Origin: a virus | Length of the DNA: 42,888 bases | Virus record (IMG/VR): IMGVR_UViG_3300021963_005251 | Coordinates: 1 to 42,888 of that record | Strand: one strand, 5' to 3' | Shown: positions 1-42,888 of the stretch, piece after piece | How positions within the stretch are numbered: the stretch's first letter is position 1 | Layout of the letters: every line of letters starts with the position of its first letter | Made by a program: the position numbers and the translations under genes | The notes under the pieces: model-generated | Database searches by the model: none | What the model saw: the letters and a program-made list of their open reading frames with translations, nothing else | Told to the model about the DNA's origin: nothing

Positions 1-248
1 AGGAGTCTATTTTCTGTTGAATGCCCAATACAGCACAGCAACAGCTACCAAGCCAACAAGGCCTTGGCTACCCAACGCTGTAACCAGCTTGATAATACCA
101 GCTACTACATCGACGCCTAAGAATGGCACTGCGGCTCCAAATAAGATTTGAAGTACAACACCAACAGCGATTAGCTTGACGCCGACGTCACACACACGGC
201 CTAGCAAACCACTAACCATATCAAATGCTTTGTCCATAATAGACTCCT
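1..248. repeat. 11-bp inverted repeat bracketing the first gene
   Basis: AGGAGTCTATT at 1-11 is the exact reverse complement of 238-248. On the minus strand the right copy contains the Shine-Dalgarno of the small membrane-protein gene, and the left copy overlaps its stop codon. The mRNA 3' end could therefore pair with its own ribosome-binding site. The left copy runs to the window edge, so the repeat may be longer. Confidence 0.6.
7..237 (-). CDS. Small two-helix membrane protein (holin-like?)
   Basis: This 76-residue protein has two hydrophobic stretches, roughly residues 18-38 and 50-70, joined by a short GVDVV-containing turn. It ends in a charged NRK tail, so it should be an inner-membrane hairpin. 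I chose the ATG at 237 over an upstream in-frame ATG because AAAGGAG lies 7 nt before it. Size and topology would suit a holin, but no sequence signature proves that and no lysis gene is seen beside it. It is one of only three minus-strand genes in the window. An inverted repeat brackets the gene and covers its ribosome-binding site. Confidence 0.65.
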   Translation of the reverse strand: MDKAFDMVSGLLGRVCDVGVKLIAVGVVLQILFGAAVPFLGVDVVAGIIKLVTALGSQGLVGLVAVAVLYWAFNRK

Positions 249-352
249 TTAAAAATGGGTTCTTTTGGCCCATTGGAGTTATTTACGGCCACTTCAGCCC
301 CCAATTGTATAGGTGTATTAAAACAACTGCCCAAAACTATTGGTCTGTAGCC

Positions 353-359
353 ATAAATA
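353..359 (+). promoter_or_regulatory. Candidate T4-type late promoter
   Basis: ATAAATA, close to the T4 late consensus TATAAATA, lies about 20 nt before the first structural gene. A GAGG Shine-Dalgarno follows it. Assignment is by motif only. Confidence 0.4.
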
Positions 360-382
360 ATTGAAACGAGGAATAATATGGC

Positions 383-643
383 ATGGCAATAGAGATAATC
401 AACGTAGGGCCTACAGCCAACGACGGCATAGGCGACCCCCTACGTATTGCTTATATCAAATGCAATAACAATTTTGCAGAAATCTACAGCAGAGTTCAAT
501 CAACTCCGCCTTTGACCAGCATAGGTACTGTAGGCGATGTTGCTGGCATGTATGCTTATGATGCAACATATTTTTATTACTGTTTCCAAGACTACAACGG
601 ATACAGTAATATATGGAATAGAATTTTGGGATCAGTATTCTAA
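383..643 (+). CDS. Small structural or tail-fibre-associated protein
   Basis: This 86-residue protein opens with a GPTANDGIGDPLRIAY-type segment followed by an NNNFAEIY helix. That signature is common at the N-terminus of tail-fibre and other structural proteins of marine T4-like phages. It is followed 2 nt later by a large Ig-repeat protein, and two more fibre-like genes come after that, so a virion role is likely. The start is unusual. ATGGC is duplicated in tandem at 378-387. The first ATG (378) has the better spacing to GAGG but stops after four codons, so the second ATG must be used. Confidence 0.65.
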   Translation: MAIEIINVGPTANDGIGDPLRIAYIKCNNNFAEIYSRVQSTPPLTSIGTVGDVAGMYAYDATYFYYCFQDYNGYSNIWNRILGSVF

Positions 644-645
644 AA

Positions 646-3060
646 ATGGCACAACCACAGTGGATTACAGCAGCAGGAAGCTTGGGAACTATACCAGAGG
701 GAATTTTCTACAGTGTTTCTGTGGAAGCAGAAGCTGATCCTGGCGAAACTGTATATTATCGAGTAGTTGCAGGAGAATTACCCACCGGCATACAAGTCAG
801 TACCACCGGCATAATCGAAGGTGTTCCGCAAAATATTGCTCTAGTCCAAGGAGTCCCCACTGAAGTTGCCCAAGACACCACCAGCAAGTTTGCTGTCCGT
901 GCTTACACAACACGAGTAGTAAATGGAGCAACTGTAGTAGATCGTATTAATGATAGAACTTTTACTATCACTGTAACTGGTCAAGATATACCCGAATTTG
1001 TTACTCCAGCTGGTAATGTTGGTACTTATTATGACGGCACTGAAGCATCTATCCAAATACAATTTACTGATGTTGATCCTGCTGAAACCATAAAAATTCG
1101 TGTGATCTCGGGGTCATTGCCTCCCGGATTGGTCCTCAATCCCAGAACAGGGTTGATATCGGGAGTGATTGCACCTTTAGTTGGTCCTGCTGGAACAGCT
1201 CCTGCGGGTTATGATGCCAGTTTATTTGATCAATATCCTTTTGATTTTGTCACCCGCAGTGCCAGTAGGAACTATCAGTTTGGTCTAGAAATCACCGATG
1301 GCAAGGACTCCAATGTCAGAGTGTTTGAAATTTATGTGTACTCCAAAGACTCAATGAGTGCAGATACCACTGATGTCACAGCCGATAACACATTTGTCAC
1401 AGCCGACGTAGTACCTACACGCACTCCTGTGCTGCTAACTCCGCCACCGGGCAGCCTGGGACGCATCCGTACCGACAATTTCTATGCTACAAAATTCACA
1501 GCCATTGACTACGATGGTGATCCCATGGAATACTTGATCAATGGTGCACCACCCGGATTGACATTGAATTCCATAACAGGTTGGCTATATGGTTATATTC
1601 CTGAACAAGGTGCAACCGAAAACACCTACAACTTTGAAATCACTGTTAGAAAAATTGATCAGCCCACTATTGTTTCAAAACCCTATGACTTTGATATCAC
1701 TTACATAGGTGATCTCGACACAGTGGTTACTTGGCTGACTGATTCAGACTTGGGCACAATCAACAACGGCAGTATCAGTACTCTTGCAGTGCGAGCTCTT
1801 AACACTATTGGAAGAGAGTTACAGTATCAAATTGTATCAGGATCCAACAGTCGATTACCACAAGGATTAACCTTGTTGAGCACCGGCGATATTGCAGGTA
1901 CTGTCAGCTTTAACACATTTGCTGTTGATCAAGGTACTACTACATTTGATCAAGACATACGCACACGCAACATCACACAAGAAACCACATTTGACATGAC
2001 ATTTACATTTACTGTAAATGCGTATGCTCCAGGTACTGACGCTGACATTATTTCGGTGTTTCGCACTTTTACTATCACAGTAGTCAGAGCATTCGACGAG
2101 CCATATCAAGGACTGTATATCAAGTGTATGCCACCGCAATCAGATCGAGACCTGATTCTACAGTTGATTCAAAATCAAGATATCATACCCACTGACTATG
2201 TGTATCGTGCCGATGATACTAACTTTGGTGTAGCTACGTCGGTGATTTATAATCATGCATTTGGTCTTAATCCGGTCAGTATAGAAGAATACGTGGCTGC
2301 ACTAGATATCAATCATTATTGGAAAAATTTAACCTTGGGCAAGATAGAATATGCACAAGCCAGAAACGCCAACGACGAAGTCATATATGAAGTTGTTTAC
2401 AGTCGTGTCGTTGACAATCTTGTCAACAATGCCGACGAAAGTGTTGGCAAATCAGTTAAGATACCTTATCCCATCGGTGGCCCAGACAGTACAGAAATAA
2501 CCACAGTTTATCCCAACAGTCTGATCAATATGCGTGATCAAGTGATTGACACTGTGGGACAAATTAGTCCTTTGTTGCCAATTTGGATGACATCGCAGCA
2601 GGCCGACGGTCGTGTGTTGGGATTTGTGCCTGCTTGGGTTATTGCTTATGTCAAACCCGGACAAGGCGCCAGGATTGTATACAACATCAAAGAACAGTTT
2701 GGTGATCAGCTGAATCAGGTAGATTTCAAGGTTGATCGATACGAAATAGATCGTAGAGCAACATTCGCATGGGAACCCTACAACGACAGCACCATAAGTG
2801 GTGAGTGGATTCCGGCACCTCCGGCCGCTACTACATTTGACTTGACACCCAGCGATATTGAGTGGCTCAACAACTCACTTACGACAGTGCAGTGGACCAA
2901 TGATGATTCTGTTACTGTAGAATGGATTAATCCCAATGTAGGAACGCCTACTATATTCGACGGTGGCGCCACTGCGTTTATTAATCCAGCTGATACAATA
3001 ACCAACACAGACCAATACGATAAATATCTGGTATTTCCCAGAGTCAACATATTAGGATAA
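646..3060 (+). CDS. Large tail/fibre protein with putative Ig-like repeats
   Basis: This 804-residue protein contains four copies of the He_PIG (putative Ig) signature LPxGLxLxxxTGxIxG, at about residues 43-61, 155-172, 299-316 and 401-418. The family is a beta-sandwich often used in extracellular or virion adhesins. After about residue 480 the repeats stop. The C-terminal third is not recognised; it has tryptophan-spaced segments (EWLNNS, QWTNDD, EWINPN) near residues 740-775 that look like a short degenerate repeat. No signal peptide or membrane segment is seen. It starts 2 nt after the upstream structural gene and ends 3 nt before the next. Distal fibre or baseplate-associated decoration is my inference. 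Confidence 0.75.
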   Translation: MAQPQWITAAGSLGTIPEGIFYSVSVEAEADPGETVYYRVVAGELPTGIQVSTTGIIEGVPQNIALVQGVPTEVAQDTTSKFAVRAYTTRVVNGATVVDRINDRTFTITVTGQDIPEFVTPAGNVGTYYDGTEASIQIQFTDVDPAETIKIRVISGSLPPGLVLNPRTGLISGVIAPLVGPAGTAPAGYDASLFDQYPFDFVTRSASRNYQFGLEITDGKDSNVRVFEIYVYSKDSMSADTTDVTADNTFVTADVVPTRTPVLLTPPPGSLGRIRTDNFYATKFTAIDYDGDPMEYLINGAPPGLTLNSITGWLYGYIPEQGATENTYNFEITVRKIDQPTIVSKPYDFDITYIGDLDTVVTWLTDSDLGTINNGSISTLAVRALNTIGRELQYQIVSGSNSRLPQGLTLLSTGDIAGTVSFNTFAVDQGTTTFDQDIRTRNITQETTFDMTFTFTVNAYAPGTDADIISVFRTFTITVVRAFDEPYQGLYIKCMPPQSDRDLILQLIQNQDIIPTDYVYRADDTNFGVATSVIYNHAFGLNPVSIEEYVAALDINHYWKNLTLGKIEYAQARNANDEVIYEVVYSRVVDNLVNNADESVGKSVKIPYPIGGPDSTEITTVYPNSLINMRDQVIDTVGQISPLLPIWMTSQQADGRVLGFVPAWVIAYVKPGQGARIVYNIKEQFGDQLNQVDFKVDRYEIDRRATFAWEPYNDSTISGEWIPAPPAATTFDLTPSDIEWLNNSLTTVQWTNDDSVTVEWINPNVGTPTIFDGGATAFINPADTITNTDQYDKYLVFPRVNILG

Positions 3061-3063
3061 TAA

Positions 3064-3858
3064 ATGACAGTACCATATACCTTTGCCAACAAAACTGGTA
3101 ATATTCCACTTAGCGAATTAGATGCTAACTTTTCAAACGTTAGTGCTTTTTCCAGCACTGCTGCCACTGTAACTTCATCTGCACAACCCAATATTGCCAG
3201 TGTGGGTACTCTCAGCAGTTTGGCTGTAACTGGTGGTATTACAGGATCCAGCTTGCTTATCACAGGTAACGTCACTAATGGTAACTCAGCAGTTATAGGA
3301 AGGATCACAGGAAATTCTCTATCTGTGTCTGGCAATGTCACTGGTGGAAACCTTATTGGAACTTTAGTCGGCAGTATTTCCAATGCTGTTTTTGCAAACA
3401 CTGCTGCTACAGTCACAACAAATGCACAGCCCAATATAACATCAGTAGGCACTCTCAGCAGTTTAACTGTTACAGCCAACATATCTACCAGCGGAAATGT
3501 AATTGCTACAGGGAACGTTCTTTCGGGCAATGTGGTGTCAACTGGTTTGGTAAGAGGACTAACAGTTCTGGCCACCGGAAACTTAGTGGGTGGAAATGCC
3601 AATATTACAAATTCGGTAAATGCTGTTACACTTACATCTTCAAATATATTCACTACTTTGATCACAGTCACTAATATCCTAGCCACAGGCATTTCTGCAA
3701 CAGGGAATGTTAGCGTAGATAATACCCTGAGATCGCCTTTGAAAACAAAAGCATCCGGTGACACTGGTACTGCTGGACAAATTTGCTGGGATGCCGATTA
3801 TATCTACGTTTGTGTGGCAACAAATACATGGAAACGTGCATCGTTGGTTGGATTCTAG
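3064..3858 (+). CDS. Tail-fibre-like protein with GNVxxGN beta repeats
   Basis: This 264-residue protein begins with TFANKTGNIPLSELDANF, a typical phage-fibre N-terminus. It then has many short S/T/G/N/V-rich units (SGNVTGGN, ATGNVLSGN, ATGNLVGGN) expected to form a beta-helix or trimeric fibre shaft. A longer unit with AQPNIxSVGTLSSLxVT occurs twice, at about residues 32-56 and 113-137. The C-terminus (SGDTGTAGQICWDADYIYVC, then WKRASL) matches a small globular cap frequently found at the end of marine phage fibres. It lies 3 nt downstream of the Ig-repeat gene. Role as fibre shaft plus tip is inferred. Confidence 0.75.
   Translation: MTVPYTFANKTGNIPLSELDANFSNVSAFSSTAATVTSSAQPNIASVGTLSSLAVTGGITGSSLLITGNVTNGNSAVIGRITGNSLSVSGNVTGGNLIGTLVGSISNAVFANTAATVTTNAQPNITSVGTLSSLTVTANISTSGNVIATGNVLSGNVVSTGLVRGLTVLATGNLVGGNANITNSVNAVTLTSSNIFTTLITVTNILATGISATGNVSVDNTLRSPLKTKASGDTGTAGQICWDADYIYVCVATNTWKRASLVGF
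3157..3474 (+). repeat. Two 75-bp diverged direct repeats inside the fibre gene
   Basis: Positions 3157-3231 and 3400-3474 encode nearly the same 25-residue unit, STAATVTSSAQPNIASVG then TLSSLAVT versus NTAATVTTNAQPNITSVG then TLSSLTVT. Many codons differ, so the duplication is old or is held at protein level. Confidence 0.75.
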
Positions 3859-3891
3859 TAGAAATTTATTAAATATATAAATTACATGCCG

Positions 3892-3900
3892 CTAAATATA
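3892..3900 (+). promoter_or_regulatory. Candidate late promoter
   Basis: CTAAATATA lies in the 63-bp gap between two structural genes, about 22 nt before the next ATG. It fits the TAAATA motif seen before other late-type genes in the window. Another AT-rich stretch (TATAAATT near 3877) lies close by. Confidence 0.4.
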
Positions 3901-3921
3901 AGAAATATTCTAGGATAAAAA

Positions 3922-4797
3922 ATGACGTCAGCTATTAACCCAAACAACATAAATGGAGCTTACCCAGTTGCAGGCCAAGACAACAATAGTCAAGGCTTCC
4001 GGGACAACTTCACTAACACAAAGACCAACTTTGAATATGCTGCATCTGAGATTACAGATCTACAGAACAAGGCTATTTTAAAGTCGGCTTTGTCTGGCAG
4101 CACCCTTGACAATGACATGGGTGGAAGTTTGTTGAGTAATGCTCAACTACAAGACATGAGTGCAACTGTGGTTGCTTTGGGATCGGTAACTGGTACTCAA
4201 GTAATTGATTATGCAGCTGGTCCTTATTACACCTTGAGCACTACGGGATCTGTTACACTGAGTTTTAGTAATTTTCCAACAGCTGGTACCTTGGGCTCTT
4301 GCCGTGTTAGAATTACCATTTCCAGCACTGCACACACAGTGACATTGCCAGCTGCGGCTACTATTGGCATTGCCAATATTCAGGGCTATGCCAGCAACAT
4401 CATCACTTTCAATCAGACAGGAACATACGAGTTTGAATTTGAAACTGTTGATGCCGGTGCTACTATCAGTGTGTTTGACCTAAACCGCAATAGAGATCCT
4501 ATTTACTTGCCCAGTTCAGAAGATCTGGCGGCCAGTGCTACTGCCAGTTTGACCAAGACCACCAGTTATTTTACAACTTCTACTGCCGAAACAGCCACCC
4601 TGGCAGCCGGCTATGCTGGTCAGATCAAAGTGTTTGCTATGTATGCAGACGGCGGCGATATGGTAATTACTGTAACCAATCCTGGCTGGAGTGGTGCAGG
4701 GACAATCACATTTACCACAGTCGGCCAAGCCTGTACTCTAATGTACATTAACTCAAAATGGTTCTGCATCGGCAACAACGGTGCTGCGTTTGCTTAA
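3922..4797 (+). CDS. Structural protein, fibre or virion decoration
   Basis: This 291-residue protein has the N-terminal pattern NGAYPVAGQDNNSQGFRDNF followed by a predicted helix with ITDLQNKAIL. I associate this arrangement with fibre-like structural proteins of marine T4-like phages. The rest is S/T/G-rich beta sequence with no cysteine-rich or catalytic motif. The C-terminal third (LAAGYAGQIKVFAMYADGGD, then TITFTTVGQACTLMYINSKW) resembles a beta-sandwich tip domain. It follows the fibre gene and ends 20 nt before a strong terminator, so it closes the structural block. Confidence 0.7.
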   Translation: MTSAINPNNINGAYPVAGQDNNSQGFRDNFTNTKTNFEYAASEITDLQNKAILKSALSGSTLDNDMGGSLLSNAQLQDMSATVVALGSVTGTQVIDYAAGPYYTLSTTGSVTLSFSNFPTAGTLGSCRVRITISSTAHTVTLPAAATIGIANIQGYASNIITFNQTGTYEFEFETVDAGATISVFDLNRNRDPIYLPSSEDLAASATASLTKTTSYFTTSTAETATLAAGYAGQIKVFAMYADGGDMVITVTNPGWSGAGTITFTTVGQACTLMYINSKWFCIGNNGAAFA

Positions 4798-4806
4798 CCA
4801 AAACTC

Positions 4807-4835
4807 TTGACATATCGGCCCTTTAATGCTATCAT
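4807..4835 (+). promoter_or_regulatory. Sigma70-like promoter overlapping a terminator
   Basis: TTGACA (4807-4812) and TATCAT (4830-4835) are separated by exactly 17 nt. The -10 starts inside the 8-nt loop of the terminator hairpin at 4818-4847. Transcription would start near 4842, about 16 nt before the next ATG, with no Shine-Dalgarno. Confidence 0.6.
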
Positions 4836-4852
4836 ACATTAAAGGGCTTTTT
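4818..4852 (+). terminator. Rho-independent terminator of the structural block
   Basis: An 11-bp perfect stem (GCCCTTTAATG / CATTAAAGGGC) with an 8-nt loop is followed by five T residues. It lies 20 nt after the last structural gene. A promoter's -10 element sits in its loop. Confidence 0.85.
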
Positions 4853-4857
4853 ACATT

Positions 4858-5097
4858 ATGGAACATCCTCTTATCACAGACATTGACAATCTTACCATAG
4901 ATGAATTGCAAGGTAAGATTTCCGAGCTGAGCAAAAAACTCAGCTTTGCCCAACGTATTGGTAATGCCCAATTGGCCAATCAAATTCGCATGGCTATAGA
5001 AACTTTTCGCAACAAGTACCAGCAAAAGATGCAGGCCATACACGACAACCAAAACAAAAACAACCCTGACTTTTCGGACAAAATAGACATATCATGA
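4858..5097 (+). CDS. Small coiled-coil phage protein
   Basis: This 79-residue protein is mostly helical. Residues 12-65 carry a heptad-like pattern (IDELQGKISELSKKL) and then a segment with GNAQLANQIRMAIETFRN. I associate this family with marine T4-like phages but know no function for it. No Shine-Dalgarno precedes the ATG; the transcript from the promoter in the terminator loop would have a leader of only about 16 nt. Its stop overlaps the next start (ATGA), so the two genes are probably translated together. Confidence 0.6.
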   Translation: MEHPLITDIDNLTIDELQGKISELSKKLSFAQRIGNAQLANQIRMAIETFRNKYQQKMQAIHDNQNKNNPDFSDKIDIS

Positions 5098-5702
5098 ATG
5101 TAAAAATTGGCTATACCTCGCATTTTATAGCAGGTGTTTGGTGGGACAGTCGTTTGATAATGAGTACGTACACTGTGACATTTAAAATGATCACTGCAAC
5201 CGACAGTGCTCAAGATACCAATACTGCCCTGGATCGCTTGCGTTACATGGTTGAAGAATACCTAGTAGACACTGTGTTTATCAAGGACACCGATCAAGAA
5301 CAAATTGCTTTGTTGAAAGCTGCTGGGATCAAAATCATTGCATTACCTGAAGAACCAGTTGACCAGATCATAGGAATGATGCTATACTCTAAGCTGTCAG
5401 CTGTGATGGAAGGGTGCATGTTGATTCGCAGCATCATGTTGAGCAGTACTGCCGGCGACGATGTTATATACGAGCATGATGCACAAGAATCGGTGGCACC
5501 GTTTGATCGACCTGGCTGGTGGAGTGAGCCTACTCCTGCATGCGAAACAGAATCTCAACAACCGTCCAATGACACTGTATTTGTATTAAATGCAGTTAAC
5601 CAGTGGAGAGACCTGGGACTACAGTGGATCAATGATGTAGAGTCAGATCAAGACAGTAATGTATTGGTGTTTACAGAATTTAGAAATGACAAAGACAAAT
5701 AA
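5094..5702 (+). CDS. Conserved phage protein of unknown function
   Basis: This 202-residue protein is soluble with no recognised catalytic motif. Residues 30-110 alternate strands and helices (YLVDTVFIKDTDQEQIALLK, then AAGIKIIALPEE), suggesting a small Rossmann-like or nucleotide-binding fold, but no P-loop is present. The C-terminal third is acidic and proline/serine-rich. It overlaps the upstream gene by 4 nt (ATGA) and the downstream gene by 17 nt, so it is translationally coupled on both sides. I do not recognise a function. Confidence 0.55.
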   Translation: MNVKIGYTSHFIAGVWWDSRLIMSTYTVTFKMITATDSAQDTNTALDRLRYMVEEYLVDTVFIKDTDQEQIALLKAAGIKIIALPEEPVDQIIGMMLYSKLSAVMEGCMLIRSIMLSSTAGDDVIYEHDAQESVAPFDRPGWWSEPTPACETESQQPSNDTVFVLNAVNQWRDLGLQWINDVESDQDSNVLVFTEFRNDKDK

Positions 5703-6210
5703 ATTTGGCGAAATTATATTTGATGAACATGATCTTTGTGATCTTGTGATGCAAGGGCACGATCTTTCAAAGTTAAATGGTATTATAGTAGATACGCCAG
5801 TGGACTTAGAAACTGCTGCTCTAATACTAGATGATGTTCCAGATTTTATAAAATATGACAAATATATTGAAGAAAATCTGAGTATACAAGATTTTGATCA
5901 CCGCAATCAACAACGTTGGTTCATGCCCCAAGAATATCAGCAGTTAGATATAGCCAAACATGTATTAGACCTTTGCCAAACCGAAACAGAACTGCAACGA
6001 GTTGGTGAAGAACTCTTGCTGTATCAAGAAAGAAATCTTTTTGATTTATTGCGTTACCTTAAATATCTAGTAGACGTCATGCAAACCAATCGGCTAATTT
6101 GGGGTGTAGGCAGAGGATCTAGTGTGGCCAGTTATGTGTTGTATCTCATGCGAGTGCATAGAGTCAACAGCATGTTTTATGATTTAGACCCTACTGAATT
6201 TCTACGTTAA
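5686..6210 (+). CDS. Protein ending in a DnaE-palm-like motif
   Basis: This 174-residue protein ends with WGVGRGSSVASYVLYLM (from about residue 139), then RVHRVNSMFYDLDPTEFLR. Bacterial DNA polymerase III alpha (DnaE) palms have the same pattern, GRGSxxxSxxxYxLxxxxxDPxxxxLxFxRFL, just before the catalytic Asp residues. Here the protein stops right after the EFLR segment, so those catalytic aspartates are absent. The first 130 residues are mostly helical and do not match PHP or other DnaE domains. The ATG at 5686 was preferred over one at 5659 because it gives the usual short overlap. It cannot be a working polymerase alone; nucleotide or DNA binding is possible. Confidence 0.6.
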   Translation: MTKTNKFGEIIFDEHDLCDLVMQGHDLSKLNGIIVDTPVDLETAALILDDVPDFIKYDKYIEENLSIQDFDHRNQQRWFMPQEYQQLDIAKHVLDLCQTETELQRVGEELLLYQERNLFDLLRYLKYLVDVMQTNRLIWGVGRGSSVASYVLYLMRVHRVNSMFYDLDPTEFLR

Positions 6211-6213
6211 ATA
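6208..6213 (+). promoter_or_regulatory. TAAATA motif containing the upstream stop codon
   Basis: TAAATA(C) starts with the TAA stop of the preceding gene and lies 21 nt before the next ATG. An AAAGGA Shine-Dalgarno sits between. It is a candidate late promoter by motif. Confidence 0.35.
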
Positions 6214-6234
6214 CGCTAATATAAAGGATTCAAA

Positions 6235-6636
6235 ATGACACAAAAACAATATCGCACTGCTCAAGGCAAAATAGTTGACCTAGGCGCCTTGCAATTACAA
6301 AACGAACATGTTCGCGCTGTGGGCAACATGCCAGTGAATGCTCGCGGAGATCTGCTTGACAGTCAAAATCGCCCCATCGATTCTCGAAACCAACAAGTGG
6401 CCAGACAATACCGAAAGCAAGTGAGCAATGTACAAGACGCTCCAGTTTATTCCAGCCGACAAAGAGCAGCCGACTCTGCACCTGCAGCACCTGCTCCACA
6501 GCCGGTGGTAGCACAGCCGGTGGCAGAAGTTGCTGACGCTCCCGGCGGCTTGGCCAGTGCCATTGCTCGTGCTAGATCAGTAAAACAAGAACCAATTACG
6601 CCAACCGGCAAAATCACAGGCTTTAAAAGGATATAA
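6235..6636 (+). CDS. Conserved phage protein, basic and disordered C-terminus
   Basis: This 133-residue protein begins with MTQKQYRTAQGKIVDLGALQ and an EHVRAVGNMPVNARGDLLDS segment, a family I associate with marine T4-like phages. Residues 75-105 are a low-complexity Ala/Pro/Val stretch. The C-terminus is basic (ARARSVKQEPITPTGKITGF). AAAGGA precedes the ATG at good spacing. It sits 8 nt before the GroES-like gene. A scaffold or virion-associated role is possible but nothing visible proves it. Confidence 0.55.
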   Translation: MTQKQYRTAQGKIVDLGALQLQNEHVRAVGNMPVNARGDLLDSQNRPIDSRNQQVARQYRKQVSNVQDAPVYSSRQRAADSAPAAPAPQPVVAQPVAEVADAPGGLASAIARARSVKQEPITPTGKITGFKRI

Positions 6637-6644
6637 GGATATCA

Positions 6645-7025
6645 ATGAAACCAGCATTTGCACCACACAAGGTAATGAACCTGCGTCCACTTAAGGACAC
6701 TGTATTGGTTACCGACATGGTATTTAAAGAACGTAAACTCAACAGTGGTATTGTGTTGTTGAATGACAACGGTACCACTGCTGGCATTCGTCCGCGGTGG
6801 GGTCGCATTTATGCTGTGGGCCCGGACCAGGCAGATTACTCGATAGGGCAGTGGATTTGTGTAGCACATGGACGTTGGACCAGGGGTGTTGAGATCGAAG
6901 ATGCCGAAGGTAATGTTATTACCATTCGTAAAATTGATCCCAAAGATGTACTTTTGCTTTCTGACGAACAACCCAGCGACGACACCATGTCAGACGCTGT
7001 TCAAGTATCCCCTTCAAAACGATAA
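6645..7025 (+). CDS. groES: GroES-like co-chaperonin (gp31 analogue)
   Basis: This 126-residue protein has the GroES N-terminal pattern LRPLKDTVLVTDM. It has a mobile-loop-like region (ERKLNSGIVLLNDNGTTAGI) and the beta-barrel segment WGRIYAVGPDQADYSIGQWI. T4 gp31 and related phage proteins replace or assist host GroES on GroEL, mainly for folding the major capsid protein. The length is a little above host GroES because of a polar tail after residue 105. AAGGAT precedes the ATG. It ends 9 nt before a palindromic promoter that drives the clamp-loader gene. Together with DnaJ-like and ClpA-like genes it makes a phage protein-quality set. Confidence 0.75.
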   Translation: MKPAFAPHKVMNLRPLKDTVLVTDMVFKERKLNSGIVLLNDNGTTAGIRPRWGRIYAVGPDQADYSIGQWICVAHGRWTRGVEIEDAEGNVITIRKIDPKDVLLLSDEQPSDDTMSDAVQVSPSKR

Positions 7026-7033
7026 CATTCTTC

Positions 7034-7077
7034 TTGCACACTAACGCCATACATGTTATAATGCATGCATGGCGTTA
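7034..7077 (+). promoter_or_regulatory. Sigma70-like promoter with -10 in a hairpin loop
   Basis: TTGCAC (7034-7039) and a perfect TATAAT (7057-7062) are 17 nt apart. A 13-bp stem with one mismatch (TAACGCCAT-A-CATG at 7042-7054/55 and CATG-C-ATGGCGTTA at 7064-7077) places TATAAT in an 8-nt loop. The T-run after it is weak, so an operator or leader structure is as likely as a terminator. Confidence 0.65.
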
Positions 7078-7094
7078 TTCAATAAAGGTAAACA

Positions 7095-8018
7095 ATGAAA
7101 CAATTATGGGTAGAACAATATCGACCCAACACAGTTGATGGCTATGTATTCACTGATGCCAAACAACGTGTTGAAGTTGAAAGTTGGATCAAATCAGGTA
7201 TAATTCCGCATCTGTTGCTGAGTGGTAGTCCCGGCACTGGCAAGACCACCTTGGCCAAGCTGCTGATCAACCAATTAGGTGTAGATGAGTTTGATGTGTT
7301 GTATTCAAACGGATCTAAAGAAGGTCGTAAAATTGAATGGGTTGACAAATTGATCAACTTTTGTCAAACCATGCCTTATGGCAATTTCAAAGTGGTCTTA
7401 ATTGACGAAGCTGACTACATGAACATTCAAAGTGTACAGCCAGCCTTGCGCAATCTCATGGAAGACTACAGTCAAAGTGTAAGATTTATCTTGACTTGCA
7501 ATTTCCCCAACAAGATCATGGATGCCATTCGCAGTCGTTGTCAAGGATTTCACATTGAAAAAACTGATCAAACAGAATTTACAGCCCGGGCTGCCACTGT
7601 GTTGGTAACAGAAGGTGTAAAGTTTGATTTAGATACACTAGACTTATTTGTAAAAGCAACTTATCCAGATCTGCGCAAGTGTTTAAATCTGTTACAAAGC
7701 AACAGCGTCACTGGCACACTATCAAGACCCGGGGGTGACGAGCAAAGCACACAAGAATGGCGACTACGAGCTGTAGACTTATTCAAGAAAGGTCAGGTAC
7801 GTGAGGCCAGGACTGTTATTTGTAGTCAAGCGTCAATAGAAGACATCGACGGCATGTACAGATGGATGTACGATAACTTGGATCTTTGGAGCCCGAACCT
7901 AGAAAAACAAGACCAGGCCATTGTAATTATACGCAATGCCTTAGCAACAGTTCCCCTAGTGACTGATCAAGAAATCAACTTGTCGGCATGTTTGTGTGAA
8001 CTAAGTCAACTGGGATAA
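7095..8018 (+). CDS. 44: Clamp loader ATPase subunit (gp44)
   Basis: This 307-residue AAA+ ATPase matches T4 gp44 and RFC small subunits. It starts with WVEQYRP, then Walker A GSPGTGKTT at 44-52, Walker B VLIDEAD at 101-107 and an IRSRCQGF (SRC arginine-finger-type) motif near 151-158. It loads the gp45 sliding clamp, which is encoded at 33.5 kb. The C-terminal collar region follows from about residue 225. The partner gp62 is not recognised next door; the downstream gene is a different small family. An AAAGG ribosome-binding site lies before the ATG, downstream of the palindromic promoter. Confidence 0.92.
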   Translation: MKQLWVEQYRPNTVDGYVFTDAKQRVEVESWIKSGIIPHLLLSGSPGTGKTTLAKLLINQLGVDEFDVLYSNGSKEGRKIEWVDKLINFCQTMPYGNFKVVLIDEADYMNIQSVQPALRNLMEDYSQSVRFILTCNFPNKIMDAIRSRCQGFHIEKTDQTEFTARAATVLVTEGVKFDLDTLDLFVKATYPDLRKCLNLLQSNSVTGTLSRPGGDEQSTQEWRLRAVDLFKKGQVREARTVICSQASIEDIDGMYRWMYDNLDLWSPNLEKQDQAIVIIRNALATVPLVTDQEINLSACLCELSQLG

Positions 8019-8021
8019 AAA

Positions 8022-8315
8022 ATGAGATACTTTTTAGTCAGTTACCTTAAACAAGCCACGGGTCAGATGGACGAAGTGGTATCAGTCAGCGCACGTTTAA
8101 AACTACGAGACCGTCAAACAGCCGCAGTTATACTTGACTTTGCTACCCAAACTGTGTTACAATGTAGTATGAATGGTACTACAGTTCCCAAAGATTGGAA
8201 CAAGATTGTGTCGTTCTATTATCAGCATTATGCTGCCACATTTGATAGGTTGGCTAAACAAAATGGAATTGAATTTAAAACCGCAGAACCCGAACCAGAA
8301 GCTAATCTTAGTTGA
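8022..8315 (+). CDS. Conserved small phage protein after gp44
   Basis: This 97-residue protein begins MRYFLVSYLKQATGQMDE and contains RDRQTAAVILDF and VPKDWNKIVSFYYQHYA. It is a conserved neighbour of clamp-loader genes in marine T4-like phages as far as I recall. It is about half the length of T4 gp62 and I see no likeness to it, so I do not call it gp62. It begins 3 nt after gp44 and its 3' end overlaps the HAD gene by 53 nt, which implies coupled translation. Confidence 0.6.
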   Translation: MRYFLVSYLKQATGQMDEVVSVSARLKLRDRQTAAVILDFATQTVLQCSMNGTTVPKDWNKIVSFYYQHYAATFDRLAKQNGIEFKTAEPEPEANLS

Positions 8316-8874
8316 TTGCGATGGCGTGATCCTGGATTGGGAATACGCCTTTGATGTTTACATGCAACAGCACGGATTTAACCGTGTTGAAGGCGGTGCT
8401 CTCAAATACAGTATCGGTGCACGTTACAACATCACCAATGAGCAAGGACACCGGCTGATCAAGATTTTTAACGAATCTGCTCACATTGGTTTCTTACCGC
8501 CCTTGCGTGATGCCATGTACTACGTCAAACGCTTGCACGAAGAACATGGCTATGTATTCCATGCCATCACAAGTTTAAGTAAGGATCCCAATGCTTGCGA
8601 ACTACGCAAGATGAACTTACAAAAATTGTTTGGAAAAACAGCATTTGAACGTTTTGTGTTCTTGGATACTGGTGCTGAAAAAGACGCAGCATTGGAACCT
8701 TATCGCAATACTGGATACTACTGGGTGGAAGACAAGATTGTCAATGCGCAAGTTGGGCGTGACCTGGGCTTGAAAAGCCTGTTAATGGAACACGGCCACA
8801 ACATGGACTACAACGACGTAGAAATCCCTCGAGTCAAGAACTGGAAAGAAATCTACGAGATCGTCACTGGCTAG
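8263..8874 (+). CDS. HAD-superfamily phosphatase (nucleotidase-like)
   Basis: This 203-residue protein has HAD motif I, LILVDCDGVILDW, with nucleophile D18 and D20. It also has a late acidic motif VEDKIVNAQVGRDLG near residues 164-178. HAD 5'-nucleotidases of this size dephosphorylate deoxynucleotides or small phosphate esters. Its place among replication genes would suit nucleotide-pool control, which is an inference. I chose the ATG at 8263 because the longer reading from 8173 adds only sequence overlapping the upstream gene. Its 3' end meets phoH tail to tail with a 4-nt overlap. Confidence 0.7.
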   Translation: MELNLKPQNPNQKLILVDCDGVILDWEYAFDVYMQQHGFNRVEGGALKYSIGARYNITNEQGHRLIKIFNESAHIGFLPPLRDAMYYVKRLHEEHGYVFHAITSLSKDPNACELRKMNLQKLFGKTAFERFVFLDTGAEKDAALEPYRNTGYYWVEDKIVNAQVGRDLGLKSLLMEHGHNMDYNDVEIPRVKNWKEIYEIVTG

Positions 8875-9638
8875 TCTTCGTAAATCTCTAACACTGTGGT
8901 AATAATCGGGTGGCGTTGAATATCTTTTGTGCCCAAGCGGCACACATCTAGGCCTCGACTCGGAGTCCGCTCTAACCTAGCAGCGATGTCGATTAGACCG
9001 TTGTTGACCGTGGTTCGATCTGCTTGTTCAACATCTCCCGTGACCACTATTCTACTGCCAACACCTATGCGTGTCAGCAGCATTTTCATTTGGCTGGGAG
9101 TCGCATTCTGCATTTCATCGGCGATGATATATGCAGCTTTAAAGGTACGACCCCGCATGAATGCCAAGGGTGATATTTCAATAATCTGATCTGCGAGCAT
9201 TTGTGCAACATCTTTAGGCGAATAGTATTCATGTAATACATCCAGTAAGGGTCTAGTCCAAGGCTCCATCTTTTGATTAAGGTCGCCTGGCAAAAATCCA
9301 TGTTTTTCGTCGTCTACACCTACTGCAGGACGAGTCAATACTATTTTGTCAATTTCTCCTGTACGTAAGGATTTGATAGCAGCCTGCATGGCCAGATAAG
9401 TTTTACCTGTTCCTGCTGGACCTACTGCTATAGTGATATGGGTTTCCGGATCAAACAAGCTCAGTACCAAGCGTTCTTGTGCTCGACTCTTGGGTACAAT
9501 TTCTATGGCTTTTTGTCGGGTTCTTTTTTCGTGCTGGTTAAAGTTGATGGTGTTTTCTACTTCGTAATGCTGTTGCTTCTGGCGTTGCGCCTTGACTCCT
9601 CTAGCTCTGCTCAAATCAGTTTCTCCTCGGTTGAACAT
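8871..9638 (-). CDS. phoH: PhoH-like ATPase
   Basis: This 255-residue P-loop protein has Walker A GPAGTGKT at 73-80, a Walker B-like AYIIADEMQN and the PhoH signature TRPAVGVDDEKHGFLPGDL. PhoH proteins are ATPases, some fused to RNase domains, and are very common in marine phages; their phage role is unsettled. GAGGAAAA precedes the ATG on the minus strand. It is transcribed against the flow of its neighbours, with 150 bp before the next + strand start, so it must have its own promoter. I see no convincing -35/-10 pair there. Confidence 0.92.
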   Translation of the reverse strand: MFNRGETDLSRARGVKAQRQKQQHYEVENTINFNQHEKRTRQKAIEIVPKSRAQERLVLSLFDPETHITIAVGPAGTGKTYLAMQAAIKSLRTGEIDKIVLTRPAVGVDDEKHGFLPGDLNQKMEPWTRPLLDVLHEYYSPKDVAQMLADQIIEISPLAFMRGRTFKAAYIIADEMQNATPSQMKMLLTRIGVGSRIVVTGDVEQADRTTVNNGLIDIAARLERTPSRGLDVCRLGTKDIQRHPIITTVLEIYED

Positions 9639-9773
9639 AGTTTTTCCTCGCTACCCTACACGTACTTACACCAGTGATTCAGTGAGTTTAGTGTGCTGTG
9701 TTATTGATGAAAATCTGCCATAAGTATTTCTCTAGGCGGCTTATATTCAAAAACTCACATGCTTGACGTTTGT

Positions 9774-9781
9774 TATAAATA
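9774..9781 (+). promoter_or_regulatory. Perfect T4-type late promoter, 7 nt before ATG
   Basis: TATAAATA matches the T4 late promoter consensus exactly. By T4 spacing, transcription would start near 9787, leaving a leader of about 2 nt before the ATG at 9789. No Shine-Dalgarno is present, so a leaderless mRNA is predicted. Confidence 0.5.
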
Positions 9782-9788
9782 CAACACT

Positions 9789-10358
9789 ATGGCAAACAAC
9801 AAACTCGACAAAGACATTTTTAAGAACCACGAAGACTATTGGCTTGTGGCTGAAAACATCAAAAATCTATACTTGTCAGAAGGCAGTTTACTGACACTGC
9901 TAGACTTTGAAAGAGTTTTAGATGATCTAGATTTATATGCATTTAAAAACTGGAGTTTAGGCGAACTGGTCAGCGGTCCTGATATTGGCAAATACCGAGT
10001 AGGGTGTATTTTTATGTGGCCCGAAAAGCTCATGCCAGATCCACGTGGCGCACGCCGTTTGTTGCCGTTTGATTGCGAAGTCAAATTCAAAAAAACCCGT
10101 ATCAAAATACCAGTGAAAATTGAAGAACCTGATGATTATATTCCTGGCACACGCAAAGCCCGTTTGATCGAGCGACCAGTGTGGTTGGTTGAAATCGTCA
10201 TGCCCAAAAGCTTGATGAACGACATACGTACAGGTTCAATCGAGATGGAAGACCAAAATATTGATTTAGAAGAACTGGACCAAGCATACGAGCAGGATCT
10301 AGACCAAGAGGAATTCAAAAAAGATGAACAAGCCGAACAACCAGCACCCACAGTATAA
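9789..10358 (+). CDS. Conserved phage protein of unknown function
   Basis: This 189-residue soluble protein has a DYWLVAENIKNLYLSEGSL opening. Its centre is beta-rich (YRVGCIFMWPEKLMPDPRGA, then RRLLPFDCEVKFKKTRIKI), and its C-terminus is very acidic and glutamine-rich from residue 150. The DPRGARRLLP stretch looks conserved. I preferred MANNKLDK at 9789 over the upstream ATG at 9759, since the latter lies upstream of the late-promoter motif. It overlaps the next gene by 35 nt. A structural or late function is inferred only from its promoter. Confidence 0.55.
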   Translation: MANNKLDKDIFKNHEDYWLVAENIKNLYLSEGSLLTLLDFERVLDDLDLYAFKNWSLGELVSGPDIGKYRVGCIFMWPEKLMPDPRGARRLLPFDCEVKFKKTRIKIPVKIEEPDDYIPGTRKARLIERPVWLVEIVMPKSLMNDIRTGSIEMEDQNIDLEELDQAYEQDLDQEEFKKDEQAEQPAPTV

Positions 10359-10887
10359 GCCGCTGAATGAGGGATTGGAATACAAGGACATGGTAGGTAT
10401 TCTTAAACCTACCATGCACATCGACGAGTTCAGCAGCAAAATGGGCGACGACGATGATGTTATTGTTGTTAGTTTTTTTGTGCGTAACAAACAAGCTGCA
10501 CAGGACCTGTCCAACTGGTTTGAAAAAGGATACGATTGGGTGCTGGATGCAGACATCAGCCCCGGAGAAATCAAACCTGGGCGTTTTTTGGTCTATATTG
10601 AATTGCAACGCAGATCATCAGCTGGTCGTCATTTGTCATTGGCTGTGGAAGATCTGGCCAGTCTGACCGAACACGAACCCAACAGTTGGGTCATGGTCTA
10701 CAAAGACAAAGAAACACCATTCACTGCAGAAGAGTTTGATCGTCAAGTACCACTGAGTCCCAAGCAGTATCGCAAAGAAGTCGAAGGTGACTTAAACGAA
10801 GTGCGAACAGCAGCCGGCATTGATACCAAACAAATCTACGAACGCGAAAGCGATATTCGCAGTTTACAAAGCGCCGCTGGCATCTAA
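10324..10887 (+). CDS. Conserved phage protein of unknown function
   Basis: This 187-residue protein has a basic, disordered start, then a predicted alpha/beta domain (residues 25-140) with [40 protein letters not shown] and [15 protein letters not shown]. The C-terminus ([16 protein letters not shown]) is helical. No catalytic motif is visible. Its start lies inside the acidic tail of the upstream gene, so the two are coupled. Its last 24 nt overlap kdsA on the other strand in a tail-to-tail arrangement. Confidence 0.55.
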
Positions 10888-11715
10888 CCCAAAATTCCCC
10901 ACACATTCATGTAAGGATTTCAACTGTGTCAACAACTGACGCAGTTGATCAACGGCAATCATATTGGGTCCATCGCTGGGTGCTGAATCTGGCGCCTGAT
11001 GCGTTTCGATAAACACTGTGCTGACTGACCCTGTGGCTATTGCCGCCCGGGCCAGATATGGGACCATCCGTCGGTCACCGCCTGAGCTCGAGCCAAGTGC
11101 TCCAGGCTGTTGGACGCTATGTGTGGCATCAAACACCACTGGATATCCGGTGCTTGCCATAATGGGTAAACTGCGCATATCAACAACAAGGTTATTATAT
11201 CCATGAGTATATCCTCTTTCGCACAACATGATTCGTCGATTGCCTGTTGACGCAATCTTTTCAGCAACATTTTTCATATCTTGTGGTGCTAAAAATTGTC
11301 CTTTCTTGATATTGACAGCCAGGCCAGCGGCACCAGCTGCCAACAGCAAATCTGTTTGACGACAGAGAAATGCTGGTATTTGTAACACATCAATTCCGGC
11401 ATCGGCGCATTCTTGAGCTTGGTAACTTTCGTGTATGTCGGTCAATACAGGCACACCAAACTGATGTTTGACGCTGTTTAATATTTGTAGTCCTGTAGCC
11501 ATTCCAATACCGCGTTGAGTAGCAACACTGCTACGATTGGCCTTATCAAAGCTGCTTTTGTAAATAAAGGGTATGCTGAGATCTTGTGTTATTTCCAAGA
11601 TGGCTCCAGCCATGTCATGTGCATGACCTTGACTTTCGATTTGACAAGGTCCTGCTATTAGAGTCAAAGGTTGACCAGGACCAAAAGATATTTTACCAAT
11701 ATTAAATGTGCGCAT
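10864..11715 (-). CDS. kdsA: KdsA, 3-deoxy-8-phosphooctulonate synthase
   Basis: This 283-residue enzyme condenses phosphoenolpyruvate with arabinose 5-phosphate to give Kdo 8-phosphate, the first committed step of Kdo synthesis for LPS (EC 2.5.1.55). Family motifs are intact: [10 protein letters not shown] near the start, [24 protein letters not shown] and [11 protein letters not shown]. Length is normal, so the gene looks functional. A TAAATA motif lies 5 nt before the ATG and there is no Shine-Dalgarno. It is divergent from dnaJ, with only 46 bp between the two starts. A phage copy may sustain or remodel host LPS or supply Kdo to a phage glycan; that purpose is inferred. Confidence 0.92.
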
Positions 11716-11720
11716 ATTAA

Positions 11721-11728
11721 TATTTATT
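11721..11728 (-). promoter_or_regulatory. TAAATA motif before kdsA
   Basis: On the minus strand this reads AATAAATA, ending 5 nt before the kdsA ATG. It overlaps the -35 of the divergent dnaJ promoter by 2 bp. Confidence 0.4.
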
Positions 11729-11755
11729 GACTACACTGTCTAGTCGTGTTATAAT
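11727..11755 (+). promoter_or_regulatory. Sigma70-like promoter of dnaJ
   Basis: TTGACT (11727-11732) and a perfect TATAAT (11750-11755) are 17 nt apart. The expected start point, 7 nt downstream, falls on the GTG start codon at 11762, which predicts a leaderless transcript. Confidence 0.7.
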
Positions 11756-11761
11756 TACATT

Positions 11762-12553
11762 GTGAAAGATTATTACAAAACCCTGGGCGTAGATCGCACC
11801 GCAACTCCTGACCAAATCAAACAGGCTTATCGCCGTTTGGCCAGTCAGCATCATCCCGACAAAGGTGGTGATACTGCACAGTTTCAAGAAATACAAGAAG
11901 CGTATGCTACCTTGAGCGATGATGCTAAACGCAGCATGTACGATCGGGGCGGCAATCCCAACAATACACAATTTCATTCCAGTCCAGGATTTGACTTTGA
12001 TGCCATATTCAACATCTTTGGTGCTGACCTTCGCGGGCAACGCAGAACCTCGCCGCGTTTGGAATTATGGATTGGGTTAGAAGACGTGGCCACTGGTGGC
12101 AGCCGCACAGTAAGCCTACAAGTCAACGGAACAGTCAGCAATATAGAAATAAGCATACCTTCTGGCATACAAAATGGCGACACTGTGCGATACCCTGGTC
12201 TAGCACCTGGCGGACAAGATCTAATCATAATGTATCGCATCAAACCGCATGCTCGTTGGCAAATCGACGGTATCAATATTGTTACGGAACACGTGATAGA
12301 TATTTGGGATTTGATTCTAGGTGGCAACATAACTGTCGAGGATCTTACCGGCAATGAATTGCTGTTGACCATACCACCTGAAACACAGCCCGGTGCCATG
12401 TTACGAGCACGGGGTCGAGGGTTGCCGGCTAGACAATTGCCTGGTGACAGAGTATCTACCCACCGAGGAGATTTGTTAGTCAAGGTCAGAGCAAGAATTA
12501 TTGGGCCTGTAGATCCTGCTATTGTAGATGCTATACGTAAAAGCCGAACCTAA
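11762..12553 (+). CDS. dnaJ: DnaJ/CbpA-like J-domain protein
   Basis: This 263-residue protein has a complete J domain (residues 2-65) with the HPD triad at 31-33, which triggers DnaK ATP hydrolysis. A short G/F-type linker follows, then a C-terminal substrate-binding beta domain ([12 protein letters not shown], then [20 protein letters not shown]). There is no CxxCxGxG zinc domain, so it is CbpA/type II-like and shorter than host DnaJ (about 375) or CbpA (about 305). The start is GTG and there is no Shine-Dalgarno. It heads a proteostasis operon with deformylase and a Clp ATPase. A role in steering host DnaK toward phage proteins is inferred. Confidence 0.88.
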
Positions 12554-12559
12554 TAAATA
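12553..12559 (+). promoter_or_regulatory. ATAAATA motif 5 nt before def
   Basis: ATAAATA overlaps the last base of the dnaJ stop codon and ends 5 nt before the deformylase ATG. No Shine-Dalgarno is present. It is a candidate late promoter giving a leaderless message. Confidence 0.4.
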
Positions 12560-12564
12560 CCCAT

Positions 12565-13011
12565 ATGGAACTGACACGTCGTACACTCAAACTCAAGTTG
12601 AAACCAGCTGATTTACATAACCAATGGGCTAACGAAGATCTAGTAACTCGTATGCTCCAAGTAATGCGCCAACATCAGGGCATCGGTCTTGCTGCCAACC
12701 AGGTTGGCGAAAGGATACGAGTATTTGTCATGTGCATTGATGGTCATAGTCTGGCCTGCTTCAATCCCGAAGTCGTGCAAGACTACAACGATCTAGTCGA
12801 TTTCGACGAAGGATGCTTGAGTTTTCCTGGAGAAACGTGTATAATAAAACGTCCCGATACTATTGATGTACGCTATTATAATGTAAGCGGTGTCGAAATC
12901 AGAGAAACACTTACAGGATTAGCCAGTAGATGTTTTCAACATGAACTGGATCACTTAAACGGTATTACCATGCACGATCGTTACAAGGAACAAAATGCAG
13001 AACAATCCTGA
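12565..13011 (+). CDS. def: Peptide deformylase
   Basis: This 148-residue metalloenzyme removes the formyl group from nascent proteins. All three family motifs are present: GIGLAANQVG at 39-48, EGCLSFPG at 82-89 (metal-binding Cys) and QHELDH at 125-130 (two metal-binding His and catalytic Glu). It is shorter than bacterial enzymes (about 170) because the C-terminal helix is missing, as known for other marine phage deformylases. Its 3' end overlaps the Clp ATPase gene by 17 nt. It probably speeds maturation of phage proteins late in infection. Confidence 0.93.
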   Translation: MELTRRTLKLKLKPADLHNQWANEDLVTRMLQVMRQHQGIGLAANQVGERIRVFVMCIDGHSLACFNPEVVQDYNDLVDFDEGCLSFPGETCIIKRPDTIDVRYYNVSGVEIRETLTGLASRCFQHELDHLNGITMHDRYKEQNAEQS

Positions 13012-15286
13012 AATTGAACAACTTATCGAACAGTCGGTTCGAATTGCTCGAGAACGGCAACACGAATACGTGTTGACAGAACACTTACTAATGGCCCTAC
13101 TACAACATGCACCTTTTAGGGCATGCTTGGTCAAGTTCGGAGTTGAAATAAATCATTTTGATCGAGACCTTTCCAAATACTTAGACAGCTTGACAAAACT
13201 AGTCAAGGAAGATCCCAATCTACAACCTAGAAAGACCAATGCCTTGGAGCGTGTGTTTAATCGTGCGTTGACACAAGTTCTATTTACGGGTCGCCGCACA
13301 GTGACCACAGCAGACTTGTACTTGGCCATCATGGCAGAAAGCAACAGTCATGCTCACTATTTTCTGCTCAAGTACGGTGTTACCAAGAATGAATTTGTTA
13401 AATTCTGGGACACAAACTACAATCATACTTCGGCAGGCAGCATTACCAATCAGCAAGCAGATGAAATCTTAGAAGAATACTGTACCAATCTTACCAAGTT
13501 GGCTGCAGAAGATCGCCTGGAACCTGTTATTGGTCGAGACACTGAAATTGAAGAAATGGTCACTGTGTTAGCACGCCGCTTCAAGGCCAATGTGCTAATG
13601 GTAGGCGATCCAGGTGTAGGTAAAACTGCCATTGTAGACGGGCTTGCGCAACGCATTGCTCAAAACGATGTGCCAGAATTCTTAAAAGGGCACGAAGTTT
13701 GGAGCTTGGAAATCGGATCATTGTTGGCCGGTAGTAAGTATCGCGGCGAGTTTGAAGAAAAGCTCAAAGAAGTTATCAAGGCTCTAGAAGCCAAAAAGAA
13801 CTGTGTGTTGTTTATTGACGAAGCACATACTATGAAGGGTGCTGGCGCCAGCGGTAATTCAAGCTTGGACTTTGCCAACATGATCAAGCCGTCAATCACC
13901 AAAGGCACTCTCAAGGTAGTGGCCAATACCACCTGGGAAGAATACTACGAATCGTTTGAAAAAGATCGTGCTCTTATGCGTCGTTTCTACAGACTCACAG
14001 TGGATGAGCCCGACTCAAATACCACAGAAAAGATCTTGATTGGCTTGAGTCCACGTTTAGAAAAATTTCACAATGTGCTGATTGACACTGACGCCATTGT
14101 GGCTGCGGTAGAATTGTCGGGTAGATTCATTGCTGACAAGAAAAATCCTGACAAAAGCATTGACTTACTAGATGCTGCTTGTGCTAGAGAACGTGTTAAA
14201 GATGCTGGCATGCTCACAATCACAGCAGAACTAATCCGTCAACAGGTCAGTCGAGTTACTGGTGTGCCAATGGATCGTTTGGAAAATGTTAATAGCAACA
14301 AGCTGACTGATTTGGAAACCAATATCAAACAAAAACTCTACGGTCAAGACGCAGTAGTTGATTCAGTGCTGGAGCGTGTGTACATCAGCTTTGCTGGCAT
14401 AGGCAACGAAAAACGACCCATGGCCAGTTTCTTATTCTTGGGTCCAACCGGCACAGGTAAAACTGAATTGGCCAAACTGCTGGGCCAGAATTTAGATATG
14501 ACTCTGTTGAAGTACGACATGAGCGAGTATCAAGAAAAGCATACTGTGTCCAGCTTGATTGGTGCACCTCCGGGTTATGTGGGGTTTGAAGATGGCAACG
14601 TAGGTGGCGGCAAGTTGATTAGTGACATCAGCAAAAATCCATTCAGTATCCTGCTGTTTGACGAAATCGAAAAAGCACACCCCGATGTCACCAACATCTT
14701 GTTGCAACTGTTGGACGAAGCACGTATTACCAGCAGTAATGGCAAAACTGTAGACTGTAAAAACACCATTGTTATCATGACGTCTAACTTGGGTGCTAGA
14801 GACAACGACAACAACGCCATTGGCTTTGGACAAAGCTTGGAAAAAACTGGCAGTGAAGATCGAGCAATGAAAGATTTTTTCAAGCCCGAACTACGCAATC
14901 GTATTGACCTAGTGTGCAAGTTTAATAAGTTAGATACACTATCAGTCAAGAAGGTTGTTGTCAAGTTTGTCGACGAACTCAAACAAAGTTTAACCAGCAA
15001 AAACATTCGTTTGAACTTGTCAGAATCTGCTGTTGAGTACCTAGCCGAACAAGGATACGATAGCAAAATGGGTGCAAGACCCTTGGGTCGTAAAATTGAT
15101 GAGTTGATTCGTGTGCCACTCAGTAAGCGTATCTTGTTTGACAACCTGCAAGACACCACCGTCAACGTATCGGTGGTTGATGGCAAGTTAAATTTTGACA
15201 ATCCTGTGTTTGATCACACAGAAGGTCGTCCTACTGTAGATAATAATGGATACATCGTCGTTGACCGATTTAAACCTAGAACTTAA
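12995..15286 (+). CDS. clpA: ClpA-like AAA+ unfoldase with ClpP-docking loop
   Basis: This 763-residue protein has the full ClpA architecture. It has an N-domain (about 1-145), a first AAA+ with Walker A GDPGVGKT at 204-211 and Walker B VLFIDEAH, and a second AAA+ with GPTGTGKT at 483-490 and [14 protein letters not shown]2-small domain contains [12 protein letters not shown]. There is no long ClpB coiled-coil M-domain between the ATPase modules. An IGF tripeptide at 609-611 sits where E. coli ClpA has its ClpP-binding IGL (617-619). It should therefore be able to feed substrates to host ClpP; no phage ClpP or ClpS is seen here. Confidence 0.9.
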
Positions 15287-15965
15287 GAAAAGTACTGATC
15301 GGTTGTTTTACGATCAGTATCGCTACAGTCTAAAATTACGCATGAAAGATTTTAGCTGCCTGCGTGAACTACGCAACCCTGATGTCACTGTGGAACAGGT
15401 GACATCAGTAGTTTCGCGTCGATTTGAGCAACGTTGTAACTACAGTCGATTCTTCAACAGAAGAGATTTGCCTACAGAATTGTCATCGCGACAATACGAC
15501 TTGGATAATCTCATCAAAATGCTGCAATTGCTTTGGACTGTGCGGGATCAAATAAAATTAACATTCTCCGGAGATTGGGGTTATATCTATTCCAACAATA
15601 AGAAACTGTTACAGTCAATAGGCAGTAAACATTATGTACATGGTTATTACATCAAACAAGCTGTGGTGACTAGACCCAAAGATACTATTGTGTTGCAAAC
15701 TAGTCCATATCGATACAGAAGCTTTTTAAAAGAGCGCCAGTGGACTCTGGCCGACAAAGCCTGTATCTTAGCGTATTTGGAAAATCATCCCGACATTAAA
15801 ATCAGTCGTGGACTAACATACTGGCTTAAATATGATGCACGTTGGCACTGGTCGCGTAGGTACCATTACTTTGATCACAACGACGCAAAAATAGAGCTGA
15901 TGATACAGCTGATTTGTCCTGGAATCGTCAGGACAACTATGCCCATTATTGAGGTAAATAACTGA
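15246..15965 (+). CDS. Conserved phage protein, basic and aromatic-rich
   Basis: This 239-residue protein is rich in Arg, Tyr and Lys, with a characteristic DRLFYDQYRYSLKLRM start. Later it has LTFSGDWGYIYSNNKKLL and WHWSRRYHYFDHNDA. I associate the family with marine T4-like phages but know of no function. High basic content suggests nucleic-acid contact. Its start lies 41 nt inside the clpA 3' end in another frame. It is followed 2 nt later by a small gene that starts at 15968. Confidence 0.55.
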   Translation: MDTSSLTDLNLELKKSTDRLFYDQYRYSLKLRMKDFSCLRELRNPDVTVEQVTSVVSRRFEQRCNYSRFFNRRDLPTELSSRQYDLDNLIKMLQLLWTVRDQIKLTFSGDWGYIYSNNKKLLQSIGSKHYVHGYYIKQAVVTRPKDTIVLQTSPYRYRSFLKERQWTLADKACILAYLENHPDIKISRGLTYWLKYDARWHWSRRYHYFDHNDAKIELMIQLICPGIVRTTMPIIEVNN

Positions 15966-15967
15966 CT

Positions 15968-16132
15968 ATGGCTAAAATACACGAAGAAGTTATTGTTATT
16001 AAACTGAGCAAACTGGTTCGCGAATCTGATCCTGCTACTATTGTTGCTACTGACGACATTGTCTCAGCCTTGTCTACAGTGGCTGAAGAACTTGCCGGTG
16101 CAGGTGTTGTTGTTGAAGTGGAACGTGCCTAA
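15968..16132 (+). CDS. Small conserved phage protein (54 aa)
   Basis: This 54-residue ORF begins MAKIHEEVIVIKLSKLVRES and ends VVVEVERA. It is acidic and predicted strand-helix-strand with a helix containing DDIVSALSTVAEELAG. It lies between two coupled genes with 2 nt upstream and its TAA directly abutting the next ATG, which supports it being translated. I recall similar short proteins next to this structural pair in other marine phages. Function unknown. Confidence 0.65.
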   Translation: MAKIHEEVIVIKLSKLVRESDPATIVATDDIVSALSTVAEELAGAGVVVEVERA

Positions 16133-16501
16133 ATGAAAACCACTACTCTGCAATTGCTGCCCACTACAACTTATGGTACTCCATCAGGTAATTACGATGG
16201 TAGTAGTCAAGATTGGGCCGGCGAGGATCAACAAGCAGCCAACTACTATGGCGGCTTTGGAACCCTGCAGACAGTGGCTTTTTTCCTGCTGAATTTTCAA
16301 GGTCTTATCAAAATTGAAGCTACTTTAGATGCTGTACCTGCTGCGGATTCAGACTGGTTTAAAGTCAGCGAATTTGACAGCACATCGTCGGCTACTACTG
16401 AAAATTTTTCAAGAAACATAACAGGCTACTTTACCTGGATACGTGCCCGAGTCGAAGATTTTGACGCCGGTACTATTACCAAACTAACACTGAGCTATTA
16501 A
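16133..16501 (+). CDS. Structural-type phage protein
   Basis: This 122-residue protein is beta-rich, with DWAGEDQQAANYYGGFGTLQ followed by TVAFFLLNFQGLIKIEATLD. It looks like a jelly-roll or beta-sandwich that occurs in virion-associated proteins of marine phages. No signal peptide or catalytic motif is seen. It starts immediately after the 54-residue gene and ends 3 nt before the next beta-rich gene, so the trio is probably one unit. Tail or fibre association is an inference. Confidence 0.6.
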   Translation: MKTTTLQLLPTTTYGTPSGNYDGSSQDWAGEDQQAANYYGGFGTLQTVAFFLLNFQGLIKIEATLDAVPAADSDWFKVSEFDSTSSATTENFSRNITGYFTWIRARVEDFDAGTITKLTLSY

Positions 16502-16504
16502 CAA

Positions 16505-16936
16505 ATGGAAATGTGCAAATTAAGCCTGGAGGCAACCACTCCGGGTTCCCATATTGGATTACAAATACGCCTCGATGGCAAAGTTATCTTTGATAGCCAT
16601 GACGCACTGGATCAACATCTAATTGAACATGAATTTGCAGATTCTACAGATGCTGTTCATGTGTTGGAAATTGAAATGATGGGCAAGCTGCCCGGCGATA
16701 CTGAAATTGACTCGCAAGGACAAATACTGTCAGATCGAGCTATTATCATACAAAACCTATCATTTGATGAAATTGCCCTGGGCCAACTGGTCACAGACCT
16801 AGCAACTTATACACACAACTTCAATGGCTCACAAGATACCATTGAAGATCAATTCTTTGGCAGCATGGGCTGCAATGGCATTGTAAAGATTGAGTTTTCA
16901 AGTCCAGTGTATTTGTGGATGCTAGAGAATATGTAA
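16505..16936 (+). CDS. Beta-rich structural or carbohydrate-binding-like protein
   Basis: This 143-residue protein has strands such as GLQIRLDGKVIFDS and the conserved stretch IIIQNLSFDEIALGQLVTDL, then ATYTHNFNGS. It ends with a GCNGIVKIEFSSPVYLWMLE segment. The pattern matches a conserved marine-phage family that I take to be virion-associated, with a carbohydrate-binding-module-like fold suggested only by the beta pattern. It is followed by a gap holding a perfect late-promoter motif. Confidence 0.55.
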   Translation: MEMCKLSLEATTPGSHIGLQIRLDGKVIFDSHDALDQHLIEHEFADSTDAVHVLEIEMMGKLPGDTEIDSQGQILSDRAIIIQNLSFDEIALGQLVTDLATYTHNFNGSQDTIEDQFFGSMGCNGIVKIEFSSPVYLWMLENM

Positions 16937-16942
16937 TTGCTG

Positions 16943-16950
16943 TATAAATA
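16943..16950 (+). promoter_or_regulatory. Perfect T4-type late promoter
   Basis: TATAAATA lies 24 nt before the ATG of the nucleotidyltransferase gene. It matches the T4 late consensus exactly and, unlike most TAAATA sites here, leaves a normal leader. Confidence 0.55.
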
Positions 16951-16974
16951 TAGCAAATTACATAGGTTTACCAA

Positions 16975-17670
16975 ATGAAAAAACTAGTTATCATGCCCGG
17001 TGGATTCCACCCTTGGCATGCAGGACATACTGCATTATATAATTCAGCTGAAACAGTGTTTCCGTCAGCGGATGTTGTTGTTGCGGCCACTGCTGATACA
17101 TCCACTAGACCATTCCCTTTTAAACTTAAAAAAACACTAGCACAGGCAGCCGGCGTTCCCGCTAATAAATTTATACAAGTAAAAAGCCCATTTAGAGCTG
17201 AAGAAATCACACAACTATACGATCCCAACGAAACTCAACTGATATTTGTACGCAGTGCAAAGGACATGGATCAGGCACCTCGCCCAGGCGGCGTTAAGAA
17301 AAACGGAGAGCCTGCGTACCTTCAACCATACAAAAGAAACGGCCTTGAGCCCATGACCAAACATGCTTACATAGCATACTTGCCGGTGGAGCAGTTTGGT
17401 CCTGGTATGACCAGCGCCACAGAAATACGTGGCAAATGGCCCACAATGAACCCCAAGCAAAAGATCGCCCTGATCAAGACCATATATCCCATGGCTGCTG
17501 CCAACGAAGCTGCTGCTGCCAAGCTGGTGGAAATATTAGACAGCGTGTTGGGCGGCGATGCAGTGGCAGAAACTGTTGTTCCAGTCACACCCGATATTGG
17601 ACCGTTGACACCGACTCCGCAGTATTCCCAATCCAACGATTACATAGAAGAAAAATTACGCAGCCGTTGA
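16975..17670 (+). CDS. HxGH nucleotidyltransferase-like protein
   Basis: This 231-residue protein starts with MPGGFHPWHAGHTALY, carrying the HxGH motif (residues 15-18) of the nucleotidylyltransferase superfamily (NadD, CoaD, glycerol-3-phosphate cytidylyltransferase). A later TSATEIRGKW matches the ISSTxIR motif that binds phosphate. Such enzymes transfer AMP or CMP to a phosphate-containing acceptor. NAD-related or sugar/lipid-head activation are both possible and the acceptor cannot be told. The last 40 residues are a Pro/Thr-rich tail. Its stop overlaps the -35 of the next promoter. Confidence 0.75.
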   Translation: MKKLVIMPGGFHPWHAGHTALYNSAETVFPSADVVVAATADTSTRPFPFKLKKTLAQAAGVPANKFIQVKSPFRAEEITQLYDPNETQLIFVRSAKDMDQAPRPGGVKKNGEPAYLQPYKRNGLEPMTKHAYIAYLPVEQFGPGMTSATEIRGKWPTMNPKQKIALIKTIYPMAAANEAAAAKLVEILDSVLGGDAVAETVVPVTPDIGPLTPTPQYSQSNDYIEEKLRSR

Positions 17671-17702
17671 CTTGCTTGTTAAATACCTATATAATTTAAC
17701 AA
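17667..17702 (+). promoter_or_regulatory. Sigma70-like promoter with palindrome across the -10
   Basis: TTGACT (17667-17672) and TATAAT (17690-17695) are 17 nt apart. A 9-bp perfect inverted repeat (TTGTTAAAT 17676-17684, ATTTAACAA 17694-17702) brackets the -10. The spacer also contains TAAATAC, so an overlapping late promoter is possible. Confidence 0.65.
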
Positions 17703-17713
17703 AAGAGGAAGTT

Positions 17714-18610
17714 ATGGCTGAACAACAAATCCAAGTAAACGTTGATTACTTACGCACCACAAGAGTACACATCTGTATGCCTTGCTACGGAGGCATGCTG
17801 ACAGAACAAACGTTCATGAGTTACATCAAGTGGGCAAACACTTGTCGTCAACTGGGAATTGAATGGACCATGGAAACAATGACCAATGAGTCGTTGATTA
17901 GCCGTGCTAGAAATACACTTGTAGCAAAATTCCTCAACAATCCAGACTCTACACATTTGATGTTTATTGATGCTGACATTGGTTGGGAGCCTTGGCACCT
18001 GCTGGTCATGCTGAATCGAGATGTAGATGTCATCGGCGGTCTGTACCCCATGAAGACCTTGCCAGTAAAATGGGTAGTCAACGGTTTTGAAGGCGCAGAA
18101 ACAGGCCCTGATGGACTACAAGAAGTTTCAAAGACCGGCACAGGTTTTATGTTGGTCAAGCGTCATGTGTTTGACAAGCTCAATGAGCACCCTGCTGTCA
18201 AACCTTTCAACAACGACATTGGCTTGCCCAAGGAACTGGATCAGCATCTAAAAACCTATTACGATACTGCTGTGCGTGAAAATCGCTACTACTCAGAAGA
18301 CTGGACATTCTGCGAAAACTGGCGTGACATGGGCGGCAAGATCTGGGTTGACAAGCGTGTGTTGCTGCGTCACGTGGGCAGCTATGTGTTTGACTTTGCT
18401 GCACAAGAACCCTTGTACAAGGCCTTGCACGAGATTGCTGTACAAAATGGCACAGTGCCTGCATCAGCTGTAGCAGCACCCCCAACATCGGCGGCGCCTG
18501 CAACACAGTTGTCTCCCAACACCACTCCTAAAGTTATTGCTTCTAACGAAAAATTAAAAGCACCGATGGATAAAAAGCCAGCAGCTAAAAAGAAAACTAA
18601 AACTGCTTAA
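17714..18610 (+). CDS. GT-A-type glycosyltransferase
   Basis: This 298-residue protein has a glycosyltransferase nucleotide-sugar fold. VHICMPCYGG opens the first strand and LMFIDADIGW gives the metal-binding DxD at 86-88. A later EDWTFCENWRDMGGKIWVD provides the acidic acceptor-side motif. The sugar and acceptor cannot be told. The C-terminal 60 residues are Ala/Pro then Lys-rich and probably disordered. I chose the ATG at 17714 because AGAGG lies 5 nt before it and the upstream ATG lies within the promoter. It is followed by a strong terminator, so it may be a single-gene unit. Confidence 0.8.
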   Translation: MAEQQIQVNVDYLRTTRVHICMPCYGGMLTEQTFMSYIKWANTCRQLGIEWTMETMTNESLISRARNTLVAKFLNNPDSTHLMFIDADIGWEPWHLLVMLNRDVDVIGGLYPMKTLPVKWVVNGFEGAETGPDGLQEVSKTGTGFMLVKRHVFDKLNEHPAVKPFNNDIGLPKELDQHLKTYYDTAVRENRYYSEDWTFCENWRDMGGKIWVDKRVLLRHVGSYVFDFAAQEPLYKALHEIAVQNGTVPASAVAAPPTSAAPATQLSPNTTPKVIASNEKLKAPMDKKPAAKKKTKTA

Positions 18611-18615
18611 ATAAA

Positions 18616-18639
18616 AAAAGCCCTTAGGGGCTTTTGTTT
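18616..18639 (+). terminator. Rho-independent terminator
   Basis: AAAAGCCC and GGGCTTTT form a perfect 8-bp stem around a TTAG loop, followed by a T-rich tract. It ends the glycosyltransferase unit. The stem is A/T-flanked on both sides, so it could act in both directions. Confidence 0.85.
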
Positions 18640-18646
18640 TATACGG

Positions 18647-18652
18647 TAAATA
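18647..18652 (+). promoter_or_regulatory. TAAATA motif 4 nt before a start codon
   Basis: TAAATA ends 4 nt before the ATG of the 1243-residue gene. There is no Shine-Dalgarno. The terminator just upstream means this gene needs a new promoter, which supports the motif being one. Confidence 0.5.
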
Positions 18653-18656
18653 CATA

Positions 18657-21600
18657 ATGGACATCAAAGAGCTACAAGATTATCGCCTGAGCGATGCTAT
18701 TAAATTTCATAATCATCTGAACCCTAAGATATGGGGTCGTGACGAACACCTACTACCTGAAGTACGTGAAAAACTCTTGGCCATTGCTGCTGATTTCAAA
18801 GAATTCTTAGGCTTGGATTTAGAAGTAAAAGACATTACCATTAGTGGCAGCAACGCAGCTTATACCTACACAGATCACAGCGACATCGACTTACACTTGG
18901 TAGCAGACTTGCCCAAGGCTGACGCCAGCGACATTTATCGTGAACTGTTTGATGCCAAAAAATATCAGTACAACGATCAGCATAATTTCAAGATTGGCGG
19001 ATACGATGTAGAGTTGTATGTTCAAAATGCCAATGAAGATCCCAAGAGTCAAGGCATTTATAGTGTGCTTGACAACAAATGGATATCAGTTCCCAAACGC
19101 CGCAAGCCTGATGTGGATGACATTTCAGTAAAGAGCAAGTACGAAGACCTGGGCCGGCGTATTGAAGCTGCCATCCGATCTGGCAACTCAGCTCAGTTGG
19201 AAATGCTGGGCAAAAAAGTACGTGAGTTTAGACAGGCTGGACTGGACAAGACTGGCGAGTTTGGCCCAGAAAATTTAGCGTTTAAAATACTGCGCAGCAA
19301 CGGCACACTAGATCAACTACGTGCTGCACGTTTAGCAGCTAGAGATCGCGAACTCAGCATAGACGAAGCCAAGAAAAAGAAAAAGAAAAAGACACGTTAT
19401 GGCTTCGGCGGTGCATTTTTCCCCGGCTATCACTACTATGGGCAAACTGACTCTGCCGATGACGGCGGTGGCGGAGATGGCGGCGGAGAAAGTGTAAAAG
19501 AAAGTGCCGACGACATTGATGTACAACTACAGAACTTTGTAAGGTTCTGTGCTGACCGTCTTGAGCTGGAACAAATTCCGCGCATTCAAATCAAACGCGA
19601 TCCGGCCTGGAGCCGACGCAACAACAGTTTTGGTCGCTACATACCTGATGCAGATACCCTTATAGTATCTATTGCCAATCGTCATCCCTTGGATGCCATG
19701 CGTACAATGGCACATGAGCTGACACATCGCAAACAGGATGAACAAAAAGACATGCCCATTGGTGCAGGTGACACAGGCAGTGATTGGGAAAATCAAGCCA
19801 ATGCCTTGGCAGGTGTGCTCATGCGCGACTTTGCTGAACAGCATCCTGATTACTTTGCCAAAGAACCCATCTCAGAAGCTTCGGGCTACATTCCTGTCAA
19901 CAAGAAAGAAGCCGGTGATCCACGCTACAGCATGGCACTCACTGTGGATATCAAGCCCGGCGAGAATCAACGCCAAGCTGCCAAGATGGGATGGAAGACT
20001 GATCCGGCCGGCACACCTCCCACTGCCCGCACAAACGGACTTGTTGAAGCACTTACTCGTAAACTACAGCTGGTCAAAGAAGGCTTGGGTTTTCCTTTAG
20101 TCACGGAACAAGAACAAGAGCTGGAAGAAGTGGCCATGAGTCCCAGTGCCCTGCGAGCTTTTGCCAATAGCGAAGCTGCCCAAGGTATGAAAGCCGGCTT
20201 TGAAGCTGAGTTGGTGTTTACTGGACTCGGCTCCAACGAAGAAGAAGGTGAATGGGAACCTGACTACAGCTATGATCCACGTGCATATAGTCTTGATAAT
20301 ATTGAAGACTTTTTTAACTCAGGCGATTTTGCTGAGGGCATGACACGCCAAACAAAAGCAGCATTAGAGCAAGACTGGATGGAATGGTACGACGAAGCTC
20401 TATATGATGAGTTTGATGCTCCTGTTGCTGTGCGTGAATGGATTCAAGAAAACGACTGGGACGAAGAAGATCTTATTCGAAGTGCATTAGACGATGAATA
20501 CAGCGAAGACCGTGTTAAAGAAATATTAGCAGCCATGGAACGACGGGTCAAAGGCACTGGTACTGCTGCCGATGCTGACTTGGTAGAAGAATATTTGGGT
20601 GCCGAACAAGAAGTCAATCGACAGCTGGATGAACGTGTAGAGTTGGCTGTTGAAGAACAAAACAGCGACTTTGAAAGTGCTTTGGACGAATTTAGAGAAA
20701 ACTGGGACAAAGACGAAAGCGACTGGTTGCGTGATCGCGGCTGGCGAAACATGAGCGATATAGCCTACAACTTCGACGTCACATGGCCACACCTGACCAT
20801 GTCGGGCGGCAGCGGCGAAGGTGGTTTCAACGAAGAAGCAGCGCAACAACTGGCTGACAGTTTAAGTGAAACACTCGGTGTAAAAACCACTGTCAGCACC
20901 GGTTATCACGGTGCTACTCGCGATACAAGTACTTGGATTTTTGAACCTGATGGCAGCTTGGATGCTGACGACGATGAAAACATGCCAGTGGAGATTGTGA
21001 GCCCTCCCATGCCCTTAGCAAAAACACTGGAAATCCTGCCCAAGTTTTTTGAGTGGGCCGAAGACAACGGTGCCTATGCCAATAGCTCCACTGGATTCCA
21101 CATGAGTGTCAGCATGCCTGAGCACGAAGGAAACATGCTGGACTACACAAAACTGGCCCTGTTCTTGGGCGATGAATATGTGTTGAAACAGTTCGGTCGC
21201 GAAGCCAATACCTACGCCAAGAGTGCCCTACAAAAAATACGCGAAAAGAAGGGCAAGGTTGATGCTGAGACTGTTATGTCTGCCATGCGCAAGCATTTGG
21301 ATCAGTTTGCTTCACGTGCCTTGGCGCAGCCATCGGGATTTGGCAAATACACCAGTATCAATCCCAAGAGCAAATACATTGAATTCCGCTCAGCCGGCGG
21401 CAGCAACTATTTTGAAGACATGGATCGAATCCAAAATACCTTGATGCGTTATGCTCAGGCCATGAACATTGCCATGGATCCCGCAGCTGACAAACCTGAA
21501 TATGCCAAGAAGCTGTACAAGATGCTGAGCGATGTCAAAACACAAGAGATCACAGACCCCCGGACTGGTACCAAACGTACAGAAGTTGTTTCCGGCCTTG

Positions 21601-22388
21601 ACAGTGATGCTATTGCTGTATTCAGTCGTTTTGTAGCCGGTGAGTTACCCAAGTCAGAACTCAAAGGCTTTATTAAAAAGATACAGTACGGTCGCGAAGT
21701 GGCAAAAAATCCACCTAAAAAGATTCAGTGGAAGGTAACTCATCCCAACCGCAGTTCCACAATCACACTCATGGCCTCATCAGCAGAAGAAGCTATTAAA
21801 CTGGCCAAACAAGAGTACAACGATACCATGAATCCCGACGATGCTTATCGTGCAGAACCTGTTGCACCTGCAACACAGACCCCACAGACTGATCAAACAA
21901 CAGCACCAGCTGCAGATGATCCCGCTGGCAACTATGTGTTGCGTCGCAGAGAAGGCAACGCAGCTACCGGCCCAGTGTTGTATAGATTTCATGCTGCCAA
22001 CAACATGGCAGCTATTGAAGCATCTCGTCAGTGGACCACTGCTCGTGGCCTGGAGAGACGGTCAGTGTGGTTGGATCATGTATCGGGTGTGCCGACAGAA
22101 GTCCTGAACGCAAGACCTGTACAGGCCACGTTAGGTGAACCTCGTCCAGCATTTACTGAGCCACGGTCCAGCTCTATCCCCGAAGTGCCACTTGACATAG
22201 CACAGAACTTTCCGCAGCTGGCCGGCGAATTCTCCGGTGAGTGGAAGGTGGTAGATGGTTTGAATCGAGAAGTTCACAGATTTGGTGGCATTGGCAACAG
22301 TCAAGCAGATGCCAACCGAGTAGCACGTGAATGGGCACAACGAACTGGGTTTGATGGCAACTTAGAAGTATATCCGGTGATGAGATAA
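18657..22388 (+). CDS. Multidomain protein: nucleotidyltransferase, HExxH, amidoligase
   Basis: This 1243-residue protein has a pol-beta-like nucleotidyltransferase region (GSNAAYTYTDHSDIDLHL, 64-81, with D76/D78). A KKKKKKK linker and a Gly/Asp-rich stretch follow at 239-280. HELTH at 353-357 lies in an alpha-helical metallopeptidase-like setting. A linker with DPRYSMALTVDIKPG comes next, then an amidoligase-type ATP-grasp relative spanning about 505-960 (GFEAEL 514, EIVSPPM 779, TGFHMSV 812, YIEFRS 907). Three small repeats form the C-terminus (1025-1050, 1092-1130, 1196-1235). Domain borders carry SIDE-A (237), PISE-A (407) and LVE-A (464), which fit the T4 prohead protease rule (L/I)-x-E. 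A packaged polyprotein is inferred. Confidence 0.75.
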   Translation: MDIKELQDYRLSDAIKFHNHLNPKIWGRDEHLLPEVREKLLAIAADFKEFLGLDLEVKDITISGSNAAYTYTDHSDIDLHLVADLPKADASDIYRELFDAKKYQYNDQHNFKIGGYDVELYVQNANEDPKSQGIYSVLDNKWISVPKRRKPDVDDISVKSKYEDLGRRIEAAIRSGNSAQLEMLGKKVREFRQAGLDKTGEFGPENLAFKILRSNGTLDQLRAARLAARDRELSIDEAKKKKKKKTRYGFGGAFFPGYHYYGQTDSADDGGGGDGGGESVKESADDIDVQLQNFVRFCADRLELEQIPRIQIKRDPAWSRRNNSFGRYIPDADTLIVSIANRHPLDAMRTMAHELTHRKQDEQKDMPIGAGDTGSDWENQANALAGVLMRDFAEQHPDYFAKEPISEASGYIPVNKKEAGDPRYSMALTVDIKPGENQRQAAKMGWKTDPAGTPPTARTNGLVEALTRKLQLVKEGLGFPLVTEQEQELEEVAMSPSALRAFANSEAAQGMKAGFEAELVFTGLGSNEEEGEWEPDYSYDPRAYSLDNIEDFFNSGDFAEGMTRQTKAALEQDWMEWYDEALYDEFDAPVAVREWIQENDWDEEDLIRSALDDEYSEDRVKEILAAMERRVKGTGTAADADLVEEYLGAEQEVNRQLDERVELAVEEQNSDFESALDEFRENWDKDESDWLRDRGWRNMSDIAYNFDVTWPHLTMSGGSGEGGFNEEAAQQLADSLSETLGVKTTVSTGYHGATRDTSTWIFEPDGSLDADDDENMPVEIVSPPMPLAKTLEILPKFFEWAEDNGAYANSSTGFHMSVSMPEHEGNMLDYTKLALFLGDEYVLKQFGREANTYAKSALQKIREKKGKVDAETVMSAMRKHLDQFASRALAQPSGFGKYTSINPKSKYIEFRSAGGSNYFEDMDRIQNTLMRYAQAMNIAMDPAADKPEYAKKLYKMLSDVKTQEITDPRTGTKRTEVVSGLDSDAIAVFSRFVAGELPKSELKGFIKKIQYGREVAKNPPKKIQWKVTHPNRSSTITLMASSAEEAIKLAKQEYNDTMNPDDAYRAEPVAPATQTPQTDQTTAPAADDPAGNYVLRRREGNAATGPVLYRFHAANNMAAIEASRQWTTARGLERRSVWLDHVSGVPTEVLNARPVQATLGEPRPAFTEPRSSSIPEVPLDIAQNFPQLAGEFSGEWKVVDGLNREVHRFGGIGNSQADANRVAREWAQRTGFDGNLEVYPVMR

Positions 22389-22446
22389 TATCGACCTTGC
22401 GTGTCGACAGCGTAAGTAATATATCGATCACTGGATTCTGAATCAC

Positions 22447-23355
22447 ATGTCAACATATCAATTTACCCCTGATGGGCGTAGAATAATCCCCAAACTGGAA
22501 TTTTACATCACCAATGTTTGCAATCTCACCTGTCAAGGTTGCAACAGATTCAACGACATGCACTTTCGCGGTTGGCAAAGATTCAGCGACTATGCTGATG
22601 TCATTGCCGAATGGGGCAAAAAAATCACAGTGGATCACACTGTGATCATGGGCGGCGAGCCCTTGTTGAATCCCACCATATGCGATTGGTTGCGTGGCCT
22701 GCGCAAGATCAGCATGTACGGTCCGCAAATCATGAGCAACGGCACCTATATTGATCGTGTGGATGGACTTTACGAAACACTAAGAGAAACGCACAGTTGG
22801 ATCGGAGTAAGTCTACACCATCGCAACGATGCTGACGAAATATACGAACGTATTAGAAACTTCTATCCTGCTGCCAGCCGTGTGGTTGAAGTGGAGGGCA
22901 GAGAAAACACTCGCAGTGGCAGCATTAGATCATTCACCGATCAAAACAACATCTGGATAGAAGTTTGGAATCAAACTGATTTTGTAAAAAATGCTGTGAG
23001 ATATACCGCAGAGGGCCGCCCAACTTTACACAACAACACCCCTGAATCGGCCTTTGTAACCTGTGCTTTTGCCCATAACAAAAACTATCACTTTATACGA
23101 GGAAAACTGTATCGCTGTGGACCAGTTGGCCTGTTCCCTGAATTAGATGATCAGTTTGATTTGGATTTGTCGCCCGAAGACAAAGCTTTAATCAGATCTT
23201 ATCGCCCGTTGTCGGTAGAAAACTACGACGCAGAACATGAATCGTTTTTTGACCATATAGACGACATGATACCGCAATGCAAGTTCTGCTGCAACGACGA
23301 TACTAAACATCCATTAGAATTCCGCCCCAAGAAGACTCGAGTCAATTTGGAGTAA
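22447..23355 (+). CDS. Radical SAM enzyme with extra cysteine cluster
   Basis: This 302-residue protein has the radical SAM signature CNLTCQGC (C25, C29, C32), which binds the 4Fe-4S cluster used to cleave S-adenosylmethionine. It has a GGEP motif at 69-72 for SAM binding. Later cysteines (TCAF, YRCGP, PQCKFCC) could hold an auxiliary SPASM/twitch-type cluster. It is not QueE-like, since QueE has a different, shorter fold and context. The substrate is unknown; SPASM relatives modify peptides or sugars. It lies directly after the large multidomain gene and before the MRAxEFIxE genes, so peptide modification is an attractive but unproved idea. Confidence 0.8.
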   Translation: MSTYQFTPDGRRIIPKLEFYITNVCNLTCQGCNRFNDMHFRGWQRFSDYADVIAEWGKKITVDHTVIMGGEPLLNPTICDWLRGLRKISMYGPQIMSNGTYIDRVDGLYETLRETHSWIGVSLHHRNDADEIYERIRNFYPAASRVVEVEGRENTRSGSIRSFTDQNNIWIEVWNQTDFVKNAVRYTAEGRPTLHNNTPESAFVTCAFAHNKNYHFIRGKLYRCGPVGLFPELDDQFDLDLSPEDKALIRSYRPLSVENYDAEHESFFDHIDDMIPQCKFCCNDDTKHPLEFRPKKTRVNLE

Positions 23356-23358
23356 ATA
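23353..23358 (+). promoter_or_regulatory. TAAATA motif fused to stop codon, 5 nt before ATG
   Basis: The TAA stop of the radical SAM gene is the first half of TAAATA, and the next ATG follows 5 nt later. Confidence 0.4.
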
Positions 23359-23363
23359 CACTC

Positions 23364-23564
23364 ATGAGAGCCCACGAATTCATACAAGAAAATTTTGCAG
23401 ATGGCCGGGTCAAAGGCAAGAGTCGTCCTGGGCGTGTAAAACGTGCCGGTGCCAGCTGTACAGGATCAGTGACCAGTCTGCGTAAACGTGCCAAAAATTC
23501 ATCAGGTGAACGTGCCAAGATGTATCATTGGTGTGCCAACATGAAGTCAGGAAAGCGGAAATGA
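23364..23564 (+). CDS. Small basic protein with capsid-targeting-like N-terminus
   Basis: This 66-residue protein begins MRAHEFIQEN, very close in pattern to the T4 internal-protein capsid-targeting sequence MKTYQEFIAE, with I-Q-E at the expected cleavage point. The remainder is strongly basic (RPGRVKRAGASC, VTSLRKRAKNSSGERAKM, HWCANMKSGKRK). It matches a small protein family I recall from many marine phages. DNA binding inside the capsid is a reasonable inference. Its stop overlaps the next start (ATGA). Confidence 0.7.
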   Translation: MRAHEFIQENFADGRVKGKSRPGRVKRAGASCTGSVTSLRKRAKNSSGERAKMYHWCANMKSGKRK

Positions 23565-24175
23565 GAGCCGCAGAACTGACAGAATACAGTGTCACTGACA
23601 AAAAGATTGAACGGATCCTGGCCAAAAAGGGTTATAAAAAGTTAGGTGCTGGTGTTGACCAAACTGCTTATTTGGAACCCGGTACTGGATATGTGCTAAA
23701 GGTGTTTGGCACACAAGGCGGCGAATCATTTAGTCCCGATCATAAAATGTTTTTTGCTTGGGCCAAGTACTGTATGAAAAACAGCAACAACCCATTTTTA
23801 CCCCGGTTCGGCGGCTACGACAGTTTTGTGTTGGATAGCGATCGCTATTTACAAATACGTCAAGAACCCTTGCAACCAGCTGGACGCATGGGAGTTATAC
23901 TAGAAATAATGGCCAGTGCTGTTGAAGATGAAAATATCGCAGATTTAGATGAGCTGTCTGATTATGTTGAAGATTATTTCCCAGGCTATGCTGCTGGTTA
24001 TCAGAAACTGCTAAAACAACTAGGACCAAAACAAATGCAGTTGATGTTGGGCACTATAAATCGTCTATACGACATTGGTAATCAAAAAGGTTGGGGTTTT
24101 GACCTACATGCTGGTAACTTTATGCGGCGTGCTGATGGTACTCCGGTTATCGTAGACCCTTGGGTTGTAAACTAA
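23561..24175 (+). CDS. Protein-kinase-like enzyme with (L/I)xE N-terminus
   Basis: This 204-residue protein has a kinase-like layout. A glycine-rich loop (LGAGVDQTAY, 28-37) is followed by a VLKVFG strand with lysine 47. The catalytic loop is DLHAGN with D181 and N186, and a VDPW motif carries D199. The D-to-N distance of 5 and N-to-D distance of 13 equal those of PKA (D166, N171, D184). It is compact compared with eukaryotic-type kinases (about 250) and could be a protein kinase or a small-molecule phosphotransferase. The N-terminus MRAAELTEY contains L-T-E, a possible prohead-protease site. I chose the ATG at 23561 because it gives the ATGA overlap. Confidence 0.7.
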   Translation: MRAAELTEYSVTDKKIERILAKKGYKKLGAGVDQTAYLEPGTGYVLKVFGTQGGESFSPDHKMFFAWAKYCMKNSNNPFLPRFGGYDSFVLDSDRYLQIRQEPLQPAGRMGVILEIMASAVEDENIADLDELSDYVEDYFPGYAAGYQKLLKQLGPKQMQLMLGTINRLYDIGNQKGWGFDLHAGNFMRRADGTPVIVDPWVVN

Positions 24176-24178
24176 ATA
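24173..24178 (+). promoter_or_regulatory. TAAATA motif fused to stop codon, 4 nt before ATG
   Basis: TAAATA begins with the TAA stop of the kinase-like gene and is followed after 4 nt by the next ATG. No Shine-Dalgarno. Confidence 0.4.
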
Positions 24179-24182
24179 TAAC

Positions 24183-24386
24183 ATGCGACTCTCCGAAATA
24201 TCCCTGCCCAAAACCAAGATGAAAACCTACCTTGTTAGGTTAAAACTCAAGAGCATTGGTTACACTCAAATACTCGACACCACTGTTCAAGCTGTGAGTC
24301 CGCAAATGGCTCGAAAAATCATTGCCACGCAATACAACAGCACACATGTCCTAATTGGACAACCACGCGAAATCAAGCCACGCTAA
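24183..24386 (+). CDS. Small basic phage protein
   Basis: This 67-residue basic protein begins MRLSEISLPKTKMKTYLVRL. The rest predicts a beta-alpha-beta fold (VRLKLKSIGYTQILDTTVQA, then VSPQMARKIIATQYN). L-S-E at residues 3-5 could be a prohead-protease site, though this N-terminus is the least like the MRAxEFIxE pattern. It sits between the kinase-like gene and a GTG-start gene, both joined to it by TAAATA junctions. Function unknown. Confidence 0.55.
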   Translation: MRLSEISLPKTKMKTYLVRLKLKSIGYTQILDTTVQAVSPQMARKIIATQYNSTHVLIGQPREIKPR

Positions 24387-24389
24387 ATA
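24384..24389 (+). promoter_or_regulatory. TAAATA motif fused to stop codon, 4 nt before GTG
   Basis: TAAATA starts with the TAA stop of the preceding gene and the next start codon, GTG, follows after 4 nt. The same junction as before two neighbouring genes supports the GTG as the true start. Confidence 0.4.
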
Positions 24390-24393
24390 CAGC

Positions 24394-24684
24394 GTGAACA
24401 CAAAATTCGTCAAAGTCTCGTTTGATATACACTGTAAGAACAAAAATGGCCTGATGCCTGCTTACCGTGTGTATGTCAACGACGAGCTGTTTGCTGAACG
24501 TACTTGGATTTGGAAAAATCATTATCTGGAAGAAATGCTGCAAATCGCAGCTGAACCTGGTGAATATCATGTGCGGCTGGAAGCAGTCAAACCCTGGGGC
24601 GGAAAGTTCAAAGCTTCAAACGTTCGGGTTGAGCATGGTGACGCACGTTGGCACGACACAAACATATTGGAAATACTACCATGA
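24394..24684 (+). CDS. Conserved beta-sandwich-like phage protein (GTG start)
   Basis: This 96-residue protein is rich in beta strands: FVKVSFDIHCKNKNG, YRVYVNDELFAERTWIWKNH and EMLQIAAEPGEYHVRLEAV. It resembles an Ig-like or carbohydrate-binding fold and belongs to a family I recall in marine phages. I place the start at GTG 24394 because the in-frame ATG upstream (24355) lies inside the previous gene. The GTG also follows a TAAATA junction like those of its neighbours. It overlaps the next gene by 4 nt (ATGA). Function unknown. Confidence 0.6.
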   Translation: MNTKFVKVSFDIHCKNKNGLMPAYRVYVNDELFAERTWIWKNHYLEEMLQIAAEPGEYHVRLEAVKPWGGKFKASNVRVEHGDARWHDTNILEILP

Positions 24685-24836
24685 GAGCTAGAGAGTTTAT
24701 CAAGGAAAATGCATCAGCAGGTGCCACTAGTACAGGTAGTATTGCTGTAGTAGCACAGCCTACGGGCCAGGTAATTACTCGTACACAAAATCGTCGACCT
24801 GGTAAATATAAAAACAGTTTAACACGGACCAAATAA
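24681..24836 (+). CDS. 51-residue protein with capsid-targeting-like N-terminus
   Basis: The protein begins MRAREFIKEN, again matching the MRAxEFIxE pattern with I-K-E before the predicted cut. The remaining 41 residues are Ser/Thr/Gly-rich then basic (TRTQNRRPGKYKNSLTRTK), typical of a short disordered DNA-binding tail. Start chosen by the ATGA overlap with the upstream gene. It ends 1 nt before the dps ATG. Confidence 0.65.
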   Translation: MRAREFIKENASAGATSTGSIAVVAQPTGQVITRTQNRRPGKYKNSLTRTK

Positions 24837-24837
24837 C

Positions 24838-29834: not shown

Positions 29835-32498
29835 TTGAGTTATGTAGATGCACTGTTCGATCGAGACAAAGATCGAATTCACATAGTTGAACGCATCAAT
29901 GGCGTTCGCAAGTATCAAGAATATCCAGCCAACTATATCTTCTATTACGAAGATCCTCGCGGCAAGTTCCGCAGCATTTTTGACACGCCTGTATCAAGAT
30001 TCTCCAGTCGCAACAACAAAGAGTTCCGTAAAGAAATGCGTATGCATGCCGGAAAGAACCTGTTTGAAAGCGATATCAATCCGGTATTCCGTTGTCTAGC
30101 AGAAAACTTTCTAGGTGCTGATGCGCCCAAGTTACACACTGCTTTTTTCGACATTGAAACAGACTTTGATCCTGTGCGTGGATTTAGCAGCACAGAGGAA
30201 GCCTTCAACAAAATCACTGCGATTACAGTTTATTTGGATTGGTTGGATCAACTGGTTACCATGGCCATTCCACCCAAGAGCATGAGCATGGACACTGCCA
30301 GAGAGATTGCTGCTGAGTTTGACAACACTTTTATGTTCGAGAAAGAAGCAGACTTGCTGAATACTTTCTTGGATCTCATCGATGATGCAGATGTGTTGTC
30401 AGGATGGAACAGCGAAGGTTATGATATACCTTACACTGTAAATCGCGTGACACAGATCCTGAGCAAAGACGACACAAGACGTTTTTGTCTTTGGGGACAA
30501 ATGCCCAAGGCACGTACATTTGAACGGTTCGGCAAAGAAAGTCTTACATTTGACTTGGTAGGCCGTGTACACATGGACTATATGCAACTGTATCGCAAGT
30601 ACACATACGAAGAACGCCACAGCTACAGTTTGGATGCCATCGGCGACTACGAAGACCTTGGCAGTAAAACTATGTATGAAGGCACCTTGGATCAACTGTA
30701 CAATCAAAACTTCCGCACGTTTATAGAATACAACAGACAAGACGTTGTTCTGGTCAACAAGATTGACAAGAAGCTGAAGTTTCTGGATCTTGCTAATACG
30801 ATTGCACATGAAAATACTGTGCTGTTGCCGACCACAACAGGTGCTGTGGCTGTGACCGAACAGGCCATCATCAATGAAGCACATGCTCGCGGCATGGTTG
30901 TGCCTAATCGCAAGAGCTATGACGACGACAACACACAAGCAGCTGGTGCGTATGTGGCATATCCTAAAAAGGGTCTGTGGCAAGACATTGGATCTATTGA
31001 CATCAACAGCTTGTATCCATCGGCCATTCGCGCACTCAATATGGGACCAGAAACCATTGTGGGGCAACTGCGTCCTGTAGCAACTGATGCCCTGATCTCT
31101 GAGCGCATGAGTAAAGGGATGAGCTTTGCAGCAGCCTGGGAAGGTTTGTTTGCCACCTTAGAGTATACTGCTGTGATGGAACAGAATCGCGGCTTTGAAC
31201 TCACCGTGGATTGGCAGGATGGAACTACAACTGTGATGTCAGCTGCTGAGTTTTGGCCTATCATATTCAACAGCAACAAGCCTTGGATTATGAGTGCCAA
31301 TGGTACTATCTTTACCTATGACAAGGAAGGTATCATTCCTGGCTTGTTGGCACGTTGGTATGCTGAACGTAAAGAAATGCAAGCCACACTAGCTAAAGTA
31401 AAAGAAGAAGGCAATGCTGAACTGGAAGAATACTGGGACAAGCGACAGTTGGTCAAGAAGATTAACTTGAACAGCTTGTATGGTGCTATTCTTAATCCTG
31501 GTTGCCGTTTCTTTGACAAACGTATCGGGCAATCAACTACCCTAACCGGTCGGTCCATTGCTCGACACATGGATGCATACGTTAACGAATGTATTACTGG
31601 GAAATATGACCATGTAGGCGATGCAATTATTTACGGCGACACTGACTCCTGTTACTTTACTGCCTATCCAGTCTTAAAGAAAGAGATCGACGAAGGTCGT
31701 ATGGTCTGGAACAAGGATACTGCGATTGCCTTGTATGACAGCATTGCTGATCAAGTCAACATGAGTTTTCCAGGCTTTATGGAACAGGCCTTCCATTGTC
31801 CACGAGAAATGGGTAGTATTATTCGAGGCGGCAGAGAAATTGTAGCCAGCACTGGATTGTTTATTACCAAGAAACGTTATGCTGTATTGTTCTATGACAA
31901 GGATGGTAAACGCTATGATGTGGGCGGCAAACCTGGCAAGGTCAAGGCCATGGGCCTGGATCTTAAAAGATCAGACACACCCAAGGTGATTCAAGAATTC
32001 CTAAGCGATATTCTCAACGATGTGCTCAACGGCGGCGACAAAGATCCCATTATAGAGAAGATTCGCAATTTCAAAATGCTGTTCAAGGAACGGCCGGGCT
32101 GGGAAAAAGGATCGCCCAAGCGTGTCAACAACTTGACCATGTATGGCAACAAGGAAATCAAAGAAGGCAAAACCAACATGCCCGGGCATGTACGTGCTGC
32201 TCTTAACTGGAATAACCTGCGTCGCATGAATAGCGACAACTATTCCATGGCTGTCACTGACGGAATGAAAGTTATTGTGTGTAAACTGAGGCCCAATCCC
32301 TTGGGTTGGACCAGCATTGCTTATCCCACCGATGAACAACACTTGCCCAGATGGTTTACTGAGTTGCCATTCAATGACGCCGAAATGGAAGCCACTGTGA
32401 TTGATGGCAAGGTCGATAACTTGTTGGGTGTACTAGATTGGGACTTGGCATCGGCAACCAATACCGACAACACTTTTGAAAGTTTATTTGAGTTCTAA
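29835..32498 (+). CDS. 43: T4-type family B DNA polymerase (gp43)
   Basis: This 887-residue enzyme replicates the phage genome. The 3'-5' exonuclease is intact: DIE at 106-108 (Exo I), SGWNSEGYDIPY (Exo II) and EYNRQDVVLV (Exo III). The polymerase has DINSLYPS from D389 (motif A), KKINLNSLYG (motif B) and YGDTDS at 600-605 (motif C). Length equals T4 gp43 (898). The start codon is TTG, preceded by GGGAGAAG, and a hairpin at that site may allow autoregulation. The next gene starts right after its stop. Clamp (gp45) and clamp loader (gp44) are elsewhere in the window. Confidence 0.96.
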   Translation: MSYVDALFDRDKDRIHIVERINGVRKYQEYPANYIFYYEDPRGKFRSIFDTPVSRFSSRNNKEFRKEMRMHAGKNLFESDINPVFRCLAENFLGADAPKLHTAFFDIETDFDPVRGFSSTEEAFNKITAITVYLDWLDQLVTMAIPPKSMSMDTAREIAAEFDNTFMFEKEADLLNTFLDLIDDADVLSGWNSEGYDIPYTVNRVTQILSKDDTRRFCLWGQMPKARTFERFGKESLTFDLVGRVHMDYMQLYRKYTYEERHSYSLDAIGDYEDLGSKTMYEGTLDQLYNQNFRTFIEYNRQDVVLVNKIDKKLKFLDLANTIAHENTVLLPTTTGAVAVTEQAIINEAHARGMVVPNRKSYDDDNTQAAGAYVAYPKKGLWQDIGSIDINSLYPSAIRALNMGPETIVGQLRPVATDALISERMSKGMSFAAAWEGLFATLEYTAVMEQNRGFELTVDWQDGTTTVMSAAEFWPIIFNSNKPWIMSANGTIFTYDKEGIIPGLLARWYAERKEMQATLAKVKEEGNAELEEYWDKRQLVKKINLNSLYGAILNPGCRFFDKRIGQSTTLTGRSIARHMDAYVNECITGKYDHVGDAIIYGDTDSCYFTAYPVLKKEIDEGRMVWNKDTAIALYDSIADQVNMSFPGFMEQAFHCPREMGSIIRGGREIVASTGLFITKKRYAVLFYDKDGKRYDVGGKPGKVKAMGLDLKRSDTPKVIQEFLSDILNDVLNGGDKDPIIEKIRNFKMLFKERPGWEKGSPKRVNNLTMYGNKEIKEGKTNMPGHVRAALNWNNLRRMNSDNYSMAVTDGMKVIVCKLRPNPLGWTSIAYPTDEQHLPRWFTELPFNDAEMEATVIDGKVDNLLGVLDWDLASATNTDNTFESLFEF

Positions 32499-33443
32499 AT
32501 GAAACTGAGTGACATTATTGCTTATAGAAATCATCTAGACGAAGCTACTCCCCTAAACGGAGTTCTTGTAGCTCACGATCGCTTGGCTCCAGTATTGCAT
32601 ACAGTAAAGTCAAACGATATACAACTCACGCACCTGGTGGATCGATTGAGTCAAGACTACAAGAATGTGTTAGGCAGCATTGATCATTTTGAACGCACTA
32701 TAGATGATATCAAAGATGAGATTTCACACTTGATTCAACAGATGGAACCAGCTTACTTTGCCGAAAGCTATAGGCTTTACAGCCAAGAAATGAGTCACGA
32801 CACAGCCGAGTACATACTGAATCGTCGCATTGAAATAACCCCCGACGTGGCTGGTTATATCACAGCACGTATACAAGCACACGGCGACTGGCATCATGCT
32901 GGTATGATTATACATCCTGGGCACGAAGAATGGATCACGTATCTTGTGGGGCACGATCCCTTGTATCTTGTGGCGCCCATGTCTGAGATGTTGGATCCAG
33001 CAGTGTTGCGATTCAATGATCAATATCAGCGACGTCTGCGAACTTATACTGTAACTGAATCTGTGGATAATCCTATATTGGAATACTTGCCAGATAATCA
33101 GTTTGGTTTTTGTTTGGTATACAATTTTTTCAACTACAAGCCACAAGAAATTGTTAATCAATATCTCACTGAGATCTATCAAAAACTCAAACCTGGTGGT
33201 GTTGTGGCTTTTACATTCAACGACTGTGATTATTCAGGAGCTGCGGCATTAGCTGAACGCAGTTTCATGTGCTACACGCCCGGGAGAACAGTTTTGGCAC
33301 ATGCTCAATCACTGGGATTTCAAGTAAGGCAACGATACCGAATGAATAACAGCACAACATGGGTTGAACTTCAACGACACGGGCAATTAACATCGCTGAA
33401 AGGCGGACAGAGTTTGGCCAAAGTAGTTGACATTGGCCAATAA
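32499..33443 (+). CDS. Methyltransferase-fold protein next to gp43
   Basis: This 314-residue protein begins MKLSDIIAYRNHLDE with an L-D-E at 14-16. Residues 40-75 are a coiled coil (LVDRLSQDYKNVLGS). Residues 135-310 have a Rossmann methyltransferase outline: PILEYLPDNQFGFCLVYNFF, then EIYQKLKPGGVVAFTFNDCD, the latter matching post-motif IV-V of class I enzymes. The SAM-binding GxGxG loop is not evident, so activity is uncertain. It immediately follows the polymerase stop. A DNA- or protein-modifying role is possible. Confidence 0.6.
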   Translation: MKLSDIIAYRNHLDEATPLNGVLVAHDRLAPVLHTVKSNDIQLTHLVDRLSQDYKNVLGSIDHFERTIDDIKDEISHLIQQMEPAYFAESYRLYSQEMSHDTAEYILNRRIEITPDVAGYITARIQAHGDWHHAGMIIHPGHEEWITYLVGHDPLYLVAPMSEMLDPAVLRFNDQYQRRLRTYTVTESVDNPILEYLPDNQFGFCLVYNFFNYKPQEIVNQYLTEIYQKLKPGGVVAFTFNDCDYSGAAALAERSFMCYTPGRTVLAHAQSLGFQVRQRYRMNNSTTWVELQRHGQLTSLKGGQSLAKVVDIGQ

Positions 33444-33470
33444 AAATATTACAATTAATACTTGTAGATC

Positions 33471-33476
33471 TAAATA
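33471..33476 (+). promoter_or_regulatory. TAAATA motif before gene 45
   Basis: TAAATA lies 18 nt before the gp45 ATG, followed by AAAGGA. A TTACAA about 16 nt upstream could act as a -35, so early as well as late use is possible. Confidence 0.4.
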
Positions 33477-33494
33477 TCATCAAAGGACAAACAA

Positions 33495-34226
33495 ATGAGA
33501 GACCACCTGTTAGACTTAGTAGAACACACATATGACTTGGGCTGTATTGACATCATCAAGATCACTGGTGATGCCACAGAAACCACAATCAACGGCGCAG
33601 CAGAAGATCGTTCAGTTGTAGTCAGTGGCAAGTTTTTAGTGCCAGTAGCAGACTTTGTTGGGGTATTTGGTATGCCTAACTTAAACAAACTCAAAGTGTT
33701 GTTGAATCTGGGCGAGTACAAAGAAAACGCTCAGATCGCTGTAGTGCGTCAAGATCGCAATGGTGTACAGCAACCAGTGGGTCTGCACTTTCAAAATGCC
33801 GCAGGTAACTTCAAGAATGACTATCGCTTTATGACTGCAGAGATTGTGGAAGAAAAACTCAAGACTCCCAAGTTCAAGGGAGTCACATGGCATATTGAGT
33901 TTGAACCCACTGTGGTTGGTATTCAGCGTCTCAAGATGCAGGCCAGTGCCAACGCCGAAGAACTCAACTTCCAAGCAAAAACTGATGGCACTGATTTGAA
34001 GTTTTTCTTTGGTGATCATTCAACACACGCAGGTGAGTTTGTGTTTCAATCAGACATTTCAGGTTCGTTAAAACGTGCATGGTCATGGCCTGTCAAGCAG
34101 TTTATCAGCATCATGGATCTCACCGGCGATAAGACAGTGCGCATTAGTGACGACGGTGCAGCACAGATCACTGTGAACTCTGGCATTGCTGAGTACAACT
34201 ACATCTTGCCTGCACAGCAAAAATAA
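33495..34226 (+). CDS. 45: Sliding clamp (gp45)
   Basis: This 243-residue protein has the length and two-domain beta/alpha pattern of T4 gp45 (228), with SGKFLVPVADFVGVFGMPNL near residues 36-55 and SLKRAWSWPVKQFISIMDL near 185. The trimeric clamp tethers gp43 to DNA and in T4 also activates late transcription through gp33 and gp55. AAAGGA precedes the ATG. It is separated from the polymerase by the methyltransferase-like gene and followed directly by the DpdA-like gene. Confidence 0.85.
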   Translation: MRDHLLDLVEHTYDLGCIDIIKITGDATETTINGAAEDRSVVVSGKFLVPVADFVGVFGMPNLNKLKVLLNLGEYKENAQIAVVRQDRNGVQQPVGLHFQNAAGNFKNDYRFMTAEIVEEKLKTPKFKGVTWHIEFEPTVVGIQRLKMQASANAEELNFQAKTDGTDLKFFFGDHSTHAGEFVFQSDISGSLKRAWSWPVKQFISIMDLTGDKTVRISDDGAAQITVNSGIAEYNYILPAQQK

Positions 34227-35744
34227 ATGACCGAACAACACAATCTCACAGCTAACCAAAAAGATTACGCTGTATTCCTCCCAGCTATCAGCAGTTTCTA
34301 TGCCAACTATGTGGGGCGACAGCGTACAGAAAACTACATTGATGCCGCCCGTATGCCAGCTGGCATTCCCGATATGGAACAACTTAACTGGTTGAATTCA
34401 CAGAAAGGTCTATTCCCATACCGATACAGCTTGTACTCCGCAGGGCATGCTGACTTAGACCTGACCAAGTTTGTGGCCAAAGAGGACATGGTTCGTAATA
34501 GAGAAGCCAACACTATTATGTTGGCTGACTCAGGTGGGTTCCAGATTGCCAAGGGTGTATGGCCTGGACGTTGGGCCGATCCTAAGGACAAAGCAGCAGA
34601 GAAAAAACGCGAAGCTGTTCTTAAATGGCAAATGGGCATTGCCACACACGGTATGACAATGGATATTCCAACCTGGACTTATCGTGATCCCAAAGCGGCA
34701 GCCTTATGTGGTATTCACAGCTATGATGATGCTGTCAATGCGACCAAGTACAACAACGAATACTGGATGGCCAATCGTTACGGCGAGACCAAGATCTTAA
34801 ATGTTCTGCAAGGTGGTAACCACAACGAAGCAGATTTATGGTATGCCACAATGAAAGACTATTGTGATCCAACCAAGTACGAAAAGCATTTCAATGGTTG
34901 GGGCATGGGAGGTCAGAACATGTGTGACGTCGAACTGGTCCTCAAACGCCTAGTACACTTGATCCACGATCGTTTATTAGAGCCGGGCATACACGACTGG
35001 ATGCACTTCTTGGGCACAAGCAAGTTAGAATGGGCTGTGTTGCTGACAGTTATTCAACGCAGTGTTAGACAATATCACAACCCCACCTTTACCATCAGCT
35101 TTGACTGTGCCAGTCCTTTCTTGGCCACTGCAAATGGACAGTTGTACCACAACATCACTACTGAAAATCGTCGGAAGTGGAGCTATAACATGAGCCCCAC
35201 TGCTGACAACAAAAAGTATGCTGTTGACAATAGGCTGTTTGGCGATGCAGTAAGACAGGATGGTATCCATCCCACATTCGAAGATAGTCCCATTTCGAGC
35301 CGTATGAAGATTTCGGATATTTGTTATTACAAACCCGGAGACCTAAACAAGATTGGCAAGGAAGGACGCACAAGCTGGGACAGCTTTAGCTATGCTCTGC
35401 TGATGGGTCATAATGTTTGGACTCACATCGAAGCTGTACAACGTGCTAACCGAATGTTTGATTCGGGAGTGTGTCCTGACATGATGGTACATCCTATAAA
35501 TCCAGATCTGGATGTGGTCAAGATCATTGACCGTATTTTCGCTGCCAAGGATCGCCAGAAGAGCTTGCAGATTATTGCAGATCATGCTAAAATATGGGAA
35601 CGGGTAGTAGGAACTCGAGGGTTTACTGGCAAGCGAGCAGTTAATGCTCATAGTCAATACAACACATTATTTGATGTCGAAGAAGACGCACCAGTCGTCG
35701 AATTCAACGAAGCTAACTTAGATAAACTAGAAGAAAGCATATGA
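34227..35744 (+). CDS. dpdA: DpdA-like 7-deazaguanine DNA transglycosylase
   Basis: This 505-residue protein is a tRNA-guanine transglycosylase relative. LADSGGFQIAK carries D101, matching the general acid/base D102 of bacterial TGT, and FDCASP carries D293, matching nucleophile D280. The CxCxxC...H zinc motif of tRNA enzymes is absent. Phage TGT relatives of this kind (DpdA) exchange guanine in DNA for a 7-deazaguanine, protecting against restriction (Hutinet and colleagues' work). FolE and QueD, which make the precursor, lie 5-6 kb downstream. It starts right after gp45 and overlaps the next gene by 4 nt. Confidence 0.85.
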   Translation: MTEQHNLTANQKDYAVFLPAISSFYANYVGRQRTENYIDAARMPAGIPDMEQLNWLNSQKGLFPYRYSLYSAGHADLDLTKFVAKEDMVRNREANTIMLADSGGFQIAKGVWPGRWADPKDKAAEKKREAVLKWQMGIATHGMTMDIPTWTYRDPKAAALCGIHSYDDAVNATKYNNEYWMANRYGETKILNVLQGGNHNEADLWYATMKDYCDPTKYEKHFNGWGMGGQNMCDVELVLKRLVHLIHDRLLEPGIHDWMHFLGTSKLEWAVLLTVIQRSVRQYHNPTFTISFDCASPFLATANGQLYHNITTENRRKWSYNMSPTADNKKYAVDNRLFGDAVRQDGIHPTFEDSPISSRMKISDICYYKPGDLNKIGKEGRTSWDSFSYALLMGHNVWTHIEAVQRANRMFDSGVCPDMMVHPINPDLDVVKIIDRIFAAKDRQKSLQIIADHAKIWERVVGTRGFTGKRAVNAHSQYNTLFDVEEDAPVVEFNEANLDKLEESI

Positions 35745-36262
35745 TCAGAGCAGGGCATGACAGTGTAAGATTCTTTTTTGGCAAAGAAGTCGAACATACT
35801 CCAGCGTATGATATGGATACTCTGTTTGTAGTAGGTGTACAAGCAATAGAGGACATTAAAGATGCGCTGGCACGTACTACTTACGAAACTAATCACATCT
35901 ACTTTGGTGCCAATATGAGTTTTCCTAATCCTCCTGTAAATGATTTCCATACTTGGACATTGTGGGAAGACATGATCGGGCCATTCCTTAAATCTGGTGT
36001 TATGTGTACACTTGATATTGACGCCAGTGCAGTCGAGGGGCTGTGCGAATCAGGGCTAACAGAATATCATAACTTTATTCCCATGATCTCTGTCAAACTG
36101 CCTTACATGAGTCAGCTGGGATACAATGCCACTATCAAACTGGACGATCAAGACTTTGCAGCAACCAATCCCGGTGTGTGGTGTCATAGCCTACACACCT
36201 TACAAGATCGAGCAGTGTTTACACCGTGGTCTCGATATACAAAGGACAAAGTAATCAAATGA
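35741..36262 (+). CDS. Conserved partner of dpdA, unknown function
   Basis: This 173-residue protein begins MIRAGHDSVRFFFGKEVEHT and has IYFGANMSFPNPPVND and TNPGVWCHSLHTLQDR. I recall a family of this type beside phage TGT-like genes. Strands alternate with helices in a TIM- or radical-SAM-like order, but no CxxxCxxC is present. Overlap of 4 nt with dpdA upstream and 4 nt downstream means coupled translation. A helper in the 7-deazaguanine pathway is an inference from context alone. Confidence 0.6.
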   Translation: MIRAGHDSVRFFFGKEVEHTPAYDMDTLFVVGVQAIEDIKDALARTTYETNHIYFGANMSFPNPPVNDFHTWTLWEDMIGPFLKSGVMCTLDIDASAVEGLCESGLTEYHNFIPMISVKLPYMSQLGYNATIKLDDQDFAATNPGVWCHSLHTLQDRAVFTPWSRYTKDKVIK

Positions 36263-36621
36263 AATTTTTTGATCGATGGTTTTATCGTAAAGCACGTTGG
36301 TGCTGGCATCGTGCCGGTGTAGAATATCCTGAACTCAAAGTCGAGCAGGATTATCTAGACAAACAGGCTAAAAGCAATAGAATTGAAGATTCAATGGTAA
36401 GAGAAACGGCTGTTTGTCGAAGCGATGATATTGATCTTGAACGTCCCATCCGATTCAAAGTGGCCGCTGCCGAAGGTGGTATGATTGTAGAAGTACAAAC
36501 ATATGATCCCAAGAACGATCGAAGCTATACCAAACATCACATCATCCCCGACGATGTCGAAGACAAGGCTGCAGCCATTGCTCGTATTGTGTCGTGGGAA
36601 TTTTTACGGAGACCCAGCTAA
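36259..36621 (+). CDS. Conserved phage protein
   Basis: This 120-residue protein begins MKFFDRWFYRKARWCWHRAG, a basic, aromatic amphipathic helix that could bind membrane or nucleic acid. The second half is beta-rich (FKVAAAEGGMIVEVQTYDP, then KNDRSYTKHHIIPDD) and ends in a helix. I chose the ATG at 36259 (ATGA overlap) over an in-frame ATG at 36226 inside the upstream gene. It overlaps the next gene by TAATG. Function unknown. Confidence 0.55.
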   Translation: MKFFDRWFYRKARWCWHRAGVEYPELKVEQDYLDKQAKSNRIEDSMVRETAVCRSDDIDLERPIRFKVAAAEGGMIVEVQTYDPKNDRSYTKHHIIPDDVEDKAAAIARIVSWEFLRRPS

Positions 36622-37085
36622 TGATTCAAGCAGAACGCGAACAAATAGAACGCATTAAAGAAGCAGCACAACGACAAATATGGGTAACCTTCCAAAAAGA
36701 AGGCATCCATAAATATCCTGCGGCCTTGACAGACCCCATGCTGGCCACAGGAGATGAATATGATGTATCGTTTCTTGGTTATCCTCATCGCCATATCTTT
36801 CATTTCCGCGTGTGGATTGACGTCTGGCACACCGACAGAGAAATCGAGTTCATCCAATTCAAACGCTGGTTGGAAAACCTTTATCGTGGAACCGATAACC
36901 ATAATACAAATACCGTTTTGAGTTTAGATTTTAAATCATGCGAAATGATTGCCGACGATCTGTATCTACAGATTGCTGGAAGATATCCCGGACGTGATGT
37001 CTGGATAGAAGTAGCCGAAGATGGTGAAAACGGCTGCTTGATCAAGTACAACACTCACCGCCCTTCACAAACTACAGTAATCTAA
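36621..37085 (+). CDS. Conserved phage protein
   Basis: This 154-residue protein begins MIQAEREQIERIKEAAQRQI and continues with a helix-then-beta fold (YDVSFLGYPHRHIFHFRVWI, then DVWHTDREIEFIQFKRWLE). There are histidines in strands but no recognised catalytic set. The ATG at 36621 gives a TAATG junction with the upstream gene, whereas the ATG at 36594 lies inside it. Function unknown. Confidence 0.55.
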   Translation: MIQAEREQIERIKEAAQRQIWVTFQKEGIHKYPAALTDPMLATGDEYDVSFLGYPHRHIFHFRVWIDVWHTDREIEFIQFKRWLENLYRGTDNHNTNTVLSLDFKSCEMIADDLYLQIAGRYPGRDVWIEVAEDGENGCLIKYNTHRPSQTTVI

Positions 37086-37094
37086 GGAAACAAA

Positions 37095-37307
37095 ATGGCC
37101 AAGCCATCATTCAAGAGTAACCCCAAAGTCAACCAAATCTTTGAAGATCTTGAGCAGTATCTAGACTTCTGCCGTCGTTACGGATACAAATACAACGAAG
37201 CAGATCTTTACAACTGGAAAAGCTACGCTTACCAACAATTCAACAAGAGCCTACAGGGCAAGCATGTCAAAGACATGTGGTTCCAAGACATGCCTAGAGG
37301 CCGATAA
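37095..37307 (+). CDS. Small conserved basic phage protein
   Basis: This 70-residue protein has MAKPSFKSNPKVNQIFEDLE, then YLDFCRRYGYKYNEADLYN, a predicted helical, Tyr/Lys-rich fold. It is a conserved small protein of T4-like marine phages as far as I recall. AAGGAA lies before the ATG. It ends 2 nt before the glycosyltransferase gene. Function unknown. Confidence 0.6.
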   Translation: MAKPSFKSNPKVNQIFEDLEQYLDFCRRYGYKYNEADLYNWKSYAYQQFNKSLQGKHVKDMWFQDMPRGR

Positions 37308-37309
37308 CG

Positions 37310-38512
37310 ATGCGTAAGCTATACTACATGGGGTTAGAGTCGTACGAAGCTCGCTACACACTACAACTGACAGAATGGAATCGTCGTGTATTTGATCGCC
37401 GAGGGTTGGATGTTGTTTATGTTCCTGGCAATACCATTGACGACACTAAAAGTATCAGTGTCGGACAAGTGCTAGACGCACACGGGCGCAGTTATTTTTC
37501 AATGAGCCAAATGATGAACTTGGTTCAGTTGATGCGCAATGGAGAAGTGACCAATGAAGATGTTATCTATTTTGAAGACATGTTCCAGCCAGGTATTGAA
37601 AGCTTGCCATACATTATGGATCAGATTCCTGCACAGCAACGCCCTCGGGTATTTGTTAGATGTCTTGCTCAAGCCATTGACCCTGATGATTTTGTTCATG
37701 TGTGGGGTATGGCAAAGTGGATGTCACTATACGAAAAAATGGTCAATGAGTTTGTCACAGGCGTTCTTGCAACTAACGAAGAAATGGTAGCACACATGCG
37801 TATTGCAGGTTGGACTGCTCCAATCTATAATATTTCAGGCTTGGCATTTGGCAAGGAAGAAGTATTAGAGCGCATCGGCGGCACAGCTAACATTCGACCA
37901 TTTGCGGCACGTAAACGTCGCGTGGGATTTGCTGCTCGCTTTGATCAAGAAAAGCAACCTGGCTTTTACATGGACTTGGCAGAACGTTTTCAAGAAAATA
38001 ATAGCGATGTGACCTTTGCTGTTTTCTCAGGCGGTCCATTACGCAGTAACAATCCTGAGTTTGTGACTCGTGCCAGAGACTTGGCAGCAAAAGGTCTTTT
38101 GGAAATTCATGAAAACTTGACCAAGAACGAATATTATGATTTGGTCAATGACAGTCGTGTGTTGTTTAACTGTGCGTTACAGGATTGGGTAAGCAACACA
38201 GTAAGCGAAGCTGATACCCTGGGCTGTAATGTGCTGTATCCAGCCTACAGATCATTTCCGGAAACGTTTGCCAATGATCCCAACCGGATGTATGTTCCTT
38301 GGAGCGAAGATGATGCTTATGAAAAGCTCAAACTGTTGTTGAATCAACCTCATCACAACATGGGATTAATCAGCGACTGGAACAACGGTACTGTTGATCG
38401 TATTGTAGATATCATCACTGGTAACCACAGTGAACGCTGGGATCGATCAGGCAATCGCTACAGAGATCATGTGGCTCGAGCCAAGTATCCTGTAATCAAA
38501 GTTGAAGGATAA
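37310..38512 (+). CDS. Glycosyltransferase, GT-B-like
   Basis: This 400-residue protein has two Rossmann-like halves. The C-terminal half starts at about residue 200 with KRRVGFAARFDQEKQPGFYM and FAVFSGGPLR. It ends with an SEADTLGCNVLYPAYRSFPE segment that resembles the E-x7-E/donor-binding region of GT4-type enzymes. Donor and acceptor are unknown. Its 3' end abuts galE (1 nt gap). With galE and the other glycosyltransferases it suggests sugar transfer to phage DNA, virion or host glycans. Confidence 0.75.
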   Translation: MRKLYYMGLESYEARYTLQLTEWNRRVFDRRGLDVVYVPGNTIDDTKSISVGQVLDAHGRSYFSMSQMMNLVQLMRNGEVTNEDVIYFEDMFQPGIESLPYIMDQIPAQQRPRVFVRCLAQAIDPDDFVHVWGMAKWMSLYEKMVNEFVTGVLATNEEMVAHMRIAGWTAPIYNISGLAFGKEEVLERIGGTANIRPFAARKRRVGFAARFDQEKQPGFYMDLAERFQENNSDVTFAVFSGGPLRSNNPEFVTRARDLAAKGLLEIHENLTKNEYYDLVNDSRVLFNCALQDWVSNTVSEADTLGCNVLYPAYRSFPETFANDPNRMYVPWSEDDAYEKLKLLLNQPHHNMGLISDWNNGTVDRIVDIITGNHSERWDRSGNRYRDHVARAKYPVIKVEG

Positions 38513-38513
38513 T

Positions 38514-39467
38514 ATGACCAATCTAGTAATGGTAACAGGAGCAGCTGGCTACATAGGCGGCCAGACTGCCTTGATGTTGAAAGAACAAGGCTATGATGTA
38601 ATAGGTGTTGATCTTAAACCTCAGCCGGAACTGTTGCAAAACGTATTTTCGCAATATTTACAAAGTGACTTTTCTGATCCGCAGGTGCTAAACACCATTG
38701 CGCAACACCAGCCGCAGGCCATTGTGCATTGTGCTGGCACCAGCTTGGTTGGTCCCAGCTTGGCTAATCCTTCCTACTACTATCACAACAACTTTGTCAA
38801 GACCAAAATCTTGGCAGACTTTTTGGTAGATGCCAAGATTGCATCCAGGCTGATTTTCAGTTCTACTGCGGCTGTATATGGAGATCCTATCATGACTCCT
38901 TGTGCGGAAACTGATCCTCCCATGCCAATCAGTCCCTACGGCGAAAGCAAGCTCATGACCGAAATGATGTTGAGCAGTTACAATCAGGCCTACGGTCTTG
39001 ATAGTGTGGTTTTCAGGTACTTCAATGCATGCGGTGCTGACCATTTGGTAAGACATGGTCAAGCCGAAGATGCCACACACATCATAGCTCGTATATTGAT
39101 CAGCTTGCGTGACAACATACCTTTTGTGTTAAACGGCAAAGACTATTCCACTGCGGATGGTACTTGTGTTCGTGATTATGTTCACGTGGAAGACATTGCT
39201 CAAGCTCATATCATGGCTATCGACACAGCCATACCGTGCGGCATTTATAATCTGGGCAACAGTGTGGGTACCAGCAATCAACAAATCATTGACATGGCAG
39301 CAACAGTAACAGGACGCACTGCCGTAGTAGAAGTCGGTGCTGCTCGCCCCGGAGATCCAGCAGAGTTGACAGCTGACGCTGCCAGATTCCACCAAGCATC
39401 TGGATGGACCCCTAAGTATACACTAAGAGATATGATTCAACATGCCTGGGCTTGGTGCAATCGATGA
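38514..39467 (+). CDS. galE: UDP-glucose 4-epimerase-like (GalE) SDR enzyme
   Basis: This 317-residue enzyme has the extended SDR NAD-binding motif TGAAGYIGG near residues 8-16, SSTAAVYGDP with the catalytic Ser/Thr, and the YGESK (YxxxK) active site. A conserved RYFNACGA region lies near residue 165. It interconverts UDP-glucose and UDP-galactose or the acetylated forms. I prefer the ATG at 38514, with AAGGA before it, over 38502. It ends overlapping the DegT-like gene (ATGA), and glycosyltransferases flank it. Confidence 0.88.
   Translation: MTNLVMVTGAAGYIGGQTALMLKEQGYDVIGVDLKPQPELLQNVFSQYLQSDFSDPQVLNTIAQHQPQAIVHCAGTSLVGPSLANPSYYYHNNFVKTKILADFLVDAKIASRLIFSSTAAVYGDPIMTPCAETDPPMPISPYGESKLMTEMMLSSYNQAYGLDSVVFRYFNACGADHLVRHGQAEDATHIIARILISLRDNIPFVLNGKDYSTADGTCVRDYVHVEDIAQAHIMAIDTAIPCGIYNLGNSVGTSNQQIIDMAATVTGRTAVVEVGAARPGDPAELTADAARFHQASGWTPKYTLRDMIQHAWAWCNR

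Positions 39468-42888: not shown

Follow-up and report, generated by a model that had tools for sequence, protein, structure and literature searches.

A compact, predicted gp0.7-type kinase with a T4-type capsid-targeting-like tag

Introduction

The protein kinase gp0.7 of phage T7 is made early after infection as an untagged protein of 359 aa with a C-terminal basic shutoff domain. Its homologue JSS1_004, whose kinase domain is 54% similar to gp0.7, inactivates DndFGH through phosphorylation and phosphorylates further defense proteins as well (PMC12345140). The gp0.7/JSS1_004 kinase has been described as almost exclusive to the Autographiviridae and as blunting several antiviral systems (PMC12345140).

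In T4, the internal proteins IPI, IPII, and IPIII share an N-terminal capsid-targeting/protease motif with Alt, an enzyme that enters the cell along with the DNA and modifies the host; IPII and IPIII start with MKTYQEFIAE, and Alt starts with MELITELFDE. Residues 1–10 of IPIII suffice for packaging, cargo fused to this tag is delivered into the cell, and the prohead protease gp21 cuts after the motif L/I-X-E (PMC9026906). IPI, one of the tagged proteins, has an anti-restriction function (PMC9026906).

The proposal that minimal phage kinases are injected dates from 2017 (PMC5512222). Iyer and colleagues described polyvalent-protein kinases that lack the C-terminal subdomain and discussed their co-delivery with DNA, citing the T7 kinase as a precedent (PMC5512222). 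The family Kinase-PolyVal (PF18762) was reported chiefly in prophages of Verrucomicrobia-Chlamydia and Bacteroidetes (PMC5512222).

Here we analyze a stretch of 42,888 nucleotides (the window), a 42.9-kb virus fragment with T4-type replication genes, among them a clamp loader (E 2.3e-75) and a DNA polymerase (E 5.5e-190). A preliminary description had pointed to a kinase-like protein within a putative injected set of gene products. We find that this protein is related to the gp0.7 kinase. By comparison with gp0.7, it consists of the kinase domain alone (204 aa) behind a capsid-targeting-like tag, and the family lies on many T4-type and jumbo phage contigs. In the literature searched, which lay largely outside subscription journals, we found no description of a gp0.7-type kinase with such a tag.

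Results

The gene and its immediate surroundings. The kinase gene is an open frame (Table 1), and its relatives are 35–70% identical to it over the full length. Between the window kinase and the relative L007, dN/dS is ∼0.16–0.19; the gene is under purifying selection. On the opposite strand, the frame that was checked has stops throughout. The start codon overlaps the stop of the upstream tagged gene in the sequence ATGA (23561–23564). Since the same 4-base overlap recurs in L005 and L007, as judged from ORF coordinates, the kinase and the preceding tagged gene look translationally coupled. The window shows no enrichment of T4-type late promoters (TATAAATA), with none close to the kinase gene, and its sigma-70-like sites occur at chance level.

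Table 1. Features of the kinase gene and of its neighbors in the window
Feature	Coordinates	Strand	Basis or remark
1243-aa multidomain protein	18657..22388	+	phrog_36119 E 1.1e-41; Amidoligase_2 E 3.2e-9
Tagged neighbor MRAHEFIQE, 66-aa basic protein	23364..23564	+	Tag pattern
Shine-Dalgarno-like AGGAAAG	23549..23555	+	Sequence
CDS of compact kinase, 204 aa	23561..24175	+	ATG start, TAA stop, open frame
Tag MRAAELTE, capsid-targeting-like, with a terminal (L/I)-x-E motif for the prohead protease	23561..23584	+	Predicted cut after E8
Glycine-rich loop G29-A-G31	23645..23653	+	G31 in 66/66 and G29 in 58/66 domains; between model strands 26–30 and 34–38
K47 codon, beta-3 lysine	23699..23701	+	65/66 related domains; within strand 45–49
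D181 codon, catalytic-loop aspartate, motif DLHxGN	24101..24103	+	66/66 (biased, see text)
N186 codon, metal-binding asparagine	24116..24118	+	66/66 (biased, see text)
D199-P200 codons, equivalent to DFG start	24155..24160	+	66/66; protein ends 4 residues further
Tagged neighbor MRAREFIKE, 51 aa	24681..24836	+	Tag pattern
Tagged neighbor MRIKNLIEG, 535 aa	25278..26885	+	Tag pattern; phrog_727 and others, function not known
Tagged neighbor MRAQEFISE, 240 aa	26882..27604	+	Tag pattern
Possible tagged neighbor MRNFIDLLE, 136 aa	27949..28359	+	Looser pattern only

Relationship to the T7 kinase. Searched against PHROGs, the window protein matches phrog_15752, the T7 gp0.7 kinase, with E 1.9e-7; so do 11 of the 14 close members (best E 3.1e-14), and the match is present in all 12 contigs tested. 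A direct comparison of the family profile with T7 gp0.7 (hhalign) gives E 1.6e-6. In cultured phages, tblastn with the window protein found nothing at E 0.01 and weak matches up to E 10. Distant members bridge this gap: the family leads to L062, and L062 leads by tblastn to kinases of T7-like phages, with E down to 8e-10. The preliminary description had named gp0.7 as a relevant kinase, and gp0.7 turned out to be the relative by profile, hhalign, residue conservation, and predicted structure. Judged from these comparisons, the window protein is related to the gp0.7 kinase domain and is no gp0.7 orthologue.

Alignment-based searches of IMG/VR found 17 and then 83 stretches that encode the family, on contigs of up to 578 kb. 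No relative was found in the bacterial and archaeal genome collection, which makes a host-derived gene unlikely. Pfam and NCBIfam hold no match to the window kinase, and searches of PDB sequences by phmmer and with the family profile returned chance-level matches only; the kinase link therefore comes from PHROGs, profile comparison, fold, and conservation.

Predicted structure. The preliminary description had proposed structure prediction with a fold search, taking the lack of a kinase fold as grounds for rejection, and the predicted structure does show a kinase fold. The AlphaFold2 model has a pLDDT of 89.4 and a pTM of 0.84, with pLDDT below 50 at residues 1–9. Its elements, named by us, follow the order beta1-beta2-beta3(K47)-alphaC-beta4-beta5-hinge-alphaD-alphaE-catalytic loop-beta7-beta8-D199, so the predicted model contains the N-lobe and the catalytic core of a kinase. 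The Foldseek matches listed from the PDB are all protein kinases, pseudokinases, or kinase-like domains (best E 4.4e-5, TMq 0.29–0.46), and VIA-align against PDB kinases reaches Z 9.6 (3.9 Å over 144 residues). These scores are modest because the C-lobe is short. Matches to the viral models of BFVD are stronger and include kinases of T7-like phages: the protein kinase of Enterobacter phage IME278 matches at TMq 0.69 (E 9.7e-9), and the same TMq is reached by proteins of uncultured phages, among them one whose annotation includes an acetyltransferase domain.

Catalytic residues. The kinase residues G29, G31, K47, D181, N186, and D199 are all present. As originally noticed, the distances from D181 to N186 (5) and from N186 to D199 (13) are identical to those of D166, N171, and D184 in PKA, and the glycine-rich loop and K47 are likewise in place. 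By itself this spacing would not be significant. The weight of the assignment as a predicted kinase lies in the gp0.7 profile match, the kinase-fold model with its PDB matches, and the conservation of residues. The alignment of the 14 close members spans their entire length and shows G31, K47, D181, H183, and N186 to be invariant. The first alignment-based fetch picked its members by patterns that lie away from the catalytic loop; that D181 and N186 are conserved among them is therefore not a result of how they were picked. In a broader set of 66 domains, which includes T7 and Klebsiella phage rows that have the K, D, N, and D-P, conservation is free of bias only at K47, D199, and P200, because D181 and N186 served to locate the domains.

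By comparison with PKA, PknB, and TTK, the window kinase shares the N-lobe, the hinge, the catalytic loop, and the D/N/D spacing, whereas the activation segment, alphaF to alphaI, the histidine and arginine of HRD, and the DFG motif are missing. The chain ends 5 residues past D199, so that the lower C-lobe is absent, a point that the preliminary description had missed. The glycine loop reads G-A-G-V-D-Q and has no third glycine; G-F-D181 stands where HRD would be; and DFG is replaced by D-P-W, in which the proline is invariant and common to gp0.7. The position of the alphaC glutamate, assigned by alignment and not from solved-structure coordinates, is usually something else across the family: Q in 25, D in 21, H in 5, and E in only 4 of the 66 domains, with H61 in the window kinase. 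The window protein is thus a minimal, incomplete kinase rather than a PKA-like one. With T7 gp0.7 and JSS1_004 it has in common a homologous kinase domain, a DxHxGNxM catalytic loop, DP for DFG, and a short C-lobe, and the deviations set the gp0.7-type family apart from eukaryotic-type kinases.

The N-terminal tag. The kinase gene belongs to a series of genes that encode proteins with the N-terminus M-R-x-x-E-F-I-x-E or a close variant of it. On the plus strand of the window, 5 strict tag starts are observed against 0.05 expected from residue shuffling. Four of them cluster at 23364–28000, and the remaining one (37532) is probably due to chance; as an observation on the N-termini, the putative injected set is borne out. 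The tag of the kinase itself has one residue fewer than the typical MRAxEFIxE and fits the looser pattern only.

The same kind of start recurs in the relatives. In the tree, the window kinase belongs to a clade of 30 domains, of which 27 are stand-alone proteins, all with a tag-like start, and the other 3 are fusions (L037, L038, and L043). A strict (L/I)-x-E ends at residue 8 or 9 in 23 of the 27 stand-alone members, compared with 3.9% at control positions; the binomial value of 6e-29 for this enrichment is overstated, since the clade sequences are related and not independent. Strict (L/I)-x-E is absent from residues 6–11 in L012, L013, L018, and L040. Outside the clade, T7 gp0.7, the Munch kinase, and many distant members have no tag. 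The strict pattern is absent from the cultured relatives R16F, Astolliot, RHph_I1_18, DSS3_VP1, and Munch; the R16F kinase starts with MRLNELFKDE.

At the DNA level, 25 sites in 14 family records match the tag pattern, and the reversed control has 0; at least one of these sites (MNDIEFIEE, G005) is probably due to chance. With the tag removed, 94 tagged ORFs from the window and 25 related loci fall into 21 single-linkage body groups, one large group being a merger through shared modules. That proteins with unrelated bodies retain one kind of N-terminus suggests a common trafficking signal. The gp21-type prohead protease (PF03420) scores above the cut-off in 6 of the 9 contigs searched for it, including that of the close relative L007; it has no match in the 42.9-kb window record, which is a fragment, nor in contigs of 354 kb and 144 kb. 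At the level of the sequence motif, MRAAELTE qualifies as a capsid-targeting tag with an (L/I)-x-E site, and the putative injection of the kinase is also well supported.

Neighboring genes and fusions. The kinase has a radical-SAM gene on one side and a Dps/ferritin gene on the other. The radical-SAM protein (22447–23355) is directly upstream of the tagged run. The Dps/ferritin-like protein (24838–25281) lies inside the run and is untagged, with the 51-aa tagged ORF before it. The 1243-aa protein farther upstream has a nucleotidyltransferase-like N-terminus (phrog_36119) and a zinc-peptidase-like motif, AHELTHRKQ, and resembles polyvalent proteins. Elsewhere in the window, at 12995–15286, a 763-aa phage ATP-dependent protease (phrog_4871, E 2.9e-241) is encoded downstream of a peptide deformylase.

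In some relatives, the kinase is part of a protein of more than 1000 residues (L037, L038, L046, and L048). The fusions in L037, L038, and L046 start with the nucleotidyltransferase-like module of the 1243-aa neighbor, and two proteins (L046:3580–7242 and L048:1–3750) each contain two gp0.7-type kinase domains of differing subfamilies. L053 is an acetyltransferase-kinase fusion, and further tagged proteins near kinases match acetyltransferases. A tagged ORF adjoining the kinase in L058 (6636–7055) matches ART-PolyVal just under the cut-off (E 4.4e-6). A tagged set of protein-modifying enzymes would fit a role in host takeover. The ADP-ribosyltransferase-like ORF of L058 also recalls T4 Alt.

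Discussion

We propose that the window protein is a minimal gp0.7-type kinase, synthesized as a preprotein bearing a T4-type tag, that is packaged, cleaved, and injected and then phosphorylates host or defense proteins; we hold this reading to be somewhat probable. In this mechanism, the capsid-targeting tag would recruit the kinase preprotein to the prohead core, where a gp21-type prohead protease would cut past E8, between LTE and Y. The mature enzyme of ∼196 residues would stay in the head with the DNA, would be ejected into the cell along with it, and could phosphorylate host proteins ahead of any phage gene expression. By analogy with gp0.7 and JSS1_004, its targets would probably be proteins of transcription, RNA processing, or antiviral defense. 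Defense and transcription targets are plausible, given what JSS1_004 does to DndFGH and other defense proteins and given the anti-restriction function of IPI. The original idea of a kinase delivered with the genome has thus gained on both sides: profile, fold, and residues bear out a predicted kinase, and the T4-type tag, together with the protease encoded in relatives, suggests delivery.

The same evidence bears on other explanations. The protein could be an active gp0.7-type kinase that works only when newly made in the cell, its tag being unused for packaging or a mere interaction motif. Its best-studied relatives, T7 gp0.7 and JSS1_004, are indeed early-expressed, and gp0.7 and many distant members do without a tag. 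However, the tag stands on many unrelated bodies, is strongly enriched in the clade, and goes with a T4-type protease in relatives, and we judge exclusive action after synthesis to be unlikely. The catalytic loop raises another question, since DLHxGN resembles that of APH-type enzymes. A small-molecule kinase of the aminoglycoside-phosphotransferase or choline-kinase kind (D-L-H-x-G-N) would modify a metabolite or an antibiotic-like compound, and one weak PDB profile match does align the loop with chain 2pyw (E 0.62). Yet the motif also occurs, as FDMHSGN, in T7 gp0.7, which has been tested as a protein kinase, the top fold matches are protein kinases, including those of phages, and Pfam gives no APH match; a small-molecule substrate appears very unlikely.

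A further alternative is a pseudokinase with a structural or scaffolding role inside the head. The noncanonical alphaC position, the DP in place of DFG, and the missing lower C-lobe would all suit a protein without activity, and a part in assembling the head has been suggested for T4 IPIII (PMC9026906). The deviations are nevertheless no argument for a dead enzyme, because gp0.7 has DP too and its homologue JSS1_004 is active. Moreover, K47, D181, N186, and D199 are kept in 65–66 of the 66 domains despite low overall identity, as catalysis predicts, with the bias noted above at D181 and N186. We consider a purely structural role highly improbable.

The proposed packaged kinase invites comparison with known delivered proteins. 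Packaging, suggested by the tag, would liken it to T4 Alt, but its body is a kinase and neither an ADP-ribosyltransferase nor a small basic protein, as in the T4 internal proteins. Like Kinase-PolyVal, it would be a phage kinase that has lost the C-terminal subdomain, has kept the active site, and is predicted to be co-delivered with DNA, and some of its relatives are likewise fused into multidomain proteins. In contrast to Kinase-PolyVal, the window kinase falls below the Pfam model, is closest to gp0.7, stands alone, is tagged, and occurs in T4-type phages. Membership in PF18762 was rejected: the window has no match, and distant relatives have sub-threshold matches only.

More broadly, T4-type and jumbo phages may have made a takeover kinase of the T7 type into an effector that the virion delivers, a proposal on which our judgment is evenly balanced. 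Such kinases would then reach the host by two routes: T7-like phages have them newly synthesized, and T4-type and jumbo phages would package them in the capsid and release them by proteolysis, the latter as part of a large modular tagged set (kinase, acetyltransferase, and perhaps ADP-ribosyltransferase) that would hit the host before expression begins. If this is true, T4-type and jumbo phages could phosphorylate host and defense proteins at DNA entry, when restriction-type defenses act. The N-terminal tag would also offer a simple, sequence-based way to list the candidate injected effectors of a phage.

Finally, several contigs of the family (L052, L057, L061, L065–L068, and L070) encode, in addition to the matched ORF, others with a kinase-like YYxYLIEKL stretch, which looks like a multiplication of the gene.
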